64,000 nucleotides of DNA, taken from positions 6,448,001 to 6,512,000 of the forward strand of contig NZ_CP114283.1 in the NCBI RefSeq assembly GCF_027107535.1, given 5' to 3'. The notes under the pieces are model-generated. The model worked only from the letters and a program-made list of their open reading frames with translations. It had not been told where the DNA came from and made no database searches. The position numbers and the translations under genes are program-made. Source of the DNA: Streptomyces aurantiacus (lineage in GTDB: Bacteria; Actinomycetota; Actinomycetes; Streptomycetales; Streptomycetaceae). Position 1 is the stretch's first letter; the number at the start of each line of letters is the position of its first letter. Below, piece by piece: positions 1 through 64,000 of this stretch.

Positions 1-1
1 C

Positions 2-2642
<2,641 letters not shown>

Positions 2643-4082
2643 ATGAGCAACTCAGCGCAGATCGGCGTCACGGGACTCGCGGTGATGGGGCGCAATCTCG
2701 CCCGTAACTTCGCGCGGAACGGATACACGGTCGCCCTGCACAACCGGACGGCCGCGCGTACGCACGCGCTGGTGGAGGAGTTCGGCAGCGAGGGCGACTT
2801 CGTCGCGGCGGAGACCGCCAAGGAGTTCGTGGCCGCGCTCGAGCGGCCGCGCCGCCTCGTGATCATGGTGAAGGCCGGCGAGCCGACCGACGCGGTGATC
2901 CAGGAGTTCGCCCCGCTCCTGGAGCCCGGCGACATGATCATCGACGGGGGCAACGCCCACTTCGCGGACACCCGGCGCCGGGAGCGCGAGCTGCGCGAGC
3001 AGGGCATCCACTTCGTCGGCGCGGGCATCTCCGGCGGCGAGGAGGGCGCCCTGCACGGCCCGAGCATCGTGCCGGGCGGTCCGGCCGAGTCGTACGAGTC
3101 GCTCGGCCCGATGCTGGAGAAGATCTCCGCGAAGGCCGCCGACGGCACGCCGTGTGTCACGCACGTCGGCCCGGACGGCGCCGGACACTTCGTGAAGATG
3201 GTGCACAACGGCATCGAGTACGCCGACATGCAGCTGATCGGCGAGGCGTACCAGCTGCTGCGTGACGTGGCCGGCTACTCCCCCGCGCAGATCGCGGACA
3301 TCTTCCGCACCTGGAACACCGGGCGGCTCGACTCCTACCTGATCGAGATCACCGCCGAGGTCCTGTCGCACGTGGACGCGGCGACGGGCAAGCCCTTCGT
3401 GGACGTGGTGCAGGACCAGGCCGAGCAGAAGGGCACCGGCCGCTGGACCGTGCAGATCGCGCTGGACCTGGGTGTGCCCGTGTCGGGCATCGCCGAGGCG
3501 GTCTTCGCGCGGTCGCTTTCGGGCCACAGCGCGCTGCGCGAGGCCTCGCGCGGGCTCGCCGGGCCTTCGGCGACGGCGCTGAGCGAGTCCGAGGCGGCCG
3601 CCTTCGCCGACCAGGTGGAGCAGGCGCTGTACGCGTCGAAGATCGTGTCGTACACGCAGGGCTTCCACGAGGTCTCGGCCGGCAGCGCCGAGTACGACTG
3701 GAACATCGATCTGGGCGCGGTCGCCTCGATCTGGCGCGGGGGCTGCATCATCCGGGCGGCGTTCCTGGACCGGATCCGGGCCGCCTACGACGCGCGGGCC
3801 GATCTGCCGAGCCTGCTCTCCGACGACACGTTCGCGCAGGAGATCGGGGCCGCGCAGGACGACTGGCGCGCGGTGCTGGTCTCCGCGGTGCAGCAGGGGG
3901 TTCCGACGCCCGGGTTCGCGGCGGCGCTGGCGTACTACGACGCACTGCGTGCCGAGCGGTTGCCCGCGGCGCTCACGCAGGGGCAGCGGGACTTCTTCGG
4001 CGCGCACACGTACCGGCGCACCGACCGGGAGGGCTCGTTCCACACCCTGTGGGGCGGGGACCGGTCCGAGGTGTCCGGCTGA
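2643..4082 (+). CDS. gndA: 6-phosphogluconate dehydrogenase, decarboxylating (NADP+)
   Basis: Oxidative pentose phosphate pathway enzyme converting 6-phosphogluconate to ribulose 5-phosphate and CO2 with reduction of NADP+. The protein has 479 residues, the usual length of the long bacterial type. The Rossmann start reads IGVTGLAVMGRNLARN, with the HNRT segment expected for NADP preference. IIDGGNAHF, GISGGEEGALHGPSIVPGG and VKMVHNGIEYADMQ are family signatures containing the catalytic Lys and substrate-binding Asn/Glu. The C-terminal part contains KGTGRWT and the helical dimer domain. A TAGGAGCC ribosome site precedes ATG 2643. It stands alone, with a strong palindromic terminator 60 bases downstream. 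Confidence 0.97.
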   Translation: MSNSAQIGVTGLAVMGRNLARNFARNGYTVALHNRTAARTHALVEEFGSEGDFVAAETAKEFVAALERPRRLVIMVKAGEPTDAVIQEFAPLLEPGDMIIDGGNAHFADTRRRERELREQGIHFVGAGISGGEEGALHGPSIVPGGPAESYESLGPMLEKISAKAADGTPCVTHVGPDGAGHFVKMVHNGIEYADMQLIGEAYQLLRDVAGYSPAQIADIFRTWNTGRLDSYLIEITAEVLSHVDAATGKPFVDVVQDQAEQKGTGRWTVQIALDLGVPVSGIAEAVFARSLSGHSALREASRGLAGPSATALSESEAAAFADQVEQALYASKIVSYTQGFHEVSAGSAEYDWNIDLGAVASIWRGGCIIRAAFLDRIRAAYDARADLPSLLSDDTFAQEIGAAQDDWRAVLVSAVQQGVPTPGFAAALAYYDALRAERLPAALTQGQRDFFGAHTYRRTDREGSFHTLWGGDRSEVSG

Positions 4083-4142
4083 GGCTCCGCGGGCCGCGGG
4101 TAGCGGGTACGCGAGGGGCCGGCAGCCCGGTCCCCACACCCG

Positions 4143-4200
4143 GAAGACGGGCGGGCGGCTCGGTGAGGACATGTCCTCACCGAGCCGCCCGCCCGTCTTC
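4143..4200. terminator. 58-base perfect palindrome, bidirectional terminator
   Basis: Two 29-base arms are exact reverse complements with no loop, centred on GGACA/TGTCC at 4171/4172. It lies between the convergent gndA and the small proline-rich gene, where a bidirectional terminator is expected. Streptomyces terminators often are long GC hairpins without a T-run. Confidence 0.85.
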
Positions 4201-4208
4201 GTCGCCTC

Positions 4209-4421
4209 CTAGCCGAGGGGGCCCGGCTGCGGCTCCGGTGGCGGTGTCGGCTCCGGGCCCGGAGCCGGGCGCGGGGGCGCCGGGGGCTGTGGCACCGGGC
4301 TCGGGGACGGGCCGGGGGTCGGATCCGGGGCCGGCACCGGGTCAGGGAAGGGCTGCGGGCGGTCCGGGCCCGGGCCGGGCGTGGGGTCCGGCCTCACCGG
4401 GTCGGGAAACGGATGCGTCAT
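4209..4421 (-). CDS. Small proline-rich protein (70 aa), unknown function
   Basis: A 70-residue protein, about half proline, made of irregular PDPTPGP / PFPDPV / PEPTPPPEP-like units, with no hydrophobic segment and no recognised domain. It is probably unstructured. It is supported as a gene by an excellent ribosome site (GGAGGA, 6 bases before ATG 4421), a stop just outside the palindromic terminator, and a composition skew to CCG/CCC codons in this strand only. It could still be a chance product of the GC-rich sequence. No function is proposed. Confidence 0.55.
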   Translation of the reverse strand: MTHPFPDPVRPDPTPGPGPDRPQPFPDPVPAPDPTPGPSPSPVPQPPAPPRPAPGPEPTPPPEPQPGPLG

Positions 4422-4540
4422 CTTGTCCTCCAGCCAGAGGGAACGTCGGCTCTGGACTTCTCCCCCGACTACCCGGGCTCGCCGCGCCCACTCACTCCCT
4501 CGCGGGACGGACGAGGGGCTAGGTGGCTCTACCTCGTCAG

Positions 4541-4575
4541 GGGCGCGGGGATCCGTACGACCGGCCCCCGCGCCC
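4541..4575 (-). terminator. Hairpin terminator of the panD-GNAT operon
   Basis: GGGCGCGGGG (4541-4550) pairs exactly with CCCCGCGCCC (4566-4575) across a 15-base loop, 36 bases beyond the stop of the acetyltransferase gene. Confidence 0.6.
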
Positions 4576-4610
4576 GTGCAATGGGGGCACGGGCCCCGTC
4601 GGCGGCCCGG

Positions 4611-4955
4611 TCAGAAGAGTTCCGGACGGGCCGCGAGCCATTCCCTCGCCGCGTCCAGCAGGGCGGGGTCGGCCACCGGTGCCTCCTGTGGGTGCCGCTC
4701 GGCCCACTTCACGATGTACGGGCAGAGCGGCGCGACCGGTACGCCCTCGCGGGCCGAGAGCGCGTACAGCTCGCGGGCCAGGGAGCCCGCGATGCCCTTG
4801 CCCTCATGGGCGGGCTCCACGACGGTGTGGACCGGGACGAGGGCACGACGGGGGCTCTCGAGGACGAAGTACTCGATGCGGCCCGCCACTTCGTCACCCG
4901 AGTACGCCTCCAGGCGGCCGCCCGCCCGGTCGTCACGGACCGTGGTCCCGCTCAT
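4611..4955 (-). CDS. Small GNAT-like N-acetyltransferase (COG2388 type)
   Basis: A compact 114-residue acetyltransferase-fold protein. The segment LVPVHTVVEPAHEGKGIAGSLARELYALS contains the acetyl-CoA pyrophosphate-loop pattern (xxGxGxA/G form as EGKGIAGSLA), and PLCPYIVKWAERHPQ matches the conserved end of the small YjdJ-like acetyltransferase group. The target is unknown. It starts at ATG 4955 after AGGAGAG and lies 21 bases downstream of panD in the same direction, so it is probably co-transcribed. In enterobacteria a different GNAT protein (PanZ) controls PanD maturation; whether this one interacts with PanD is only a conjecture from its position. Confidence 0.85.
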   Translation of the reverse strand: MSGTTVRDDRAGGRLEAYSGDEVAGRIEYFVLESPRRALVPVHTVVEPAHEGKGIAGSLARELYALSAREGVPVAPLCPYIVKWAERHPQEAPVADPALLDAAREWLAARPELF

Positions 4956-4976
4956 GGACTCTCCTCGTGGTGAGGG

Positions 4977-5396
4977 TCAGGCCGGGACGGCCTGCGGGCT
5001 GCGCGCCTGGTCGGATCCCGGTACCGGCTCGGACGGGTCCGTGCCGAGCGTCACGATCCGGTTGTCGCCGTCCACGTGCACGACCCGCGGCCGCAGCGCA
5101 CGGGCCTCGGCGTCGGAGACCTGAGCGTAACTGATGATGATCACCAGATCTCCGGGGTGCACGAGGTGGGCCGCCGCACCGTTGATGCCGACGACGCCGG
5201 ACCCGCGCTCGCCCTCGATGACGTACGTCTCCAGGCGGGCGCCGTTCGTGATGTCGACGATGTGGACCAGCTCGCCGGGCAGCAGGTCGGCGGCGTCGAG
5301 GAGGTCGGCGTCGATGGTCACGGAGCCGACGTAGTGCAGGTCGGCCTGGGTCACGGTGGCACGGTGGATCTTGGACTTGAACATGGTGCGCAGCAT
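4977..5396 (-). CDS. panD: Aspartate 1-decarboxylase
   Basis: Makes beta-alanine from L-aspartate for pantothenate and coenzyme A. The protein has 139 residues, a standard actinobacterial length. The pro-enzyme cleavage site is visible as HYVGSV, where self-cleavage between Gly24 and Ser25 creates the pyruvoyl group; other conserved parts are [16 protein letters not shown], the [16 protein letters not shown] loop and the [10 protein letters not shown] strand. ATG 5396 follows GGGAG at a good distance. The C-terminal 20 residues beyond the core are Pro/Ser rich and variable. The acetyltransferase gene follows 21 bases downstream. Confidence 0.97.
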
Positions 5397-5483
5397 GAGG
5401 CGTTGCTCCCGAGGGGAAGAGGGTCGCGTCCCGGGCGGGTACGCGCCGACGCCGCCAGAGTACGGCGGCGGCGGGCGCGCTGC

Positions 5484-7418
5484 CTATGCCACCGCCCCTC
5501 CGGCCACAGCGATCTCGGTCACGCCGTCCCGGTCGGCGAGGTGCGGGTCGTGGTGTGCGGGCTTCGCGAACTGCGTCCGGTACAGCTGCGCGTACCGGCC
5601 GTCCGCCGCCAGCAGCTCGTCGTGCGTGCCGCGTTCCACGATCAGGCCCGCCTCGACCACGAGGATCAGGTCGGCGGCCCGTACCGTCGACAGCCGGTGT
5701 GCGATGACGATCGCGGTGCGTCCTTCCAGGGCCTCGACGAGCGCCTCCTGGACGGCGGCCTCCGAGGTGTTGTCCAGGTGGGCGGTGGCCTCGTCGAGGA
5801 CGACCACACGCTGGCGGGCCAGCAGCAGCCGCGCGATGGTCATGCGCTGGCGTTCACCGCCGGAGAGCCGGTAGCCGCGCTCGCCGACCACCGTGTCGAG
5901 GCCGTCGGGCAGGGAGCGCACGAGGTCTTCGAGGCGGGCCCGGCGCAGCACGTCCCACAGTTCGTCCTCGTCGGCGTCGGGGCGGGCGAGCAGCAGGTTG
6001 TCGCGGACGGAGTCGTGGAAGAGGTGGCCGTCCTGGGTGACCATGCCGAGGGTCGCCCGCAGCGACGCGGCGCTCAGGTCGCGGACGTCGACGCCGCCGA
6101 TGCGTACGGAACCCTCGTCGGTGTCGTACAGGCGTGGCAGCAGGGAGGCGACGGTCGACTTGCCGGCGCCGGACGAGCCGACGAGGGCGACGGTCTGGCC
6201 CGGTTCGGCGCGGAAGGAGATGCCGTGCAGGACCTCGGTGCCGCCGCGGGTGTCGAGTGCGGCGACCTCCTCCAGAGAGGCCAGGGAGACCTTGTCGGCG
6301 GACGGGTAGGCGAAGCGGACGTCGGTGAACTCGACGGAGACAGGGCCCTCGGGGACCGCGCGGGCGTCCGGTTTCTCCTCGATCAGCGGCTTCAGGTCCA
6401 GGACCTCGAAGACCCGCTCGAAGCTGACCAGTGCGCTCATGACCTCGACGCGGGCGCCCGCCAGGGAGGTGAGAGGCGCGTACAGACGGGTCAGGAGCAG
6501 GGCCAGCGAGACGATGGCCCCCGGCTCCAGGCTGCCGCGCAGCGCGTACCAGCCGCCAAGGCCGTAGACCAGGGCGAGCGCGAGGGCGGAGACCAGGGTC
6601 AGGGCCGTGATGAACGCGGTCTGCGCCATCGCCGTACGCACCCCGATGTCCCGTACGCGGCGGGCTCTGGCCGCGAACTCGTCGGACTCCTCACCGGGCC
6701 GCCCGAACAGTTTGATCAGTGTGGCACCGGGCGCGGAGAAGCGTTCGGTCATCCGCGTGCCCATCGCGGCGTTGAGATCGGCGGCCTCGCGCTGGAGCTT
6801 CGCCATCCGGCTGCCCACCCGGCGGGCGGGCACCACGAAGACGGGGAGCAGGACGAGCGCGAGCAGGGTGATCTGCCAGGACAGGGTGAGCATCACGGCG
6901 AGCGTGAGCAGCAGGGTCACGACGTTGCCCACCACTCCGGACAGGGTGTTGCTGAACGCGCGCTGGGCGCCGATCACGTCGTTGTTGAGTCGGCTGACGA
7001 GCGCGCCCGTACGAGTGCGTGTGAAGAACGCGACCGGCATGCGCTGCACGTGGTCGAACACGGCGGTGCGCAGATCGACGATCAGTCCCTCGCCCAGCGT
7101 CGCGGAGAACCAGCGGCTCACCAGGCCGAGCGCCGCCTCGGCGACGGCGATCACCGCGATGAGCAGGGCGAGCCGGACGACCGTCCCCTCGTCGCCGCCG
7201 GCCACGATCGCGTCCACCACGCGTCCGGCGAGGACCGGCGTCGCCACGGCAAGCAGCGCGGTCGCCACACTGAGCACCACGAACTGCACGATCCGGCGCC
7301 TGTGCGGGCGGGCGAATCCGGCGATACGGCGCAGGGTCTCGCGGGCGAAGGGCCGGCGCTCCCGCTGGGCGTTCATGACGCTGTACAACTGCGTCCAGGC
7401 TGTCGTCTCCATACTCAT
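5484..7418 (-). CDS. ABC exporter, fused permease and ATP-binding domains
   Basis: A 644-residue half-transporter of the multidrug/lipid exporter type. The N-terminal ~330 residues form the six-helix exporter domain. The nucleotide-binding domain has Walker A GSSGAGKST (about 413-421), Q-loop VTQDGHLF, signature LSGGERQRM, Walker B VVVLDEATAHLD and the H-loop AHRLST. ATG 7418 is the preferred start, with an in-frame ATG two codons later. It has no ribosome site. Instead a well-formed promoter ends about seven bases before it, so the message is probably leaderless. That promoter has a 19-base spacer with a MerR/SoxR-like dyad, which suggests induction by a redox or drug signal. Substrate unknown. 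Confidence 0.93.
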   Translation of the reverse strand: MSMETTAWTQLYSVMNAQRERRPFARETLRRIAGFARPHRRRIVQFVVLSVATALLAVATPVLAGRVVDAIVAGGDEGTVVRLALLIAVIAVAEAALGLVSRWFSATLGEGLIVDLRTAVFDHVQRMPVAFFTRTRTGALVSRLNNDVIGAQRAFSNTLSGVVGNVVTLLLTLAVMLTLSWQITLLALVLLPVFVVPARRVGSRMAKLQREAADLNAAMGTRMTERFSAPGATLIKLFGRPGEESDEFAARARRVRDIGVRTAMAQTAFITALTLVSALALALVYGLGGWYALRGSLEPGAIVSLALLLTRLYAPLTSLAGARVEVMSALVSFERVFEVLDLKPLIEEKPDARAVPEGPVSVEFTDVRFAYPSADKVSLASLEEVAALDTRGGTEVLHGISFRAEPGQTVALVGSSGAGKSTVASLLPRLYDTDEGSVRIGGVDVRDLSAASLRATLGMVTQDGHLFHDSVRDNLLLARPDADEDELWDVLRRARLEDLVRSLPDGLDTVVGERGYRLSGGERQRMTIARLLLARQRVVVLDEATAHLDNTSEAAVQEALVEALEGRTAIVIAHRLSTVRAADLILVVEAGLIVERGTHDELLAADGRYAQLYRTQFAKPAHHDPHLADRDGVTEIAVAGGAVA

Positions 7419-7425
7419 GGGACCG

Positions 7426-7456
7426 ACCGTAGAACCTCGTTCAACCTTGAGGTCAA
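7426..7456 (-). promoter_or_regulatory. MerR/SoxR-type promoter with 19-base spacer, leaderless start
   Basis: Read leftward: -35 TTGACC (7451-7456), a 19-base spacer, -10 TACGGT (7426-7431). Inside and overlapping is the dyad ACCTC...GAGGT (7434-7453); its left half ACCTCAAG equals the SoxR-box half site while the right half is degenerate. Long spacers with a dyad between the boxes are diagnostic of MerR-family activation. The predicted first transcribed base falls at or next to the ATG of the ABC exporter. No MerR-family gene is in the window, so the regulator would act from elsewhere. Confidence 0.7.
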
Positions 7457-7466
7457 GGGGAATCCG

Positions 7467-8570
7467 ATGACACTCACCGAACCGAACCCCCTCACCGGCG
7501 CTCCGGCTCCCGTCGAACCCGACGACCCGATGCCGTGCGCAGCGTGTCAGCCGCCGTCCCCGTGTCCGCAACCTCATGTTGGTGCGGCGTGGAAAGCCTC
7601 TCCCGGTGTGACGGTCGAACGGCTCCCCCAGAGCCTCCCCAGACGCCTTCCCATCAGGCAGATCCTGTGTCTGCTTCCGCTCGCTCTCGTGGCCGTGGTC
7701 GCGGTGCAGCACCGGGCGGTGCTGGCGGAGGGTTTCGGCCATCTCGCCTCGGCGAAGTGGCCCTGGCTGCTGGCCGCGGTCGCCGCGACGTGCCTGACGT
7801 GGGTGGCGGCCGCCGTCACCCGGCAGGGCGCGCTCGTTCAGCGGCTGCCCAAACGACGGCTGGTGGCGACCCAGTTCGCGGCGGGCGCGGCCAATCACCT
7901 CCTGCCGACGGGGCTGGGCGCGAGCGCGGTCAATCTGCGCTTCATGGCGGTGTGCGGGGTTCCGCTGGCCCGTTCGTCGGCCGCGCTGGCGCTCTACATG
8001 CTGGCGGAGTCCGTCGCGCGTGTCGGGTTGCTGCTGGGCCTGCTGATCGCCTTCCCCGACGCGTTGCGGATCGGCGAGCTCCTCCCGGACGGCGCGGTGG
8101 GCCCGCTCCTGCTCGCCCTGGGTGCGGTGGTGTGTGTCGCCGTGACGGTCCTGCTGCTCGTCGGGCGGGTGCGCGCCGTCGTGTCCACCTTCCTGCGCAC
8201 CGCGCTGGGCGAGGCCCGGTCGGTGCACAGGCGGCCCGTGCGCGCGCTCGCGCTGTGGGGCGGTTCGTTCTCCTTCCCCGTGTGCCAGGCGGCCGGGTTC
8301 GTCGCGGTGGGCCAGGCGTTGGGGCTCCCGGTGCCGCCCCTGCACATGGCGCTCGCCTATCTGGCGGCCACGGTGGCCGTCGCGCTGGTGCCGACGCCGG
8401 GCGGGATCGGCTCGGTGGAGGCCGCGCTGATCGTGGCGCTGGTCGCGGCGGGCGGTCCGGCCGCGGTGGCGACGGCGGTGGTCCTCGCCTACCGCGTCAT
8501 CACGGTGTGGCTGCCGCTGCTTCCGGGTGCGCTGACGCTGGGCGCCCTCGTCCGGATGAAGATCATCTGA
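7467..8570 (+). CDS. Lysylphosphatidylglycerol-synthase-type TM protein (UPF0104/AglD family)
   Basis: A 367-residue polytopic membrane protein. About 60 residues of cytoplasmic N-terminus, including a short Cys/Pro-rich stretch (CAACQPPSPCPQ), precede seven or eight hydrophobic helices. The segments HLLPTGLGASAVNLRFM and LVPTPGGIGSVEAALI are the two conserved loops of the flippase-like domain found in MprF and AglD relatives. There is no aminoacyl-transfer domain, so lipid flipping or an unknown role is more likely than lysylation. The start at ATG 7467 follows AAGGGG and is divergent from the ABC exporter; only 48 bases lie between them, so the two share a control region. Confidence 0.85.
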   Translation: MTLTEPNPLTGAPAPVEPDDPMPCAACQPPSPCPQPHVGAAWKASPGVTVERLPQSLPRRLPIRQILCLLPLALVAVVAVQHRAVLAEGFGHLASAKWPWLLAAVAATCLTWVAAAVTRQGALVQRLPKRRLVATQFAAGAANHLLPTGLGASAVNLRFMAVCGVPLARSSAALALYMLAESVARVGLLLGLLIAFPDALRIGELLPDGAVGPLLLALGAVVCVAVTVLLLVGRVRAVVSTFLRTALGEARSVHRRPVRALALWGGSFSFPVCQAAGFVAVGQALGLPVPPLHMALAYLAATVAVALVPTPGGIGSVEAALIVALVAAGGPAAVATAVVLAYRVITVWLPLLPGALTLGALVRMKII

Positions 8571-8628
8571 GCGCCTCGGGCCGGCTCGGCCCCTCCCTTC
8601 GTCGCCGCGCACGGGAGGCCCGAACCGG

Positions 8629-8659
8629 CGTGCCGCCGTGCGGGGCGAACGGCGGCACG
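8629..8659 (+). terminator. Hairpin terminator after the flippase-like gene
   Basis: CGTGCCGCCGT (8629-8639) pairs perfectly with ACGGCGGCACG (8649-8659) over a 9-base loop, 58 bases after the stop codon. Confidence 0.65.
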
Positions 8660-9122
8660 GGCGGGGCGCACTGCCTCATGTGTCCGCAGGGGCTGACCCA
8701 GGTGTCCGCAGGGCGGCGCGGGTTCTCGCCGGGCACGTGGGGCCGTTGAGGGTCCTGTGACTCCTGAGGAGCGTGTGCCGATGTATCCAGGCCAACTTGG
8801 CGCACGGTCCGGATGGTCCGTTCCGGCGCCGCGCCGGGACGGACGCAAGGCGGGATCGGCGCCCACACCGGCCGTCAGAGGCGCCAACAGGCCGGGATGC
8901 ACGCCGAGTTGGCGGCGGTGTGCGTGGGAGATGGCCTGACCCGAGCGGCTCCGCGACAGAGCACCCGTACGTATGTAGCAAGATGAGCGGATCCCGCCGG
9001 TCGACAGTCGTCGGCTCCGGCGGGGTCGCACTTCCCGGAAATCGAGCAGCAGGTGGCCACAAGGTGACGACACATCACATACCGGGCGCACGCCCCCTTC
9101 CCGGCACGACGGGAGTCAGTCG
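8660..9122. other. Gene-free stretch upstream of the MscS-type gene
   Basis: About 460 bases with no reading frame that I can support. Open frames here lack ribosome sites or recognisable protein features. It must hold the promoter of the mechanosensitive channel gene. I see no RNA gene or repeat family. Confidence 0.4.
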
Positions 9123-10196
9123 GTGAACCGAGACCTCACTGTGCACGACTGGATCGTGGCGGGCGTCTGGCTGGCCGTCGGGCTCGCGGCGACCGTCCTG
9201 CTCCGCCTCCTCCTGCGCTGGCTGGGCAAGCACGCGACCCGGACCCGGTGGACCGGCGACGACGTCCTCGTCGACGCGCTCCGCGCGCTGGTCCCGGTCG
9301 CGGCGATCACGGGCGGGGTGGCCGCCGCCGCGGCGGCGCTGCCGCTGACCGGCAAGGTCAACCACACCGTCAACCAGATCCTGACGGTCCTGATCATGCT
9401 CGCCGCCACCGTCACCGCCGCGCGCGTGATCACCGGTCTGGTGCGGGCCGTGACCCAGTCGCGCTCCGGGGTCGCCGGATCGGCCACGATCTTCGTCAAC
9501 GTCACCCGGGTCCTCGTCCTGGCCATCGGATGCCTGGTCGTCCTGCAGACCCTGGGAATCTCCATAGCCCCGCTGCTGACCGCGCTGGGTGTCGGCGGTC
9601 TCGCGGTCGCACTGGCCCTCCAGGACACCCTCGCGAACCTCTTCGCGGGCATCCACATCCTCGCCTCGAAGACGATCCAGCCCGGCGACTACATCCGCCT
9701 CACCAGCGGGGAGGAGGGGTACGTCGTCGACATCAACTGGCGCAACACCGTGGTGCGCAACCTCTCCAACAACCTCGTCATCATCCCGAACGCCCAGCTC
9801 TCCAGCACCAACATGACCAACTACAGCCGTCCGGAACAGGAGATGACCATCACTCTGCAGGTCGGCGTCGGCTACGACAGCGACCTGGAGCACGTGGAGC
9901 GCGTCACCTCCGAGGTCGTGACCGAGATCATGACGGAGATCGAGGGCGCGATGCCCGAGCACGAACCCGCCGTCCGCTTCCACACGTTCGGGGACTCGCG
10001 GATCAGCTTCACCGTGATCCTGGGCGTCGGCGAGTTCAGCGACCAGTACCGGATCAAGCACGAGTTCATCAAGCGGCTGCACAAGCGGTACCGCCTGGAG
10101 GGCATCCGCATCCCCTCCCCCGCGCGCACCGTCGCCCTCCAGCAGAACGGCGTGGCTATTCCGCCGCAGCGCGACGGGTCCCTGTCGATCCCGTAG
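9123..10196 (+). CDS. Small-conductance mechanosensitive channel, MscS family
   Basis: A 357-residue channel releasing solutes on hypo-osmotic shock. Three or four N-terminal helices precede the pore-lining helix, which carries the Gly/Ala packing pattern in LTALGVGGLAVALALQDTLANLFAGI (residues roughly 155-180). The beta domain follows with GDYIRLTSGEEGYVVDINWRNT and the cytoplasmic vestibule with VIIPNAQLSSTNMTNYS. The start is GTG 9123, preceded by GGGAG. It is a single gene closed by a hairpin. Confidence 0.93.
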   Translation: MNRDLTVHDWIVAGVWLAVGLAATVLLRLLLRWLGKHATRTRWTGDDVLVDALRALVPVAAITGGVAAAAAALPLTGKVNHTVNQILTVLIMLAATVTAARVITGLVRAVTQSRSGVAGSATIFVNVTRVLVLAIGCLVVLQTLGISIAPLLTALGVGGLAVALALQDTLANLFAGIHILASKTIQPGDYIRLTSGEEGYVVDINWRNTVVRNLSNNLVIIPNAQLSSTNMTNYSRPEQEMTITLQVGVGYDSDLEHVERVTSEVVTEIMTEIEGAMPEHEPAVRFHTFGDSRISFTVILGVGEFSDQYRIKHEFIKRLHKRYRLEGIRIPSPARTVALQQNGVAIPPQRDGSLSIP

Positions 10197-10206
10197 AACA
10201 TCGGGT

Positions 10207-10231
10207 GGGGCGGCCCGCCGGAGGCCGCCCC
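10207..10231 (+). terminator. Hairpin terminator after the MscS gene
   Basis: GGGGCGGCC (10207-10215) pairs with GGCCGCCCC (10223-10231) over a 7-base loop, starting 11 bases past the stop. Confidence 0.7.
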
Positions 10232-10278
10232 GGGGCCGCACGGCCGTCACGGGTGAACGGATCGGGGGACACGAGGAC

Positions 10279-11763
10279 ATGACGGTGCTCGGGGTCGACA
10301 TCGGCACCTCCAGCAGCAAGGGCGTGCTGGTCGACGACAACGGGACGGTGCTCGCGACGGCTGTCCGGCCGCACACCGTCGACCGCCCGCGCCCCGGGCA
10401 CGTCGAGATGGACGCGCCGGTGTGGTGGGAGGAGTTCGTCTCCCTCACCCGGGAGTTGCTCACGTCGGCGCCGGACGGCACCTCCGTCGAGTCGGTCGGC
10501 GTCAGCGGCATGGGCCCCTGTGTCGCGCTCACCGACGGGACGGGCACCCCGCTGCGGCCGGCGATCCTGTACGGCGTCGACACCCGGGCCACCGAGCAGA
10601 TCACCCGCCTGGAGGCCGAGCTGGGCCGCGACGCCGTACTGCGGCGCTGCGGCTCCCTGCTGTCCACCCAGGCCGTGGGTCCCAAGATCGCCTGGCTGGC
10701 GGAGCACGAGCCCGACGTGGTCGCCCGCGCCCGGCGCCTGCACATGCCCAGCTCGTACCTGGTGCACCGGCTCACCGGGGCCTACGTGCTCGACCACCAC
10801 TCGGCGAGCCAGGCCGTTCCGCTGTACGACTCCGTCGCCCAGGAGTGGTACGAACCGTGGGTCCGGCACATCGCGCCGTGGCTGGAGCTGCCGCGCCTGC
10901 TGTGGCCCGGAGACATCGCGGGGCAGGTGACGGCCGAGGCCGCTGCCGCCACCGGACTGCCCGCCGGTGTCCCGGTGATCACCGGGACCGTCGACGCCTG
11001 GTCCGAGGCGCTGAGCGTGGGGGCGCAGCACACCGGGGACCTCATGCTCATGTACGGCAGCACCATGTTCCTGATCAACACCCTGTCCGACCGCCTGCTG
11101 GTGCCCCAGCTGTGGAGCACCGTCGGCGCCCTGCCCGGTACGCGCAGTCTCGCGGGCGGCATGGCCACGTCCGGTGTGATCACGGACTGGCTGCGGGAGC
11201 TGTTCGGCACGCCCGGCCACACCGCACTGCTCGCCGGGGCCGAGGCGTCGCCGCCCGGCGCGCGAGGGCTGCTGATGCTGCCGTACTTCGCCGGCGAACG
11301 GACGCCCGTGGCCGATCCGCACGCGCGCGGCGTGATCGCCGGGCTGACGGTGGAGCACACCCGGGGCGACCTCTACCGCGCGGCCCTGGAGGCGACGGCC
11401 TTCGGTGTCCGGCACAACGTCGAGGCGATGCGGGCCGCCGGTGCGGACATCCGCCGTGTCGTCGCCGTGGGCGGCGGCACCCGGGGCGGTTTGTGGACCA
11501 GGATCGTCTCCTCGGTGACCGGTCTGGAGCAGGAGGTCAGGGCCGTCTCGCTCGGCGCGAGCTACGGCGCGGCGTTCCTGGCCGCCGACGCGGTCGGCGG
11601 CCCCCGCATCGACGTGTGGAACCCGGTGCGTGAGCGGGTCGCCCCGGACCCGCGCCTGCGCGCCCGCTACGACGAGCTGTACGACCTGTACCTCCGGCTG
11701 TACCCGGCGACGCGGGACATCTCCCACGCACTGGCGGGACACCAGCGGCGCGCCCACGGCTGA
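10279..11763 (+). CDS. FGGY-family carbohydrate kinase (xylulokinase-like)
   Basis: A 494-residue sugar kinase. The first phosphate-binding loop is VDIGTSSSKGVLVDDNG at the N-terminus. The catalytic-type Asp appears in GTVDAWSE, followed by the GSTMFLIN phosphate-2 region, the PYFAGERTPVADPHARG signature and the adenosine loop VGGGTRGGLW. Length and motifs fit the xylulokinase/gluconokinase branch, but the true substrate (a pentulose or a polyol) cannot be fixed. ATG 10279 follows GAGGA. No isomerase or transporter is adjacent. It converges with the truncated MFS gene. Confidence 0.88.
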   Translation: MTVLGVDIGTSSSKGVLVDDNGTVLATAVRPHTVDRPRPGHVEMDAPVWWEEFVSLTRELLTSAPDGTSVESVGVSGMGPCVALTDGTGTPLRPAILYGVDTRATEQITRLEAELGRDAVLRRCGSLLSTQAVGPKIAWLAEHEPDVVARARRLHMPSSYLVHRLTGAYVLDHHSASQAVPLYDSVAQEWYEPWVRHIAPWLELPRLLWPGDIAGQVTAEAAAATGLPAGVPVITGTVDAWSEALSVGAQHTGDLMLMYGSTMFLINTLSDRLLVPQLWSTVGALPGTRSLAGGMATSGVITDWLRELFGTPGHTALLAGAEASPPGARGLLMLPYFAGERTPVADPHARGVIAGLTVEHTRGDLYRAALEATAFGVRHNVEAMRAAGADIRRVVAVGGGTRGGLWTRIVSSVTGLEQEVRAVSLGASYGAAFLAADAVGGPRIDVWNPVRERVAPDPRLRARYDELYDLYLRLYPATRDISHALAGHQRRAHG

Positions 11764-11770
11764 GCGTCCC

Positions 11771-11794
11771 CGTCCTCCCGTCCTCCCGTCCTCC
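11771..11794. repeat. Three tandem copies of an 8-base unit
   Basis: CGTCCTCC occurs three times in direct succession just after the kinase stop codon. It is probably replication slippage in a C-rich tract. No function is evident. Confidence 0.7.
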
Positions 11795-11855
11795 CGTGGC
11801 CGCGGGCCTCGGGTGCGGAAGCCGGGTGCGGGGCAGCCGACGGCCGCACCCACCG

Positions 11856-12171
11856 TCAGTGCGCGGTGAGCAGTCCACGGGGCGTGTCGCTGCCCGGCGC
11901 CTGCTTCGCGCCGCCCAGGGCGGCGAGGCCGATGAAGACCATGGACGACAGGCCCGCGACCGCGAACGCGGTGAAGCCCCGGTCCCCGTGGCCGGCGGCA
12001 GGCAACCGGCCGCCGGGCCACGGGCCGAACACGGCACCGGAGCGGCCCATGCCGGACGTCCGGCCGACGGCGGTGGCGCGGCTGTCGGGGGCCGAGCGGA
12101 TCGAGACCGTCGCGCAGATCATGGTCTGGGCGCTGTTGAGGAACACGCCGGTCAGGAATCCGCCCGAGGAT
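11856..12171 (-). pseudogene. C-terminal remnant of an MFS aromatic-acid transporter
   Basis: About 100 codons encode the last part of a major-facilitator protein. GGFLTGVFLNSAQTMIC, then DSRATAVGRTSGMGRSGAVFGPWPGG and a final hydrophobic helix match the last quarter of aromatic-acid/H+ symporters (AAHS group). The first three quarters are missing. The reading frame enters directly from the last codons of the upstream extradiol dioxygenase gene, so a deletion probably joined the two. It is read in the same direction as the gallate-type operon, for which it would once have been the uptake gene. Confidence 0.75.
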
Positions 12172-13144
12172 TGTCAATAGATTCGTCGACAGCCACAGGA
12201 ACCGGTGGCGTGCCGTGGGTGTGGAAGGACTCGATGGTCTTCAGACCCCAGGCCTGGCCCTTCTTCCGCTCGGCCTCGGTCCAGGTGACCAGCGGCCAGT
12301 CGGGGGCCAGTACCAGCCGGGTGAGTGGGTTGCACAGCTCGATCCGGTTGCCGCCCGGCTCGTAGACGTAGAGGAAGAACGTCTGCTGGATGGCGTGCTT
12401 GTGCGGGCCGGTCTCGATGAACACGCCGGTGTCCAGGGCGAGGTCGGCGGCGCGCAGGATGTCCTCGCGGGTGTCGGTGGCGAACGCGACGTGGTGCAGG
12501 CGCCCCTGGGAGCCGGTCCAGTCCTCGGTGTAGACGATGTCGTAAGACTTGCTGCTGAACGTCAGCCACTGGGCGGCGATCCTGCCGCTGTCGAGCCGGA
12601 TCTGTTCGGTCGGGCGGGCGCCGAGGACCTCGTGGACGAAGCCGCCGTTCGAAGCCACGTCGGCGGCGAGGAAGTTGACGTGGTCCAGGCGGCGTACGCC
12701 CACTCCGTGACCGGGCTTGGCCTGCGGCTGGTTCTTCAGGCCGGGCTTCAGCCCGTCGGGCGCCCGGTACCACTCGCTCTCCCAGTAGAGGGCGATCTCG
12801 TGACCGTCGGGGTCGGTGGTGACGTACAGCGGGCCGATCCCCGGCTCGTCCTCGGCCCAGCGGCCCGGTCGGCCCGCCCTTTCGGCCTGTTCCACCCGGC
12901 GCCGAAGGGCGTCCCCGCTGGAGGCGCGCAGGGCGGTGCGGCGGATCCCGGACGTCGTGTGGGCGGTCAGGGTCAGGCTGTGGTGCTCGTAGTCGTCCCA
13001 GGTCCGCAGGTACACGGAGGCTCCGGAGCGGCCGTTCTCCGTGAGGCCGAGGTAGTCGGTGAAGAAGCGGACACTGGCGTCCAGGTCGGGGGTGAGCAGT
13101 TCGACGTGCCCGAGGTGGGCGATGTCGCCGAGCGGCGGGACCAT
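12152..13144 (-). CDS. VOC-family extradiol ring-cleavage dioxygenase (catechol 2,3-dioxygenase-like)
   Basis: A 330-residue two-domain type I extradiol dioxygenase. The Fe(II) ligands line up with those of catechol 2,3-dioxygenase: His155 (RRLDHVNF), His218 (LHHVAF) and Glu269 (NRIELC). His10 and His13 are in the structural N-terminal domain. It cleaves a catecholic ring next to the hydroxyls. The operon downstream encodes GalD/GalC/GalB homologues, so the natural ring substrate may be gallate or a related carboxylated catechol; gallate dioxygenases known to me have the unrelated LigB fold. ATG 13144 lies 9 bases after galD. The last residues run into the truncated MFS gene and may have been altered by the deletion. 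Confidence 0.88.
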   Translation of the reverse strand: MVPPLGDIAHLGHVELLTPDLDASVRFFTDYLGLTENGRSGASVYLRTWDDYEHHSLTLTAHTTSGIRRTALRASSGDALRRRVEQAERAGRPGRWAEDEPGIGPLYVTTDPDGHEIALYWESEWYRAPDGLKPGLKNQPQAKPGHGVGVRRLDHVNFLAADVASNGGFVHEVLGARPTEQIRLDSGRIAAQWLTFSSKSYDIVYTEDWTGSQGRLHHVAFATDTREDILRAADLALDTGVFIETGPHKHAIQQTFFLYVYEPGGNRIELCNPLTRLVLAPDWPLVTWTEAERKKGQAWGLKTIESFHTHGTPPVPVAVDESIDNPRADS

Positions 13145-13153
13145 GAGGCCTCC

Positions 13154-14242
13154 TCAGGGATGGTGTGCGGCTCCGGCCGGCCGGGGGAAGACCGTGCCGT
13201 CGAAGATCTTGCGTGCGGTACGGACCACCGCGGTGCGCCGGACCACCGGGAGGGCGTCCGGGGTGTCGTGCGCGAGGGTCGTCTCGATGTCGAGGAATCC
13301 GGTGGGGTGCTCGACGCGCACCCGGTCCCCGAGGTCCGGCGGGCGGGCCACGGGCCGGCCGACACCGTCCTCGATCCGCAGGCCGGCGGCGACGCTCGCG
13401 GCGCCCAGGACGCCGATCGAGGTGTGGCAGCGGACCGGGATGAAGGTGCGGGTCATGACCGCCCCACCGTCCAGCGGCGGTGCCAGCAGGCTGAGTTTGG
13501 GCACGGTGGCGTGCTCGGCATCGCCCAGGCCCATCAGTCTTCCGGCCTCCAGCCGGATCGCCCGGAGCCGAGCGGCGAGCGCCTGGTCGGACTCCAGGGC
13601 GGCGGGTGACTCGTACCCGGTGACGCCGAGGGAGGACGCGACGATCAGTACCGTCGGCATGCCGTTGTCCACACAGGTCACCGGCGTGCCGGCGGCGAGG
13701 TCGCGCACCCGGCCGGTCGGCAGCAGCGGGCTGCCGCCCTGCGGGAACTCGATCACCACCGGTGCGGCGGCCCCCGGCACACCGGAGATCTCGGCGGAGC
13801 CGGAGTAGTCGACGCGCCCGCCCGGCGTGGCGAAGTCCGCGACCGCGAAATCCCCGGTGTTGAGCATGCGGATCCGCACGGAGGTACGGTCGCCGTCCGG
13901 GACGACCAGCCCGCGCTCGACGGCGAAGGGCCCGACTCCCGCGAGGAGGTTCCCGCAGTTCTGACGGTCACTCATCTCTGCCCTGTCGACGCCGACTTGG
14001 AGGAACAGGTAGTCCACGTCCGCCCCGGGGTCGGCCGAGGCGGAGACCACGGCCACCTTGCTGGTCAGGGGGTGCGCACCGCCGAGGCCGTCGATCTGGC
14101 GCGGGTCGGGGCTGCCCATGATCCGCAGCAACAGGCCCTCGCGCGGCGCGGGTTCGGCGGGCAGGTCCCCCGCCAGGAAGTACGCGCCCTTGGAAGTGCC
14201 GCCGCGCATGAGCATGCAGCGCACTCCCTCGGGCCAGGTCAC
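13154..14242 (-). CDS. galD: 4-oxalomesaconate tautomerase (PrpF/GalD family)
   Basis: A 362-residue PrpF-fold isomerase interconverting keto and enol forms of 4-oxalomesaconate in the gallate / protocatechuate 4,5-cleavage pathway. Signature parts are MLMRGGTSKGAYF near the N-terminus, DGLGGAHPLTSKVAVV, the Cys-containing NCGNLLAGVGPFA region, VDNGMPTVL, and HTSIGVLGAASVA near the C-terminus. The pair of double-psi halves and the length fit the family. It overlaps the upstream aldolase by 4 bases (ATGA-type junction at 14239-14242), indicating translational coupling. Confidence 0.9.
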   Translation of the reverse strand: MTWPEGVRCMLMRGGTSKGAYFLAGDLPAEPAPREGLLLRIMGSPDPRQIDGLGGAHPLTSKVAVVSASADPGADVDYLFLQVGVDRAEMSDRQNCGNLLAGVGPFAVERGLVVPDGDRTSVRIRMLNTGDFAVADFATPGGRVDYSGSAEISGVPGAAAPVVIEFPQGGSPLLPTGRVRDLAAGTPVTCVDNGMPTVLIVASSLGVTGYESPAALESDQALAARLRAIRLEAGRLMGLGDAEHATVPKLSLLAPPLDGGAVMTRTFIPVRCHTSIGVLGAASVAAGLRIEDGVGRPVARPPDLGDRVRVEHPTGFLDIETTLAHDTPDALPVVRRTAVVRTARKIFDGTVFPRPAGAAHHP

Positions 14243-14958
14243 GGCCCCGCTCCGCCGTCGAGCTCGCGCCGGTACTCCTCGTAGGACTGGTAGCGCACCC
14301 CGAGACGGACGAGCGTCTCGCGCAGTCCGTAGCGGTCCAGGCCGAGTTGGCCCGCGGCGAACGCGGCGCGGGACGCCTCCTCCTTCGCGGTGCGCGCGGC
14401 GGACGCCTCGACGGCCTCGGCGGACCGCTCGCGGGGCACGACCATCACACCGTCGTCGTCGGCGAGGACCACGTCACCCGGCCGGACGCTCTGCCCGCCG
14501 AGGACCACGGGCACGTTGACCGAGCCGCCGGTGGCCTTCACGGTGCCCTGCGCGGACACGGCCGCCGCCCAGACGGGGAAGCCCATCGCGCGGAGCTCCT
14601 CGGTGTCGCGCACTCCGGCGCCGGTGACCAGGCCGCGGACGCCCCGCCGTCGCAGCGCGGTGGCGAACAGCTCGCCGAACATGCCGTCCGTGGAGGGCGA
14701 GGTGGTGGTGACGACGAGGATGTCGCCCTCGCCGCACTGCTCGACCGCCGCATGGATCATGAGGTTGTCGCCGGGCCAGCCGAGCACCGTGACCGCGGTG
14801 CCCGCGACCCGTACACCCTGCTGGACCGGCCGCAGGGCCGCGCCGAGCAGGCCGGTGCGGCCGAGCGCCTCGTGCACGGTGGCGACGCCGTACCCGGCGA
14901 GGGCCTCGACGTCCTTCCCGGGCGCCTTCGGCGGGTTGGTGACGATCAGGCCGCTCAT
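14239..14958 (-). CDS. galC: 4-carboxy-4-hydroxy-2-oxoadipate aldolase / oxaloacetate decarboxylase
   Basis: A 239-residue RraA-fold class II aldolase splitting 4-carboxy-4-hydroxy-2-oxoadipate to pyruvate and oxaloacetate. Visible features are GYGVATVHEALGR at the start, GDNLMIHAAVEQCGEGDILVV, the GLVTGAGVRDTEELRAMGFPVWA segment with the metal/substrate residues (GxxRD), and GDVVLADDDGVMVVPRE, which carries the conserved metal-binding Asp pair. ATG 14958 is chosen because it overlaps the stop of the upstream gene by 4 bases; the frame is open further upstream but inside that gene. Confidence 0.92.
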   Translation of the reverse strand: MSGLIVTNPPKAPGKDVEALAGYGVATVHEALGRTGLLGAALRPVQQGVRVAGTAVTVLGWPGDNLMIHAAVEQCGEGDILVVTTTSPSTDGMFGELFATALRRRGVRGLVTGAGVRDTEELRAMGFPVWAAAVSAQGTVKATGGSVNVPVVLGGQSVRPGDVVLADDDGVMVVPRERSAEAVEASAARTAKEEASRAAFAAGQLGLDRYGLRETLVRLGVRYQSYEEYRRELDGGAGP

Positions 14959-15704
14959 GCCAGCTCCCCCGTCACCTGCGGGTACGGGCGCATGTACGCC
15001 TCGGCGTACGTGGTGTGCGGCAGACCGAGGTTGGGCCCGGCGTTCCGCTTGAGCTGCACGCCGCGCCGGGTCCCGAGGTCGGTGTAGTAGTCCCACAGGT
15101 GCCGCTGGGCCGCCAGGCACTCCATCGCCTTGCGCTTGGTCGCCCAGACGTCGGTGATGTCGAGGAGGACCTCCGGCCTGAAACCGCACATCTCGGGCTG
15201 GTGCGGCTCGAAGAAGAACACCGGCGGGGCGCCGATGACCTCCCCCTGAGCCGGGTAGCCGACGGCCTGCGCGAGGACACGCGCGTCCAGGGCCGTCCGC
15301 GCGGCGGCGGGGTGGTCACCGTTGTACGGGTCGTCGAGCGGGTGGGTCAGCACGACATCCGGCCGGGTGTCGCGGTACACGCCCACCAACCGGTCGGTCA
15401 GCTCGGGTGTGACGGTCAGGGGGTAGTCGCCGGCGTCGAAGAAGACGACCTCGGCACCGAGGGTGGTGGCGGCGGCCTCGGCCTCGCCTCGGCGTATCCC
15501 CTTGATCTCCTCCAGTGACCTGCCCTCGCGCCACGCCTTCGCGGACTCGCCGCGCTCACCGTAGGTCAGGCAGGCGATGGTGACCTTCTCGCCGCGGGAG
15601 GCGGCGAGGGCGATGGCTCCCCCCGCCCGCCACACGAAGTCCCCGGCGTGCGCGGTGACGACGAGGGTCGATCGTGGGGTGCCGGGCGCGTTGGCGTACG
15701 TCAT
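14955..15704 (-). CDS. galB: PIG-L/LmbE-fold hydrolase, probable 4-oxalomesaconate hydratase
   Basis: A 249-residue member of the PIG-L deacetylase superfamily. The zinc site is modified or shifted: the usual AHPDD is TAHAGD (about residues 17-22), while THPLDDPYNGDHPAAART supplies the second metal His. In Pseudomonas GalB, a 4-oxalomesaconate hydratase, belongs to this superfamily and sits with GalC and GalD, the same partners as here, so hydration of 4-oxalomesaconate is the likely job rather than deacetylation. ATG 15704 follows AAGGAG at a good distance. First gene of the operon, 63 bases after the GntR gene. Confidence 0.85.
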   Translation of the reverse strand: MTYANAPGTPRSTLVVTAHAGDFVWRAGGAIALAASRGEKVTIACLTYGERGESAKAWREGRSLEEIKGIRRGEAEAAATTLGAEVVFFDAGDYPLTVTPELTDRLVGVYRDTRPDVVLTHPLDDPYNGDHPAAARTALDARVLAQAVGYPAQGEVIGAPPVFFFEPHQPEMCGFRPEVLLDITDVWATKRKAMECLAAQRHLWDYYTDLGTRRGVQLKRNAGPNLGLPHTTYAEAYMRPYPQVTGELA

Positions 15705-15767
15705 TGCTGCGATCTCCTTGCTGGACAGGCCGGTTGGCCCACCCCGCGGCGTCATGCGCTCGACGCG

Positions 15768-16418
15768 TCATTCACGCAGTGCGTCGATCACACCCGCGAG
15801 GTGGAGACGGGCGGCCGACTCGGCCGCCTGCGGGTCCCGGGCCCTGATCGACTCGATCATGGCCAGATGCTCGCTCAGGGACTTCTGGGGCCGGCCCGGC
15901 CGCAACGCGAGTTGGAAGCGGTGGCGGACCAGCTGCCCGTTGAGCCGGTCCAGCAGTCCGTCGGCCACCTGCTGGCCGGAGAACTGCCTGATCCGGGCGT
16001 GCAGTTCGTGATTGAGCTCGGAGTAGGTCATGGGTTCGCCGTCGGACACGGCCTTGGACATCGCCACGCCCAGGTCCGACAGCTCGGTCAGCTGCTCGTC
16101 ACTGGCCTCGACGGCCGCCTTGGCCGCGCACAGCCCTTCGAGGACCATGCGGCACTCGGTGATGGCGACCGCTTCCTCCACGGTCACCACCCGCACCCGC
16201 GAGCCGCGGTTGCGGATCCGTTCGACCAGCCCTTCCGACTCCAGCTCGATCAGAGCCGCCCGGACACTGGCCCGCGTCACACCGAACTGCTCGGCGAGTT
16301 CGTTCTCCACCAGCCGCTGGGCCGGTGCCATCTCGCCGCGCAGGATCGCCTGCCGCAGCTGCGCGAGCGCATGCTGCCTGGCCTGCTCTCCGGTGCTCGG
16401 ACGGGCTTCTTCCGGCAT
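15768..16418 (-). CDS. GntR-family regulator (FadR/FCD type) of the aromatic operon
   Basis: A 216-residue repressor. The N-terminal winged helix has QLRQAILRGEMAPAQRLVENELAEQFGVTRASVRAALIELESEGLV, then a helical FCD ligand domain with metal-type His residues (ELNHELHARIRQFS, SLSEHLAMIESI, ARLHLAGV). ATG 16418 follows GGGAGGG; the longer open frame would run through the operator and is unlikely. It heads the galB-galC-galD-dioxygenase operon and has a palindromic operator 45-70 bases upstream, so it probably represses both itself and the operon until an aromatic intermediate binds. Confidence 0.92.
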   Translation of the reverse strand: MPEEARPSTGEQARQHALAQLRQAILRGEMAPAQRLVENELAEQFGVTRASVRAALIELESEGLVERIRNRGSRVRVVTVEEAVAITECRMVLEGLCAAKAAVEASDEQLTELSDLGVAMSKAVSDGEPMTYSELNHELHARIRQFSGQQVADGLLDRLNGQLVRHRFQLALRPGRPQKSLSEHLAMIESIRARDPQAAESAARLHLAGVIDALRE

Positions 16419-16462
16419 GTGCGCCCTCCCTGAGTGAGTGCCTGTCGAGGCTAAATCTAGCC

Positions 16463-16488
16463 GAACAATATTGTCAACAATTTTGTTC
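16463..16488 (-). promoter_or_regulatory. GntR-type operator overlapping the promoter of the aromatic operon
   Basis: The outer arms GAACAA and TTGTTC (16463-16468, 16483-16488) enclose an inner dyad ATTGT-CA-ACAAT (16470-16481). This is strikingly AT rich in a 70% GC region. Read leftward, TTGACA overlaps the inner dyad and could be a -35 box, with a weak -10 17 bases further. That arrangement gives repression by occlusion, typical of FadR-type regulators. Confidence 0.75.
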
Positions 16489-16569
16489 GCCATATCGTCG
16501 CTCAGTTCCGGGCGGGATCCTCACCTGCCGGAAGGCCGCCCCGGGCACTCACTCGTCCGTACGCCGAAA

Positions 16570-16607
16570 AGGGCCCCGGCACCCGCGGTTGCGGGTGCCG
16601 GGGCCCT
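16570..16607. terminator. Strong GC hairpin terminator
   Basis: Two 17-base arms (16570-16586 and 16591-16607) are exact reverse complements with the tetraloop GGTT. It lies 55 bases past the stop of the ApbE gene, ending the leftward redox operon, and sits beyond the promoter region of the GntR gene. Confidence 0.85.
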
Positions 16608-16662
16608 CAGGGGCCTGGCCGTCATGGAGAGGGGCGCGGCCCTGCGAGGCCGCCCCCGGGAG

Positions 16663-17430
16663 TCAGCCCACGCCGGGGAATCCCGAGGTGCGGAAGACCT
16701 GCCGCTCGGCGTCCACGGCGAACACCTCGCAGCCCGCGCGAGCGGCGGCCCAGCCGATCCCGTCCGCGCCCATCGCGAACGCCGCGGTCGCCGTGGCGTC
16801 CGCCTCGGTCAGCGACGAGGCCACGACCGTCAGGCTGAGCAGCCCGGTCGCCGGACGGCCGGTGCGCCCGTCGAGGATGTGGTCGCCGCGCTCGTACCGT
16901 CCGGAGGTCGCCACCGCCCCGTCGGTGATCTCCAGGACCGTGCACAGTTGGTCGGCCCGCTCGGGGTGCCGTACGCCCACCCGCCAGGGACGGCCGGCCG
17001 CGACCACGTCGCCGCCCGCGTTGAGGCAGAACGTCGTCACACCCTCCGCCCGCAGCAGCTCCGCGGCCCGCTGGACCGCCCAGCCCTTGACCATGGCGCA
17101 GGGGTCGAGGCCGCGTCCGGGCAACCGCACCTGGAAGGCGCCGCCGCTCTCGACGCGGTACCGCTCGCACAGGCCGAGGACCTCGGTCAGGTCCGGGCTG
17201 AGCTCGTGCGGCTCCAGCTCGCCCCGGTCCAGCCGGGACACCTCGCTGTCGGGCAGGAAGGGGCTGAACCGTGCGTCGGCCTCGCGCAGCCACGCGAACA
17301 CCAGATCGGCCGCCCGGGCCGTGTCCCGGCCGGGGCCGCCGTCGTCGACGCGCAGGGAGATGGGCAGCCCCATGATGTGCTCGACCCGGTGCACCACGCC
17401 GGCCGGCGACGCCTCTTCGGTCCTCGGCAT
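16663..17430 (-). CDS. apbE: FAD:protein FMN transferase
   Basis: A 255-residue ApbE-family flavin transferase that links FMN by a phosphoester bond to a Thr in target proteins. Recognisable parts are DPCAMVKGWAVQRA (the family's GGxAKGYxxD region, here with Pro-Cys), CLNAGGDVVAAG, SGRYERGDHILDGRTGRPATG, and DATATAAFAMG with the Mg2+-binding Asp/Thr. No signal peptide or lipobox is evident at the chosen ATG 17430, so it may act inside the cell or be exported by another route. It follows the FMN-binding protein gene by 5 bases; that protein, with two SGAT motifs, is the obvious substrate. Confidence 0.93.
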   Translation of the reverse strand: MPRTEEASPAGVVHRVEHIMGLPISLRVDDGGPGRDTARAADLVFAWLREADARFSPFLPDSEVSRLDRGELEPHELSPDLTEVLGLCERYRVESGGAFQVRLPGRGLDPCAMVKGWAVQRAAELLRAEGVTTFCLNAGGDVVAAGRPWRVGVRHPERADQLCTVLEITDGAVATSGRYERGDHILDGRTGRPATGLLSLTVVASSLTEADATATAAFAMGADGIGWAAARAGCEVFAVDAERQVFRTSGFPGVG

Positions 17431-17435
17431 CGCCG

Positions 17436-18140
17436 TCAGCTCTTCGCGTCGAGGGCGGCCTGCAGGGACTCGACGTAGCCCTCGCTGGTGATCGTGGCCC
17501 CGGACACCGCGTCGATATCGGCGCTCTGCGCCTGCAGCGTCTCCGCGATGAGCTTCGGCACGGCGGCCTTCGTCTGCGGATGGTTCGGCTGCTGCAGCAT
17601 CCGTACGGAGCCGATCGTGTCGCCCTCGAAGGTCACCTCGACCTGCACGGCGCCCTTCTCCGTGTCGACCGTGGAGCCGGCCACGACCTGCGAGGCCGCG
17701 GCGGACGCCGACGGTGAGGCCGAGGAGGAGGCGGCGGACTCGGCCTGCGCGTCGATGGCGGCCTGGAGCGACTCCCGGTAGCCGTCGCTGGTGATCGTGG
17801 CCCCGGACACCGTGTCGACGTCGGCGCTCTGCGCCTGCAGCGTCTCCGCGACGAGCTTCGGCACGGCGGCCTCGGTCTGCGGATGGTTCGGCTGCCGGAG
17901 CATTTTCACGGCGGTGATCTTGTCACCGTCGTACGTCACCTCGACCTGTACGGCGCCCTTCTCTGTGTCCACGGTCGTGCCCGTGAACACCCGGGCCGAG
18001 CCGCCGGAGGACGACGCGGAGGGTGTCGAGGCGGGTGAGGCGGCCTCGGTGGTCGTCGTCGAGCCGTCCGACGGCGCGTAGCGCCACACCGGGACCAGGC
18101 CCGCGACGGTCAGGACCAGGACAGGTATCACTCGCTTCAC
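17436..18140 (-). CDS. Membrane-anchored protein with two FMN-binding domains
   Basis: A 234-residue extracytoplasmic electron-transfer protein. The N-terminal hydrophobic segment (residues 4-19) acts as signal or anchor, followed by a Ser/Thr/Ala linker. Two nearly identical FMN_bind domains follow, at about 51-130 and 152-232. Each ends in a flavinylation motif, VSGATITSDGY (Thr115) and VSGATITSEGY (Thr216), the type modified by ApbE. It would carry two covalent FMN groups and relay electrons from or to the neighbouring flavocytochrome. It begins 10 bases after the ferric-reductase gene and is followed by apbE. The two halves are also very similar at DNA level. Confidence 0.93.
   Translation of the reverse strand: MKRVIPVLVLTVAGLVPVWRYAPSDGSTTTTEAASPASTPSASSSGGSARVFTGTTVDTEKGAVQVEVTYDGDKITAVKMLRQPNHPQTEAAVPKLVAETLQAQSADVDTVSGATITSDGYRESLQAAIDAQAESAASSSASPSASAAASQVVAGSTVDTEKGAVQVEVTFEGDTIGSVRMLQQPNHPQTKAAVPKLIAETLQAQSADIDAVSGATITSEGYVESLQAALDAKS
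17475..17986 (-). repeat. Internal duplication in the FMN-binding gene
   Basis: The segments 17475-17683 and 17778-17986 (209 bases each, offset 303 bases or 101 codons) align without gaps and differ at only a minority of positions. They encode the two FMN-binding domains. The high identity points to a recent duplication or ongoing gene conversion. Confidence 0.85.
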
Positions 18141-18150
18141 GATGTCTCTC

Positions 18151-19491
18151 TCATCCCGCCAGGCTGAAGCGTTCGAAGTGGATCTGCTGCTTGGGTACGC
18201 CCAGCTCGCGCAGGCTGCCCAGCACCGCGTTCATCATCGGCGGCGGCCCGCACAGGAAGACGTCCCGGTCGCCGATGTCCGGCACGAGCCGCGCCAGCTC
18301 GTGGGGCGCCAGCCTGTCGGGGGTGGCCGGCCCGGACACCAGGTGCAGCTCGGCGCCCTTGACCAGGGCGAGGTCCCGCAGCTCCTCGTAGAGGACGGCG
18401 TCCTGGTCGGTGGCCACCCGGTAGATGACCACGGCGTGGCCGTGGAGCTCCTCCAGCAGGGCCCGGATCGGGGTGACGCCGACACCGCCGGCGATGAGCA
18501 CGGCCTCCGGCCGGGTGCGGTGCATCGCGGTGAAGGCGCCGTACGGCCCCTCGGCGAAGACCCGGGTGCCCACCTTGAGGTGCCGCAGCGCGGCGGTGCC
18601 GTCACCGGCCGCCTTGGCGGTGAGCCGCAGCGTCCGGCCGTCCGGGGCGGCCGACAGGGAGAACGGGTTGGCCTGCCACCAGCGGTCCCTGGTCAGGAAC
18701 CGCCACAGGAAGAACTGGCCCGCGCGGGCCGGCAGCCGGTCCAGGTCGCGTCCCGTGATGTAGACCGAGACGACGTTGTCCGACTCGGGCACCACGGCGG
18801 AGACCCGCAGCTGGTGCCGCAGGTTCCGCCACAGCGGAAGCACCAGCCGGCCCAGCAGCACCGAGCCGAGCGCCACGCCCCACAGCACGTACCAGTACGT
18901 CGTGGCCGCGGACGACGCGGTGAACGTCGTGCCCGCGGCGACCTGGTGCGTGAACGCCAGAACCACCGCGACATACGTGTACAGGTGGATGAAGTGCCAG
19001 GTCTCGTACGCCAGCCGACGGCGGGCGAAGCGGGCCGAGACCGCGCCGATCACGAGGATCAGCCCCAGCGCGACGATCGCGCGCAGCACTCCCTCGACGG
19101 TCTCCGCGAGGTCCACCAGCTGGTTCACCGGGTCCATCGAGGACGACTGGGCGTAGCCGAACGTGATGAACACGGCGTGCCCGAGCAGCGTGAACAGCAG
19201 GCCGAAGCCGACCCAGCGGTGCCAGGACGTCAGCCGGTCCATACCGATGCGGCGGTCGAGCCACGGCAGCCGGGCGACGAGCAGCAGCTGGAAGGCCATC
19301 AGGAGCGCGCCGTACAGCCCGGCCAGCCGGCCCAGCACGATGAGGGTGTTGGAGGCGAAGCCGGCCTGGACGAAGAACACGGTCACCACGACCACGTTCA
19401 GGGCCAGCACGCCGTACAGGCCGGTGCGGGCCACGACCTTGGGACGTACCGCCGCGGGTGGCGGCGCGGCGGTCCTCTGGACAGTAGTCAC
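18151..19491 (-). CDS. Ferric-reductase-like transmembrane flavocytochrome
   Basis: A 446-residue membrane oxidoreductase. The first ~210 residues hold about six helices, with His pairs in SWHRWVGF / LGHAVF and WHFIHLYTY / FTHQV that fit di-haem ligation in the FRD domain. The C-terminal half is a ferredoxin-reductase module: an FAD-binding barrel ending ANPFSLSAAPDG, the NAD(P)H loop IAGGVGVTPIRALLEEL and the terminal FLCGPPPMM. GTG 19491 is chosen because AAGGAG lies 9 bases before it. It is the first gene of the operon with the double-FMN protein and ApbE, suggesting an electron path from NAD(P)H through FAD and haem to covalent FMN outside the membrane. The acceptor is unknown. Confidence 0.9.
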   Translation of the reverse strand: MTTVQRTAAPPPAAVRPKVVARTGLYGVLALNVVVVTVFFVQAGFASNTLIVLGRLAGLYGALLMAFQLLLVARLPWLDRRIGMDRLTSWHRWVGFGLLFTLLGHAVFITFGYAQSSSMDPVNQLVDLAETVEGVLRAIVALGLILVIGAVSARFARRRLAYETWHFIHLYTYVAVVLAFTHQVAAGTTFTASSAATTYWYVLWGVALGSVLLGRLVLPLWRNLRHQLRVSAVVPESDNVVSVYITGRDLDRLPARAGQFFLWRFLTRDRWWQANPFSLSAAPDGRTLRLTAKAAGDGTAALRHLKVGTRVFAEGPYGAFTAMHRTRPEAVLIAGGVGVTPIRALLEELHGHAVVIYRVATDQDAVLYEELRDLALVKGAELHLVSGPATPDRLAPHELARLVPDIGDRDVFLCGPPPMMNAVLGSLRELGVPKQQIHFERFSLAG

Positions 19492-19543
19492 GGACGGCAG
19501 CTCCTTGATCGGGTCCTGGGACTCCGAGCCTGCCTGGTGGGAG

Positions 19544-19560
19544 CTGTCGTTTTCCTGTCG
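19544..19560. promoter_or_regulatory. Direct repeat, candidate response-regulator site
   Basis: CTGTCG occurs at 19544-19549 and 19555-19560, spaced 11 bases, between the divergent redox operon and the two-component genes. OmpR-family regulators bind tandem repeats with this spacing. The motif is short, so this is a suggestion only. Confidence 0.35.
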
Positions 19561-19642
19561 CTGAACTTTCAAGTGGTTATCGATGTGGACTCGACGGGCC
19601 CTCGGCCATGGCATCGCAGGCCACGTGAAGCACTATGGGGAC

Positions 19643-20359
19643 GTGGAAAAAGTACGACTTCTCGTCGTGGACGACGATCCGCCCATCGCCGACCTGGTCG
19701 CGACGGTCGCCCGCTACGAGGGCTGGGAGGCGGTCACCGCGAACTCCGGTGAGGAGGCCCTGCACCGGGCCGCCGAGTTCCGTCCGGACATCGTGGTGCT
19801 CGACCTGATGCTGCCCGGGCTCGACGGCTTCGCCGTCCTCGACCGGCTGCGGCTGTCCGGGACGATGGTGCCCGTGGTGTTCCTGACCGCGCGGGACGGC
19901 GTGGCGGACCGGGTCGCGGGCCTCACCAGGGGCGGCGACGACTATCTGGTCAAGCCGTTCGCGGTGGAGGAGCTCATGGCCCGGCTGCGGACCGTGCTGC
20001 GCCGCAGCGCCGGTCCCGCCTTCCAGCGGTCCGTGCTCACGGTCGCTGATCTGACGATGGACGAGGACACCCGCGAGGTGCGACGCGGTGAGCGGCTGCT
20101 GACCCTCACCCCGACCGAGTACGAGGTCCTGCGCTACCTGATGCGGAAGTCGCCGACGGTCCTGACCAAGGCCCAGATCCTCGACCACGTCTGGGAGTAC
20201 GGCTTCGGCGGCCGCTCGAACGTGGTGGAGCTGGTGATCAGCCGGCTGCGCCGCAAGCTCGACGGCGTCGAGGGTGTCGACGGCAACGGCGCGGACGGGC
20301 CGACACTGATCCACACCGTGCGGGGCGTCGGGTACGTGGTGCGGCAGGTCACGGAGTGA
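19643..20359 (+). CDS. OmpR/PhoB-family response regulator
   Basis: A 238-residue regulator. The receiver domain begins VRLLVVDDDPP and has the phosphoacceptor Asp54 in VVLDLMLPG, Thr/Lys switch residues (FLTARD, LVKPF), then a winged-helix DNA-binding domain with LTPTEYEVLRYLM and RSNVVELVISRLRRKL. I chose GTG 19643 because the domain starts there; in-frame GTG/ATG codons at 19625 and 19583 are possible, with no clear ribosome site for any. It overlaps the kinase gene by 4 bases. The divergent redox operon is a likely target. Confidence 0.93.
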   Translation: MEKVRLLVVDDDPPIADLVATVARYEGWEAVTANSGEEALHRAAEFRPDIVVLDLMLPGLDGFAVLDRLRLSGTMVPVVFLTARDGVADRVAGLTRGGDDYLVKPFAVEELMARLRTVLRRSAGPAFQRSVLTVADLTMDEDTREVRRGERLLTLTPTEYEVLRYLMRKSPTVLTKAQILDHVWEYGFGGRSNVVELVISRLRRKLDGVEGVDGNGADGPTLIHTVRGVGYVVRQVTE

Positions 20360-21792
20360 TCCGCCGTCTGCGCGACACCTACCGCAGGCTCCGGCTCGGC
20401 ACCCGGCTCGCGCTGGGGATGGGGGTCCTCTCGCTCGTCGTCTTCGCCGCGGTCGGCACCGCGCTGTCGACGTACATGCGGGACTATCTGGAGCGCCAGC
20501 TCAACGACCAGATGAAGCTGGTCCAGGTCACCCAGTCCAAGGACGCCGAGGCCCACGGAACGGTGGAGCGGCGGCCGTACTACGGCTGGTACACCGCCGT
20601 GTACGACGTGTCGGGCGACTCCGCCGTCCTGCGCAGGCCCAGCGACGTGCCGAAGGACGTGGGCCAGCTCACCGCCGTCGCCGAGTCGCTGGCCCGCGCG
20701 GGAGCGACGGAGATCTTCCACACCACGCGCATCAAGGACGAGGGCGCGTACCGGCTGCGCGCCTGCGAGTTCGAGCCCGGTGTGGTCCTGGTCACCGCGG
20801 CTCCCCTGGAGGACATCCAGGACACCATGGACCAGCTGGTCACGGTCCAGGTCATCGGGTTCACGCTCGCGCTCGTGGGGCTCGTGGTGTTCGGCCGGGC
20901 GGTGCTGCGGCGGGGTCTGCGGCCGCTCAGCGACATGGCGCACACGGCCCGCGGCATCACCTCGCACGACTTCACGGACTCGGCCCGGCTGCCGGTGCGC
21001 GCGGACCGCGGGAACGGCGGCCCCGAGGTCGAGGAGCTGCGCACCGCGTTCAACACCATGCTGGAGCACATCGACGACTCGCTGGCCGTCCGCACGGAGG
21101 CCGAGCAGCGGCTGCGCCGGTTCGTCGCGGACGCCTCGCACGAGCTGCGCACACCCCTGATGTCGGTACGCGGCTACGCCGACCTCTTCCAGTACGCGGC
21201 GGCCAACGAACCCGAGGAGCGGGAGAAGCACCTGGCCCGGCTGCGTGCCGAGGCCGCCCGGATGGGTGTCCTGCTGGACGATCTGCTGCTGCTCGCCCGG
21301 CTGGACGCCGCCGAGGTGGAGGCACCGCTGCGGCTGGAGGAGGCGGACCTGGCGGAGCTGGTGCGGCAGGCGGCGGACGCGTTCCGCGCGAGCCGCCCGG
21401 ACCATCCGCTGTCCGTGACGGCGGGTCCCGGCCCGGTGCGGCTGCGGCTCGACGCCCTGCGCATCCGGCAGGTCCTGGACAACCTCCTCACCAACGCCGC
21501 CGTGCACACCCCGGCCGGCACCGAGGTGGCGGTCGAGGTGTCCGTCGCGTCCGGCGCCGCCGTCGTGCGGGTCACCGACTCCGGCCCCGGCATTCCGGCC
21601 GCCGACCAGGAGCACGTCTTCGACCGCTTCTTCCGCATCGACAAGGCCCGCACCCGTGACCGCGGCGGCAGCGGCCTGGGCCTGGCGGTCGCCCTGTCAC
21701 TGGTACGGGCCCACGGCGGGAGCATCACACTGACCAGCCGGCCGGGCTCGACGACGTTCACCATGACGATCCCCCTGGTCCGCGGGTCCTGA
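20356..21792 (+). CDS. HAMP-domain sensor histidine kinase
   Basis: A 478-residue membrane kinase paired with the preceding regulator. The first helix is around residues 18-38 and the second around 162-182, flanking a ~120-residue external sensor domain with no recognised ligand fold. HAMP follows, then a dimerisation domain with phospho-His262 in DASHELRTPLMSV, and an ATPase domain with the N box DNLLTNAAVHT, DSGPGI and GGSGLGLAV. The start GTG overlaps the regulator's stop (GTGA). The signal is unknown; a redox cue is plausible given the divergent flavocytochrome operon. Confidence 0.95.
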   Translation: MIRRLRDTYRRLRLGTRLALGMGVLSLVVFAAVGTALSTYMRDYLERQLNDQMKLVQVTQSKDAEAHGTVERRPYYGWYTAVYDVSGDSAVLRRPSDVPKDVGQLTAVAESLARAGATEIFHTTRIKDEGAYRLRACEFEPGVVLVTAAPLEDIQDTMDQLVTVQVIGFTLALVGLVVFGRAVLRRGLRPLSDMAHTARGITSHDFTDSARLPVRADRGNGGPEVEELRTAFNTMLEHIDDSLAVRTEAEQRLRRFVADASHELRTPLMSVRGYADLFQYAAANEPEEREKHLARLRAEAARMGVLLDDLLLLARLDAAEVEAPLRLEEADLAELVRQAADAFRASRPDHPLSVTAGPGPVRLRLDALRIRQVLDNLLTNAAVHTPAGTEVAVEVSVASGAAVVRVTDSGPGIPAADQEHVFDRFFRIDKARTRDRGGSGLGLAVALSLVRAHGGSITLTSRPGSTTFTMTIPLVRGS

Positions 21793-21812
21793 GTTTCTCC
21801 GGCGAACAGGGC

Positions 21813-21851
21813 GGGCGCCCGGGCGCGAGCTGAACTCGCGCCCGGGCGCCC
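21813..21851. terminator. Bidirectional hairpin between convergent genes
   Basis: Arms of 17 bases at 21813-21829 and 21835-21851 pair exactly around the loop CTGAA, between the histidine-kinase gene and the leftward GH43 gene. Confidence 0.85.
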
Positions 21852-21871
21852 TGGGGACGGGGCCGCCGGTG

Positions 21872-23317
21872 TCACTCGGCGTAGAACGTCGCGTCCGCCC
21901 TGGCCGTCGCCGTGTCGGCGGGCTGGGTGACGAGCAGGTAGTTGTAGTGCCGGATGTAACTGCCCGCGACGTTGTACGACTCGAAGGAGACGCCCGCGGA
22001 CGTGTCGGCCAGACCCGCCCGCCGGTAGAAGGTGGCGTCGCTCTTGAAGGCCGTGCTCCCGTCGCTCTTGTCCACCCAGACCTCGCCGTTGCTCCGGTGG
22101 CGGAGGTAGTAACCGGGGAAGTTCGCCGATTCGAGGGAGACCGTCCCGGTGCCGGCGAGGCCGGTCACGACACGGAACTGGGAGTCGGCGAGGTTGGTGA
22201 CGTTCGGCTCGATCTTCGCCCGGTACTCCCAGTGCCGGATGTACCGGTCGGGGAAGTTGTACGAGGAGAAGCGGACCGGGGTGATCCCGTCGGCCACCGG
22301 GATGCCGAAGTTGGGAGTGCCGTCGGTGTTCCAGTACAGCTTCTGGTAACGGGTGCGGCGGTTGGGGTCGTTGAGCGGGTCGCCGCTGATGTCCTTGTAG
22401 TTGCGGTCGTGGTAGACGAGGATGTCGGACTTTCCGTCCTCGGACGTGGTGAAGGTGTTGTGGCCGGGACCGTACTGGCCGGTCGCGGCGTTGCTGGTGA
22501 AGACCGGGTTGGGCGTCTTGACCCAGGAGGCCGCGCTCATCAGGTCGGCGGAGGCGGAGGCGGTGAGCAGGCCGAGGCAGTAGTTGGCGTCGGTGGCGCT
22601 GGCCGAGAAGGTCATGAAGACCTTGCCGTTGCGCTGGATGACCGCCGGGCCCTCGTTGACGGTGTGGCCGACCTTCTCCCAGGCGTTGGTGGGCCGGGAG
22701 ATCATGACCGGACTTCCGCTGATGGTCCAGGGGTTGGACATCTTCGCCAGGTAGATGTTGGTGCCGTCGCCGACCGCCGGGTCGTTCTGCGCCCAGCTCA
22801 GATAGCGGGTGCTGCCGACCGTGAAGGTCGTCGCGTCGAGGGAGAAGGTGTCCAGCGGCAGCGCGATGCGGCCCTTCTCGGTCCAGGTACCGGTGATCGG
22901 GTTGGCGGAGCTGGACTCCAGGACGTACGGGCGGATCTTCCAGATGTCGTTGGACGAGCCGGCGGTGAAGTAGATGTACCACTTGCCGCTGATGAGGTGG
23001 ATCTCCGGCGCCCAGATGTGGGCGCCCATCTCACCGCTGGCGTGCTTCGTCCAGATGGTGGTCTCGGCGGCCGTGGACAGCCCCTGGAGGGTGGTGGCCC
23101 GGCGCATCACGATCCTGTCGTACGCGGGCACCGTCGCGGTGAAGTAGTAGTAGCCGTCCGTGTGTTTGAAGATGTGCGGATCGGCGCGCTGTTCGGCGAC
23201 GGGGTTGGTGTAGGTCACGGCGGGCGAGGCGGGGGCCGCGGCCTCGGCGATGCCGGAGGTCAGCGCGGCCAGGGTGACGAGCAGCGCCGTGACCACCCTT
23301 GCGATCGTGCGTCTCAC
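21872..23317 (-). CDS. Secreted GH43 arabinofuranosidase with CBM42 (AbfB) domain
   Basis: A 481-residue exported enzyme, probably releasing L-arabinofuranose from arabinan or arabinoxylan. The signal peptide (TIARVVTALLVTLAALTSG...AEAA) precedes a five-bladed GH43 domain of about 310 residues. Its catalytic residues are the base Asp in RADPHIF, the pKa-modulating Asp in SLDATTF and the acid Glu in VNEGPAV. The C-terminal ~140 residues form three beta-trefoil repeats (IRHWEYRAKI, LRHRSNGEVWV, IRHYNYLLVT) typical of arabinose-binding CBM42. This architecture matches characterised Streptomyces exo-1,5-alpha-L-arabinofuranosidases. GTG 23317 follows GAGAGGAA. It lies 68 bases downstream of another GH43 gene. 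Confidence 0.9.
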   Translation of the reverse strand: MRRTIARVVTALLVTLAALTSGIAEAAAPASPAVTYTNPVAEQRADPHIFKHTDGYYYFTATVPAYDRIVMRRATTLQGLSTAAETTIWTKHASGEMGAHIWAPEIHLISGKWYIYFTAGSSNDIWKIRPYVLESSSANPITGTWTEKGRIALPLDTFSLDATTFTVGSTRYLSWAQNDPAVGDGTNIYLAKMSNPWTISGSPVMISRPTNAWEKVGHTVNEGPAVIQRNGKVFMTFSASATDANYCLGLLTASASADLMSAASWVKTPNPVFTSNAATGQYGPGHNTFTTSEDGKSDILVYHDRNYKDISGDPLNDPNRRTRYQKLYWNTDGTPNFGIPVADGITPVRFSSYNFPDRYIRHWEYRAKIEPNVTNLADSQFRVVTGLAGTGTVSLESANFPGYYLRHRSNGEVWVDKSDGSTAFKSDATFYRRAGLADTSAGVSFESYNVAGSYIRHYNYLLVTQPADTATARADATFYAE

Positions 23318-23385
23318 TGTTTTCCTCTCGATCACGTCGAATGCGTCGGCCACGTCGAACGAGCCGGTCGCGTAGTTCGTGTCGC

Positions 23386-24870
23386 TCACGTCGTGGGCCT
23401 GAACTGCCACTGCTGGCAGTTGTTGTTGAGCCAGCTCCACTGGCGCACGTCGGTGCCGTTCGCCGTACCGCAGGCGGCGACGTCCGCGACCTTCCCGGTG
23501 CTCTCGTTGACGATCCGCACGTGGTCACCGGTCGCGGTGTACACGAGACGGAACTTCTGGCACTTGTTGTTCAGCCACGACCACTGCCGCAGATCGGCGC
23601 CGTCGGCGGTGGAGCATTCCGCGGTGTCCATGACCTTGCCGGTCGCGACGTTGACGAGCCGGCTGGTGTCGTCGCCGAGGTCCTCGATCCGCCACTTCTG
23701 GTTGGCGCCGCCGGTGCAGGTCCACTGGAAGATGTTGGTGCCGTCCGCCGTGCCGCCGCCCTCGACGTCCAGGCACTTGCCACTGTTGCGGTTCACCAGC
23801 GTGTACGCGGTCGGGGTCGCCGCCGTCTCGCCGGACGGGCCGGGGAGGGTGGTGCCCAGGGCAGCCGGGGTACCGAAGTCCGGTGTGCCGTCCGCGTTCC
23901 AGTTGACCTTCTGGGCGCGCGTGGTCCGGCCGTTGCCGCAGCCGCCGTTCGCGGAGTTGTTGGCGTGGTAGACGATCCAGTCCTCGGTGCCGTCCGGGGA
24001 CTTGAAGAACCCGTTGTGGCCGGGGCCGTATACACCGGCAGCGTCGTTGCGCTGGAAGACGGGGGTCTGCTTCTTGGTCCAGGCGGACGCGAGCAGCGGG
24101 TTGGTGCCGGTCAGTTCGAGCTGGCCGAGCTTGTAGTCCGCGGTCTGGCAGTGGCTGGCGGAGAAGGTGAGGAAGGTGCGGCCGTCGTGGTACAGCGGCT
24201 CGGGCCCCTCGTTGACAGCGCCGCCCGAGGTCTCCCAGCTCAGCGTGGGGCTGGAGATGATGCTGAAGGTGGAACTGCTCAGCGTGTACGGGTTGCTCAT
24301 CGGCGCGATGACCAGGCTCTGCGTACTGCCGTTGATGAAGCCGCTGCCGAGCAGGTACAGCTTGTTGTCGTGCTTCAGGACGCTGGCGTCGATCAGCCAG
24401 CCGCCGGGCGTGAGGTTCGAGCCGCTGAGCTGGTTCTTGTAGGTGTACGGGCCCATCGGGTCGGAGCCCGCGCTCTCCAGGACATGGGTGCGCTGGGAGT
24501 CGCAGCAGGCGACACCGCTCTGCCCCGCGGAGTAGTACAGGTACCACCTGCCGTCGAGGAAGTGCAGCTCCGGCGCCCAGATATTGGTGTTGCGCGTGGC
24601 GGTGGTGTCGCTCCAGACCTGCACGCTGGGCGCCACGGACAGCCCGGCGAGGGTCGGCGACTTCCGCATGGTCAGCACACCGGTGAACGAGGTGGTGACC
24701 AGGTAGTAGTTGCCGTTGTAGTACTCCAGCCAGGGGTCGGCGCCCTTCTGCGCCTTGACGGGGTTCGTGTACGGCCGCCCCTCCGCGGCCGTGGCGGGCT
24801 GCGTGGCGGCGGAGGCCAGCATCAGGAGCAGCGCTGCCACGAGAGTGGCCCAATGGCGGGTTCGGAACAC
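23386..24870 (-). CDS. Secreted GH43 glycosidase with ricin-type CBM13 domain
   Basis: A 494-residue exported enzyme, likely an arabinofuranosidase or arabinanase. The signal peptide ends near ATAAEG. The GH43 catalytic set is Asp in KGADPWLEYY, Asp in LIDASVLKHD and Glu in VNEGPEPLYHD. A beta-trefoil with repeated NRNSGKCLDVEG / QWTCTGGANQKW / RQWSWLNN(K/N)CQ units follows (QxW motifs of ricin-B lectins), for binding galactose- or xylose-type polymers. GTG 24870 follows AGGAG. TGTTCGAAAT lies about 26 bases upstream and also occurs upstream of the furanose importer, hinting at shared control. It heads a two-gene unit with the GH43-CBM42 gene. Confidence 0.9.
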   Translation of the reverse strand: MFRTRHWATLVAALLLMLASAATQPATAAEGRPYTNPVKAQKGADPWLEYYNGNYYLVTTSFTGVLTMRKSPTLAGLSVAPSVQVWSDTTATRNTNIWAPELHFLDGRWYLYYSAGQSGVACCDSQRTHVLESAGSDPMGPYTYKNQLSGSNLTPGGWLIDASVLKHDNKLYLLGSGFINGSTQSLVIAPMSNPYTLSSSTFSIISSPTLSWETSGGAVNEGPEPLYHDGRTFLTFSASHCQTADYKLGQLELTGTNPLLASAWTKKQTPVFQRNDAAGVYGPGHNGFFKSPDGTEDWIVYHANNSANGGCGNGRTTRAQKVNWNADGTPDFGTPAALGTTLPGPSGETAATPTAYTLVNRNSGKCLDVEGGGTADGTNIFQWTCTGGANQKWRIEDLGDDTSRLVNVATGKVMDTAECSTADGADLRQWSWLNNKCQKFRLVYTATGDHVRIVNESTGKVADVAACGTANGTDVRQWSWLNNNCQQWQFRPTT

Positions 24871-25088
24871 GGGTTCCCCTTCTCCTGGACACGCTGTTCG
24901 AAATCCCGTACAGCGTGCGTAACTTCGACCAGAAGATAGGGACGGGACCTGTACGCGTCAACGGTTCTGACACATTTGGTTCCGGTTGGCTTTCCGTCCT
25001 GTGAACTCGCGACCGGTCGGCCCGTCGAACAGGCCGTCAACTACCGGCCCACCTGCGGCGATGGGGACGCGACGAAAGATCTCGTTCG

Positions 25089-25109
25089 GCCTGTCGGACA
25101 TTGTTCGAT
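25089..25109 (+). promoter_or_regulatory. Motif shared with the furanose-importer promoter region
   Basis: GCCTGTCGGACATTGTTCGA (25089-25108) matches 36622-36641 at 18 of 20 positions. The core TCGGAC-ATT-GTTCGA is nearly palindromic. It lies about 140 bases before the giant GH43 gene. A common operator of the LacI regulator at 36688-37734 is a reasonable reading. Confidence 0.5.
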
Positions 25110-25247
25110 ACCTCTTGACGCCCCCGTGCGCACCGATTGACACTCTCGCAACGCGACGTCACACAGAAGAAACGGCAGAGTGCCCACTGCTGAGGCCTCG
25201 CACTTCCCCCTTTCCTTCCGCCATGTCTCAGCAAGGGGTTCCGAACG

Positions 25248-28200
25248 ATGCAATTCGCGAGACCGCGCAGCCGCGCGAGACGTTGGGCGGGGCAGCTCGC
25301 AGGCCTCAGCGCCGCGTCGCTGTTCCTGGGTGTCATCGGCCCCGTCGCTCCCGCGCACGCGGCCCAGAGCGCGGACGTCACCGACGGTCTGGCCCTCTGG
25401 TACAAGCTCGACGCCTCCTCCGGCACGTCCGTGGCCGACGCCTCCGGCAACAACCGGACCGGCACGGTCAACGGCAGCCCCACCTGGTCGGGCTCGGGTG
25501 AGGGACTCGCCTTCAACGGCTCCGACACCTTCGTCAAGGTGCCGGACAACGTCCTGAGCGGCATGAACTCGGTCACCGTCTCGATGGACGTGAAGGTCGA
25601 CTCCACCCAGTCCACCCCCTACTTCATCTACGGCTTCGGCAACACGAGCGGCTCCGCCGGCAACGGCTACCTGTTCACCACCGGCAACACGCTGCGGACG
25701 TCCATCGCCTCGGGCAACTGGTCGACGGAACAGACCACCCAGCCCTCCCCCGCCCGCACCCTGACCCGCGCGGTCTGGAAGCAGCTCACGTACACGCAGA
25801 CCGGCAGCACCGGCGTGCTCTACGAGGACGGCGTGGAGGTGGCCCGCAACACGGCGGTGACCATCACCCCCGGCTCCATCGGGTCCGGCACCACCACCGC
25901 CAACTACCTCGGCAAGTCGGTGTACCCCGGGGACAAGCTCTTCAAGGGCAGCCTCCGTGACTTCCGGGTCTACGACCGGGCGTTGGCCGGCTCGGAGGTC
26001 GAGCAGCTCTCCCTCCCCGTCGCCACCCGGGGCGTCGCCGACGACAAGGCCGCGCTCACCCTCGGCGACACCAGCGCCGTCGTCTCCGACCTGACCCTGC
26101 CCGCCACCGGCCCGGCCGGCGGCTCCTCGATCAGCTGGGACAGCGACACCCCCTCCGTGGTGTCGGACTCCGGCGCCGTCACCCGTCCCGCCGCCGGTGA
26201 ACCGGACGGCCACGCGACGCTGACCGCGACGCTGAAGAAGGGATCGGTGACCGGCACCAGGACCTTCGACATCACGGTCCCCGCCGCGTTCGACGACGAC
26301 ACGGCCACCGAGCGGGCCGCCGAGGCGCTGAGCGTCCACAACCTGGACGACGCCCGCGGCAACCTCACCCTGCCGAAGACCGGCACGTACGGCACCGAGG
26401 TCACCTGGGCCTCGGCGGATCCCGACGTGGTCTCCCCGGCCGGTGTGGTCCACCGCCCCGCGCACGGCGAGGGCGACACCACCGTCGAGCTCACCGCGAC
26501 CGTCACCAAGGGCGACGCGAAGGCGACCCGCGTCGTCACCGCCAAGGTGCCCGAACTGCCCGCCGCGGCGCCCCTCAAGGGCTACATGTTCAGCTACTTC
26601 ACCGGCGAGGGCACCTCGGACGGCGAACAGCTCTACGCCGCCCTCAGCAAGGGCAACGACCCCCTGAAGTGGCGGGAGCTCAACGAGGGCAAGCCCGTCC
26701 TGACGTCCACGCTGGGCGAGAAGGGCCTGCGCGACCCGTTCATCATCCGCTCCCCCGAGGGCGACAAGTTCTACCAGATAGCCACCGACCTGCGGATCTA
26801 CGGCAACGGCGACTGGGACGCGTCCCAGCGCACCGGCAGCAAGTCCATCATGGTGTGGGAATCCACCGACCTCGTGAACTGGACCAACCAGCGGCTGGTC
26901 AAGGTCTCGCCCGACAGCGCCGGCAACACCTGGGCGCCCGAGGCGTTCTACGACGAGAAGCTCGGCGAGTACGTCGTCTTCTGGGCGTCCAAGCTGTACG
27001 ACAACGCCGGGCACACCGGCGACACGTACAACCGGATGATGTACGCCACGACCCGCGACTTCTACACCTTCAGCGAGCCCAAGGTCTGGATCGACCGCGG
27101 CTACTCGGTCATCGACTCCACGATGATCAAGCACGACGACACGTACTTCCGCCTCTCGAAGGACGAGCGGAACAACTCGTCCTCGACGCCGAACAGCAAG
27201 TTCATCTTCCAGGAGAAGAGCGACTCGATCCTCTCCCCCTCCTGGGACTTCGTCGCCGAGGGCATCGGCAAGGGCGCGATGAACGCGGCGGAGGGCCCGC
27301 TGGTCTTCAAGTCGAACACAGAGGAGAAGTGGTACGCGTTCCTCGACGAGTTCGGCGGCCGCGGCTACATCCCCTTCGAGACGACGGATCTCGCCTCGGG
27401 CGAGTGGACACCGTCCACGGGCTACGACCTACCGTCGAAGCCCCGCCACGGCACGGTGCTTCCGGTCACCCAGGCCGAGTACGACCGGCTGCTGAAGGCC
27501 TACCAGTCGGACCAGCTCGTCGAGTCCGTCGAGGACGTCAAGGTGACGACGGGCATCGGTGACGCACCGGTCCTGCCCGCCACCGTCATCGCCGCGTACG
27601 CCGACGGCGTCGAACGGCCCGTCTCCGTCACCTGGGACGACGTCCCCGCGTCGGCGTACGCGCAGGCCGGGACCTTCACGGTGAAGGGCAGCCTGCCGGA
27701 CGGCGCCTCGCTCAGGGCCGAGGCGGAGGTCACGGTCTCGGCGGAGGGCCCCGAGGTCCCCGCCGACCTGCTCCTGCGCTACGACTTCGACGAGAGCGGC
27801 GGCAGCATCGCCCGTGACTCCAGCGGTCACGGCTACCACGGCACCTACGTCCGTACGCCCGACTTCGGGACCGGCGTGGACGGCGGCTCGTTCAAGATGT
27901 CGGGCGGTTCCAGCAGCTCCGACTCGCCGTACGTCAGGATCCCGAACGGCGTGCTGAAGGGCGCCGACAGCGTCACCGTCTCCACGTACGCCAAGTGGAA
28001 GGGCGGGGACAACTTCCAGTGGCTCTTCGGCCTGGGCCCCGACAGCGACAAGTACCTCTTCGCCACTCCGTCCAACGGCGGCGGCAAGCTGTTCTCCGCG
28101 ATCACCAAGGCCACCTGGTCGGGCGAGAAGCAGATGACCGGCGGCTCGCGGCTCACCCCCGGCACATGGCAGCACGTCACCGTCACCGTGAACAGTGCGA

Positions 28201-30443
28201 CCGGGACGGCGATCCTCTACGTGGACGGCGTCGAGGCGGCCCGGGCGACCGGCGTCACCATCAAGCCGTCCGAGCTGTACGACGCGTCGAAGGGCTACTC
28301 CGGCTACATCGGCAGGTCCATGTACGGCCCCGACCCGTACTTCGGCGGCGAGGTCGACGACTTCCGGATCTACAACCGGGCCCTGTCGCCCACCGAGGTC
28401 CTGGAGCTGAGCGGGAACACCACGGGTATCGCCTCGGCGACCCACCCCGCGCTGAAGGTCGACGCGATCATCGACGACGCGGACAGCAGGATCACCCTCC
28501 CGCTGGCCGAGGGCAGTGATGTCACCGCACTGGCACCGGAGTTCGGCCTCGCCCACGGCGCGACCATCAGCCCCGCCTCCGGCACCCTGCACGACTTCAC
28601 CGAACCGGTGACGTACGAGGTGACCGGCTCCGACGGCGAGAAGCGCACCTGGACGGTCCGGGCCCTGGAGATGAAGAGCCCGGTACTGCCGGGTCTCAAC
28701 GCCGACCCGAACATCGCGCGGTTCGGCGACACCTTCTACGTCTACCCGACCACCGACGGCTTCCCCGGCTGGAGCGGCACGCAGTTCAAGGCGTACTCCT
28801 CCAAGGACCTGGTGCACTGGAAGGACCACGGCGTCATCCTCGACCTCGGTCCCGACGTGAGCTGGGCCGACAGCAGGGCCTGGGCACCGGCGATCGAGGA
28901 GCGGAACGGCAAGTACTACTTCTACTTCTGCGCCGACGCGAACATCGGTGTCGCCGTGTCCGACTCGCCCACGGGCCCGTTCAAGGACGCGCTGGGCAAG
29001 CCGCTGCTGAAGGCGGGCCAGTACCCGGGCCAGATGATCGACCCGGCGGCCTTCACCGACGACGACGGCACGCCGTACCTCTACTGGGGCAACGGGAGGG
29101 CCTACGCCGTCCCGCTGAACGACGACATGGTCTCCTTCGACGCCTCGAAGGTCACCGACATGACCCCCAGCGGCTACAACGAGGGCACCTTCGTCATCAA
29201 GCGCAAGGGCACCTACTACTTCATGTGGTCGGAGAACGACACCCGGGACGAGAACTACCGCGTCGCCTACGCGACCGGCTCCTCGCCCACGGGCCCGTGG
29301 ACCAAGCGGGGCGTGATCCTGGAGAAGGACCTGTCGCTGGGCATCAAGGGACCCGGCCACCACTCGGTGGTCAAGGTGCCGAACACCGACGACTGGTACG
29401 TCGCCTACCACCGCTTCGCCATCCCGGGCGGAGACGGCACGAACCGCGAAACGACCATCGACAAGCTGGAGTTCGACGCCGACGGGCTGATCAAGAAGGT
29501 CGTCCCGACGCTGTCGGGCATCGACCCGGTCACCGTGGTCCGGGCCGGCCCGGACGCCATGGGCACCGAGGGCGGCGCGATCCCCGTCACCGGCACGATC
29601 TCCGGGGCGGGTAAGCCGAAGTGGACGGTGGAGGCCGGAGCACCCTGCACCTTCGCCGACCCCGACGCCGTCCTCACGTCGATCACCTGCACCGACGACG
29701 GCACGTACGAGGTCACGCTGACCGGTGGCCGCGGCAGTGACACGCTCACCGTCACCGTGGACAACTCGGCCCCGGTGATCACCTCGGCGACGGGTCCCGC
29801 TTCCCCGGTGTCCGTCGACAAGGGCGTGACCGTCAAGGCCCTGTTCACCGACCTGGGTTCCAAGGACACCCAGACCTGCACGGTCGACTGGAAGGACGGC
29901 ACCGAACCGACCGCGGGCAAGGTCACCGCCACCGGCTGCGAGGCCACGCACACCTACCGGAAGGCGGGCATCCACCGTCCGGTGGTCACCGTCACGGACG
30001 ACGACGGCGGCAAGGACAGCACCCGGCTGCCCGAACTCATCGTCTACGACCGCTCGGCCGGTCCGATCGCCGGCGTCGGCGTCATCTCCTCGCCGGCCGG
30101 CTCCTACCCGGCCAACCCGAAGCTGACCGGCCTGGCGGGCTTCTCCTTCGGCGCCGCGTACAAGAAGGCGAAGGACACCGTCCCCAGCGGCAACGCGACC
30201 TTCGACTACGCGGCCGGCAAGCTGTCGTTCCGCTCCACCGGCTCCGACTGGCTGGTCGTCACCCGCGACGAGGCCCAGTACCAGGGCTCGGGCAAGGTCG
30301 ACGGCAAGGACGGATACGCCTTCCGCATCACCATCACCGACTCCCCCGACACCTACCGCATGAGGATCTGGAAGAAGTCCACCGGCGACGTCGTCTACGA
30401 CAACCGCACCGGCACGAAGGCCTACGGCATCGTGTTCGGCTGA
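25248..30443 (+). CDS. Giant secreted protein with two GH43 domains, two LamG and Ig/PKD modules
   Basis: A 1731-residue exported glycosidase. The signal peptide ends near AHA-AQ (about 38). LamG-like jelly roll 1 is at ~45-250; two bacterial Ig-type repeats at ~258-433; GH43 domain 1 at ~442-750 (RDPFII, IDSTMIKHD and AAEGPLV as base, modulator and acid); a Big_4-like domain at ~760-838; LamG 2 at ~840-1065; a linker domain to ~1140; GH43 domain 2 at ~1144-1425 (NADPNIA, IDPAAFTDD, YNEGTFV); Ig and PKD modules at ~1428-1595; and a C-terminal beta domain to the end. Both catalytic triads look intact. It probably debranches arabinose-rich plant polymers. ATG 25248 follows AAGGGG. There is no cell-wall sorting signal. 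Confidence 0.88.
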   Translation: MQFARPRSRARRWAGQLAGLSAASLFLGVIGPVAPAHAAQSADVTDGLALWYKLDASSGTSVADASGNNRTGTVNGSPTWSGSGEGLAFNGSDTFVKVPDNVLSGMNSVTVSMDVKVDSTQSTPYFIYGFGNTSGSAGNGYLFTTGNTLRTSIASGNWSTEQTTQPSPARTLTRAVWKQLTYTQTGSTGVLYEDGVEVARNTAVTITPGSIGSGTTTANYLGKSVYPGDKLFKGSLRDFRVYDRALAGSEVEQLSLPVATRGVADDKAALTLGDTSAVVSDLTLPATGPAGGSSISWDSDTPSVVSDSGAVTRPAAGEPDGHATLTATLKKGSVTGTRTFDITVPAAFDDDTATERAAEALSVHNLDDARGNLTLPKTGTYGTEVTWASADPDVVSPAGVVHRPAHGEGDTTVELTATVTKGDAKATRVVTAKVPELPAAAPLKGYMFSYFTGEGTSDGEQLYAALSKGNDPLKWRELNEGKPVLTSTLGEKGLRDPFIIRSPEGDKFYQIATDLRIYGNGDWDASQRTGSKSIMVWESTDLVNWTNQRLVKVSPDSAGNTWAPEAFYDEKLGEYVVFWASKLYDNAGHTGDTYNRMMYATTRDFYTFSEPKVWIDRGYSVIDSTMIKHDDTYFRLSKDERNNSSSTPNSKFIFQEKSDSILSPSWDFVAEGIGKGAMNAAEGPLVFKSNTEEKWYAFLDEFGGRGYIPFETTDLASGEWTPSTGYDLPSKPRHGTVLPVTQAEYDRLLKAYQSDQLVESVEDVKVTTGIGDAPVLPATVIAAYADGVERPVSVTWDDVPASAYAQAGTFTVKGSLPDGASLRAEAEVTVSAEGPEVPADLLLRYDFDESGGSIARDSSGHGYHGTYVRTPDFGTGVDGGSFKMSGGSSSSDSPYVRIPNGVLKGADSVTVSTYAKWKGGDNFQWLFGLGPDSDKYLFATPSNGGGKLFSAITKATWSGEKQMTGGSRLTPGTWQHVTVTVNSATGTAILYVDGVEAARATGVTIKPSELYDASKGYSGYIGRSMYGPDPYFGGEVDDFRIYNRALSPTEVLELSGNTTGIASATHPALKVDAIIDDADSRITLPLAEGSDVTALAPEFGLAHGATISPASGTLHDFTEPVTYEVTGSDGEKRTWTVRALEMKSPVLPGLNADPNIARFGDTFYVYPTTDGFPGWSGTQFKAYSSKDLVHWKDHGVILDLGPDVSWADSRAWAPAIEERNGKYYFYFCADANIGVAVSDSPTGPFKDALGKPLLKAGQYPGQMIDPAAFTDDDGTPYLYWGNGRAYAVPLNDDMVSFDASKVTDMTPSGYNEGTFVIKRKGTYYFMWSENDTRDENYRVAYATGSSPTGPWTKRGVILEKDLSLGIKGPGHHSVVKVPNTDDWYVAYHRFAIPGGDGTNRETTIDKLEFDADGLIKKVVPTLSGIDPVTVVRAGPDAMGTEGGAIPVTGTISGAGKPKWTVEAGAPCTFADPDAVLTSITCTDDGTYEVTLTGGRGSDTLTVTVDNSAPVITSATGPASPVSVDKGVTVKALFTDLGSKDTQTCTVDWKDGTEPTAGKVTATGCEATHTYRKAGIHRPVVTVTDDDGGKDSTRLPELIVYDRSAGPIAGVGVISSPAGSYPANPKLTGLAGFSFGAAYKKAKDTVPSGNATFDYAAGKLSFRSTGSDWLVVTRDEAQYQGSGKVDGKDGYAFRITITDSPDTYRMRIWKKSTGDVVYDNRTGTKAYGIVFG

Positions 30444-30468
30444 CAGCCGGCGCAACACCCGCAGAAGG

Positions 30469-30499
30469 CGGCGCCCGGGGCTCTGAGCCCCGGGCGCCG
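30469..30499. terminator. Bidirectional hairpin terminator
   Basis: The 14-base arms 30469-30482 and 30486-30499 pair exactly over a 3-base loop, between the giant GH43 gene and the convergent VOC gene. Confidence 0.85.
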
Positions 30500-30503
30500 C
30501 TCT

Positions 30504-30938
30504 TCATTCCCCCCGGCCCTGGACGTACTGCCCGGCGTACTCACCGGTGGCCGGGACCGTGGTGATGACGTCGACCATCACGTGGTCCGGCGCCGAGACG
30601 ATGAAGTGGCGCTGCCCGAACTCCTCCGTACGCAGGGAGAGGAGGACGGGCAGGCCCGCCCCCTCGACCAGCCGGTGGTGCTCGGCGTCCACGTCGTCGA
30701 CCTCGAAGTTGAGCAGAAGGCCACCCCGGGCGGGGACGCGGTGCCCCTCGGGGATGGTCGGGTGGGTGTGGTCGAGCAGGGCGAGTTCGTACCGCGGGTC
30801 GGCGGTGTGCCGCAGGCTCACGTACCAGTCCGCCTCGAAGGTCGTCTCGAACCCGAAGTGACGGGTGTAGAAGTCGCGCGACGCCGCCACGTCACGGGTG
30901 GCGATCACCGGGTAGAAACCTCCGAGCCGGGTCTTCAT
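30504..30938 (-). CDS. Glyoxalase/bleomycin-resistance (VOC) family protein
   Basis: A 144-residue single-unit VOC protein with paired beta-alpha-beta-beta-beta motifs: [56 protein letters not shown] and [17 protein letters not shown]. Metal ligands of glyoxalase I are not clearly conserved, so resistance by binding or a lyase function remain open. ATG 30938 follows GGAGGAG; the 54 bases of open frame upstream are not used. It is divergent from a TetR gene, with two operator copies between, so it is the probable target of that regulator. Confidence 0.88.
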
Positions 30939-30987
30939 GACATCTCTCCTCCGCTTGGCGTGCCTGCTCCGCACGAACACTCCGTTT

Positions 30988-31037
30988 CGCATACCCGGGG
31001 TATGTGAAAGTGGACGTTAACATACCCCGGGTATGCG
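30988..31037. promoter_or_regulatory. Twin TetR-type operators between VOC and TetR genes
   Basis: CGCATACCCGGGGTATG (30988-31004) and its exact reverse complement CATACCCCGGGTATGCG (31021-31037) flank a 16-base AT-richer spacer. Each copy is itself a near-perfect palindrome with CATACCC/GGGTATG arms. One copy serves each divergent gene. This is the classic layout of a TetR autorepressor controlling its neighbour. Confidence 0.85.
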
Positions 31038-31058
31038 AACTCGAGGGGCGGAGCACGG

Positions 31059-31643
31059 ATGGCTGTCAGCAGGGCCGAGCAGCGGGTGGCGACACGACGG
31101 GCGCTGCTGGCCGAGGGGAGGCGGCACTTCGCCGCCGACGGCTATCACGACGTGGTGCTCGCGGAGGTGGCCCAGGCCGCCGGGGTCACGAAGGGCGCGG
31201 CCTACCACCACTTCGAGAGCAAGGCGGGACTCTTCCGGGCCGTGGTCGCGCAGGTGCAGCACGAACTGGGCGAGCGCGTCGCCGAGGCAGCCGAACGGTA
31301 CGAGGACCCGTGGGAGCAACTGCGGGCCGGCTGCCGGGCCTTCCTGGCCGCCGGGTCCGACCCCGCGGTGCGCCGGATCCTGCTCGTGGACGCCCCGACC
31401 ACGCTCGGCTGGGACGAGTGGCGGGCCCTGGACGAGGAGTCCTCCGCCCGGCACCTGACCGAGGCGCTCCAGGCCCTGGTGGAGGCCGGGATCATCGACG
31501 ACCAGCCGGTGGAGCCCCTGGCACGTCTGCTGTCGGGAGCGATGAACGAGGCCGTGCTGTGGCTGGCACGGTCCGGGGACCCACAGGCCCGGTCACAGAC
31601 GGAGCGGGCCCTGGACCGGCTGCTGAACGGGCTGAAGGCCTGA
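31059..31643 (+). CDS. TetR-family transcriptional repressor
   Basis: A 194-residue regulator. The N-terminal HTH reads RRALLAEGRRHFAADGYHDVVLAEVAQAAGVTKGAAYHHFESKAGLF, the canonical TetR pattern. The C-terminal ligand domain is helical, with AFLAAGSDPAVRRILLVDAPTTLGWDEWRALDEESS resembling a subgroup often paired with VOC or small detoxification proteins. ATG 31059 starts 22 bases after the second operator. The ligand is unknown. A hairpin terminator follows. Confidence 0.93.
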   Translation: MAVSRAEQRVATRRALLAEGRRHFAADGYHDVVLAEVAQAAGVTKGAAYHHFESKAGLFRAVVAQVQHELGERVAEAAERYEDPWEQLRAGCRAFLAAGSDPAVRRILLVDAPTTLGWDEWRALDEESSARHLTEALQALVEAGIIDDQPVEPLARLLSGAMNEAVLWLARSGDPQARSQTERALDRLLNGLKA

Positions 31644-31678
31644 GGTCGCGTCACCCGCCTCACTCACGTCCACGGCAA

Positions 31679-31716
31679 CGGCGAGGGGCCACCTCCGAAG
31701 AGGTGGCCCCTCGCCG
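31679..31716. terminator. Bidirectional hairpin terminator
   Basis: Two 17-base arms (31679-31695, 31700-31716) pair exactly around a CGAA tetraloop, between the TetR gene and the end of the furanose-importer operon. Confidence 0.88.
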
Positions 31717-31739
31717 TGGGAGCTGCCGCGGACGGACCG

Positions 31740-32777
31740 TCAGGTTCCGCCCGCTCCGGCCTTCTTGCGGCTGGTCATGGCCCGCTGGATCAGGATGAAC
31801 GCGCAGAGCAGCACGCCCGTCGCGATCTTCGTCCACCACGAGCTGAGCGTGCCCTCGAACTGGATGAGGCTCTTGATGAGGCCGAGGACGAGGACTCCGA
31901 ACAGGGTGCCGATCACATAGCCGGATCCGCCGGTGAGGAGCGTGCCGCCGATGACGACGGCGGCGATCGCGTCGAGCTCCATGCCGGTGGCGTGCAGCGG
32001 GTCGCCGGACTGGATGTACAGGGTGAACAGGAGTCCGGCGAGCGCCGAACAGAAGCCGCTCATCGTGTACACGGCGATCTTCGTGCCGCCCTGCGGAAGG
32101 CCCATCAGCAGGGCCGACTGCTCGTTGCCGCCGATCGCGTACACCCGGCGGCCGAAGCGCGTGTAGTGCAGGACGTAGAAGGCCGCGGCCAGCACGACCA
32201 GCGCGATGATGGCCCCGATCGACAGGAAGGCCCCGCCCAGTGACACCTGGGTCTGCGCCATGCTGCTCACCGAGGAGTCGCTGATGGAGATGGACTCCTT
32301 GCTGATGACCAGGCACAGGCCCCTGAAGAGGAAGAGGCCTGCGAGGGTCACGATGAAGGGCTGGATCTCGAAGTTGTGGATCACATAGCCCATCAGGAAG
32401 CCGCCGAAGGCGCCCACGGCGAGCGCCATGGGTATGACCACCAGGATCGGCAGGCCCTGACGCTCCACCAGCCATGCCGTGAACATGGTCGTGAAGCCGA
32501 TCACGGAACCGACGGAGAGGTCGATACCGCCGGACAGGATGACGAACGTGGCACCGACGGCGGCGACCAGCAGGTAGCCGTTGTCGATGAACAGGTTCAG
32601 GAAGACCTGCGGTTCGCCGAAGCCGTAGTTGGCGTAGCGGCTCAGTCCGCCGACGTACATCGCCAGGAAGAGCGTGGCCGTCACCAGGACGGGCAGGCGG
32701 CGGTCGCCGAGCAACCCGGCGATCCTGCTCGTCGTACGGCTGTCCGGCGCCGGGGGCTTCTGGGTGGTCGTGGTCAT
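31740..32777 (-). CDS. yjfF: Furanose ABC importer permease, YjfF type
   Basis: A 345-residue CUT2 permease with about ten helices. The segment VFLNLFIDNGYLLVAAVGATFVILSGGIDLSVGSVIGFTTM is the hallmark of the RbsC/YjfF group, and AIGGNEQSALLMGLPQGGTKIAVY is the EAA-like cytoplasmic loop. E. coli YjfF works with YtfT, YtfR and YtfQ in galactofuranose uptake; the same four types are present here in one operon. Given the arabinofuranosidases next door, free L-arabinofuranose is an attractive cargo. ATG 32777 overlaps the stop of the preceding permease by one base. Confidence 0.92.
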   Translation of the reverse strand: MTTTTQKPPAPDSRTTSRIAGLLGDRRLPVLVTATLFLAMYVGGLSRYANYGFGEPQVFLNLFIDNGYLLVAAVGATFVILSGGIDLSVGSVIGFTTMFTAWLVERQGLPILVVIPMALAVGAFGGFLMGYVIHNFEIQPFIVTLAGLFLFRGLCLVISKESISISDSSVSSMAQTQVSLGGAFLSIGAIIALVVLAAAFYVLHYTRFGRRVYAIGGNEQSALLMGLPQGGTKIAVYTMSGFCSALAGLLFTLYIQSGDPLHATGMELDAIAAVVIGGTLLTGGSGYVIGTLFGVLVLGLIKSLIQFEGTLSSWWTKIATGVLLCAFILIQRAMTSRKKAGAGGT

Positions 32778-33880
32778 CACGACACCTCCATCTTGCGAAC
32801 GGCCTCGGGCGCCGGGGCGGTCTCCGCCGGAGCCGCGGTGGCCTGCTTGGCGCCTCGCTTCCCGCCGAAGCCGCCGGCACCGAACACCTTGGCGCGGAAC
32901 TTCGGGGACTGGAGCAGACAGACGACGATGACGACGGCGGCCTTGAAGACCAGGTTGGTCTGGGTCGGCACGCCGATGGTGTAGATCGTGGTGGTCAGCG
33001 TCTGGATGACGAGCGCACCGACCACGGTGCCGCCGATGGAGAACCGGCCACCGAGGAGCGAGGTGCCGCCGATCACCACGGCGAGGATCGCGTCGAGCTC
33101 GATCCACAGCCCTGCGTTGTTGCCGTCCGCGGCCGAGGTGTTGGAGCTGATCATCAGGCCCGCGATGCCCGCGCACAGCGCGCAGAAGACGTAGACCATG
33201 ATCTTGATGCGCAGAGACCTGATGCCCACCAGGCGGCTGGCCTCGGCGTTGCCGCCTACCGACTCGACGAGCAGGCCGAGGGCCGTGCGGCGGGTCAGCG
33301 CCACGGTGGTGGCCACCACTGCGGCCACCACGAAGATGGAGAAGGGCAGCGTCAGCCAGTAGCCGCCGCCGATCAGCTTGTACGGCTCGCTGTTGATGGT
33401 GATGATCTGGCCGTCGGTGATCAGCTGGGCGACACCGCGCCCGGCCACCATGATGATCAGCGTGGCGATGATGGGCTGGATGCCCATCCTGGCCACCAGG
33501 AAGCCGTTCCAGAGGCCGCAGACGACCGCGGCCACCAGGCCCAGCGCCATCGCGAGCAGAACCCCGGAGAGGGCGCCCTGGTCGTTCTGGTCGCTGATGT
33601 ACGAACAGGTCAGTGCCCCGGTGATCGCGACCACCGCGCCGACCGAGAGGTCGATACCGCCGGTGGCGATGACCAGGGTCATGCCGACCGCCACCAGGAT
33701 GAGCGGCGAGCCGAACAGCACGATCGAGACGAGGCTGCCGTAGAGGTGGCCGTCCGTCATCTTGATCGAGAAGAAGTCAGGAGTGAAGGGAACGTTGACG
33801 AGCAGCAGGACGACCAGCACGGCGACCGGCCAGAACAGGTGATGCTGGGTCAGTGCTCGCCATCGGGGAGTGGTGGTCAC
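32777..33880 (-). CDS. Furanose ABC importer permease, YtfT type
   Basis: A 367-residue CUT2 permease, the second of the pair. FSIKMTDGHLYGSLVSIVLFGSPLILVAVGMTLVIATGGIDLSVGAVVAITGA is very close to the YtfT pattern, and SVGGNAEASRLVGIRSLRIKIMVY is the ATPase-contact loop. The extra C-terminal 40 residues after the last helix are charged and Ala-rich. GTG 33880 overlaps the ATPase stop (GTGA), so translation is coupled. Confidence 0.92.
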   Translation of the reverse strand: MTTTPRWRALTQHHLFWPVAVLVVLLLVNVPFTPDFFSIKMTDGHLYGSLVSIVLFGSPLILVAVGMTLVIATGGIDLSVGAVVAITGALTCSYISDQNDQGALSGVLLAMALGLVAAVVCGLWNGFLVARMGIQPIIATLIIMVAGRGVAQLITDGQIITINSEPYKLIGGGYWLTLPFSIFVVAAVVATTVALTRRTALGLLVESVGGNAEASRLVGIRSLRIKIMVYVFCALCAGIAGLMISSNTSAADGNNAGLWIELDAILAVVIGGTSLLGGRFSIGGTVVGALVIQTLTTTIYTIGVPTQTNLVFKAAVVIVVCLLQSPKFRAKVFGAGGFGGKRGAKQATAAPAETAPAPEAVRKMEVS

Positions 33881-35415
33881 TGGTGCTCTCCGCTCGCGAT
33901 GGTCTCCAGGATCCGGGTGGGGGTGATCTCGGGCCCGTTGGCGATCTGCGCCACCAGCTTGCGGTCGCGCAGCACGCCGATGGTGTGACTCAGCCGGAGC
34001 ACCTCCTCCAGCTCGGCCGCGATGTAGAGCACGGCCATGCCTTCCTCGGAGAGCGAGACCACGAGTTTCTGGATCTCCGCCTTGGCGCCGACGTCGATAC
34101 CGCGCGTCGGCTCGTCGAGGATCAGCAGCTTCGGCTGGGTGATGAGCCAGCGGGCGAGCAGCACCTTCTGCTGGTTGCCGCCGCTGAGCTGACCGACGCG
34201 TGCCTCGGGGTTGGCGGGGCGGATGTCCAGGGCCTTGATGTACTTGGCTACGAGTTCGTCGCGCTGGGCGGCCGGGATGGGCCGGGTCCAGCCGCGGGCC
34301 GCCTGCAGGGCGAGGATGATGTTCTCCCGCACCGTCAGGTCGGGGACCAGTCCCTCGGCCTTGCGGTTCTCCGAGCAGAACGCGACGCCCGCGCCGATCG
34401 CGTCGTTCGGGGCGCTCATCGAGATCTGCTTCCCGCCGATGCTGACCTTGCCGCTGTCCGGCTGGTCGGCGCCGAAGAGCAGCCGGGCCAGTTCGGTGCG
34501 GCCGGAGCCGAGCAGGCCGGCGAGGCCGACGACCTCGCCCTTCTTGATCTCCAGGTCGAAGGGGGCGATGGCGCCGGTCCTGCCGAGGCCGTCGGCCTGG
34601 ACCAGCGGTTCGCCGACGTCGGCGCGCAACTGGTGGTCGTGGAGCTCCTCCAGCTGGTCCAGGGCCTTGCCGATCATCAGCTGGACGAGCCCGACCTGGT
34701 CGAGGTCGCCGACCATGTGCTCGCCGACCAGGGTGCCGTTGCGCAGGACGGTCATCCGATCGCAGATCTCGTAGATCTGGTCGAGGAAGTGCGAGACGAA
34801 CAGGATCGCGACGCCTTCGTCCCTGAGCTGCCGCATCAGGCGGAACAGTTCGAGGACCTCGTCGCGGTCGAGGCTGGACGTCGGCTCGTCCAGGACCAGC
34901 ACCTTGGTGCCGGCTCCGGAGCCGTCGCTGTCGCCGGTGCCCACCGACCGTACGATCGCGACCAGTTGCTGTACGGCCAGCGGGTACGAGGACAGGGGCG
35001 CGGTCACGTCGATGTCGAGGCCGAGCCGGTCGACCAGCTCCGCCGCGTCCTTGCGCATGCGCTTCCACTGGATGCGGCCCGCGCGCGTGGGTTCACGTCC
35101 GATGAAGATGTTCTCCGCCACCGACAGGTTGGGGCAGAGGTTCACCTCCTGGTAGACCGTGCTGATGCCGGCCTGCTGCGCCTGCAGCGGGCTGTCGATC
35201 CGCACGGACTCCCCGTCGAGGGTGACCGTGCCGCCGTCGAGCGGGTAGACGCCGGTCAGCACCTTGATGAGGGTGGACTTTCCCGCGCCGTTCTCGCCCA
35301 TCAGGGCGTGGATCTCGCCGGGGAAGAGACGGAAGTCGACACCCGACAGAGCCCGTACCCCCGGAAATTCTTTGACTATGCCCGTCATCTCCAGGACGGG
35401 CAGCGGCTCTGCCAT
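33877..35415 (-). CDS. Furanose ABC importer ATPase, YtfR type (two ATP-binding cassettes)
   Basis: A 512-residue CUT2 ATPase with two cassettes. Cassette 1 has Walker A GENGAGKST, Q-loop VYQEVNL, a Walker B region VLVLDEPTSSLD and a substituted signature (SSYPLAVQQL). Cassette 2 has the degenerate GLLGSGRTE Walker A, LSGGNQQKVLLARWL and ILDEPTRGIDVG. This asymmetry is normal for the family. ATG 35415 is chosen over an ATG five codons earlier because AGGAG lies 8 bases before it. It is downstream of the binding protein by about 107 bases. Confidence 0.94.
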   Translation of the reverse strand: MAEPLPVLEMTGIVKEFPGVRALSGVDFRLFPGEIHALMGENGAGKSTLIKVLTGVYPLDGGTVTLDGESVRIDSPLQAQQAGISTVYQEVNLCPNLSVAENIFIGREPTRAGRIQWKRMRKDAAELVDRLGLDIDVTAPLSSYPLAVQQLVAIVRSVGTGDSDGSGAGTKVLVLDEPTSSLDRDEVLELFRLMRQLRDEGVAILFVSHFLDQIYEICDRMTVLRNGTLVGEHMVGDLDQVGLVQLMIGKALDQLEELHDHQLRADVGEPLVQADGLGRTGAIAPFDLEIKKGEVVGLAGLLGSGRTELARLLFGADQPDSGKVSIGGKQISMSAPNDAIGAGVAFCSENRKAEGLVPDLTVRENIILALQAARGWTRPIPAAQRDELVAKYIKALDIRPANPEARVGQLSGGNQQKVLLARWLITQPKLLILDEPTRGIDVGAKAEIQKLVVSLSEEGMAVLYIAAELEEVLRLSHTIGVLRDRKLVAQIANGPEITPTRILETIASGEHQ

Positions 35416-35522
35416 GGCAGCGCTCCTCATGGATTTCGTTCAGGCCCGCAGGGAGCCCCGCGGACAGTCCTCGGGCGGAGGAACTGGCCGGGCGGAGGCT
35501 CCCTGCCGGTGGGTGCGGTCGG

Positions 35523-36539
35523 TCAGTACTTGCGGGTGGGGAGCGCGTCCTTGGCCTGGTCCTGCATGAAGTCGCTCTCCTCGGTCTTGATCCAGCGCTC
35601 GACCTTCTCGCCGTCCTTGACCTTCTGCACGACCTCCATCAGCTGGGGGCCGAGCAGCGGGTTGCACTCGACGATGGCGTTGATCTTGCCCTCGGACATC
35701 GCGACGAAGCCGTCCTTCACGCCGTCGACCGTGACGATCAGGATGTCCTTGCCGGGCTTCTTGCCGGCCTCCTCGATGGCCTGGATGGCGCCGATGCCCA
35801 TGTCGTCGTTGTGCGCGAACAGCACGTCGATGTCCGGGTTGGACTGCAGGAAGGCCGCCATGACCTGCTTGCCGCCGGCGCGGGTGAAGTCACCGGTCTG
35901 GCTGACGACGATCTTCCAGTCGTCCTTGTGGTCCGCGTCCATGACCTCCTTGAAGCCCTTGGCACGCTCGATCGCGGGAGCGGCACCGGTGGTGCCCTCC
36001 AGCTGCGCGATCTTGACGTTGCCCTTGTGGCCGGCCTTCTCGAGGACCTTCTCCAGGATCTTGGCCGCGCGGCGGCCCTCGTCCGTGAAGTCCGAGCCGA
36101 CCAGGGTCACGAACAGGGACTCGTCGGAGGTCTCGACGGAGCGGTCGGTGAGGACCACGGGGATCTTCTTGGCCTTGGCTTCCTTCAGCACCGCGTCCCA
36201 GCCGGTGACGACCACCGGCGAGAAGGCTATGACGTCCACGCCCTGGGTGATGTAGCTGCGGATCGCGGAGATCTGGTTCTCCTGCTTCTGCTGCGCGTCG
36301 GAGAACTTGAGGTTGTAGCCGGCCTCCTTGGCCGCCTCCTTCACGGAGTCGGTGTTGGCGCTGCGCCAGCCGCTCTCCGAACCGACCTGGGAGAAGCCGA
36401 GGGTGATCTTCTTGCCACCACCACCGCCGCTGCCGGAGTCGGACGTCGACGCACCGTCGTCCTCCTTGGCGCAGGCCGCCAGGCCGCCCGCCGCCGCTAC
36501 GCCGACCGCCGCCGTGAGGAAGTTCCTTCTGTTGAGCAT
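35523..36539 (-). CDS. Furanose ABC importer substrate-binding lipoprotein, YtfQ type
   Basis: A 338-residue periplasmic-type binding protein of the ribose/galactofuranose family. The N-terminus NRRNFLTAAVGVAAAGGLAAC has a twin-arginine motif and a lipobox with Cys at about 23, so it is exported by Tat and anchored as a lipoprotein. The mature part starts ITLGFSQVGSESGWRSANTDSVKEAAKEAGYNL, characteristic of YtfQ. ATG 36539 follows AAGGAG. First gene of the importer operon, with a candidate operator about 60-110 bases upstream and the LacI gene beyond it. Confidence 0.93.
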   Translation of the reverse strand: MLNRRNFLTAAVGVAAAGGLAACAKEDDGASTSDSGSGGGGGKKITLGFSQVGSESGWRSANTDSVKEAAKEAGYNLKFSDAQQKQENQISAIRSYITQGVDVIAFSPVVVTGWDAVLKEAKAKKIPVVLTDRSVETSDESLFVTLVGSDFTDEGRRAAKILEKVLEKAGHKGNVKIAQLEGTTGAAPAIERAKGFKEVMDADHKDDWKIVVSQTGDFTRAGGKQVMAAFLQSNPDIDVLFAHNDDMGIGAIQAIEEAGKKPGKDILIVTVDGVKDGFVAMSEGKINAIVECNPLLGPQLMEVVQKVKDGEKVERWIKTEESDFMQDQAKDALPTRKY

Positions 36540-36601
36540 GTTCTTCTCCTTTGAAGAGCGGGCCCGCAAGGGCCTGCTGGTACGCGCTTGTCACTCGCCG
36601 G

Positions 36602-36649
36602 GACAGGCTGCACAGCGTCCAGCCTGTCGATCATTGTTCGAAATATCGG
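36602..36649 (-). promoter_or_regulatory. Candidate operator region of the furanose importer
   Basis: GACAGGCTG (36602-36610) and CAGCCTGTC (36620-36628) form a perfect inverted repeat. The adjoining 36622-36641 matches the motif upstream of the giant GH43 gene at 18 of 20 positions. CGAAATATCGG (36639-36649) recurs at 38186-38196. The region is distinctly AT richer than its surroundings. Confidence 0.5.
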
Positions 36650-36687
36650 CCATTCCGGGGCGCGGAGAACGGCCGTGGGGTGCTGGG

Positions 36688-37734
36688 TCAGACGGGTGGG
36701 GCGCCCTGGTCGGAGGTGTACGGGAAGGTGCTGGCGCGGACGACGAGTTGGGGCTCGATGGCGATCCGGAGCGATCCGGACGGCTCCCGGCCCTCGATCA
36801 GGTCCAGGAGCAGGGAGATGCTCCGTTTCCCGACCTCCGCGAAGTCCTGCCGGACGGTGGTGAGCGGAGGCGCGAAGAACTCCGACTCCGGGATGTCGTC
36901 GAAGCCGACCACCGCGACGTCCTGGGGAGTTCGCACACCCGCTTCACGCAGAGCCCTCAACACCCCCAGTGCCATCTGGTCGTTGGCCACGAAGACCGCG
37001 GTCAGCCCTCGGCCCACCCAGCCGGCCAGTTCCTGGCCCGCCCGGTAGCCCGACAGCGGACTCCAGTCCCCCCGCAGGATCAACGGCGGCTCGACACCCG
37101 CCGTTTCGAGGGTGGCGCGCCAGCCCGCGGCCCGGTCGGCGGCCTCCTGCCAGTCCTCGGGTCCGGCGAGATGCCAGACCGTGCGGTGGCCTGCGGCCAG
37201 CAGGTGACCGGTCGCCAGACGGGCACCCAGACGCTGATCCACGTTGACGCTGGGGATCACCACCTTGGACCCGCTGCCCACGGTCACCACCGGGAAGGGG
37301 TGGCGCAGTTCGGCGAGGGCCTCGACCGCCGACCGCTGCGGTGCGATGGCGACGACTCCCTCCACCCCGCCCTCGCTGAGGTGGTCCAGCGCCTCGGACA
37401 GTTTGTCGACGGTCAGCTTCCGCAGGCTGACCGTGGAGACGAGATAACCCTCGGCGCGTGCCGCCTCCTCCAGCGCGAAGAGCGTACTGGCCGGACCGTG
37501 GAGGGTGGTGTCCGAGGCGACCACACCCAGGGTCCGGGTGCGCCGGGTGGCCAGGGCCCGGGCGGAGGAGTTGCGGCGGTAGCCCATCTCCTCGATCGCG
37601 TGCAGCACCTTGGCCCGTGTCTCGTCCCGCACGTTGGGGTGGTCCCCCATCACGCGGGAGACGGTCTGGTGGGACACGCCCGCCAGTCGCGCGACATCGG
37701 CCATGGTGGGCGGCCGAAGCTGAGATTGTGCCAT
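36688..37734 (-). CDS. LacI-family regulator of the arabinofuranose/arabinan locus
   Basis: A 348-residue repressor. The HTH starts PTMADVARLAGVSHQTVSRVMGDHPNVRDETRAKVLHAIEEMGYRRNSSARAL with the hinge helix ARALA intact. The effector domain has VNVDQRLGARLATGHLLAAGHRTVWHLAGPEDW and AVVGFDDIPESEFFAPPLTTVRQDF. Start ATG 37734 follows AAGGAGG. Read in the same direction as the importer but upstream of it with about 150 bases between, it is the natural candidate for controlling the importer and nearby arabinosidases. A LacI-type palindrome lies 270 bases upstream of its start. The effector is probably arabinose or an oligosaccharide. Confidence 0.93.
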   Translation of the reverse strand: MAQSQLRPPTMADVARLAGVSHQTVSRVMGDHPNVRDETRAKVLHAIEEMGYRRNSSARALATRRTRTLGVVASDTTLHGPASTLFALEEAARAEGYLVSTVSLRKLTVDKLSEALDHLSEGGVEGVVAIAPQRSAVEALAELRHPFPVVTVGSGSKVVIPSVNVDQRLGARLATGHLLAAGHRTVWHLAGPEDWQEAADRAAGWRATLETAGVEPPLILRGDWSPLSGYRAGQELAGWVGRGLTAVFVANDQMALGVLRALREAGVRTPQDVAVVGFDDIPESEFFAPPLTTVRQDFAEVGKRSISLLLDLIEGREPSGSLRIAIEPQLVVRASTFPYTSDQGAPPV

Positions 37735-38001
37735 GGCCGCACCTCCTTGGCGGTTGTGTACCGGAAAATTCCTGGGCCGTGCCGGGTGCCCCCGCGGGGC
37801 GGGGTCCGGCCCGCCACGACGGCAGCCTCACCGCGGGCCGGCCGGCCGGTTCACCGGGTGCGGATCTTCGTCCGGCCCGGTCGCGGATCCGGCCCGTACG
37901 AAGGGCTCCGAACACCGCGCCGCCTGCCGGGGAGGCGAGTTGAGGCGCTGTGGACGCCATGGTCGTACCTCCCTGGAAGTCGGCTCGTGATTGCGGACGT
38001 C

Positions 38002-38019
38002 ATTGTGAGCGCTAACAAT
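38002..38019. promoter_or_regulatory. LacI-type operator palindrome
   Basis: ATTGTGAGCGCTAACAAT is a near-perfect dyad centred on the GCGC core, with one mismatch pair, closely resembling the ideal lac operator. It lies upstream of the LacI gene (37734, leftward), so it may mediate autoregulation from a distal promoter. Confidence 0.7.
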
Positions 38020-38322
38020 TCATGCCGGTCAAGGGGTACAACAACATGGAGGACGTCACGGTTGCGTAACGCGCCGGAAGCATGCGGAGCCGGGGGGTGA
38101 CAGTCGGCGGCACGGGTTCGCGGCAAAGGTATTGACGGACTTCGAACACGGCTCTATTTTCAGCATCGAAACTTCGAACCACGAACGAAATATCGGACGT
38201 TGCGGATGACCAGTTCCAGCCAGCGGTACGCACACCTCCCCCGGCCATGCTGAGCGGGGCCGTGCCCCCCGCACGCGAAAAGGGCCCCCACAGGCTCTCA
38301 CCTGCGAAGACCCTTCGCTCTG
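38020..38322. other. Gene-free stretch between LacI operator and tRNA-Pro
   Basis: About 300 bases with no supportable gene. It contains an AT-richer patch (38150-38200) with ATCGAAACTTCGA and CGAAATATCGG, the latter shared with 36639-36649 upstream of the furanose importer. It may hold another regulator site. Confidence 0.4.
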
Positions 38323-38396
<74 letters not shown>

Positions 38397-38695
38397 ATGC
38401 GTCCCGCCGTGGCGAACCACGTGAAGACGCAGGCAAGACCCTACCGCACACAGGCCCGGCGCCGCCCGAGCCGCCGGGCGGCGCCGCCGCCGCCCGCCCC
38501 GACGCGTCCGTCACCTCACGGCGCACGCCCGAGGACCGCCCCACCCGACCGCCTCTTCACACTTCCATCACAATGTGGCCACCTGTTGCCCATGTGCTGG
38601 GCCGCGCCTCATCAGCACCTCTACGGTCGTTCCCTCTCGCACAGCCTTGGGGGATTCGTGTCGGAGCATCCGAAGCGGGCAGGTGCGGCGCCGCG

Positions 38696-38812
38696 TACTA
38701 CGCCGACTGCGGCGAGGCACGCGCCGCCGGTGCTGCCCCGGTGCGTCGCGGTGAGCCCGGCCATGCCTCGCATCTGGACCGCAACGGGGACGGGACGGGC
38801 TGCGACAGCTGA
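38696..38812 (+). pseudogene. Excalibur calcium-binding domain remnant
   Basis: Thirty-eight codons encode YYADCGEARAAGAAPV..., continuing with GEPGHASHLDRNGDGTGCD before a stop. This is a near-complete Excalibur domain (DxDxDGxxCE-like end, here DRNGDGTGCD). The frame upstream has no start codon with a ribosome site and no signal peptide, so the front of the secreted protein seems lost or shifted out of frame. A short functional gene from an unusual start cannot be excluded. Confidence 0.5.
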
Positions 38813-38835
38813 GCCGTTCGGTCCACGAACGGCTC
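38811..38835. terminator. Hairpin terminator at the end of the betaine importer operon
   Basis: GAGCCGTTCG (38811-38820) and CGAACGGCTC (38826-38835) pair perfectly over a 5-base loop, 60 bases past the stop of the leftward binding-protein gene and at the end of the Excalibur remnant. Confidence 0.75.
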
Positions 38836-38895
38836 ACCCGGGGGGACCTGGCGCGGGAGCAGCGGGACGTCGGCCGGTGCCGGGACCAGGTCGCG

Positions 38896-39828
38896 TCAGC
38901 CGGTCAGGCCGGCCTTCGTGAGCCACTCCTCGGCGACGTCGGCGGAGTCCTCCTTGTCGTTGACGAGCTTCTTCATCATCTGCAGGAGGTCCTCGGTCGT
39001 GAGCTTGGCCGAGATGGCGTTGAGAGCCGCCTTGGCCTTCGCGTTCACCGCGGACTTGTAGACGAGGGGTGTGACGTTCTGCGAGGAGAAGAGGTTCTTC
39101 GGGTCCTCCAGGACGACCAGCTTGTCCTCGACGATGGCCGGGTCGGTCGTGTAGAGGTTGGCCGCCTGGACCTTGTCGTCCTTCAGCAGCTTCACCAGGG
39201 TGCTCTGGGCGCCCGCGTCCAGAGGCTGGAACTTCCCGAACTCGACGCCGTAGACCGCCTTGAGGCCCACCCCGCCCTGCGTACGGGTCTTGAACTCCGA
39301 GCCGGCGCCGATGGTCATGTCCTTCGCGACCGGCTTCAGGTCGGCGAGGCTCTTGAGCTTGTACCTGGCGGCGGTCTCGGCGGTGACGGAGACCGAGTCC
39401 TTGTCCTCGGCCGTGGCGGAGTCGAGTATCTCCACCGACTTCGGGAGCTTCTGCTTCAGTTCGGCGTTGATGTCCTCCGTGGTGGCGGCGGTGCTCTTCT
39501 TGTCGACCGCCGTGGACAGCAGCGCGCCGTTGTACTCGGGGAAGACCCCGATGCCGCCCTTGACCACCTGGTCGTAATAGACCTCGCGGGCACCGATGTC
39601 GAACTTGCGGGTCACCTTCAGGCCCTTGTCCTCCAGGGCCTGGGCGTAGATCTCGGCGAGGAGCTGGTTCTCGGGGAAGTTCGCCGAGCCGACGACGATG
39701 GACTTGCCCCCTCCGCTGTCGCCGCTGCCGCCCGTCAGCGGGTTGTCGTCGCTGTCGCTCCCGCCGCAGGCGGTCAGGGAGAGAGCGGCGATCATGCCGA
39801 AGGCGGTGGCGCGGAACGTGGCTTTCAT
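38896..39828 (-). CDS. Betaine/osmoprotectant-type ABC importer binding lipoprotein (OpuCC/ProX type)
   Basis: A 310-residue solute-binding protein. The lipobox is in ALSLTACGG. The mature part starts IVVGSANFPENQLLAEIYAQALEDKGLKV, the signature of the OpuC/OsmX group, followed by GGIGVFPEYNGALLS and DAGAQSTLVKLLKDDKVQAANLYTTDPAI. Such proteins bind quaternary amines through aromatic cages; glycine betaine, choline, carnitine and also ergothioneine importers use this type. ATG 39828 follows AAAGGAA. Last gene of the importer operon. Confidence 0.92.
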   Translation of the reverse strand: MKATFRATAFGMIAALSLTACGGSDSDDNPLTGGSGDSGGGKSIVVGSANFPENQLLAEIYAQALEDKGLKVTRKFDIGAREVYYDQVVKGGIGVFPEYNGALLSTAVDKKSTAATTEDINAELKQKLPKSVEILDSATAEDKDSVSVTAETAARYKLKSLADLKPVAKDMTIGAGSEFKTRTQGGVGLKAVYGVEFGKFQPLDAGAQSTLVKLLKDDKVQAANLYTTDPAIVEDKLVVLEDPKNLFSSQNVTPLVYKSAVNAKAKAALNAISAKLTTEDLLQMMKKLVNDKEDSADVAEEWLTKAGLTG

Positions 39829-39896
39829 GGGTGTTTCCTTTCGTGGGAGCCCTCGGGAGCTCTCGGGAACGTGCGAAGGCATGGGGCTCGGAAGGC

Positions 39897-40586
39897 TCAG
39901 GATCGTCTCACCGACGGCCGCAGACCCGGCGAGACGACGACGTGCCGCAGCGCGGTGAAGAGGGCCTGGACGACCAGCGCCAGCGCGACGACGACGGTGG
40001 AACCGCCGATGACCAGTTCGTAGTCGTTGCGGGCGAGCCCGTCGACGATGAAGCGGCCCAGACCGCCCAGACCGGGGTACGCGGCGACGGTGGCCGTGGC
40101 CACGACCTGGATCGCGGCGACCCTCAGGCCGAGCAGGATCAGCGGCAGCGCCATCGGCACCTCGACCTTCAGCAGGACCTCCCAGCCGGTCATGCCCATC
40201 CCCTTCGCGGCGTCCCGGGCGTCGGGATCCACGCCCCGGACTCCTTCGAAGGTGTTGATGAGGATCGGCGGGACCGCCAGCGCCACCAGGGCGACCAGTA
40301 CGGGAGTGGTGCTGAGCCCGGCGAGGGTCACGACGAGTACGACCAGGCCGAAGGTGGGGATCGCCCGCGCGAGGTTCGCGACACTGGCGACGGCGAACGC
40401 GCCTCGGCCGGTGTGTCCGACGAGCAGCCCGAACGTCAGCCCGATCAGGGTCGCGAACAGCAGTGACACGCCGCTGTAGGTGAGGTGTTCCGTGAGCCGG
40501 TGCGGGATGCCGTCGTCGCCGCGCCACTGCTGGGACGACGTCAGCCAGTCGCCCACGAGCCGGATCTGGTTCAGGAGGTCGTTCAC
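39897..40586 (-). CDS. Betaine-type ABC importer permease 2
   Basis: A 229-residue ProW/OpuCD-type permease with five or six helices. Typical segments are SVANLARAIPTFGLVVLVV, the EAA loop ARDAAKGMGMTGWEVLLKVEVPMALPLILLGLRV, and VVATATVAAYPGLGGLGRFIVDGLARND. The GTG start overlaps the stop of the first permease (GTGA at 40583-40586). Works with the ATPase and first permease to import the cargo of the binding protein. Confidence 0.92.
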   Translation of the reverse strand: MNDLLNQIRLVGDWLTSSQQWRGDDGIPHRLTEHLTYSGVSLLFATLIGLTFGLLVGHTGRGAFAVASVANLARAIPTFGLVVLVVTLAGLSTTPVLVALVALAVPPILINTFEGVRGVDPDARDAAKGMGMTGWEVLLKVEVPMALPLILLGLRVAAIQVVATATVAAYPGLGGLGRFIVDGLARNDYELVIGGSTVVVALALVVQALFTALRHVVVSPGLRPSVRRS

Positions 40587-41248
40587 GCCTTCGCCCCCTT
40601 GCCGCGCGCCCAGGGTGTGAGCAGCCGCTGCGCCAGGACCAGCAGCGCGTCGGTGACGAGGGCCAGCAGCATGATCAGTACGGTCGCGGTGATGATCGGG
40701 GTCGGGAAGTCGAGCTGGAGGCCCCGGGTGATGTAGTAGCCGAGGCCGCCCTGTCCGATCAGCTGCCCCACCGCGACGAGGCTGATGGAGGAGACCGCCG
40801 CGACCCGCACACCGGCGACGACGACGGGCACGGCGATCGGCAGTTCGACCTGGACGACCCGCCGGACCGTACTGAATCCCATCGCGGTGGCCGCCTGCCG
40901 TACCGGATCGGGGACGGATGCCAGTCCGTCCACGACGTTGGGTATGAGCACCGACAGCGTGTAGAGGGTCAGCGGGATCATGACGGTGCGTTCGGTCAGG
41001 CCCGTGTAGCGGACGAAGATCATGAACAGGGCCAGCGACGGAATGGAGTACAGGACGTTGGCCGCGGTCAGCGTCGGCGGGTAGACCCACCGCCAGCGGT
41101 GGCAGAGGATGCCCAGGGGTATCGAGATGATCAGTCCGAACAGCACGGGCAGAAGGCCCAGCCGCAGGTGGACCCCGGTGTAGTGGGCCAGTTCACCGAG
41201 GTGGTCGCCGATCCACACCCACCGTACGAGCGGTTCTCCGTCTCTCAT
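40583..41248 (-). CDS. Betaine-type ABC importer permease 1
   Basis: A 221-residue ProW/OpuCB-type permease. LTAANVLYSIPSLALFMIFVRYTGL and the EAA loop VRQAATAMGFSTVRRVVQVELPIAVPVVVAGVRVA are the family hallmarks, with ISLVAVGQLIGQGGLGYYITRGLQLD near the end. It overlaps the ATPase stop by 4 bases, so the four importer genes form a tightly coupled operon. Confidence 0.92.
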   Translation of the reverse strand: MRDGEPLVRWVWIGDHLGELAHYTGVHLRLGLLPVLFGLIISIPLGILCHRWRWVYPPTLTAANVLYSIPSLALFMIFVRYTGLTERTVMIPLTLYTLSVLIPNVVDGLASVPDPVRQAATAMGFSTVRRVVQVELPIAVPVVVAGVRVAAVSSISLVAVGQLIGQGGLGYYITRGLQLDFPTPIITATVLIMLLALVTDALLVLAQRLLTPWARGKGAKA

Positions 41249-42498
41249 CGGTCCCCACCGCCCGTGGTGTCGGCACGCTCGGCGCCCTGCGCGGCCGGGT
41301 CGTCCTCGGCGGACCGGGCCCCGGACGCCTTGGCCGTCCTGTCCGCCTCGGCCGCCTCCGGCGCTTCGGCCGGCTCGGCCGCTGCGGTCGCGGCGCCTGC
41401 CGCCGCGCCGCCGTCTCCCGTCATCGCGGCGGACAGCTCGTACGCGTCCGCGACGCCGGCGACCGCGCCCTGGGCGTCCACTCCCACCGCCAGCCTGGAG
41501 GGCGACAGGAGCGCCGCGTCGAGGGCGGCCCGCGCCGAGTCTCCGACCAGGCTGAACGTGTGGCCGAGCGGTGCCAGGGCTGCGTCCGCGAGGGTTCCGC
41601 CGTCCGGGAGTCCGGCGGCGAAGACCCAGCCGAGCGGACGCCGGCCGGCGTCGACGACGAGCACCCAGGGCTCGTCCAGGGCCCGGGCCGCGGCCACGGG
41701 GTCGGTCACCGGCAGCACCGGGCCCTCGCGCAGCGGCAGTCCGGCGGCCTCGACGAAGGAGAGCCGGCGAATGCCCCGGTCCTGCCCGACGAAGTCGGCC
41801 ACGAAGTCGTCGGCGGGCCGGGCGAGCAACCGCTCCGGGGTGTCGAACTGCGCGAGCCTGCCGCCGGTCCGGAACACCGCGATGTTGTCGCCCAGCTTGA
41901 TCGCCTCGTCGATGTCGTGGGTGACGAACACGATCGTCTTGTGCAGCTCCTTCTGCAGCCGGAGGAACTCCGCCTGCAGTTCCGCCCGGACTATGGGGTC
42001 GACCGCGCTGAACGGCTCGTCCATGAGCAGCACCGGCGGGTCGGCGCCCAGCGCCCGGGCCACCCCGACGCGCTGCTGCTGCCCTCCGGAGAGCTGGTAG
42101 GGGTAGCGCTTGGCCATCTCGGCCGGCAGCCCCACCAGCTCGAGCAGCTCGGACGCCCGCGCCCGGGCCTTCTTCTTGCCCCAGCCCAGCAGCAGCGGCA
42201 CGGTCGCTATGTTGTCCAGGACCGTGCGGTGCGGGAACAGGCCGGCGTGCTGGATCACGTAGCCGATCCCCCTGCGCAGTTCGGGGGCGGCGACCTCCCG
42301 TATGTCCCGGCCGCGCAGGCTGACCGTGCCGGCCGTCGGGTCCACCATGCGGTTGACCATGCGCAGGGTCGTGGTCTTGCCGCAGCCGGAAGGGCCGACC
42401 AGGACCGTGATGCCTCCCTCGGCCAGCTCAAGGGACAGTTCGTCCACGGCTGTGGTGCCGTTGGGATAGTTTTTGCTCACCGCGTCGAATCTGATCAA
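41245..42498 (-). CDS. Betaine-type ABC importer ATPase (OpuCA/ProV type)
   Basis: A 417-residue ATPase. Walker A GPSGCGKTT (about 35-43), the Q-loop YVIQHAGLFPHRTV, signature LSGGQQQRVGVARAL, and Walker B VLLMDEPFSAVDPI. After residue ~250 comes a CBS-like segment (VLPVTDPVAAARALDEPWVLVVDAG... and LAVGVDAQGAVAGVADAYEL) used for ionic-strength or nucleotide sensing in OpuA-type systems, then an Ala/Glu-rich tail of about 60 residues with no known role. First gene of the importer operon; divergent from the lyase operon with only 119 bases between. Confidence 0.93.
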   Translation of the reverse strand: MIRFDAVSKNYPNGTTAVDELSLELAEGGITVLVGPSGCGKTTTLRMVNRMVDPTAGTVSLRGRDIREVAAPELRRGIGYVIQHAGLFPHRTVLDNIATVPLLLGWGKKKARARASELLELVGLPAEMAKRYPYQLSGGQQQRVGVARALGADPPVLLMDEPFSAVDPIVRAELQAEFLRLQKELHKTIVFVTHDIDEAIKLGDNIAVFRTGGRLAQFDTPERLLARPADDFVADFVGQDRGIRRLSFVEAAGLPLREGPVLPVTDPVAAARALDEPWVLVVDAGRRPLGWVFAAGLPDGGTLADAALAPLGHTFSLVGDSARAALDAALLSPSRLAVGVDAQGAVAGVADAYELSAAMTGDGGAAAGAATAAAEPAEAPEAAEADRTAKASGARSAEDDPAAQGAERADTTGGGDR

Positions 42499-42617
42499 AG
42501 CTGCCCCTTACCCGACTGCATATCGTCATGCAGAGTTGTTCGTGGCTGAATTACAGTCAATCCCCTTTTGTAAACGGGGCGTTACGTTCGTCCGAAGAAA
42601 GTGAAAGGGCGCCCGGA
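42499..42617. promoter_or_regulatory. Shared divergent promoter region, importer / lyase operon
   Basis: This 119-base gap is notably AT rich for the window. Read leftward it contains TTGACT, a possible -35 box, and the short dyads TGCAT-N6-ATGCA (42519-42534) and CCCC-N10-GGGG. Any regulator binding here would affect both operons. I cannot assign a regulator family. Confidence 0.4.
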
Positions 42618-42803
42618 ATGAGCCCGAATGACCCGGTCTGGTTCACGTTCCTGAACGGTTCGGACATCGAACCACGGGTGCGCCTCACACCCCACACCAC
42701 CTTCACCGGCCACTTCGACGTCCTGCACGGACACGTCGGCCCGCACGGCCTGACCGACGGGGCCCAGAAGCGCGGTCTCGGCCGGAAGCTGCGTTTCTCA
42801 TGA
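42618..42803 (+). CDS. Small conserved-looking protein (61 aa), unknown function
   Basis: A small soluble protein starting MSPNDPVWFTFLNGSDIE and ending KRGLGRKLRFS. It has no membrane segment, signal or recognised domain. The central part is rich in His/Thr (LTPHTTFTGHFDVLHGHVGPHG), with five His in about 20 residues, which could bind a metal. Its stop overlaps the ATG of the ammonia-lyase homologue (ATGA), so translation is coupled and a partner role for the lyase is plausible. A start upstream at 42528 is possible but would run through the promoter region. Confidence 0.6.
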   Translation: MSPNDPVWFTFLNGSDIEPRVRLTPHTTFTGHFDVLHGHVGPHGLTDGAQKRGLGRKLRFS

Positions 42804-44350
42804 CACGCCCCTACCCCGCCGGTCCCGGAGCAGTGATCGTCGACGGGCGCACCCTGTCCTGCGAGGACGTCGCCGCCGTCGCCCTGCACGGGGCCCGGGT
42901 CGCCCTCGCGGACGAGGTACTCCCCCGGCTCGCGCGCGACCGCGCGGTCGTCGACGACGTGGTCGACCGCCAGGTGCCGACGTACGGCCTGACGACGGGG
43001 CTCGGCAGCCGCTCGACCTACGCGCTTCCGCGTGCCGAACTCGCGCGGTTCAGCGTGCGTACCGTGCGCGGGCGGGCCAACGCGGTCGGGGACCCGCTGC
43101 CGGCCCCCGTCGTACGCGCCGCCCTGGCCGCCCGCGTCAACGGTCTGGCGGGCGGCGGCAGCGGAGTCCGGCCGGAGATCCTGTCACTGCTCGTCGGCAT
43201 GCTCAACGCGCGCATCCATCCGCTGGTCCCCGAGGTCGGGTCGATCGGCGCGTCGGACCTGTGCCAGATGGCCCATGTCGGCCTCGTCGTCATCGGTGAG
43301 GGCCGCGCCGAGCTCCACGGCGAGGTGCTCGACGGCGCGGCGGCGCTGCGGCGTGCCGGGCTGGCACCCGCCGAGCCGGGCCCGAAGGACGGACACGTGC
43401 TGTGCAGTGCGAGCCCCCTGGCCGCCGGCCAGGGCGGCCTCGCCCTCCATGAGACGGCCGCCGCCCTCACCCTCACCCAGGCCGTCACGACACTCACCTT
43501 CGAGGGCTTCCGGGCCAACACCGGTCCGCTGGACGCCCGGGTGCTGGGCCTGCGCCCCGCGCCCGGACAGTCCCGGGCGGCCGCGGAACTGCTCGCGTTC
43601 CTGGGCGGCGGTGAACTCACGGATCCCCGCCGGGCACGGCGGGTCCAGGATCCGGTGAGCCTGCGCTGTGCGGCGCAGGTGCACGGTGCGCTGCATGCCG
43701 CGCTCGACTTCGCCCACGCGGCCCTGGAACCCGAGCTCAACGGCAGCGGCGACAACCCGGTGGTCCTGGCCGGCACCGGTGAGATCCTCTCCTCGGGCAA
43801 CTTCCACACCCCGGCGCTCGCCCTGGCCTTCGACACCCTCGCGCTGGCCCTGACGCAGACCGCGGCGCTCTCCGCCGAGCGCATGCGGCGCCTGCTCGAC
43901 CCGGCCCTCAGCGGGCTGCCGGCCAACCTCTCCCCGTACGGCCCGGAGCGTTCCGGCTTCGCACCACTGGCCAAGACGGCGCAGGCACTGGTCGCCGAGA
44001 TCCGCGTACTGTCCGCGCCGGTGTGCACCGATCCCCGGCACGGCGCGGACGGGGTCGAGGACGACTCGACCAACGCGGCGCTCGGCGCGCGGCGGCTGTC
44101 GACGATGCTCGTCCGGCTGCGGCAACTGCTCGCCGTGGAGGCGCTGGCCGCCGCCCAGGCGGTGGACCTGGCCGCGCCCGCCGCCCTCGGGCGGGGACCC
44201 GGCGTCCTGCGCCACGCGATCCGCGAGCTCGTCCCGCGCCTGGACGACGACCGGCCCTGCGGACCGGACGTGGACCGGGTGAGCCGTGATGTCCTGGGGT
44301 CCGACGAGGTACGAGGCGCCCTGCGCGCCCTGACGGAAGGAGCCGCGTGA
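42800..44350 (+). CDS. Aromatic ammonia-lyase (HAL/PAL) homologue lacking the MIO glycine
   Basis: A 516-residue protein of the histidine/phenylalanine ammonia-lyase fold. Conserved parts are YGLTTGLGS with the catalytic-type Tyr62, NGSGDNPVV, SGNFHTPALALAFD and ALAAAQAVDLAAP. The cofactor loop is odd: family members read GSVGASGDLAPLAH and make the MIO group from Ala-Ser-Gly, but here it is GSIGASDLCQMAH, one residue shorter, with Asp153 after Ser152. Normal MIO formation is therefore not expected. A non-MIO elimination, for instance of a good leaving group such as trimethylamine, would fit the betaine importer next door. It is coupled to the small protein before and the amidohydrolase after by 4-base overlaps. 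Confidence 0.85.
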   Translation: MTRPYPAGPGAVIVDGRTLSCEDVAAVALHGARVALADEVLPRLARDRAVVDDVVDRQVPTYGLTTGLGSRSTYALPRAELARFSVRTVRGRANAVGDPLPAPVVRAALAARVNGLAGGGSGVRPEILSLLVGMLNARIHPLVPEVGSIGASDLCQMAHVGLVVIGEGRAELHGEVLDGAAALRRAGLAPAEPGPKDGHVLCSASPLAAGQGGLALHETAAALTLTQAVTTLTFEGFRANTGPLDARVLGLRPAPGQSRAAAELLAFLGGGELTDPRRARRVQDPVSLRCAAQVHGALHAALDFAHAALEPELNGSGDNPVVLAGTGEILSSGNFHTPALALAFDTLALALTQTAALSAERMRRLLDPALSGLPANLSPYGPERSGFAPLAKTAQALVAEIRVLSAPVCTDPRHGADGVEDDSTNAALGARRLSTMLVRLRQLLAVEALAAAQAVDLAAPAALGRGPGVLRHAIRELVPRLDDDRPCGPDVDRVSRDVLGSDEVRGALRALTEGAA

Positions 44351-45252
44351 CCAACGTCGACGTACACCAGCATCTGTGGACCGACTCGTTCGTCGCGGCC
44401 CTGCGGGCGCGCGCCGAGCCGCCGTTCCTCGACGGCTGGACCCTGCACACCGCCGGTGAGCCGCCCTACGAGGTGCCGCGCGCCGACCACGACGTCGCCC
44501 GGCGCTGCGAACTGGCGGCGGCCGACGGCCTCGGCCGGGCGCTGGTCTCGCTGTCCGCCCCGCTCGGTGTGGAGTGGCTGCCGTCCGGACAGTCGCGGCC
44601 GCTGCTCGACGCCTACCACGAGGACGCGGCCGCGCTGCCCCCGCCCTTCGGTGCCTGGGCCGCCGCCTGTGTCCGGGACATCGACCCCGATGTGACGGCC
44701 GGCGTCCTCGACCGGGGATTCGCCGGCCTCCAGCTGCCGGCGAACGCCCTGGCGGACGCGGCCGGTTACGCGCGGTGCGCACCGCTGCTGGACCTGCTCG
44801 AGGTACGCGGCCTTCCGCTGTTCGTGCACCCCGGTCCCGCGGCCGGGGCGTCCCCGGGGCCCGGCTGGTGGCCCGCGATGGTGCCGTACGTGCAGCAGAT
44901 GCACGCCGCCTGGTTCGCGTTCCGGGCGTTCGGCCGGCCCCGTCATCCACGCCTGCGGGTGTGCTTCGCGCTGCTGGCCGGCCTGGCGCCCCTGCACGGG
45001 GAGCGCTTCGCCGCCCGCGGCGGGGCGGAGGGCCGCCCGGAGACCGACCCGGACGTGTTCGTCGAGACCTCCTCGTACGGTCCGCGCGCCGTCGAGGCGG
45101 TCGTCCGCGTCCTCGGCACCGACGTGCTCGTCCAGGGTTCGGACCGGCCCTACGCCGAACCTCCGCAGAGCCCCGGTTTCGGACTGGGCGGCGCCGCGGC
45201 GTACGCCTTCCGCATCGCCAATCCGCGTCGCCTGCTCACCGGCGAGGCCTGA
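44347..45252 (+). CDS. Amidohydrolase-superfamily (TIM-barrel) hydrolase
   Basis: A 301-residue member of the amidohydrolase-2 group. The N-terminal metal motif is VDVHQHLW, a later strand His is in GLPLFVHPGP, and the late Asp is in LVQGSDRPYAEP. The set fits a mononuclear metal hydrolase or decarboxylase. The usual third His after helix 5 is not obvious, as in several divergent members. The start overlaps the stop of the lyase homologue (GTGA). It probably acts on the lyase product, for example opening a ring amide or removing a carboxylate. Substrate not identifiable. Confidence 0.8.
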   Translation: MTNVDVHQHLWTDSFVAALRARAEPPFLDGWTLHTAGEPPYEVPRADHDVARRCELAAADGLGRALVSLSAPLGVEWLPSGQSRPLLDAYHEDAAALPPPFGAWAAACVRDIDPDVTAGVLDRGFAGLQLPANALADAAGYARCAPLLDLLEVRGLPLFVHPGPAAGASPGPGWWPAMVPYVQQMHAAWFAFRAFGRPRHPRLRVCFALLAGLAPLHGERFAARGGAEGRPETDPDVFVETSSYGPRAVEAVVRVLGTDVLVQGSDRPYAEPPQSPGFGLGGAAAYAFRIANPRRLLTGEA

Positions 45253-45283
45253 CCGCGCCCGGGCGGAGGCCGGCTGCCCGCGC

Positions 45284-46201
45284 CTACTTCGGCGGGGTGG
45301 GTGTGTCGTGCGTGCGGTACATCGCCTGTACGTCCAGTTCCAGCTGGACCGTCGGGCCGACCACCGCGATGCCGCGCGCCAGCATCGAGCGCCAGTTCAA
45401 CGTGTAGTCCTCCCGGTGCAGCTCCGCCTTGGCGAGGGCCGCGCAGCGCAGTTCCTCGCCGTAGCCGCCGTTCACCGTGCCGAGATAGGTGGTGTCCAGG
45501 GCCACCGAGCGGCTGACCCCGTGCATCGTCAGCGAGCCCTGCAGGGTCCACCTGTTGCCGCCGCGGTACGCGAACCGGGTGCTGTGGAAGTCGATGTACG
45601 GGAACCGCTCGACGTCAAGGAAGTCTCCCGAGCGGAGGTGGTCGTCGCGCGTCCGGTTGCCGGTGGTGATGCTCGACGCGTCGATCCGGACGTGGACGCG
45701 GGAGCCGGACATGTCCTGGGCGACCTGGATGCCGCCGTCGAAGCGCTCGAAGCGGCCGTGCACATGGGCCATGCCGACGTGCTTGGCGATGAACCGGATC
45801 GCCGTGTGGGGCGGGTCGAAGAGCCAGGTGCCCGGCGCGGGCAGTTCCAGCCGGCGGGCGGTCTGCAGCCAGATCCGCTCCGCGGGAGCGGCGGGCCCGG
45901 CCACCACGTCGACCGTCTCGCGGTGGGGATGCAGGCCCTCGGCGGCGATCATCAGGCTGTACCGGCCGGGCGGCAGCGCGGCGAGGAACAGGCCGTACGG
46001 ATCCGTGGTGCCGCGGGCCGCGACGCGGTGCGTGTCCAGCGCGGTGACCGTGACGTCGGCCGCGCCCATCGGCTGGCCCATCGGGTCGACGACCTCACGG
46101 CTGACGGCGCCCGCGCCCGGCGGGAGAGGAAGCGAGACGCCCGTCGCGCCGGCTGCGGAGGCTCGGCCCGGCCGCCGGAACCGAAGGAGTGCGAGGGCCA
46201 T
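45284..46201 (-). CDS. YceI-family lipid/isoprenoid-binding protein with N-terminal CarboxypepD_reg-like domain
   Basis: A 305-residue protein. Residues ~35-115 form a beta-sandwich of the carboxypeptidase-regulatory type (VSREVVDPMGQPMGAADVTVTALDTH ... YGLFLAALPPGRYSLMIAAEGLHP). Residues ~125-295 are a YceI lipocalin-like domain: WLFDPPHTAIRFIAKHVGMAHVHGRFERFDGGI, the DDHLRSGDFLDVERFPYIDFHSTRF motif, and LTMHGVSRSVALD. YceI proteins bind polyisoprenoids or quinone-like amphiphiles. ATG 46201 is chosen because AAAGG lies 8 bases before it; a GTG three codons upstream has no site. A hairpin-forming inverted repeat shared with the hydroxyquinol activator lies about 85 bases upstream. Confidence 0.88.
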   Translation of the reverse strand: MALALLRFRRPGRASAAGATGVSLPLPPGAGAVSREVVDPMGQPMGAADVTVTALDTHRVAARGTTDPYGLFLAALPPGRYSLMIAAEGLHPHRETVDVVAGPAAPAERIWLQTARRLELPAPGTWLFDPPHTAIRFIAKHVGMAHVHGRFERFDGGIQVAQDMSGSRVHVRIDASSITTGNRTRDDHLRSGDFLDVERFPYIDFHSTRFAYRGGNRWTLQGSLTMHGVSRSVALDTTYLGTVNGGYGEELRCAALAKAELHREDYTLNWRSMLARGIAVVGPTVQLELDVQAMYRTHDTPTPPK

Positions 46202-46283
46202 GGTGTTCACCTTTCATCACCTGCGTCAGAGCCCCGGCGAAAGCGCACGGAGCTCATGACGATCTTGGACCAGGACGTGCGAA

Positions 46284-46312
46284 GGCGGGTGTCTCAATAC
46301 GAGACACCCGCC
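46284..46312. promoter_or_regulatory. Inverted repeat matching the one upstream of the Fis-type activator
   Basis: GGCGGGTGTCTC (46284-46295) pairs exactly with GAGACACCCGCC (46301-46312), loop AATAC. The core GGGTGTCTCAATACGAGACA is nearly identical to the repeat at 57613-57639. It lies about 85 bases upstream of the YceI gene and 45 bases downstream of the GH30 gene, so it could be an operator, a terminator, or both. Confidence 0.65.
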
Positions 46313-46356
46313 CCCGGGGCGACGGCATCACCGCCCTGGTCGTCACGGCCCGGCGG

Positions 46357-47829
46357 TCACACGGTGACCCCGTCGATCTCGAAGGTCTGCACCGAGGCGG
46401 CGGCGAACGGCACGCTCAGCCGCTTGCCGTTCAGATAGGTGTCCGAGCGTGCGGTGTAGAGGTCCCCGCCGCCGGAGGTGAGCGTGTTCCAGCGTCGTAC
46501 GAGTCCGCCGCTGCCGCCGGTGACCTGGCCGAAGCGGGACAGGTCGAAGGTGAGCGTCTGCGCGGCACCGGAGTTGACGGCCACGACGACGAGGCGCTTC
46601 TGCGTCGCGTCGTGAGCGGCGACCGCGTAGCCGACGCCGGTGTCGAGGATGGTCATCCCCGGCCGGATGTGGCGGCTGAACTGGGCCATCACGTAGTACT
46701 TGGTCTGGACGGCGGTCGGCTGCAGCGTGTTCTGGTCGTACGCGATCATCGCCCAGCCGGAGGAGGGGTCCATCACCTGCCAGTAGACCCAGGCGGTCGG
46801 GTGCAGCCAGCGGAAGTCCAGGCACAGGTTGCTCGCCATGGTGAGGCCCGTGCCGTCCTTGTCGCCGGTCTCGGAGTTCCAGAGCTTCTTGCCGGACGTC
46901 GTCACCACGTCCGTGTGGAGGAGGTCTCGGCGGCCGCCCGAGCCCTGGTAGCCGTGCACGTTGAACTGGTTCACCAGGGCCTTGGTCGAGGCCCCGAAGG
47001 AGTTCCAGGTGGTGCGGGCCAGGTCGTAGCTCGTCTCGTCGGACGCCGAGATCCTGATGCCGGACAGACCCCGCTTGTCGAGTTCGCTGCGCATGTACGG
47101 GAGGACGGCCGCCTGGACGGACGCGTCCATGTGGCAGCCCTCCTGCGTGCCGGTGGCGGTCCACCAGCTGGACGAGGGCTCGTTGAACGGGTCGACCGTC
47201 GCGAAGTTCACGCCCCAGTTGTTCTTCGCGCGCAGGGCGACGGCGGCCAGGTGGGAGGCGTGCTGGCGGTAGTTCCAGGTCTGGAGGTTGTTGCCGCCGC
47301 CGGACGCGCCGGACGGGTTGTGGTTGCTGCACATCCACCACATGGGTGAGTTGGCGAACAGCTCGGAGACCGCGCCGCGCTGGGTCGCCTTCGTCAGGGC
47401 GGCTCGCTGGTTGGCGTCCGCCGTCCAGTCCCAGGCGGAGGAGGCGGGGTCCTCGTTGTTCCAGTCCTGCCAGAAACCCTCGATCTGCTTGAACGCCGGG
47501 ATGTTGGGCGAGGCGACCATGGACTGGCCGCCCACGCTGTTCGGGCTGCACGCGCCCAGGTTGTAGCGGGCGATGTTCATACCGAGACCGGGCAGGTTCC
47601 TGCCGCCGTACGCCACGGACTTGGTGGTGAAGAAGATGTCGGCGAAGTCGTCACGGGCGCCGAACACGTTGGCCCACCACGCGAGGGAGGTGCCCCAGCC
47701 CTCCCAGCGCCCGTAACTGGTACCGGGGTTGACCGCGACGGTCGCGTCGGCGCGGGCGGTGCCCGTCGCCAGTGCGCTGCCGAGCAGCGTGCCGCCCGCC
47801 GCCGCCAGCAGTGATCTACGCTTGATCAT
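46357..47829 (-). CDS. Secreted GH30 beta-1,6-galactanase-type enzyme
   Basis: A 490-residue exported glycosidase. The Tat-like signal MIKRRSLLAAAGGTLLGSALATGTARADA precedes a mature part starting RWEGWGTSLAWWANVFG. The TIM barrel has the acid/base Glu in VDPFNEPSSSWW (strand 4) and the nucleophile Glu in KLWNSETGDKDG (strand 7), the GH30 arrangement. The beta-sandwich side domain follows with YYVMAQFSRHIRPGM. The sequence fits subfamily 5, known for endo-beta-1,6-galactanases acting on arabinogalactan side chains. ATG 47829 follows AGGAG. Twin companions would be the arabinofuranosidases at 21.8-30.4 kb. Confidence 0.9.
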   Translation of the reverse strand: MIKRRSLLAAAGGTLLGSALATGTARADATVAVNPGTSYGRWEGWGTSLAWWANVFGARDDFADIFFTTKSVAYGGRNLPGLGMNIARYNLGACSPNSVGGQSMVASPNIPAFKQIEGFWQDWNNEDPASSAWDWTADANQRAALTKATQRGAVSELFANSPMWWMCSNHNPSGASGGGNNLQTWNYRQHASHLAAVALRAKNNWGVNFATVDPFNEPSSSWWTATGTQEGCHMDASVQAAVLPYMRSELDKRGLSGIRISASDETSYDLARTTWNSFGASTKALVNQFNVHGYQGSGGRRDLLHTDVVTTSGKKLWNSETGDKDGTGLTMASNLCLDFRWLHPTAWVYWQVMDPSSGWAMIAYDQNTLQPTAVQTKYYVMAQFSRHIRPGMTILDTGVGYAVAAHDATQKRLVVVAVNSGAAQTLTFDLSRFGQVTGGSGGLVRRWNTLTSGGGDLYTARSDTYLNGKRLSVPFAAASVQTFEIDGVTV

Positions 47830-48097
47830 GGAATCTCCTGTCGCGCCCATGCCACAACCTGCTTGAAGAATGAGGCGGGGACAAACGGTTGTCGATACGC
47901 ATGACAGCGCTTTCTCCTTTCGAAGACTTGCGAACGCTCGCGCCCCGCGGCTTCACGGACGCCCCAGCCGTCACGGCATCGGTCGGCCCGGCGGCGTGCA
48001 CGGCCCCCGGCGGGCGGACAGCGGAACGGGCGCCCGCGCCGCCGCAGCGGCACGAGCGCCCGTCCTCGCTCGGCGTGCCCTCAGGGGAGCGCCCGTC
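47830..48097. other. Intergenic region upstream of the GH30 gene
   Basis: No gene is supported in these 268 bases. Near 47900-47920 the sequence CATGACAGCGCTTTCTCC contains an AGCGCT core with partial dyad symmetry, similar to LacI-family operators, and could serve the leftward GH30 gene. Confidence 0.35.
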
Positions 48098-49354
48098 TCA
48101 CCACCGAGGGAGCCTGCGCTCGTACTCGGGGTGGACCCGCCGCATGTAACCGGTGTCGTCCCGGCCCTTCATGCCCGCGTCGAGGTGGACCCGGTGCAGC
48201 CGCTCCAGGGCGTCGTGGTCGAGTTCGACGCCCAGCCCGGGGCCGGTGGGGACCTTGACCGCGCCGTCCCGCAGCTCCAGGACGCCGGGTACGACCACGT
48301 CGTCCGCGAAGTTCCACGGGTAGTGGGTGTCGCAGGAGGTGTCGAGGTTGGGGATCGAGGCCGCCACATGGGTCATGGCGGCGAGGCTGATGCCGAGGTG
48401 CGAGTTGGAGTGCATGGACAGGCCGATTCCGAACGCCTCGCAGACGGCGGCGAGTTCACGGGTGCGGCGCAGTCCGCCCCAGTAGTGGTGGTCCGTGAGC
48501 AGGACCTGGATCGCGTTCTGCTCGACGGCGGGCCGCAGGTGCTCCCACGCGACCACGCACATGTTGGTGGCCAGCGGCATGGGTGAGGTCTTCGCGACCT
48601 CGGCCATGCCGGCGATGGTGGGCGTCGGGTCCTCCAGGTACTCGAGCACGCCCTCCAGTTCACGTGCCACGTACTGCGAGGTCTCCACGGTCCAGGCCGT
48701 GTTGGGGTCGAGGCGCAGCGGCCGGCCGGGGAAGGCGCCGGCGAGCGCCCTCATCGCGGCGATCTCCTCGTCGGGCGGGAACACGCCTCCCTTGAGCTTG
48801 AACGACTCGAAGCCGTACCGCTCCCGCATCAGCCGGGCCTGCTCGACGATGCCGGCCGGGTCGAGGGCCTCGCCCCAGTCGTCGCCGACGGCCGGTTCGC
48901 CGTCGAGCGCCGGGTGTTCGGCCCACTTGTAGAAGAGGTAGGCGGCGAAGGGCACGCAGTCCCGGACCCTGCCGCCCAGCAGGTCACTGACCGGGCGTCC
49001 GAGGAGTTTGCCCTGTGCGTCGAGGCAGGCGACCTCCACGGCGGAGGTGGTCCAGCCGCGCTCGTGGGAACTGGGCACGGTGGGCGTCAGCGCGACGTCG
49101 ATCGCGGCGGAGACGGCCGTGGTGTCGAAGACGTCCATGCCGACGACCGCCCGCGCGGCGGCCTCCAGTCGTTCGAGGCGGACGTCGCCGCCGGTCGACT
49201 CGCCGAGGCCCACCGTGCCGTCGTCCAGGACGAGTTGCAGGACCACGCGCAGGGCGAGGGGCTCGTGCACACCGCTGGAGTTGAGGAGCGGCGGGTCACG
49301 GAAGGCGATCGGCGTGACGATCAGTTCTCGGATCCGGCTGTCGGTCGTGGTCAT
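48098..49354 (-). CDS. gudD: Glucarate dehydratase (enolase superfamily)
   Basis: A 418-residue acid-sugar dehydratase making 5-keto-4-deoxyglucarate from D-glucarate or L-idarate. The active-site KxK pair is Lys186/Lys188 (ESFKLKGG). Metal ligands are the Asp in RLDPNTAW, the Glu in EYLEDPTP and the next Asn in ATNMCV. The other base is the His in MHSNSHLGIS, with the HHYWGG and SCDTHYPW segments seen in glucarate dehydratases. ATG 49354 overlaps the KDG dehydratase stop by 4 bases. It follows kdgD in a sugar-acid operon. Confidence 0.93.
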   Translation of the reverse strand: MTTTDSRIRELIVTPIAFRDPPLLNSSGVHEPLALRVVLQLVLDDGTVGLGESTGGDVRLERLEAAARAVVGMDVFDTTAVSAAIDVALTPTVPSSHERGWTTSAVEVACLDAQGKLLGRPVSDLLGGRVRDCVPFAAYLFYKWAEHPALDGEPAVGDDWGEALDPAGIVEQARLMRERYGFESFKLKGGVFPPDEEIAAMRALAGAFPGRPLRLDPNTAWTVETSQYVARELEGVLEYLEDPTPTIAGMAEVAKTSPMPLATNMCVVAWEHLRPAVEQNAIQVLLTDHHYWGGLRRTRELAAVCEAFGIGLSMHSNSHLGISLAAMTHVAASIPNLDTSCDTHYPWNFADDVVVPGVLELRDGAVKVPTGPGLGVELDHDALERLHRVHLDAGMKGRDDTGYMRRVHPEYERRLPRW

Positions 49355-50259
49355 GCGCGGACTGCCTCCAGGCCGTGGTCGATGAGTTTCGCCAGCCGTG
49401 CGAGGTGCTCCGGCGTGGGGTCGAGCAGGGGTGCCCGGACACCGCCGACGTCCAGGCCCCGGATCGTGACGCCGGCCTTGACCAGCGAGACCGCGTATCC
49501 GGGTACCTCGTCACGGAGTCGGACGAACGGTCCGTAGAACTCGTCGAGGAGGGTGGTGACCAGCGTTCCGTCGCCCTCGTCGAGGGCCCGGTGGAAGGCG
49601 AGGGCGATCTCCGGGGCGAACGCGAACACCGCCGACGAGTACAGCTCCACACCGATGCCGCGGTAGGCGGGCGCGGTCATCTCGGCGGTGGGCAGCCCGT
49701 TGAAGAACTGGAAGTCCTCGGTGCCCGGCACCGCCCGTACGGCCCGCACGACGCGGTGCATCTGCTCGATGTCGCCGATGCCGTCCTTGAGCCCGACGAC
49801 ACCGGGCAGGCCGGCGATCTCGGCGGCCGTCTCCGCGGTGAGGCGGGCGGTGCCTCGCTGGTAGAAGACGACGGGCAGTGCGGTGGCCGCGGTGACCTCC
49901 CGCACGTATCGCACCAGGCCCTGCTGCGGTGCGCGGACCAGGTAGGGCGGCAGGAGCAGGATGCCGTCGGCGCCCGCCCGCTGGATCCGGGACGCCTGGT
50001 CCGCGGCGACCGGCAACGGGCCTCCCGCCGCGGCCAGTACGGGTACGCGGCCCGCGGTCGTGGTCACCGCGACGCGGGTCGCGCGCTCGGTCTCGGCCGG
50101 GGACAGGGCGTGGAACTCACCGGTGCCGCAGGCGACGAAGACCCCGCCCGCCCCGGCGGCGACGCCCGCCTCGATGTGCTGGGCGAGCCGGTCCTCGTCG
50201 ATGCTTCCGTTCGCGTCGAACGGTGTGACCGGAAAGAACAGCACTCCTTGGAACTTCAT
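49351..50259 (-). CDS. kdgD: 5-dehydro-4-deoxyglucarate dehydratase
   Basis: A 302-residue (beta/alpha)8 enzyme of the DHDPS/NAL family that dehydrates and decarboxylates 5-keto-4-deoxyglucarate to 2,5-dioxopentanoate. The Schiff-base Lys is Lys158 in VVGLKDGIGD, with the catalytic Tyr133 in VVFYQRG; the pyruvate-binding loop is CGTGEFHALSPAE and the N-terminus FPVTPFDANGSID is typical. The dehydrogenase that converts its product to 2-oxoglutarate is not in this cluster. ATG 50259 lies 27 bases after the permease gene. Confidence 0.93.
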   Translation of the reverse strand: MKFQGVLFFPVTPFDANGSIDEDRLAQHIEAGVAAGAGGVFVACGTGEFHALSPAETERATRVAVTTTAGRVPVLAAAGGPLPVAADQASRIQRAGADGILLLPPYLVRAPQQGLVRYVREVTAATALPVVFYQRGTARLTAETAAEIAGLPGVVGLKDGIGDIEQMHRVVRAVRAVPGTEDFQFFNGLPTAEMTAPAYRGIGVELYSSAVFAFAPEIALAFHRALDEGDGTLVTTLLDEFYGPFVRLRDEVPGYAVSLVKAGVTIRGLDVGGVRAPLLDPTPEHLARLAKLIDHGLEAVRA

Positions 50260-50286
50260 GTCTCCCTCGTAACTGGGGGGTGTGGG

Positions 50287-51240
50287 TCAGCCCTTGGTGG
50301 CACCGGCGGCGATGCCGGTGACCAGTGACCGCTGGAGGAGCAGGTAGACGACCAGGCTGGGGACGAGCGCGATGACGGCACCGGCCAGCACCACGCCCGA
50401 GCCGACCTCGGGGTCGGTGCGCAGGATCGACAGGGCGACGGTGACCGTGTAGTCGGTGGGATCCTTCGCGGCGATCAGCGGCAGCAGGTACTGGTCCCAG
50501 ATCATGATGAAGCCGAGGACCCCGGCCACCCCGAGCGCAGGCTTGCACAGGGGCAGGACGACCTGCCAGAGCATCCGCAGTTCGCCGACCCCGTCGAGGC
50601 GGGCGGCCTCCTCGATCTCGGCGGGGATGTCCTTCATGAACTCGGTCAGCAGCATGACCGAGAAGCCCCAGGCACCGAGCGGCAGGATGACACCCCAGAC
50701 GGTGCCCTTCAGGTCGAGGCCGACGACCGGGACGTGACCGAGGACCAGCGACAGCGGGATCGCGATGACCTCTTCGGGGAGCATCATCGTGAGCATGAAC
50801 AGGGTCAGGATCAGGGCCTGGCCGCGGAACCGGTGCCGGGCGAGCGCGTAGGCGGCGAGCACCGACACGGCGAGCTGGAGCAGCAGTCCGCCGCCCGCGA
50901 TGACGAGCGAGTTGGAGAAGTAGTCCCAGATCCCCCGGTCACCGGCCACGCGGACGTTCTGGAGCGAGGAGTCGTGCGGGAGGAAGGACAGCGACGAGCC
51001 GCTGGGGTGTGTGCTGAAGGCGCCGGAGACGATCGTCAGGAAGGGCGCCGCGAAGATCGTGAGGGCGATCGCGCAGAGCGCGATGCGCAGGGCCCAGGCG
51101 GGGCCGGGCCGGTCGCTCCAGCCGAGTGCGGTGTCGAAGCGGGCCGGCGTGGCGCGGGTCTGCTTGCCGCGGCGCCCGGCGGAGGGGGCGGAGAGACTGC
51201 CGGACGGGGTGCGGACGGGGTCGAGGGCGGGGGCGCTCAT
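50287..51240 (-). CDS. CUT1 sugar/sugar-acid ABC importer permease 2
   Basis: A 317-residue MalG-type permease. A ~50-residue cytoplasmic N-terminus precedes six helices; the EAA loop reads EEAARLDGVGELRMLWQVVLPLCKPALGVAGVLGF. It ends SLVTGIAAGATKG, the usual MalG-like C-terminus. ATG 51240 overlaps the first permease stop by 4 bases. Cargo is probably glucarate/galactarate or an oligo-uronate, inferred from the dehydratase genes downstream. Confidence 0.9.
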   Translation of the reverse strand: MSAPALDPVRTPSGSLSAPSAGRRGKQTRATPARFDTALGWSDRPGPAWALRIALCAIALTIFAAPFLTIVSGAFSTHPSGSSLSFLPHDSSLQNVRVAGDRGIWDYFSNSLVIAGGGLLLQLAVSVLAAYALARHRFRGQALILTLFMLTMMLPEEVIAIPLSLVLGHVPVVGLDLKGTVWGVILPLGAWGFSVMLLTEFMKDIPAEIEEAARLDGVGELRMLWQVVLPLCKPALGVAGVLGFIMIWDQYLLPLIAAKDPTDYTVTVALSILRTDPEVGSGVVLAGAVIALVPSLVVYLLLQRSLVTGIAAGATKG

Positions 51241-52145
51241 CGCACGTCTCCCCTCTTGCGGAGGTGGTTGACCGTGACGGTGAGGAGCAGCGTCACGCAG
51301 AGCAGGACGACGGAGGCCGCCGAGGCGCCGCCGATGTCGTTGCGGGTGAAGCCCAGGGTGTACGCGCGGGTCATCCAGACCTCGGTGGACCCGGCGGGGC
51401 CGCCTCCGGTGAGGACGTACACCTCGGTGAACACCCGCAGGCCGCGGATCGCGGCGAGGGTGAGGACGATGCCGAGGGCGGGGCGGATCGCGGGCAGCGT
51501 GACGTACCGCAGGCGCTGAAGGAGGGAGACGCCGTCCATCGCGGCGGCCTCGTACAACGAGCGGTCCACGCCTGCCAGTCCGGCGAGGAGGATCACCATG
51601 TTGTAGGGGGCCGTCATCCAGATGCCCATGGCCATGGTCGCCCACAGGGCCGTCCCGGGGTTGTCGAGGAACGGCACGGGCCCGAGGCCGAGGAAGCCGA
51701 GGGCGCTGTTGACGAGCCCGTCGGAGGTCGGGTAGTACATCAGCCGCCACAGCTCGCCGACCACCGCGGTGGCGGTGACGACGGGCAGGAAGACGGCGGT
51801 GCGGACGATCTTCAGCGAGCGGGCCTGGCCCTCCAGGAGCAGGGCGAGGAAGAACCCGACGACTATGGCGCCGAGGGACTGGCCGATGCCCAGGAGCAGC
51901 GTGTGGCCGATGGCGTCCTGGAAGCGGTGGTCGGTCAGGACCCGGGTGTAGTTGTCGAGTCCGACCCACTGGTCGCCGAGGAAGGGCCGCACCTCGAAGA
52001 GGCTGAGCCAGATGCCCTTGCCCATCGGGACGAACTTGAAGACGAGGGCGAGCAGCAGGCCGGGGGCGAGGAACGCCCAGGGGAGCACGGACCTTCTGGT
52101 GAGCACTGCGCGGCGCCGGGGGGCTGTGGGGACGGTTGCGGTCAT
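51237..52145 (-). CDS. CUT1 sugar/sugar-acid ABC importer permease 1
   Basis: A 302-residue MalF/UgpA-type permease with six helices. WAFLAPGLLLALVFKFVPMGKGIWLSLFEV starts the membrane domain and the EAA loop is YEAAAMDGVSLLQRLRYVTLPAIRPALGIVL. It overlaps the binding-protein stop by 4 bases. No ATPase gene is present in the operon; as often in Streptomyces, a shared MsiK-type ATPase elsewhere would energise it. Confidence 0.9.
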   Translation of the reverse strand: MTATVPTAPRRRAVLTRRSVLPWAFLAPGLLLALVFKFVPMGKGIWLSLFEVRPFLGDQWVGLDNYTRVLTDHRFQDAIGHTLLLGIGQSLGAIVVGFFLALLLEGQARSLKIVRTAVFLPVVTATAVVGELWRLMYYPTSDGLVNSALGFLGLGPVPFLDNPGTALWATMAMGIWMTAPYNMVILLAGLAGVDRSLYEAAAMDGVSLLQRLRYVTLPAIRPALGIVLTLAAIRGLRVFTEVYVLTGGGPAGSTEVWMTRAYTLGFTRNDIGGASAASVVLLCVTLLLTVTVNHLRKRGDVR

Positions 52146-53470
52146 GGCATCAGGTCCTGGTCCTTGAGGTCACCGGCGAGGGTGTCGTCGAGCTCCTTCA
52201 GGCCGGCGTGCACGTCACTGCCGCAGTACGTGAACAGCGCGTTGAGGCTGTCGGCGGTGTCCTGCTTGACCGGGGCGAAGTCCGGGGCGTTGGGGAACTG
52301 CTCGGAGCTCTCGCGGTACGCCTTCTGCACCACGCTCCAGCGCGGGTCGTCGCGCACCTTCGCCGCGTCCAGCGTGGTGTTGACGGGGATGCGGACGACG
52401 GGCTGGTTCCTGCCCGTCATGGCGAGCTTCTGGCCCTCGGGTGAGACGAGGAACGCGGCGAGCGCCCTTTCCTGCTTCGTCTTTCCGGTCTTCGCCCCGA
52501 AGTAGACGTTCTCCCCGTCGGCGAGCACGTCGGAGCCCGCCGGGCCCGCGGGGGCGGCCAGGACCTCGTACCTGGCCTTGCCGGGCGTCTGGTCGAAGGT
52601 GGCGATGTTGTAGGGGCCGGTGAGGTACATCCCGGCGTTGCCGTCCTGGAAGTTGGTGGCGTTCGCGGTGACGGACGTCAGGGCGGCGGGCTGGACCACG
52701 TTCTCGTCGCCGCAGAAGAGGTTGTCCTTCATCCAGGTCACGGTGCGTACGGCGGCGGCCGAGTCCATGGCGGGGCGGTAGCCGCCGTCGCCGTCCGGCT
52801 CGATGATCTTCGCGCCGCCCTGCCACAGGTAACTGGCGCCCCACCAGGCGGCGTAGCCGTTCTGCGCGCTGCCGGGCACGACCATTCCGTACGTGTCCTT
52901 CTTTCCGTCGCCGTCCGGGTCGCGGGTGGCGAAGGCCTTGGCGAGCGTGAGCATGTCCTGCCAGGTCCTGGGCTGCGGGAGCCCGAGCTTCTCGCGCCAG
53001 TCCTTGCGGACCATGAGGGTCATGGCCTGCCGCGAGTACGGGATGCCGTAGTGCCTGCCGTCGAGCCCCACGGTGGAGGACCAGGTCTTGGCGTCGATCT
53101 GGCGGTGCCCGGCGATCGACGCGGGCTCGACGGGCTTCAGCAGGCCCTGGTGCTGGTAACTGCCCATCAGCGCGGTGTCGTTGATCATGACGTCGGGCAG
53201 GTCCTTGGTGGACGCCCGGCTCTGCAGCTGCTGGTCGAAGTTGATGACCGGCTGGTAGTCGATCTTTATGCCGGTCTTCCTGGTGAAGGCGGTGAACACG
53301 CGCTCGTAGGTGGCCGCGGAGTCCGGGTTGCTCCGGGTCCAGACCTCCAGCGTGTTCGGGTCGCCGCTGCCGGCGGAGTCGGAACCGGCGCCACAGGCGG
53401 TCGTTCCGAACAAGAGCCCCGCCGCGGCGAGCATGGCGGCCAGGCGGCGGCCCCGTCGTACGTCACCCAT
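52142..53470 (-). CDS. CUT1 sugar/sugar-acid ABC importer binding lipoprotein
   Basis: A 442-residue extracellular solute-binding protein. The signal MGDVRRGRRLAAMLAAAGLLFGTTAC carries a lipobox with Cys26. The mature part starts NTLEVWTRSNPDSAATYERVFTAFTRKTGIKIDYQPV, a family-1 binding protein pattern, with PDVMINDTALM and QPVVRIPVNTTLD later. ATG 53470 is preferred because GGAG lies about 10 bases before it; a longer form from 53497 is possible. First gene of the operon running through permeases, kdgD and gudD. Confidence 0.9.
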   Translation of the reverse strand: MGDVRRGRRLAAMLAAAGLLFGTTACGAGSDSAGSGDPNTLEVWTRSNPDSAATYERVFTAFTRKTGIKIDYQPVINFDQQLQSRASTKDLPDVMINDTALMGSYQHQGLLKPVEPASIAGHRQIDAKTWSSTVGLDGRHYGIPYSRQAMTLMVRKDWREKLGLPQPRTWQDMLTLAKAFATRDPDGDGKKDTYGMVVPGSAQNGYAAWWGASYLWQGGAKIIEPDGDGGYRPAMDSAAAVRTVTWMKDNLFCGDENVVQPAALTSVTANATNFQDGNAGMYLTGPYNIATFDQTPGKARYEVLAAPAGPAGSDVLADGENVYFGAKTGKTKQERALAAFLVSPEGQKLAMTGRNQPVVRIPVNTTLDAAKVRDDPRWSVVQKAYRESSEQFPNAPDFAPVKQDTADSLNALFTYCGSDVHAGLKELDDTLAGDLKDQDLMP

Positions 53471-53531
53471 GGGCACGCACACTCCGTTCATATCCATGAA
53501 CTTCCTTCACACATCTAGATGGCGCGCAGCC

Positions 53532-53560
53532 AGCTAAGAAGCGTTTCAGGCGTATGTCAA
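53532..53560 (-). promoter_or_regulatory. Promoter of the sugar-acid operon
   Basis: Read leftward: -35 TTGACA (53555-53560), 17-base spacer, -10 TTAGCT (53532-53537). The start site would be about 50 bases before the binding-protein gene. CATCTAGATG (53512-53521), a perfect 10-base palindrome just downstream of the -10 box, is a candidate operator. Confidence 0.6.
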
Positions 53561-53697
53561 GACATGGATTGGAGTTTTCACCAGGGCAATACCCGGGCCG
53601 GAGGCAGTACCTCCGCACGGGCGGAGGCCATGGCTCCGCATCGGCGCAGGTGACGGTTCCGGCGCGATGGAGGCGGGTTTCCCCCGCCGGACAGGCG

Positions 53698-53725
53698 AGC
53701 GCCCGCTGTGACGCGTGCGGGCGCT
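53698..53725 (-). terminator. Hairpin terminator of the hydroxyquinol operon
   Basis: AGCGCCCGC (53698-53706) pairs with GCGGGCGCT (53717-53725) over a 10-base loop, 16 bases past the stop of the maleylacetate reductase gene. Confidence 0.65.
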
Positions 53726-53740
53726 GCGCGCTTCTCGCGC

Positions 53741-54814
53741 CTATTCCGGGAGCGCGGCCCGGGGGTCCTCCCCCGCGTGAGCCGCCCTCAGCACGGTGAG
53801 CGCGCCCTCGTGCGTGACCTCGCGCGGATTGGCGTACGCCTGTCCCGCGACCCGCTCGGCCGCGAGCGCCAGGTCGGCCTCCGCCAGGCCGAGAGACGCG
53901 AGCGAGCGGGGTGCGCCGAGGCGCCTGGCCAGCGCCCACAGGGCGTGCGGGGCGTCGTCGGTGTCGAGGGCGCGGTCAAGGACACGGACGGCTTCGGGGG
54001 CGGCGGGCGCGTTGTACGCGAGGGCGTACGGGAGGACCACCGTGTGGGTCTCGGCGTGCGGCAGGCCGAACGTCCCGCCCAGCACGTGGCAGAGCTTGTG
54101 GTGCAGGCCCATGGTGGTCGCGCCCAGGCAGGAACCGCAGAGCCATGCCCCGTAGAGGGCTCGGCTCCGGGCCTCCGGGTCCGTGGGCGAGGCGGCGACC
54201 TGCACGAGCGCCGAAGTCATGGCCCGTACGCCCTCCTCGGCCATCAGGGAGACGAGGGGCGAGGTGTCGGGGGCGTACAGCGCCTCGACGGCGTGCGCGA
54301 CGGCGTTGACTCCGCTGGTGACCGAGAGGGGCACGGGCATGGAGAGGGTGAGGTCGGGGTCGTACACCACGCTGCGCGGGAGCACCGAGGGGTCGCGGCC
54401 GGTGCGCTTGGCGCCCTGCTCGGTGAGGCCCCAGACGGGGGTCATCTCGGAGCCGGAGTACGTGGAGGGCACCGCGATCAGCGGCAGACCCGTGCGCAGT
54501 GCCATCGCCTTGCCGAGGCCGATCGCGGAGCCGCCGCCGACGGCGACCACACCGTCGGCGCCGGCCGCGCGCGCCGCCTCGACGGCCCGGTCGGCGACCT
54601 CGGCCGGGACGTGCATGCGGGCTTCGGCGTGCAGTCCCGCGCACAGCGGGCCGAGCGAGTCCACGACCGTCCGCGCGGTGTCCGCGCCCCTCGCCCCGGA
54701 CACCACCAGCACCCGCCGCAGGCCGAGCCGTTCGACCTCGCCCGCCGTCGCGGTCACCGAGGCGCCGGGCCGGAAGACGACCCGCGTCGGCCGGGCCTCG
54801 TACGTGAAGTTCAC
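53741..54814 (-). CDS. Maleylacetate reductase
   Basis: A 357-residue iron-alcohol-dehydrogenase-type enzyme reducing maleylacetate to 3-oxoadipate with NAD(P)H. It starts FTYEARPTRVVFRPGAS, typical of the group. The nucleotide/active-site segments are VVAVGGGSAIGLGKAMALRTGLPLIAVPSTYSGSEMTPVWGLTE, and GLHHKLCHVLGGTFGLPHAETHTVVLPYAL carries the metal-type His residues. GTG 54814 overlaps the dioxygenase stop (GTGA). Last step of the hydroxyquinol operon, feeding the 3-oxoadipate pathway. Confidence 0.93.
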   Translation of the reverse strand: MNFTYEARPTRVVFRPGASVTATAGEVERLGLRRVLVVSGARGADTARTVVDSLGPLCAGLHAEARMHVPAEVADRAVEAARAAGADGVVAVGGGSAIGLGKAMALRTGLPLIAVPSTYSGSEMTPVWGLTEQGAKRTGRDPSVLPRSVVYDPDLTLSMPVPLSVTSGVNAVAHAVEALYAPDTSPLVSLMAEEGVRAMTSALVQVAASPTDPEARSRALYGAWLCGSCLGATTMGLHHKLCHVLGGTFGLPHAETHTVVLPYALAYNAPAAPEAVRVLDRALDTDDAPHALWALARRLGAPRSLASLGLAEADLALAAERVAGQAYANPREVTHEGALTVLRAAHAGEDPRAALPE

Positions 54815-55686
54815 GCGGTCGGCCCCGGTGTCAGGACGAGGTCGAAGCGGGCGTGCCGGAAGGGGTTCGGGATGCCGAACTCCCGTGCCAGGGGCGGGTC
54901 GTCGGTCTCCGTGAAGTCCTGGACCAGGCTGCGCTTCACCGCGAAGACCGCGTCCGAGTCGAGGTAGTCGCTGCCCGCCACGAAGATGTGCGTGGTGACC
55001 GGGGCGTGTCCCTCGGCGGTGGCGATGAAGTGGATGTGCGCCGGGCGGTAGGGGTGCCGGCCGGTGGCGCGGAGCAGGTCGCCGACCGGGCCGTCGGTCG
55101 GGATGGGGTACGGGCTCGGCACGCAGGTGCGGAACCAGAACCGGCCCGCGGCGTCGGCGGTGAACAGCCCGCGGCCGTTGCCCGGCGGCTGGGCGTCGGG
55201 CCGCTGCACGTCGTAGAACCCGTCCGCGTCGGCCTGCCAGACGTCGAGGACCGCGCCGGGCAGCGGGGTGCCGTCCTGCGACACCACCCGGCCGCTCACC
55301 ACGCACGGTTCGCCCCCGCCCACCAGGTCGATGTCCGCACCCAGCTCACGGACCGGTGACTCGGTCATGTGGAAGGGCCCGAGGACGGTCGACTCGGTGG
55401 CTCCGGAACCGCCGTCCGAGTGCAGCGTCTCCAGGAGCATCGACAGCCCGAGCACGTCCGAGAGCAGGATGAACTCCTGCCGCGTGTCGGTGCACTTCTG
55501 CCCGGTCGCCGTCAGGAACTCGACGGCCCGCTCCCACTCCTGCCGGCTCAGCCGCGTCTCCCGCGCGAAGTCGTGGAGGTGGCGGATCAGGCCGGTGAGC
55601 AACTCCCGCAGGCGTGGGTCGGTTTCCGCACCGGGACTGCCGACGGCCTCCTCGGTGACGGCGGCCCCGCTGACATCGACGGTCAT
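54811..55686 (-). CDS. Intradiol dioxygenase, hydroxyquinol 1,2-dioxygenase type
   Basis: A 291-residue non-haem Fe(III) dioxygenase opening hydroxyquinol (benzene-1,2,4-triol) between the vicinal hydroxyls to give maleylacetate. The N-terminal helical dimer domain (residues ~23-105) precedes the catalytic barrel. Iron ligands are Tyr158 (GFYDVQ), Tyr193 (PYPIP), His217 and His219 (RPAHIHF). DVWQADADGFYD and the long GFYDVQRPDAQPPGNGRG segment favour hydroxyquinol over catechol. It lies between the monooxygenase and the maleylacetate reductase, which supports the assignment. Confidence 0.93.
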   Translation of the reverse strand: MTVDVSGAAVTEEAVGSPGAETDPRLRELLTGLIRHLHDFARETRLSRQEWERAVEFLTATGQKCTDTRQEFILLSDVLGLSMLLETLHSDGGSGATESTVLGPFHMTESPVRELGADIDLVGGGEPCVVSGRVVSQDGTPLPGAVLDVWQADADGFYDVQRPDAQPPGNGRGLFTADAAGRFWFRTCVPSPYPIPTDGPVGDLLRATGRHPYRPAHIHFIATAEGHAPVTTHIFVAGSDYLDSDAVFAVKRSLVQDFTETDDPPLAREFGIPNPFRHARFDLVLTPGPTA

Positions 55687-55784
55687 GACGACTCCTGATC
55701 TACCGTGTCCCGCTCGACGACCACTGTCCTGCCGGCTCCGGCCCCCGGGCCACCGTCCCGCCGGCCCGGGAGCGACGGGCGGAG

Positions 55785-57547
55785 CTACCGTCCGAGGATC
55801 CGCCGCACCGCACCGCTCAGCAACTCCTCCGCGTCCTCGGCGGCGGCCGCGTGCCGGAAGGCCACATACCCGTCGGGCCGTACGAGCAGAGCTCCGGCGT
55901 CGGAGATCTCGCTGAGCCGCGCCCAGTCACCGTACGGGTCCTCGTACTGCTGCCCCGGCCCGACGACGCCGTGGCGATGTCCAGCCCGAGGCCGTCGGCG
56001 GCGCCGACGGCTTCCGCGGCCCGCAGCCAGCCCTCCCCGCCGATACCGGTGAACAGGGTGAAGCGTCCGTGCCCCGCCGCGTCGAGCGTGGACAGGGCTC
56101 GGGTTCCGGCCGTGATCCAGGCATGCGGCAGTTTCGCGCCGGGACGCGACGAGGGCTGGTGGTACAGCTCGGGGTCGCGGTCGAACCCGGGATCGGGGGT
56201 GCCGTCGGGGACGACCGCGTCCGACACGTACCGCTGGTTGAGATCGACGCCGTGCGCGTTGAACTCGTACACCTTGAAGGCGATCGCCTCGCGGAGCCCG
56301 GCGCGCTGCTTCTCCGCGGCCTCGGTGGCCTCCTTGCGGGCGGCGATGTTGGCCCACAGCTGTTCCGGGCTCTGCGGGGAGAGTCCCTCGAGCGCCTCGA
56401 AGACCGGGGCGGTCTCACCGATGGACTTGTTGGCGCGGGTGACGATCTGCTTTCCGACGGGGGCGCGCTCGGCCGTGTACGTGTCGAGGAGCTTCGGCGA
56501 GGCCGTGCCGTCGAGGACCAGGGCGAGCTTCCAGGCGAGGTTGTACGCGTCCTGGACGGAGGTGTTGGAGCCGAGACCGTTGGACGGCGGGTGCCGGTGC
56601 GTGGCGTCGCCCGCGCAGAGGACCCGGCCCTCGGAGTACCTCTCGGCGTACATCTCGTTGACCGTCCACGCCGAGGAGGACTTGACGGTCACCGGGATCT
56701 CGTCGTCGCCGACCAGCCGGCGGACGATCGCCTCCGCGTACTCGGTGGTGAGGTCCGGGGGTCCCGCGGTGACGTCGTAGCCCCAGACGACCATCCACTC
56801 GTCCCAGGGGCGGACGTTGCGGACGAGACCTGCGCCGATACCGCCGACGGTGGCACCGGGGGCGAGCACCCAGTAGAGCGTGGACGGCCGGTGCGCGGTG
56901 TACCGGCTCAGGTCCGCGTCGAAGACGATGTTGATGCTGCCGGCCACGCCCATCTGGCCGCCCATCGGCAGGCGGGCGTCCTCGGCGACCTTCGAGCGGC
57001 CTCCGTCGGCGCCGATCAGGTACTTGGCGCGGATCGTGTACTCGTCGCCCCGCAGCCGGTCCTCGACGGTGACGGTGACCCCGTCGGCGTCCTGGACGAA
57101 GGACTTGTAGACGGTGCCGAAGCGGAGATGGGTGCCGCGGGCGACGGCGGCGTCGACGAGGACCGGTTCCATCAGGTGCTGGGGCATGTCGCACATGCGG
57201 GTGGGGCTGGCGAGTTCGTGCGCGGCCTGGACAAGAGGGTCGTTGCCCCAGGAGCGGACGCGGCCCAGCTCCTCGCCGGCCAGGCTGGTGCAGAAGGTGG
57301 TGTTGCCCATCAGGTGCTGGGGCGTGGCCCGCGCGACGACGTCCTGTTCGACGCCGAGGTCGCGCAGAACCTCCATGGTGCGCTGGTTGGTGATGTGGGC
57401 GCGCGGTGTGTCGGCGAGGCTCGTGTGGCGGGTGACCACGATGTTGGGCACGCCGTAGGTGCTCAGGGCCAAGGCGGCCGAGGCGCCCGCCGGGCCGCTG
57501 CCCACGATCAGTACGTCGGTCTCGACCACGGGCTCGACGGTGTGCAC
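55785..57547 (-). pseudogene. FAD-dependent aromatic monooxygenase (resorcinol/phenol hydroxylase type), frameshifted
   Basis: A ~587-residue flavin hydroxylase, probably converting resorcinol or a phenol to hydroxyquinol. The N-terminus has the FAD loop VLIVGSGPAGASAALAL, then PRAHITNQRTMEVLRDLG and the second FAD motif GRVLCAGDATHRHPPSNGLGSNTSVQDAYNLAWKLALVLDG. The frame is intact to GAADGLGLDIATA (around 55975); after that the conserved ending VVGPGQQYEDPYGDWARL...YVAFRH appears in another frame and stops at 55785. One base seems to be missing near 55960-55980. The first frame would run on to a stop at 55817. Start GTG 57547 follows GGAG. Sequencing error or a real mutation are both possible. 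Confidence 0.85.
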
Positions 57548-57612
57548 GACAGACGCTCCAGAGGATGAGAACGGCACCGGTCACTCGCGATCATGGATCC
57601 ATGGGCCGAGGA

Positions 57613-57639
57613 GCGGGTGTCTCATTACAAGACACCCGC
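57613..57639. promoter_or_regulatory. Inverted repeat, probable operator of the Fis-type activator
   Basis: GCGGGTGTCT (57613-57622) pairs exactly with AGACACCCGC (57630-57639), loop CATTACA. It lies between the divergent monooxygenase operon (57547, leftward) and the activator gene (57758, rightward). The core TGTCTCATTACAAGACA is the type of dyad bound by Fis-class HTH activators, and a near-identical copy occurs at 46284-46312. Confidence 0.75.
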
Positions 57640-57757
57640 GGGCGAGGGACACCTGGCGGCACCTGTGGGGCAGCGGACGCCCGCGGGCGCGGCCGGGACA
57701 CGGCCGGCGCGACCCCTTGTTGCCCCTTCAACAACGCCCGGTACCGTGGGAGGCGCC

Positions 57758-59527
57758 GTGACCACCGCGAAGGACTCCCCCGCCCGCCCCGCTCTCACGC
57801 CGTTGCACCAGGCGCGCGAGCGGTTCCTGACCGGGCTCCCGCTGCCCGACGGCGTGCCGGACGAGGTCGCCGCCGCCTGGCGGCGCGCCCGCTTCTTCGG
57901 TGTACCGCACGACCTGCGGGAATGCGCCGGGCCCGTACGTCCGGTGGAGTCGGCCCTGCTGACGGCCGCGCGGCCGGTGCTCGAACGGCTCGCCCCCGCG
58001 CTTGCCTCCGGGCAGTCGTCCCTGGTCCTCACCGACGAACGGCTGCGGGTGCTGTGGTCCGGCGGCGGCATGCCCGGTGACAGGAGGTGCCGTGACCTCT
58101 CCGAGCGGGAGGTGGGGCACAACAGCGCGGCGTCCGCCGTGCGCACCCGGCGCCGCGCGGAGGTGCACGGCCCCGAGCACTTCCTCGACCTGTGGCAGGA
58201 CGTGTCCGCCGTCAGCGTTCCGGTGCTGGCTCCCGAGAACGGCCGGGTGTCGGGCACGGTGACCGTCGCGTCCGGTCTGTGCGCCGGATGCCCGCCGCAT
58301 CCCGGCGCCGCCCTCGCCGAGGCCACGGCGGCGGCCGTCGAGGCGGAGCTGCTGACCCGCTCGCGGACGGCGGAACGCGTCCTGCTCGACGCCTGGCAGC
58401 GGGCGGCCGCCCGCCAGGGGGCCGCCGTCATGGCGTCCGACGGACGGACCCGGCTGCTGAACAAGGCGGCCGCGAGGACACTGTCGCCGGGAGCCGTGGA
58501 GGCGCTGGAGCGGTGCGCCGCCGAGGGCGGAAAGGGCGGGGTGGCGCCCGGCCCGCAGGACGGCCCGGCTCCCCGGACGCCTGTGGCCGGGGCCTACGAT
58601 CTCGAACTCCCCGACGGCACCGGCACGGCGCGCGTCACGCCCGTACGTCACCGGGGTGCGGTGATCGGCACGGTGGCCGTGCTCGAAGCCCCCTCGGACG
58701 GACCGGCGCCGCCGGCAGGACGGAGCCGCGTCGCGCTCGCCGGACGGTCGGTGCCCTGGCGCCACGCCACGGCCCGCGCCACGGAACTGGCGCGTTCCCG
58801 GGAGCCGCTGCTGCTCACCGGTGAACGCGGCACCGGAAAGACCTCCCTGGCAAGGGAGTTGATGGCCGCGCGAGGCGACCTGGATCCGCTGGTCATGGAC
58901 GCGGCGGAGGGACCGGCCGAGCAACTCGACGGCTGGGCGCGGGCCCTGTCCGAAGGCCGTGCGCTGCTCCTCCGTCACGCCGAGCGCCTCACCCAGCCCG
59001 ACATCGCCACGCTCAACTCGCTGCTCGACGGGCACCCGGGCACACCCCTGCTCCTCACGTACACGCCCGGCACTCCCCCGGGCCCGTGCCTCCAGCGTCT
59101 GCTCGACACGCTGGCCGCCCGCTCCACCACCCTTCCGGCGCTGCGTGAACGGCCGGACGACGTAAGGGAGTTGCTGGCTGCTCTGGCACCGAAACCCGCC
59201 CCGGGACACCCCCCACTCACCTGGACCCTTGACGCGCTCGGCGCACTCGAGCGGCATCCGTGGCCGGGAAACGTCACCGAACTCGCCCATCTCGTCAGGG
59301 CGTTGGCCGAGCGACGGCGGACCGCCGGCCCCGTACGGCGGGCCGAGCTGCCGGATCCGGTCCGTGAGGGGCCCGCGGCTCGCCGACTGAGCCCCATGGA
59401 GCATGCCGAGCGCACGGCCATCCTGGAGGCGCTGCGCCGGCACGGCGGCAACAAGGCCCGTGCGGCCGCCGCGTTGGGCATCGCCCGCGCGACCCTGTAC
59501 CGCAAGCTGCGCGAGTACCGGAGCTGA
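57758..59527 (+). CDS. AcoR/MopR-like Fis-type transcriptional activator without sigma-54 loop
   Basis: A 589-residue regulator. The N-terminal ~300 residues are a GAF-like sensor region (SSLVLTDERLRVLWSGGGMPGD...SEREVGHNSAASAVRTRRRAEVHGPEHFLDLWQDVSAVSVPV, as in AcoR). Next is an AAA domain with Walker A TGERGTGKTS, but it is shortened and lacks the GAFTGA loop and the usual DExx. The C-terminal Fis HTH is AILEALRRHGGNKARAAAALGIARATLYRKL. Streptomyces lacks sigma-54, so it likely works with a sigma-70-type polymerase. GTG 57758 follows GGGAGG. It is divergent from the hydroxyquinol operon and probably activates it on binding a phenolic effector. Confidence 0.88.
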   Translation: MTTAKDSPARPALTPLHQARERFLTGLPLPDGVPDEVAAAWRRARFFGVPHDLRECAGPVRPVESALLTAARPVLERLAPALASGQSSLVLTDERLRVLWSGGGMPGDRRCRDLSEREVGHNSAASAVRTRRRAEVHGPEHFLDLWQDVSAVSVPVLAPENGRVSGTVTVASGLCAGCPPHPGAALAEATAAAVEAELLTRSRTAERVLLDAWQRAAARQGAAVMASDGRTRLLNKAAARTLSPGAVEALERCAAEGGKGGVAPGPQDGPAPRTPVAGAYDLELPDGTGTARVTPVRHRGAVIGTVAVLEAPSDGPAPPAGRSRVALAGRSVPWRHATARATELARSREPLLLTGERGTGKTSLARELMAARGDLDPLVMDAAEGPAEQLDGWARALSEGRALLLRHAERLTQPDIATLNSLLDGHPGTPLLLTYTPGTPPGPCLQRLLDTLAARSTTLPALRERPDDVRELLAALAPKPAPGHPPLTWTLDALGALERHPWPGNVTELAHLVRALAERRRTAGPVRRAELPDPVREGPAARRLSPMEHAERTAILEALRRHGGNKARAAAALGIARATLYRKLREYRS

Positions 59528-59543
59528 CCCGGCCACCCCACGA

Positions 59544-59553
59544 CAACCGGTTG
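59544..59553. promoter_or_regulatory. Short palindrome with LacI-like core
   Basis: CAACCGGTTG is a perfect 10-base palindrome followed by CCGCAC. A related GAACCGGTTGCCG occurs at 60911-60923 on the other side of the insertion sequence, 100 bases before the LacI gene at 61012. It could be a binding site of that regulator. Confidence 0.35.
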
Positions 59554-59656
59554 CCGCACCCCGTCCGGGCAGGGCGCCACGGTTCTCCGCGACCGTCGCT
59601 CACCACCGGACGAACGTCTCGAATCACGGCCTCTCCCCACCTGTCGCCCGCCCTGC

Positions 59657-60897
59657 TAGTGCTCTGACCGCATTGGTTCGCCGGGTCGTTCAGGCCGCAG
59701 CGGCGAGGGGGCGTCCGCCCCAGCGGATGTTCTTCTCGCTGCGGATGCGGGCGCGTTCCTTACGTTCGGCGGTCAGGACGTCGCGGTGGCGGGCGTTGGC
59801 GTTGCGCCAGCGCAGGTAGGCGTGCAGGGCGCGGGTCTGGACGGTGTGGTTGGGGTGGTGGGAGTTGGCGATGGTGAACTGCCTCAGCGGTCCGAAGTGG
59901 GCCTCGATCGGGTTGGCCCACGAGGCGTAGGTCGGGGTGAAGCACAGTTCGACCTTGTGTTTCCTGGCCCAGCGGCGGATGTCGGTGCCCTTGTGGGCGG
60001 ACAGGTTGTCCAGGATCACGTAGATGGGGGCGCCGTCGGGCCGGGCGGCGCGGATCGATTTCAGCGCGGCCAGCGTGTTCGCGGCGCCCTTCTTGCGGTG
60101 GTTGACGCCCCACAGGGTGTCGTCGCCGACCGAGTAGCAGCCGTGGAAGTAGCGGACTCCGTGGGTGCGGTGGTAGGTGGCGGGCAGCCGGTCGGGGCGT
60201 TTGCGTTCTGCCCAGCCCGAGCCCGCGGTGGGCCGGATCCCGAGCGGGCCGAATTCGTCGAAGGCGAAGACCCGGTCTGGGAATCGGTCGAGGACCTCTT
60301 CGATCCGGTCCAGCTTCGTCTCGCGGTCCGGGTCGGGGGACTCCTTCCACGTCTTGGTGCGCTGGAAGGTGACACCGCGTCGGGCGAGCAGGCCGCGTAA
60401 GGTCTCGCGGCCGATCCGGATGACCCGACCGTGGATTTTCCGCAGGTAGCCGACGAGTTTGCGCAGTGACCAGCGGGTGAAGGGCTGACCGAGCTTGGTC
60501 GGGCGGGTGGTGGCCGTCGCCACGACGAAGTCCTCGTCGTCAGGGCTGAGTCGGCGGGGACGGCCTCCCGCCCACTGAGGGTCCAGGCAGGCCAGGCCGA
60601 TCTCGTTGAAGCGGTGGATCACGTCGCGGACGGTGTCCTCGTCGGCCTGGACCAGCTGGGCGATCACCGGCACCCGGTTCCCGCCGGCCGAGGCCAGCAG
60701 CATCATCGCCCGCCGGTAACGCACCGAACTGGTGCTGCCCCGACGCACGATCTGCTGCAGCTTCTGCCCCTCCTGGTCGGTCAGTCTGCGCACACGGACA
60801 GGCTCAGCCACCGCACCTCCAGCGATCGGATCGGACGTCACCGCCCATCCAACCGCCACGATCACCAACCCGGCGAACCAACGCGGTCACAGCACTA
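59657..60897 (-). mobile_element. IS630-family insertion sequence
   Basis: The element is about 1237 bases (59659-60895) flanked by TA on both sides (59657-59658, 60896-60897), the target duplication of IS630/Tc1-type elements. The ends begin GTGCTCTGACCGC and GTGCTGTGACCGC (inward); the 28-base terminal inverted repeats differ at two positions. One intact transposase gene fills it. It lies between the Fis-type activator and the LacI gene and interrupts no visible gene. Confidence 0.92.
59690..60811 (-). CDS. IS630-family transposase
   Basis: A 373-residue DDE transposase. An N-terminal HTH region (RRLTDQEGQKLQQIVRRGSTSSVRYRRAMMLLASAGG, VRDVIHRFNEIGLACLDPQW) precedes a Tc1/IS630 catalytic domain. 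The acidic residues are Asp in VFAFDEFGPLG, Asp in IYVILDNLSAHKG and Glu in SWANPIEAHFG. It appears full length with no frameshift. GTG 60811 follows GGAGG; the frame also opens at a TTG inside the terminal repeat (60868). Confidence 0.93.
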   Translation of the reverse strand: MAEPVRVRRLTDQEGQKLQQIVRRGSTSSVRYRRAMMLLASAGGNRVPVIAQLVQADEDTVRDVIHRFNEIGLACLDPQWAGGRPRRLSPDDEDFVVATATTRPTKLGQPFTRWSLRKLVGYLRKIHGRVIRIGRETLRGLLARRGVTFQRTKTWKESPDPDRETKLDRIEEVLDRFPDRVFAFDEFGPLGIRPTAGSGWAERKRPDRLPATYHRTHGVRYFHGCYSVGDDTLWGVNHRKKGAANTLAALKSIRAARPDGAPIYVILDNLSAHKGTDIRRWARKHKVELCFTPTYASWANPIEAHFGPLRQFTIANSHHPNHTVQTRALHAYLRWRNANARHRDVLTAERKERARIRSEKNIRWGGRPLAAAA

Positions 60898-60925
60898 GCC
60901 TCCGGCTCGGGAACCGGTTGCCGTA

Positions 60926-60938
60926 TGCGTTGCCGCAC
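60926..60938. promoter_or_regulatory. 13-base motif shared with the alginate-lyase promoter region
   Basis: TGCGTTGCCGCAC lies 74 bases before the LacI gene and recurs as its reverse complement at 63447-63459, 44 bases before the alginate-lyase gene. The core TGCG-N4-CGCA is dyad-symmetric. A shared operator of the LacI-family regulator is likely. Confidence 0.5.
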
Positions 60939-61011
60939 TTGACAGGGCTGGGCGCCCCCTGACGACGGACCCGTCGTCTCCCGGGGCGGAGCAGAGGGGG
61001 CGGGGCGAGCC

Positions 61012-62067
61012 ATGACACGGAAGACCATGGGCGGCATCGGGAGCCGGCACACCATCCGGGACGTGGCGGCACGAGCAGGCGTCTCGGCGTCCACGGTGTC
61101 GCGGGTGCTGGGCGGCGACTACCCGGTGAGCACGTCGACCCGCACGCGCGTGATGCGGGCGGTCCGGGAGCTCGACTACGTGGCCGACGCCCGCGCCAAG
61201 GCCATCGCGGGAGCGGGCACTCCCACCCTCGCGTTCGTCCTGGACGACATCACGGGCCCCTCCTTCGCGCACATGGCTCACGGCGTGGAGCGCGAGGCGG
61301 CCCGCCTCGGCCATCTGTGCCTCGTCTGCACCACCGACGGGGACGCCGGACGGCAGCTGGAGTTCATCGAGATGATGCGCGCCCAGCGTGCCGCCGCCGT
61401 CATCCTCGTCGGCGGCACGGCGGACACCGCCGGATACCGCGAGCGCATGGCCCGGATCGCCGACTCCCTGGCCTCCGCGGGTTCACGCCTCGTCCTGTGC
61501 GGCCGTCCGCCGCTGGACCCGGGCGCCCCGGTCACCGTCATCGAGTACGACAACGAGAGCGGGGCGTACGCGCTCTGCGCCCATCTCCTCGCCCAGGGCC
61601 ACCGCCGCGTCCTCCTCCTGGGCGGCGACCCGTCCAACACGACGGCCCAGGGCCGCGAACACGGCTACCTGGCCGCGCACCGGGCCCGCGGGATCACCCC
61701 GGACCCGGCTCTGCGCCTGTCCGGCGACTTCACCCGCGATTCGGGTCACCGCCTCATGCGCGAGGCGCTCGCCCACGACCTCGGCTTCACGGCGGTCATG
61801 GCCTCCACCGACATGGTGGCGGCGGGCGCCCTGACGGCCCTCCACGAGGCGGGCCTCTCCGTCCCCGGGGACGTCTCCCTGGCGGGCTACGACGACATCC
61901 CCTTCGCCCGGGACCTCAATCCCCCGCTCACGACGGTCCACGTCCCGTACGAGGAACTGGGGCGCCTGGCGGTGCGTACGGCTCTCACCCGGGCCCCGGA
62001 CGCCCCCGACGAGCACCTGCTCCTGGGCACCCACGTGGTGGTACGGGCCTCCGTGGCGCCCCGGTGA
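61012..62067 (+). CDS. LacI-family transcriptional regulator
   Basis: A 351-residue repressor. The HTH is HTIRDVAARAGVSASTVSRVLGGDYPVSTSTRTRVMRAVRELDYVADARAKAIAG; the hinge is KAIAG. The sugar-binding domain includes YDNESGAYALCAHLLAQGHRRVLLLGG and GYDDIPFARDLNPPLTTVHVPYEELG. ATG 61012 follows a G-rich site (GGGGGCGGGGCGAG). It converges with the alginate-lyase-family gene and shares a 13-base motif with that gene's upstream region, so it probably controls it. Effector unknown, likely a uronic-acid sugar. Confidence 0.9.
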   Translation: MTRKTMGGIGSRHTIRDVAARAGVSASTVSRVLGGDYPVSTSTRTRVMRAVRELDYVADARAKAIAGAGTPTLAFVLDDITGPSFAHMAHGVEREAARLGHLCLVCTTDGDAGRQLEFIEMMRAQRAAAVILVGGTADTAGYRERMARIADSLASAGSRLVLCGRPPLDPGAPVTVIEYDNESGAYALCAHLLAQGHRRVLLLGGDPSNTTAQGREHGYLAAHRARGITPDPALRLSGDFTRDSGHRLMREALAHDLGFTAVMASTDMVAAGALTALHEAGLSVPGDVSLAGYDDIPFARDLNPPLTTVHVPYEELGRLAVRTALTRAPDAPDEHLLLGTHVVVRASVAPR

Positions 62068-62155
62068 CGGACGGCCGCCGACCGCCGACCGCCGGACGAA
62101 CCGGAGGGAACGGTCCGGGGCGGCGGCCCGCGGCGCACGGCGTACCGACCGTGCC

Positions 62156-63403
62156 CTACTTGGCGTACATCAGCGTCCCGAAGCCGAGTTGGTCGAATCC
62201 GCCGCTGTTCGTGCCGTAGTCGCCCCCGCCGCCCTCGGGCCGCACGCTCTCGGCCATGGCGGTGATGTAGGGGACGGGCAGTCCCCGTCTGCGGGCGTAG
62301 TGGTGGTGCAGGATGTCCCAGACCGGCCTGACCTGCCCGCGGCCCGACGAGGAGATCACCGTCTGCGACTGCTGGGCGCAGTTCTGGCCCGTGCCCCACG
62401 TGTACGTCGTGAACGGCACGTCCTGCCCGAGGTTGTACCTGGCGACGTACTGGGCGGCCTTCATGAACCGGTTGTCGTCGTAGCCGTACAGGTCCTCGCC
62501 CTGTGACCACGCCATCTCGCAGAAGGCGCCCATCTGGCCCATGCCCATCATGGTGTGCCCCTGGTCGCGCCCGCTCTCCTGCCACTGGGCGAGGCCCTGC
62601 GAGTCGTACAGGAAGGGCACGGCGTGGGTGAGGGAGCCGTTGCCCGCGCCGTTCTTGAAGTAGTCCACCGCCTGGTCGTACTTGGCCGCGTCGTCGCACA
62701 GGATGGCGATGGCGAGGACCGAGTTCATGGTGCACAGGTCCCAGTTGGCCCAGTAGTTGGTGATGCAGGCGTCGTTGTGCCGGGTCAGGAACTGGTGGTT
62801 GAGCGGGTAGAAGACGTCGAGCATCATCGCCTTGAACCGGCCGAGGTCGAACCCGGTGTAGCCACGCATGAGTTCGGCGGCGTTCGCGAACTGGTAGCCG
62901 TAGATCCCGGCGGCCAGGAAGCGGTCGGCGTTCCCGGTGACCGTGGTGAGCGTGGCCGACCAGGCGTTGAGGATGTCGCGTGCCGTGTCGCCGTGGGCGG
63001 TGGTGCCGGCGATCTTCCAGCGGAGGGCGTTCTGGTAGGCGGCGTGGATGTCGTTGTAGAGGATGCCGTAGTTCTCTCCGCTGCCGCCGCGGACGATTGT
63101 GGCCTGTGGACGCGGTGTCCAGGTACTGGCGGCGCGGGAGTTGGCGGTCAACCGGTTCCAGCCGGACAGCCACGGCTCGTCGCCCGCGGCGACCCGTACC
63201 TTGGCGCGGTTGAGCTCGCCGTAGGCGTGCAGCATGCCCGGGTGGGTGAAGGGCGCGGGGGCGGCCACTGCCGTGCTGCCGCCGAGCGCCGTGGCGCAGG
63301 CGCCGGTTGTGAGGGCGGCGGCGAGTCCACCGGCGGCCCGGAGGAGACCACGGCGGCCCAACTGCGCGCCGGAGGGGTGCTGGTGGGGGGATGTGCGGCT
63401 CAT
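62156..63403 (-). CDS. Secreted alginate-lyase-family protein
   Basis: A 415-residue exported protein with an all-alpha (alpha/alpha barrel) fold of the alginate lyase family. The Tat-type signal LGRRGLLRAAGGLAAALTTGAC contains a twin arginine. Mature features are FTHPGMLHAYGELNRAKVRVAAGDEPWLSGWNRLTANS at the start and the catalytic-type region NYWANWDLCTMNSVLAIAILCDD with the Asn/Trp/Asp set. ATG 63403 is selected because GGAG lies 9 bases ahead; two upstream ATGs are weaker. Substrate may be alginate, glucuronan or another polyuronate. The LacI gene converges on it. Confidence 0.88.
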   Translation of the reverse strand: MSRTSPHQHPSGAQLGRRGLLRAAGGLAAALTTGACATALGGSTAVAAPAPFTHPGMLHAYGELNRAKVRVAAGDEPWLSGWNRLTANSRAASTWTPRPQATIVRGGSGENYGILYNDIHAAYQNALRWKIAGTTAHGDTARDILNAWSATLTTVTGNADRFLAAGIYGYQFANAAELMRGYTGFDLGRFKAMMLDVFYPLNHQFLTRHNDACITNYWANWDLCTMNSVLAIAILCDDAAKYDQAVDYFKNGAGNGSLTHAVPFLYDSQGLAQWQESGRDQGHTMMGMGQMGAFCEMAWSQGEDLYGYDDNRFMKAAQYVARYNLGQDVPFTTYTWGTGQNCAQQSQTVISSSGRGQVRPVWDILHHHYARRRGLPVPYITAMAESVRPEGGGGDYGTNSGGFDQLGFGTLMYAK

Positions 63404-63478
63404 TGCGTGCATCTCCAATCCAGTGAAGGATCAGCGGTACCGGGCGGTGCGGCAACGCACCCGATCGCCCGGGACCAC

Positions 63479-63840
63479 TCATGTGGGGGTGATGCTCACC
63501 TCGTCGAACTCGGAGGTGCGGCGGACCGGACGGCTGCGGAGGCAGACCGACAGGCCCACGTGCGAAGGGGGTTCCGGCGCCCTGGAGGCGGCCGGTCGAA
63601 GAGTGTGGGGGCCCGGCCGTGGCGGAGGCCGGCGGTCTCCGCCACCCGCCCCGAGCTGCTGCCGCTTGCCTCCTGCGGATGGGTGGCGGAGACCGAGCAG
63701 TAGTACGTGCGGCCCGCCCGTACTGCTCGGTTCGGAAAGGTCACGGTTTCGGTGCCGGAGGCGATCCGTCGGCAGGGACCCCGGTCGTGGCGGTGACGCC
63801 CACGGTCCGGGAACGGGCGGCACACCATGGGGCGGCAGGG
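63479..63840 (-). pseudogene. Possible degraded carbohydrate-binding or glycosidase C-terminal fragment
   Basis: No clean gene is present, but short stretches in different frames of the leftward strand look protein-like: GTETVTFPNRAVRAGRTYYCSVSATHPQ in one frame, and HVGLSVCLRSRPVRRTSEFDEVSITPT ending at a stop near 63479 in another. The latter resembles the last strands of jelly-roll modules attached to glycosidases. Frames change between them, suggesting a decayed gene. The region also contains two long inverted repeats. Confidence 0.3.
63633..63731. repeat. Two adjacent long inverted repeats
   Basis: GGTCTCCGCCACCC (63633-63646) is the exact reverse complement of 63681-63694, loop 34 bases. 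ACCGAGCAGTA (63692-63702) is the exact reverse complement of 63721-63731. The second repeat's left arm overlaps the first repeat's right arm by three bases, so the two hairpins are mutually exclusive or stacked. They do not end a recognisable operon other than the gene entering at 63845. Confidence 0.6.
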
Positions 63841-63844
63841 GCGG

Positions 63845-64000
63845 CTACGGGCCCGGCCGCTCCGGATCGTCCAGCTCCCGCATCTCGAACCAGTCGAAGT
63901 CGGCCGGGGTCCGGGTCCCGCCCAGGTCCTGCGCGCAGACGCCGACGAACGCGCCGGTGAACCGCAGCCGGTCCCCGTAGTCGTCGGAGAGTCTGGTCGC
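63845..64000 (-). CDS. C-terminus of a GH43-type glycosidase (partial at right edge)
   Basis: The last 51 codons of a gene that begins beyond the window. The encoded end, DRLRFTGAFVGVCAQDLGGTRTPADFDWFEMREL followed by DDPERPGP, matches the C-terminal beta-sandwich of GH43 beta-xylosidase-like enzymes, where (F)TGAFVG..QDL and ADFDWFE are conserved. The stop is TAG at 63845-63847. It would fit the plant-polysaccharide theme of the region. Confidence 0.75.
   Translation of the reverse strand, partial: ATRLSDDYGDRLRFTGAFVGVCAQDLGGTRTPADFDWFEMRELDDPERPGP

Follow-up and report, generated by a model that had tools for sequence, protein, structure and literature searches.

A histidine ammonia-lyase homologue of Streptomyces aurantiacus that lacks the MIO-forming glycine and lies among probably betaine-linked genes

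The window, that is, the whole 64,000-nucleotide stretch of Streptomyces aurantiacus contig NZ_CP114283.1 analysed here, encodes at 42800–44350 (+ strand) a 516-residue protein with the fold of the aromatic amino acid lyases (PF00221, 436.8 bits) and, judging from its sequence, with an MIO-independent chemistry like that of ergothionase, yet with a clade, an active site and a gene neighbourhood of its own. We lean, with modest confidence, towards a C–N lyase that would release trimethylamine from an ergothioneine-derived histidine betaine, and for which the preferred substrate would be ergothioneine oxidised at sulfur.

The literature searched, with most subscription journals outside it, yielded no description of this clade (hereafter AS) in the portions of text available, and within the same limits no MIO-free enzyme of the HAL/PAL/TAL fold other than ergothionase was found described. 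Among the matches listed, many AS-clade members are named histidine ammonia-lyase in the databases, so that a family of probable betaine lyases is misannotated. The clade also provides a natural test of how the HAL/PAL/TAL fold works without its cofactor.

Results

A lyase fold with a shortened MIO loop

The earlier note on this DNA, made from its letters, had described a loop reading Ala151-Ser152-Asp153 that is one residue short and misses the MIO glycine, and both the DNA and an alignment with histidine ammonia-lyase (HAL) bear it out. Positions 43247–43261 read GGC GCG TCG GAC CTG, or G150-A151-S152-D153-L154 of the lyase frame, with A151, S152 and D153 at 43250–43258. The loop as a whole, GSIGASDLCQMAH (13 residues; 43238–43276, + strand), aligns with the 14-residue loop GSVGASGDLAPLAH of P. 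putida HAL such that the MIO-forming G144 of HAL falls opposite a one-residue gap (GSIGAS-DLCQMAH), and the GSVGASGDL of HAL corresponds to GSIGAS-DL.

The same short loop is present in all 120 rows of an alignment of the window protein with the 119 best-listed of 2141 homologues above threshold. Because every row carries it, the short loop is not a sequence error; a glycine at this position in homologues, which the note had named as the sign of such an error, occurs in 0/120. The serine is retained in 115 rows and missing from the other five, which read GAAD. With the glycine absent throughout and the serine gone in five, formation of MIO in the window lyase is very unlikely. MIO-less Ser-to-Ala mutants of two PALs have lost their activity (PMC3903478; PMC12535398). 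At the level of single loci, the lyase loops of L007 and L011 read GAADL, the MIO serine being lost along with the glycine.

The lyase gene is under purifying selection, with a dN/dS of 0.146 against a 98% relative (L001), 0.209 against L002 and 0.146–0.235 across L001, L002 and L006; together with the constancy of the loop, this agrees with the note's view that the change is not random decay. The best NCBIfam models, hutH (388.3 bits) and PRK09367 (389.1 bits), both stay below their cut-offs (539.15 and 524, respectively). The predicted structure has a pLDDT of 92 and a pTM of 0.92. By Foldseek E-value, its top match is ergothionase (6s7j), but HAL entries score equally by TM-score and by VIA-align. 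By sequence, the best match in the PDB is 7tqr, an MIO-type HAL.

Active-site residues

The note had also held that the rest of the fold is kept, which is true of Tyr62 (Tyr53 of HAL) and of the NGSGDNP and NFHTP segments but not of four other positions, where His83, Asn195, Tyr280 and Val386 of HAL correspond to Arg92, Ser203, Val286 and Lys392. Arg283 and Glu414 of HAL are matched by Arg289 and Glu420, and the Phe329 equivalent is likewise kept. Across the AS clade, the equivalents of Tyr53, Arg283 and Glu414, the arginine at HAL position 83 (Arg92 codon, 43073–43075, + strand) and the lysine at 386 (Lys392 codon, 43973–43975, + strand) are invariant in 120/120 rows, as is a serine at position 197.

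Comparison with the 120 top-ranked of 767 homologues of ergothionase separates the two families at two of these positions and unites them at a third: position 83 is His and position 197 is Asn in all 120 of these homologues, and position 386 is Lys in 115. Lys392 aligns with Lys384 of ergothionase, which we take to be an essential, catalytic residue. Among the 17 MIO-type rows compared, none of them a PAL or TAL entry of the PDB, position 386 is Val, Tyr or Phe and never Lys (0/17). Asn195 and Tyr280, which presumably have a role in MIO enzymes, are present in 17/17 of those rows, and the AS clade has Ser/Gly and Val/Ile/Leu in their place. A lysine near the substrate has been described in an MIO-dependent PAL (PMC12535398). 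P. putida HAL shares the His at position 83 with the ergothionase homologues and with those QA and TG rows (see below) that were compared; in another protein from the window's genome (L027), the residue is Val.

Relation to ergothionase and HutH

The note had named ergothionase as an MIO-independent relative, and this was correct: the loop of the Treponema denticola enzyme (6s7j), an ergothioneine trimethylamine-lyase, reads SSIGEGDITTLSH and is one residue short like that of the window lyase, and the enzyme lacks MIO (PMC13405746). The two proteins are alike in fold (PDB 6s7j/6s7q; TM 0.88/0.92), in the lysine at 384/392, in keeping the equivalents of Tyr53, Arg283 and Glu414, and in having an aliphatic residue for Tyr280. 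They differ in being only about 30% identical, in lying in separate clades, each with 100/100 support, in their loop residues (Glu-Gly in ergothionase, Ala-Ser here) and in positions 83 and 197, where ergothionase has His and Asn and the window lyase Arg and Ser. No thiourocanate hydratase gene lies beside the lyase, and the model NF058530 has one match in the whole genome (648.7 bits, cut-off 930; C2:8731534), more than 2 Mb away. Since its clade is separate, since it has Arg at position 83 and since no thiourocanate hydratase gene accompanies it, the window lyase is not simply an ergothionase. The note's interpretation is supported in part: MIO formation is very improbable, ergothionase is a relative with an equally short loop, and the neighbouring genes point to ergothioneine-type betaines.

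With HutH (1b8f, 7tqr), the window lyase has in common the fold and the equivalents of Tyr53, Arg283, Glu414 and Phe329; unlike HutH, it lacks the MIO triad, has other residues for Asn195, Tyr280 and His83, and scores below the hutH cut-offs. We considered placing it in the MIO-dependent HAL/PAL/TAL class and rejected this, as it has the PF00221 fold but neither the triad, nor Asn195 and Tyr280, nor a place in the MIO clade.

Four short-loop clades

In an unrooted tree of 47 rows, a branch with 100/100 support sets the 15 MIO rows apart, whether the loop columns are included or left out. The short-loop proteins form four groups with support of 100/98 or better, termed AS (12 rows), EG, which holds ergothionase (12), QA, with GQAD (5), and TG, with GTGD (3); the order among them is supported at only 53/44. 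Beyond ergothionase, at least three further clades, AS, QA and TG, share the shortened loop. A further set of lyases from other loci, which have the Arg/Lys pair, did not group with the AS clade in a quick tree.

The window's genome encodes four PF00221 proteins: the window lyase, a TG-type protein (L029), a HutH-like protein of the MIO type, whose triad is Cys-Ser-Gly (L026; GSLGCSGDL), and L027, with Thr-Ser-Gly. Within this one genome, two short-loop clades are found beside OpuC-type ABC transporters. The window lyase itself occurs at 80% identity or more in 3 of 37 Streptomyces genomes (its own and 36 others).

Gene neighbourhood

The start codon of a 301-residue Amidohydro_2-type (ACMSD-like) protein (44347–45252, + strand) overlaps the lyase stop codon. 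This protein has no Pfam or NCBIfam match at 0.01, and ACMSD in the PDB matches it only at an E-value of about 0.001; its orthologue at L019:2986-3921 matches PF04909 (32.2 bits). Its dN/dS against L001 and L002 is 0.160–0.168. Upstream, a remnant of an ornithine cyclodeaminase/mu-crystallin family gene (42618–42803, + strand), with two in-frame internal deletions as judged by eye against L006, ends just ahead of the lyase start; in L001, the 98% relative, the copy is likewise only partial. No full copy was found elsewhere in the window's genome, the best other match being 33%.

Divergent from the lyase, on the − strand, lie the genes of an ABC transporter: a ProV/OpuC-type ATPase (41245–42498; TIGR01186, 300.4 bits, below the cut-off of 326.6), two permeases (40583–41248 and, with a GTG start, 39897–40586) assigned from synteny and from weak choline/betaine permease matches that all fall below cut-off, and a lipoprotein-type substrate-binding protein of the OpuAC/EgtU family (38896–39828; PF04069, 161.9 bits) whose relatives include EgtUC and ProX. 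In the binding protein, the equivalents of Glu375 and Arg379 of EgtU appear to be kept and the residues Asn339, Tyr341 and Tyr443 of the quaternary-amine cage are apparently Asp, Asp and Gln, a mapping made through 7s7w and not EgtU itself. The roles of the EgtU ligand residues are taken from their published description (PMC9732360).

Twenty-five lyase loci were found, of which L024, holding an MIO-type enzyme, was left out; counts over the remaining 24 are lower bounds, as some contigs end early. A homologue of the ABC ATPase (61–98% identity) is in the cluster in at least 20/24, and at least 19 have a complete amidohydrolase gene, which lies immediately downstream of the lyase in 17 and about 7 kb off in L017 and L019; one more has a fragment. 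A full cyclodeaminase-family gene (332–336 residues) lies directly upstream in at least 16/24 and a partial one in two; an RpiR regulator is found in at least 11/24, and neither this gene nor a remnant of it was found in the window. A cysteine-dioxygenase-like cupin lies near the lyase in at least five loci (L003, L004, L017, L019, L023), and HutU adjoins the cluster in L003 and L023. In one Streptomyces locus, the amidohydrolase is cut down to a 59-residue match (L012:10525). Beside the AS cluster at L003:11398-16834, and alike at L023 11392-16850, are hutU, a GntR gene, a 3-hydroxyacyl-CoA-dehydrogenase-like gene, a QA-type lyase and a dioxygenase-like cupin.

A possible link to ergothioneine

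PDB entries 8qfl–8qfr match the Prauserella cupin (L019:3911-4489) at E-values between 3e-66 and 6e-65, whereas cysteine dioxygenase of the mammalian type matches it only at 2e-4 or weaker; a structure search with its model returned the ergothioneine dioxygenase of Thermocatellispora tengchongensis, and the identity is 61–65%. The cupin of Actinophytocola shares 79% identity with the Prauserella protein. The L003 cupin is a distant relative (1.4e-15 to 8qfl–8qfr), and those of L004 and L023 resemble the L003 protein.

The close ergothioneine-dioxygenase type is present in 8 of 197 genomes of the class, and in 8/8 the gene adjacent to it is a homologue of the window amidohydrolase (62–65% identical to the window protein in five, 55–58% to its L019 orthologue in three). 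In 2024, the Seebeck group reportedly described such a dioxygenase working with a metal-dependent sulfinate desulfinase to give hercynine and SO2, and the dioxygenase-adjacent amidohydrolase may be that desulfinase. The window amidohydrolase would then be a candidate member of the ergothioneine-sulfinate desulfinase family.

Dioxygenase, amidohydrolase and AS lyase are found together in the Prauserella and Actinophytocola clusters. Two of the eight dioxygenase genomes have other short-loop lyases nearby. L084 holds the dioxygenase, the amidohydrolase and a TG lyase; L085:3908-18986 holds an ABC transporter, a TG lyase, the dioxygenase, the amidohydrolase and an Arg/Lys-type short-loop lyase, and further a homologue of the cyclodeaminase, an RpiR gene, HutU and a HutH-like gene of the MIO type that runs off the end of the locus. 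In the other six, no short-loop lyase was found within the stretch fetched. Arg/Lys-type lyases also adjoin an ABC transporter in L092 and L093, where neither the dioxygenase nor the window-type amidohydrolase was found in the 19 kb fetched; in L085 and L092, the neighbours of the Arg/Lys lyases include a cyclodeaminase homologue. EgtD is encoded in the window's genome (384.6 bits against a cut-off of 290.9), and a search of this genome for the ergothioneine dioxygenase gave no match at E<=1e-45, the best CDO-like proteins being 34% and 38% identical. Taken together, the neighbouring genes suggest ergothioneine-type betaines as substrates.

L085 is in itself a wide ergothioneine-to-Hut gene set in a single actinobacterial locus, with two distinct short-loop lyases.

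Discussion

In the scheme that we infer for substrate, leaving group, residue roles and order of steps, the divergent OpuC-type transporter would import an ergothioneine-derived histidine betaine, from which the lyase would expel trimethylamine, a much better leaving group than ammonia. Tyr62 would abstract the beta proton, Arg289 would bind the carboxylate, and Glu420 with Lys392, the counterpart of ergothionase Lys384, would activate the ring. Arg92 in place of His83 would suit an anionic group on the ring, and because the Arg92/Lys392 pair fits such a substituent, we suggest ergothioneine carrying a sulfinate or sulfonate as the preferred substrate. The translationally coupled amidohydrolase could then strip the sulfinate to leave urocanate for the Hut route. 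The lyase would presumably be an addition to the two published enzymes of the actinobacterial dioxygenase/desulfinase pathway; if the link to ergothioneine is true, soil actinomycetes break ergothioneine by more steps than those of the dioxygenase pair, and trimethylamine is among the products. A bolder version, which we put forward as doubtful, is that the AS clade is a new MIO-free trimethylamine-lyase subfamily for S-oxidised ergothioneine in which Arg92 and Lys392 replace the MIO electrophile, and that it serves a salvage route free of ergothioneine dioxygenase in which trimethylamine would leave before the sulfur.

Several findings weigh against an ergothioneine betaine as substrate: the altered cage of the binding protein, where Asp-x-Asp takes the place of Asn-x-Tyr and Gln that of a Tyr, the MIO-type HAL as best sequence match in the PDB, the lack of a dioxygenase match in the lyase's own genome, and a cyclodeaminase partner without a clear part in the scheme. 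Even with the betaine accepted, the order of steps could be reversed, so that the amidohydrolase makes plain hercynine from ergothioneine sulfinate and the lyase converts it to urocanate and trimethylamine. Members of the amidohydrolase family accompany the dioxygenase type whether or not a lyase is nearby, so desulfination could come first, and the adjoining HutU of L003 and L023 is in keeping with urocanate as a product. Against hercynine, however, stands the arginine at position 83 in every AS row, where P. putida HAL, every one of the 120 homologues of ergothionase and the QA and TG lyases that were compared have His; moreover, the TG lyase that accompanies dioxygenase and amidohydrolase in L084 retains this His and is the better candidate for hercynine. 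We regard hercynine as improbable, though the likeliest of the alternatives.

A substrate outside the histidine betaines is conceivable because the cage is altered, the cyclodeaminase has no clear part and the Arg/Lys lyases do not group with the AS clade. The lyase would then act, again without MIO, on another imported amine, in one pathway with the cyclodeaminase-family enzyme. The full cyclodeaminase gene directly upstream in 16 of the 24 loci, and the cyclodeaminase homologue next to the Arg/Lys lyases in L085 and L092, fit such a role, as do the acidic residues that replace part of the cage and the lack of dioxygenase and amidohydrolase in the stretches fetched for L092 and L093. The constant pairing of the amidohydrolase family with the dioxygenase type, the dioxygenase-like cupins near the lyase in five of the 24 loci and the lysine held in common with ergothionase Lys384 all argue the other way, and we rate another amine a little below hercynine.

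That the protein is an inactive pseudoenzyme, decaying like the cyclodeaminase gene next to it, seems very improbable: the cyclodeaminase is indeed a remnant and the RpiR gene of 11/24 loci was not found in the window, but dN/dS is low for both lyase (0.146–0.235) and amidohydrolase (0.160–0.168), and the equivalents of Tyr53, Arg283 and Glu414 are retained in all 120 rows. An ordinary MIO-dependent ammonia-lyase, whether hidden by a sequence error or making MIO from Ala-Ser-Asp, has next to nothing left in its favour, since the serine of 115 rows and the HAL as best PDB match are outweighed by a short loop in 120/120, a serine absent in five, and the replacement of both Asn195 and Tyr280, present in 17/17 MIO-type rows.

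Other short-loop lyases

The TG-type protein of the window's genome is a second MIO-less lyase, with the loop GSVGTGDIAALAQ (L054:16362-18005, corresponding to C2:8740364-8742004; − strand). Its gene is divergent from a second OpuC-type ABC transporter, the single urocanase-type match of the genome (hutU) is no more than about 9 kb away, and the RpiR gene beside the lyase is 75% identical to the RpiR of the L006 AS cluster. A search of 101 Streptomyces genomes, that of the window among them, gave TG-like proteins (E<=1e-90) in 43, and the loop was checked in four of these. We propose the TG lyase of the window's genome as a candidate hercynine trimethylamine-lyase.

Finally, a QA-type short-loop lyase at L055:10236-11834 (+ strand), a candidate histidine-betaine lyase, lies near hutU and an MIO-type HutH, with two more nearby genes that are hut-like as judged by eye; the binding protein of an ABC transporter near it retains the classical betaine cage.
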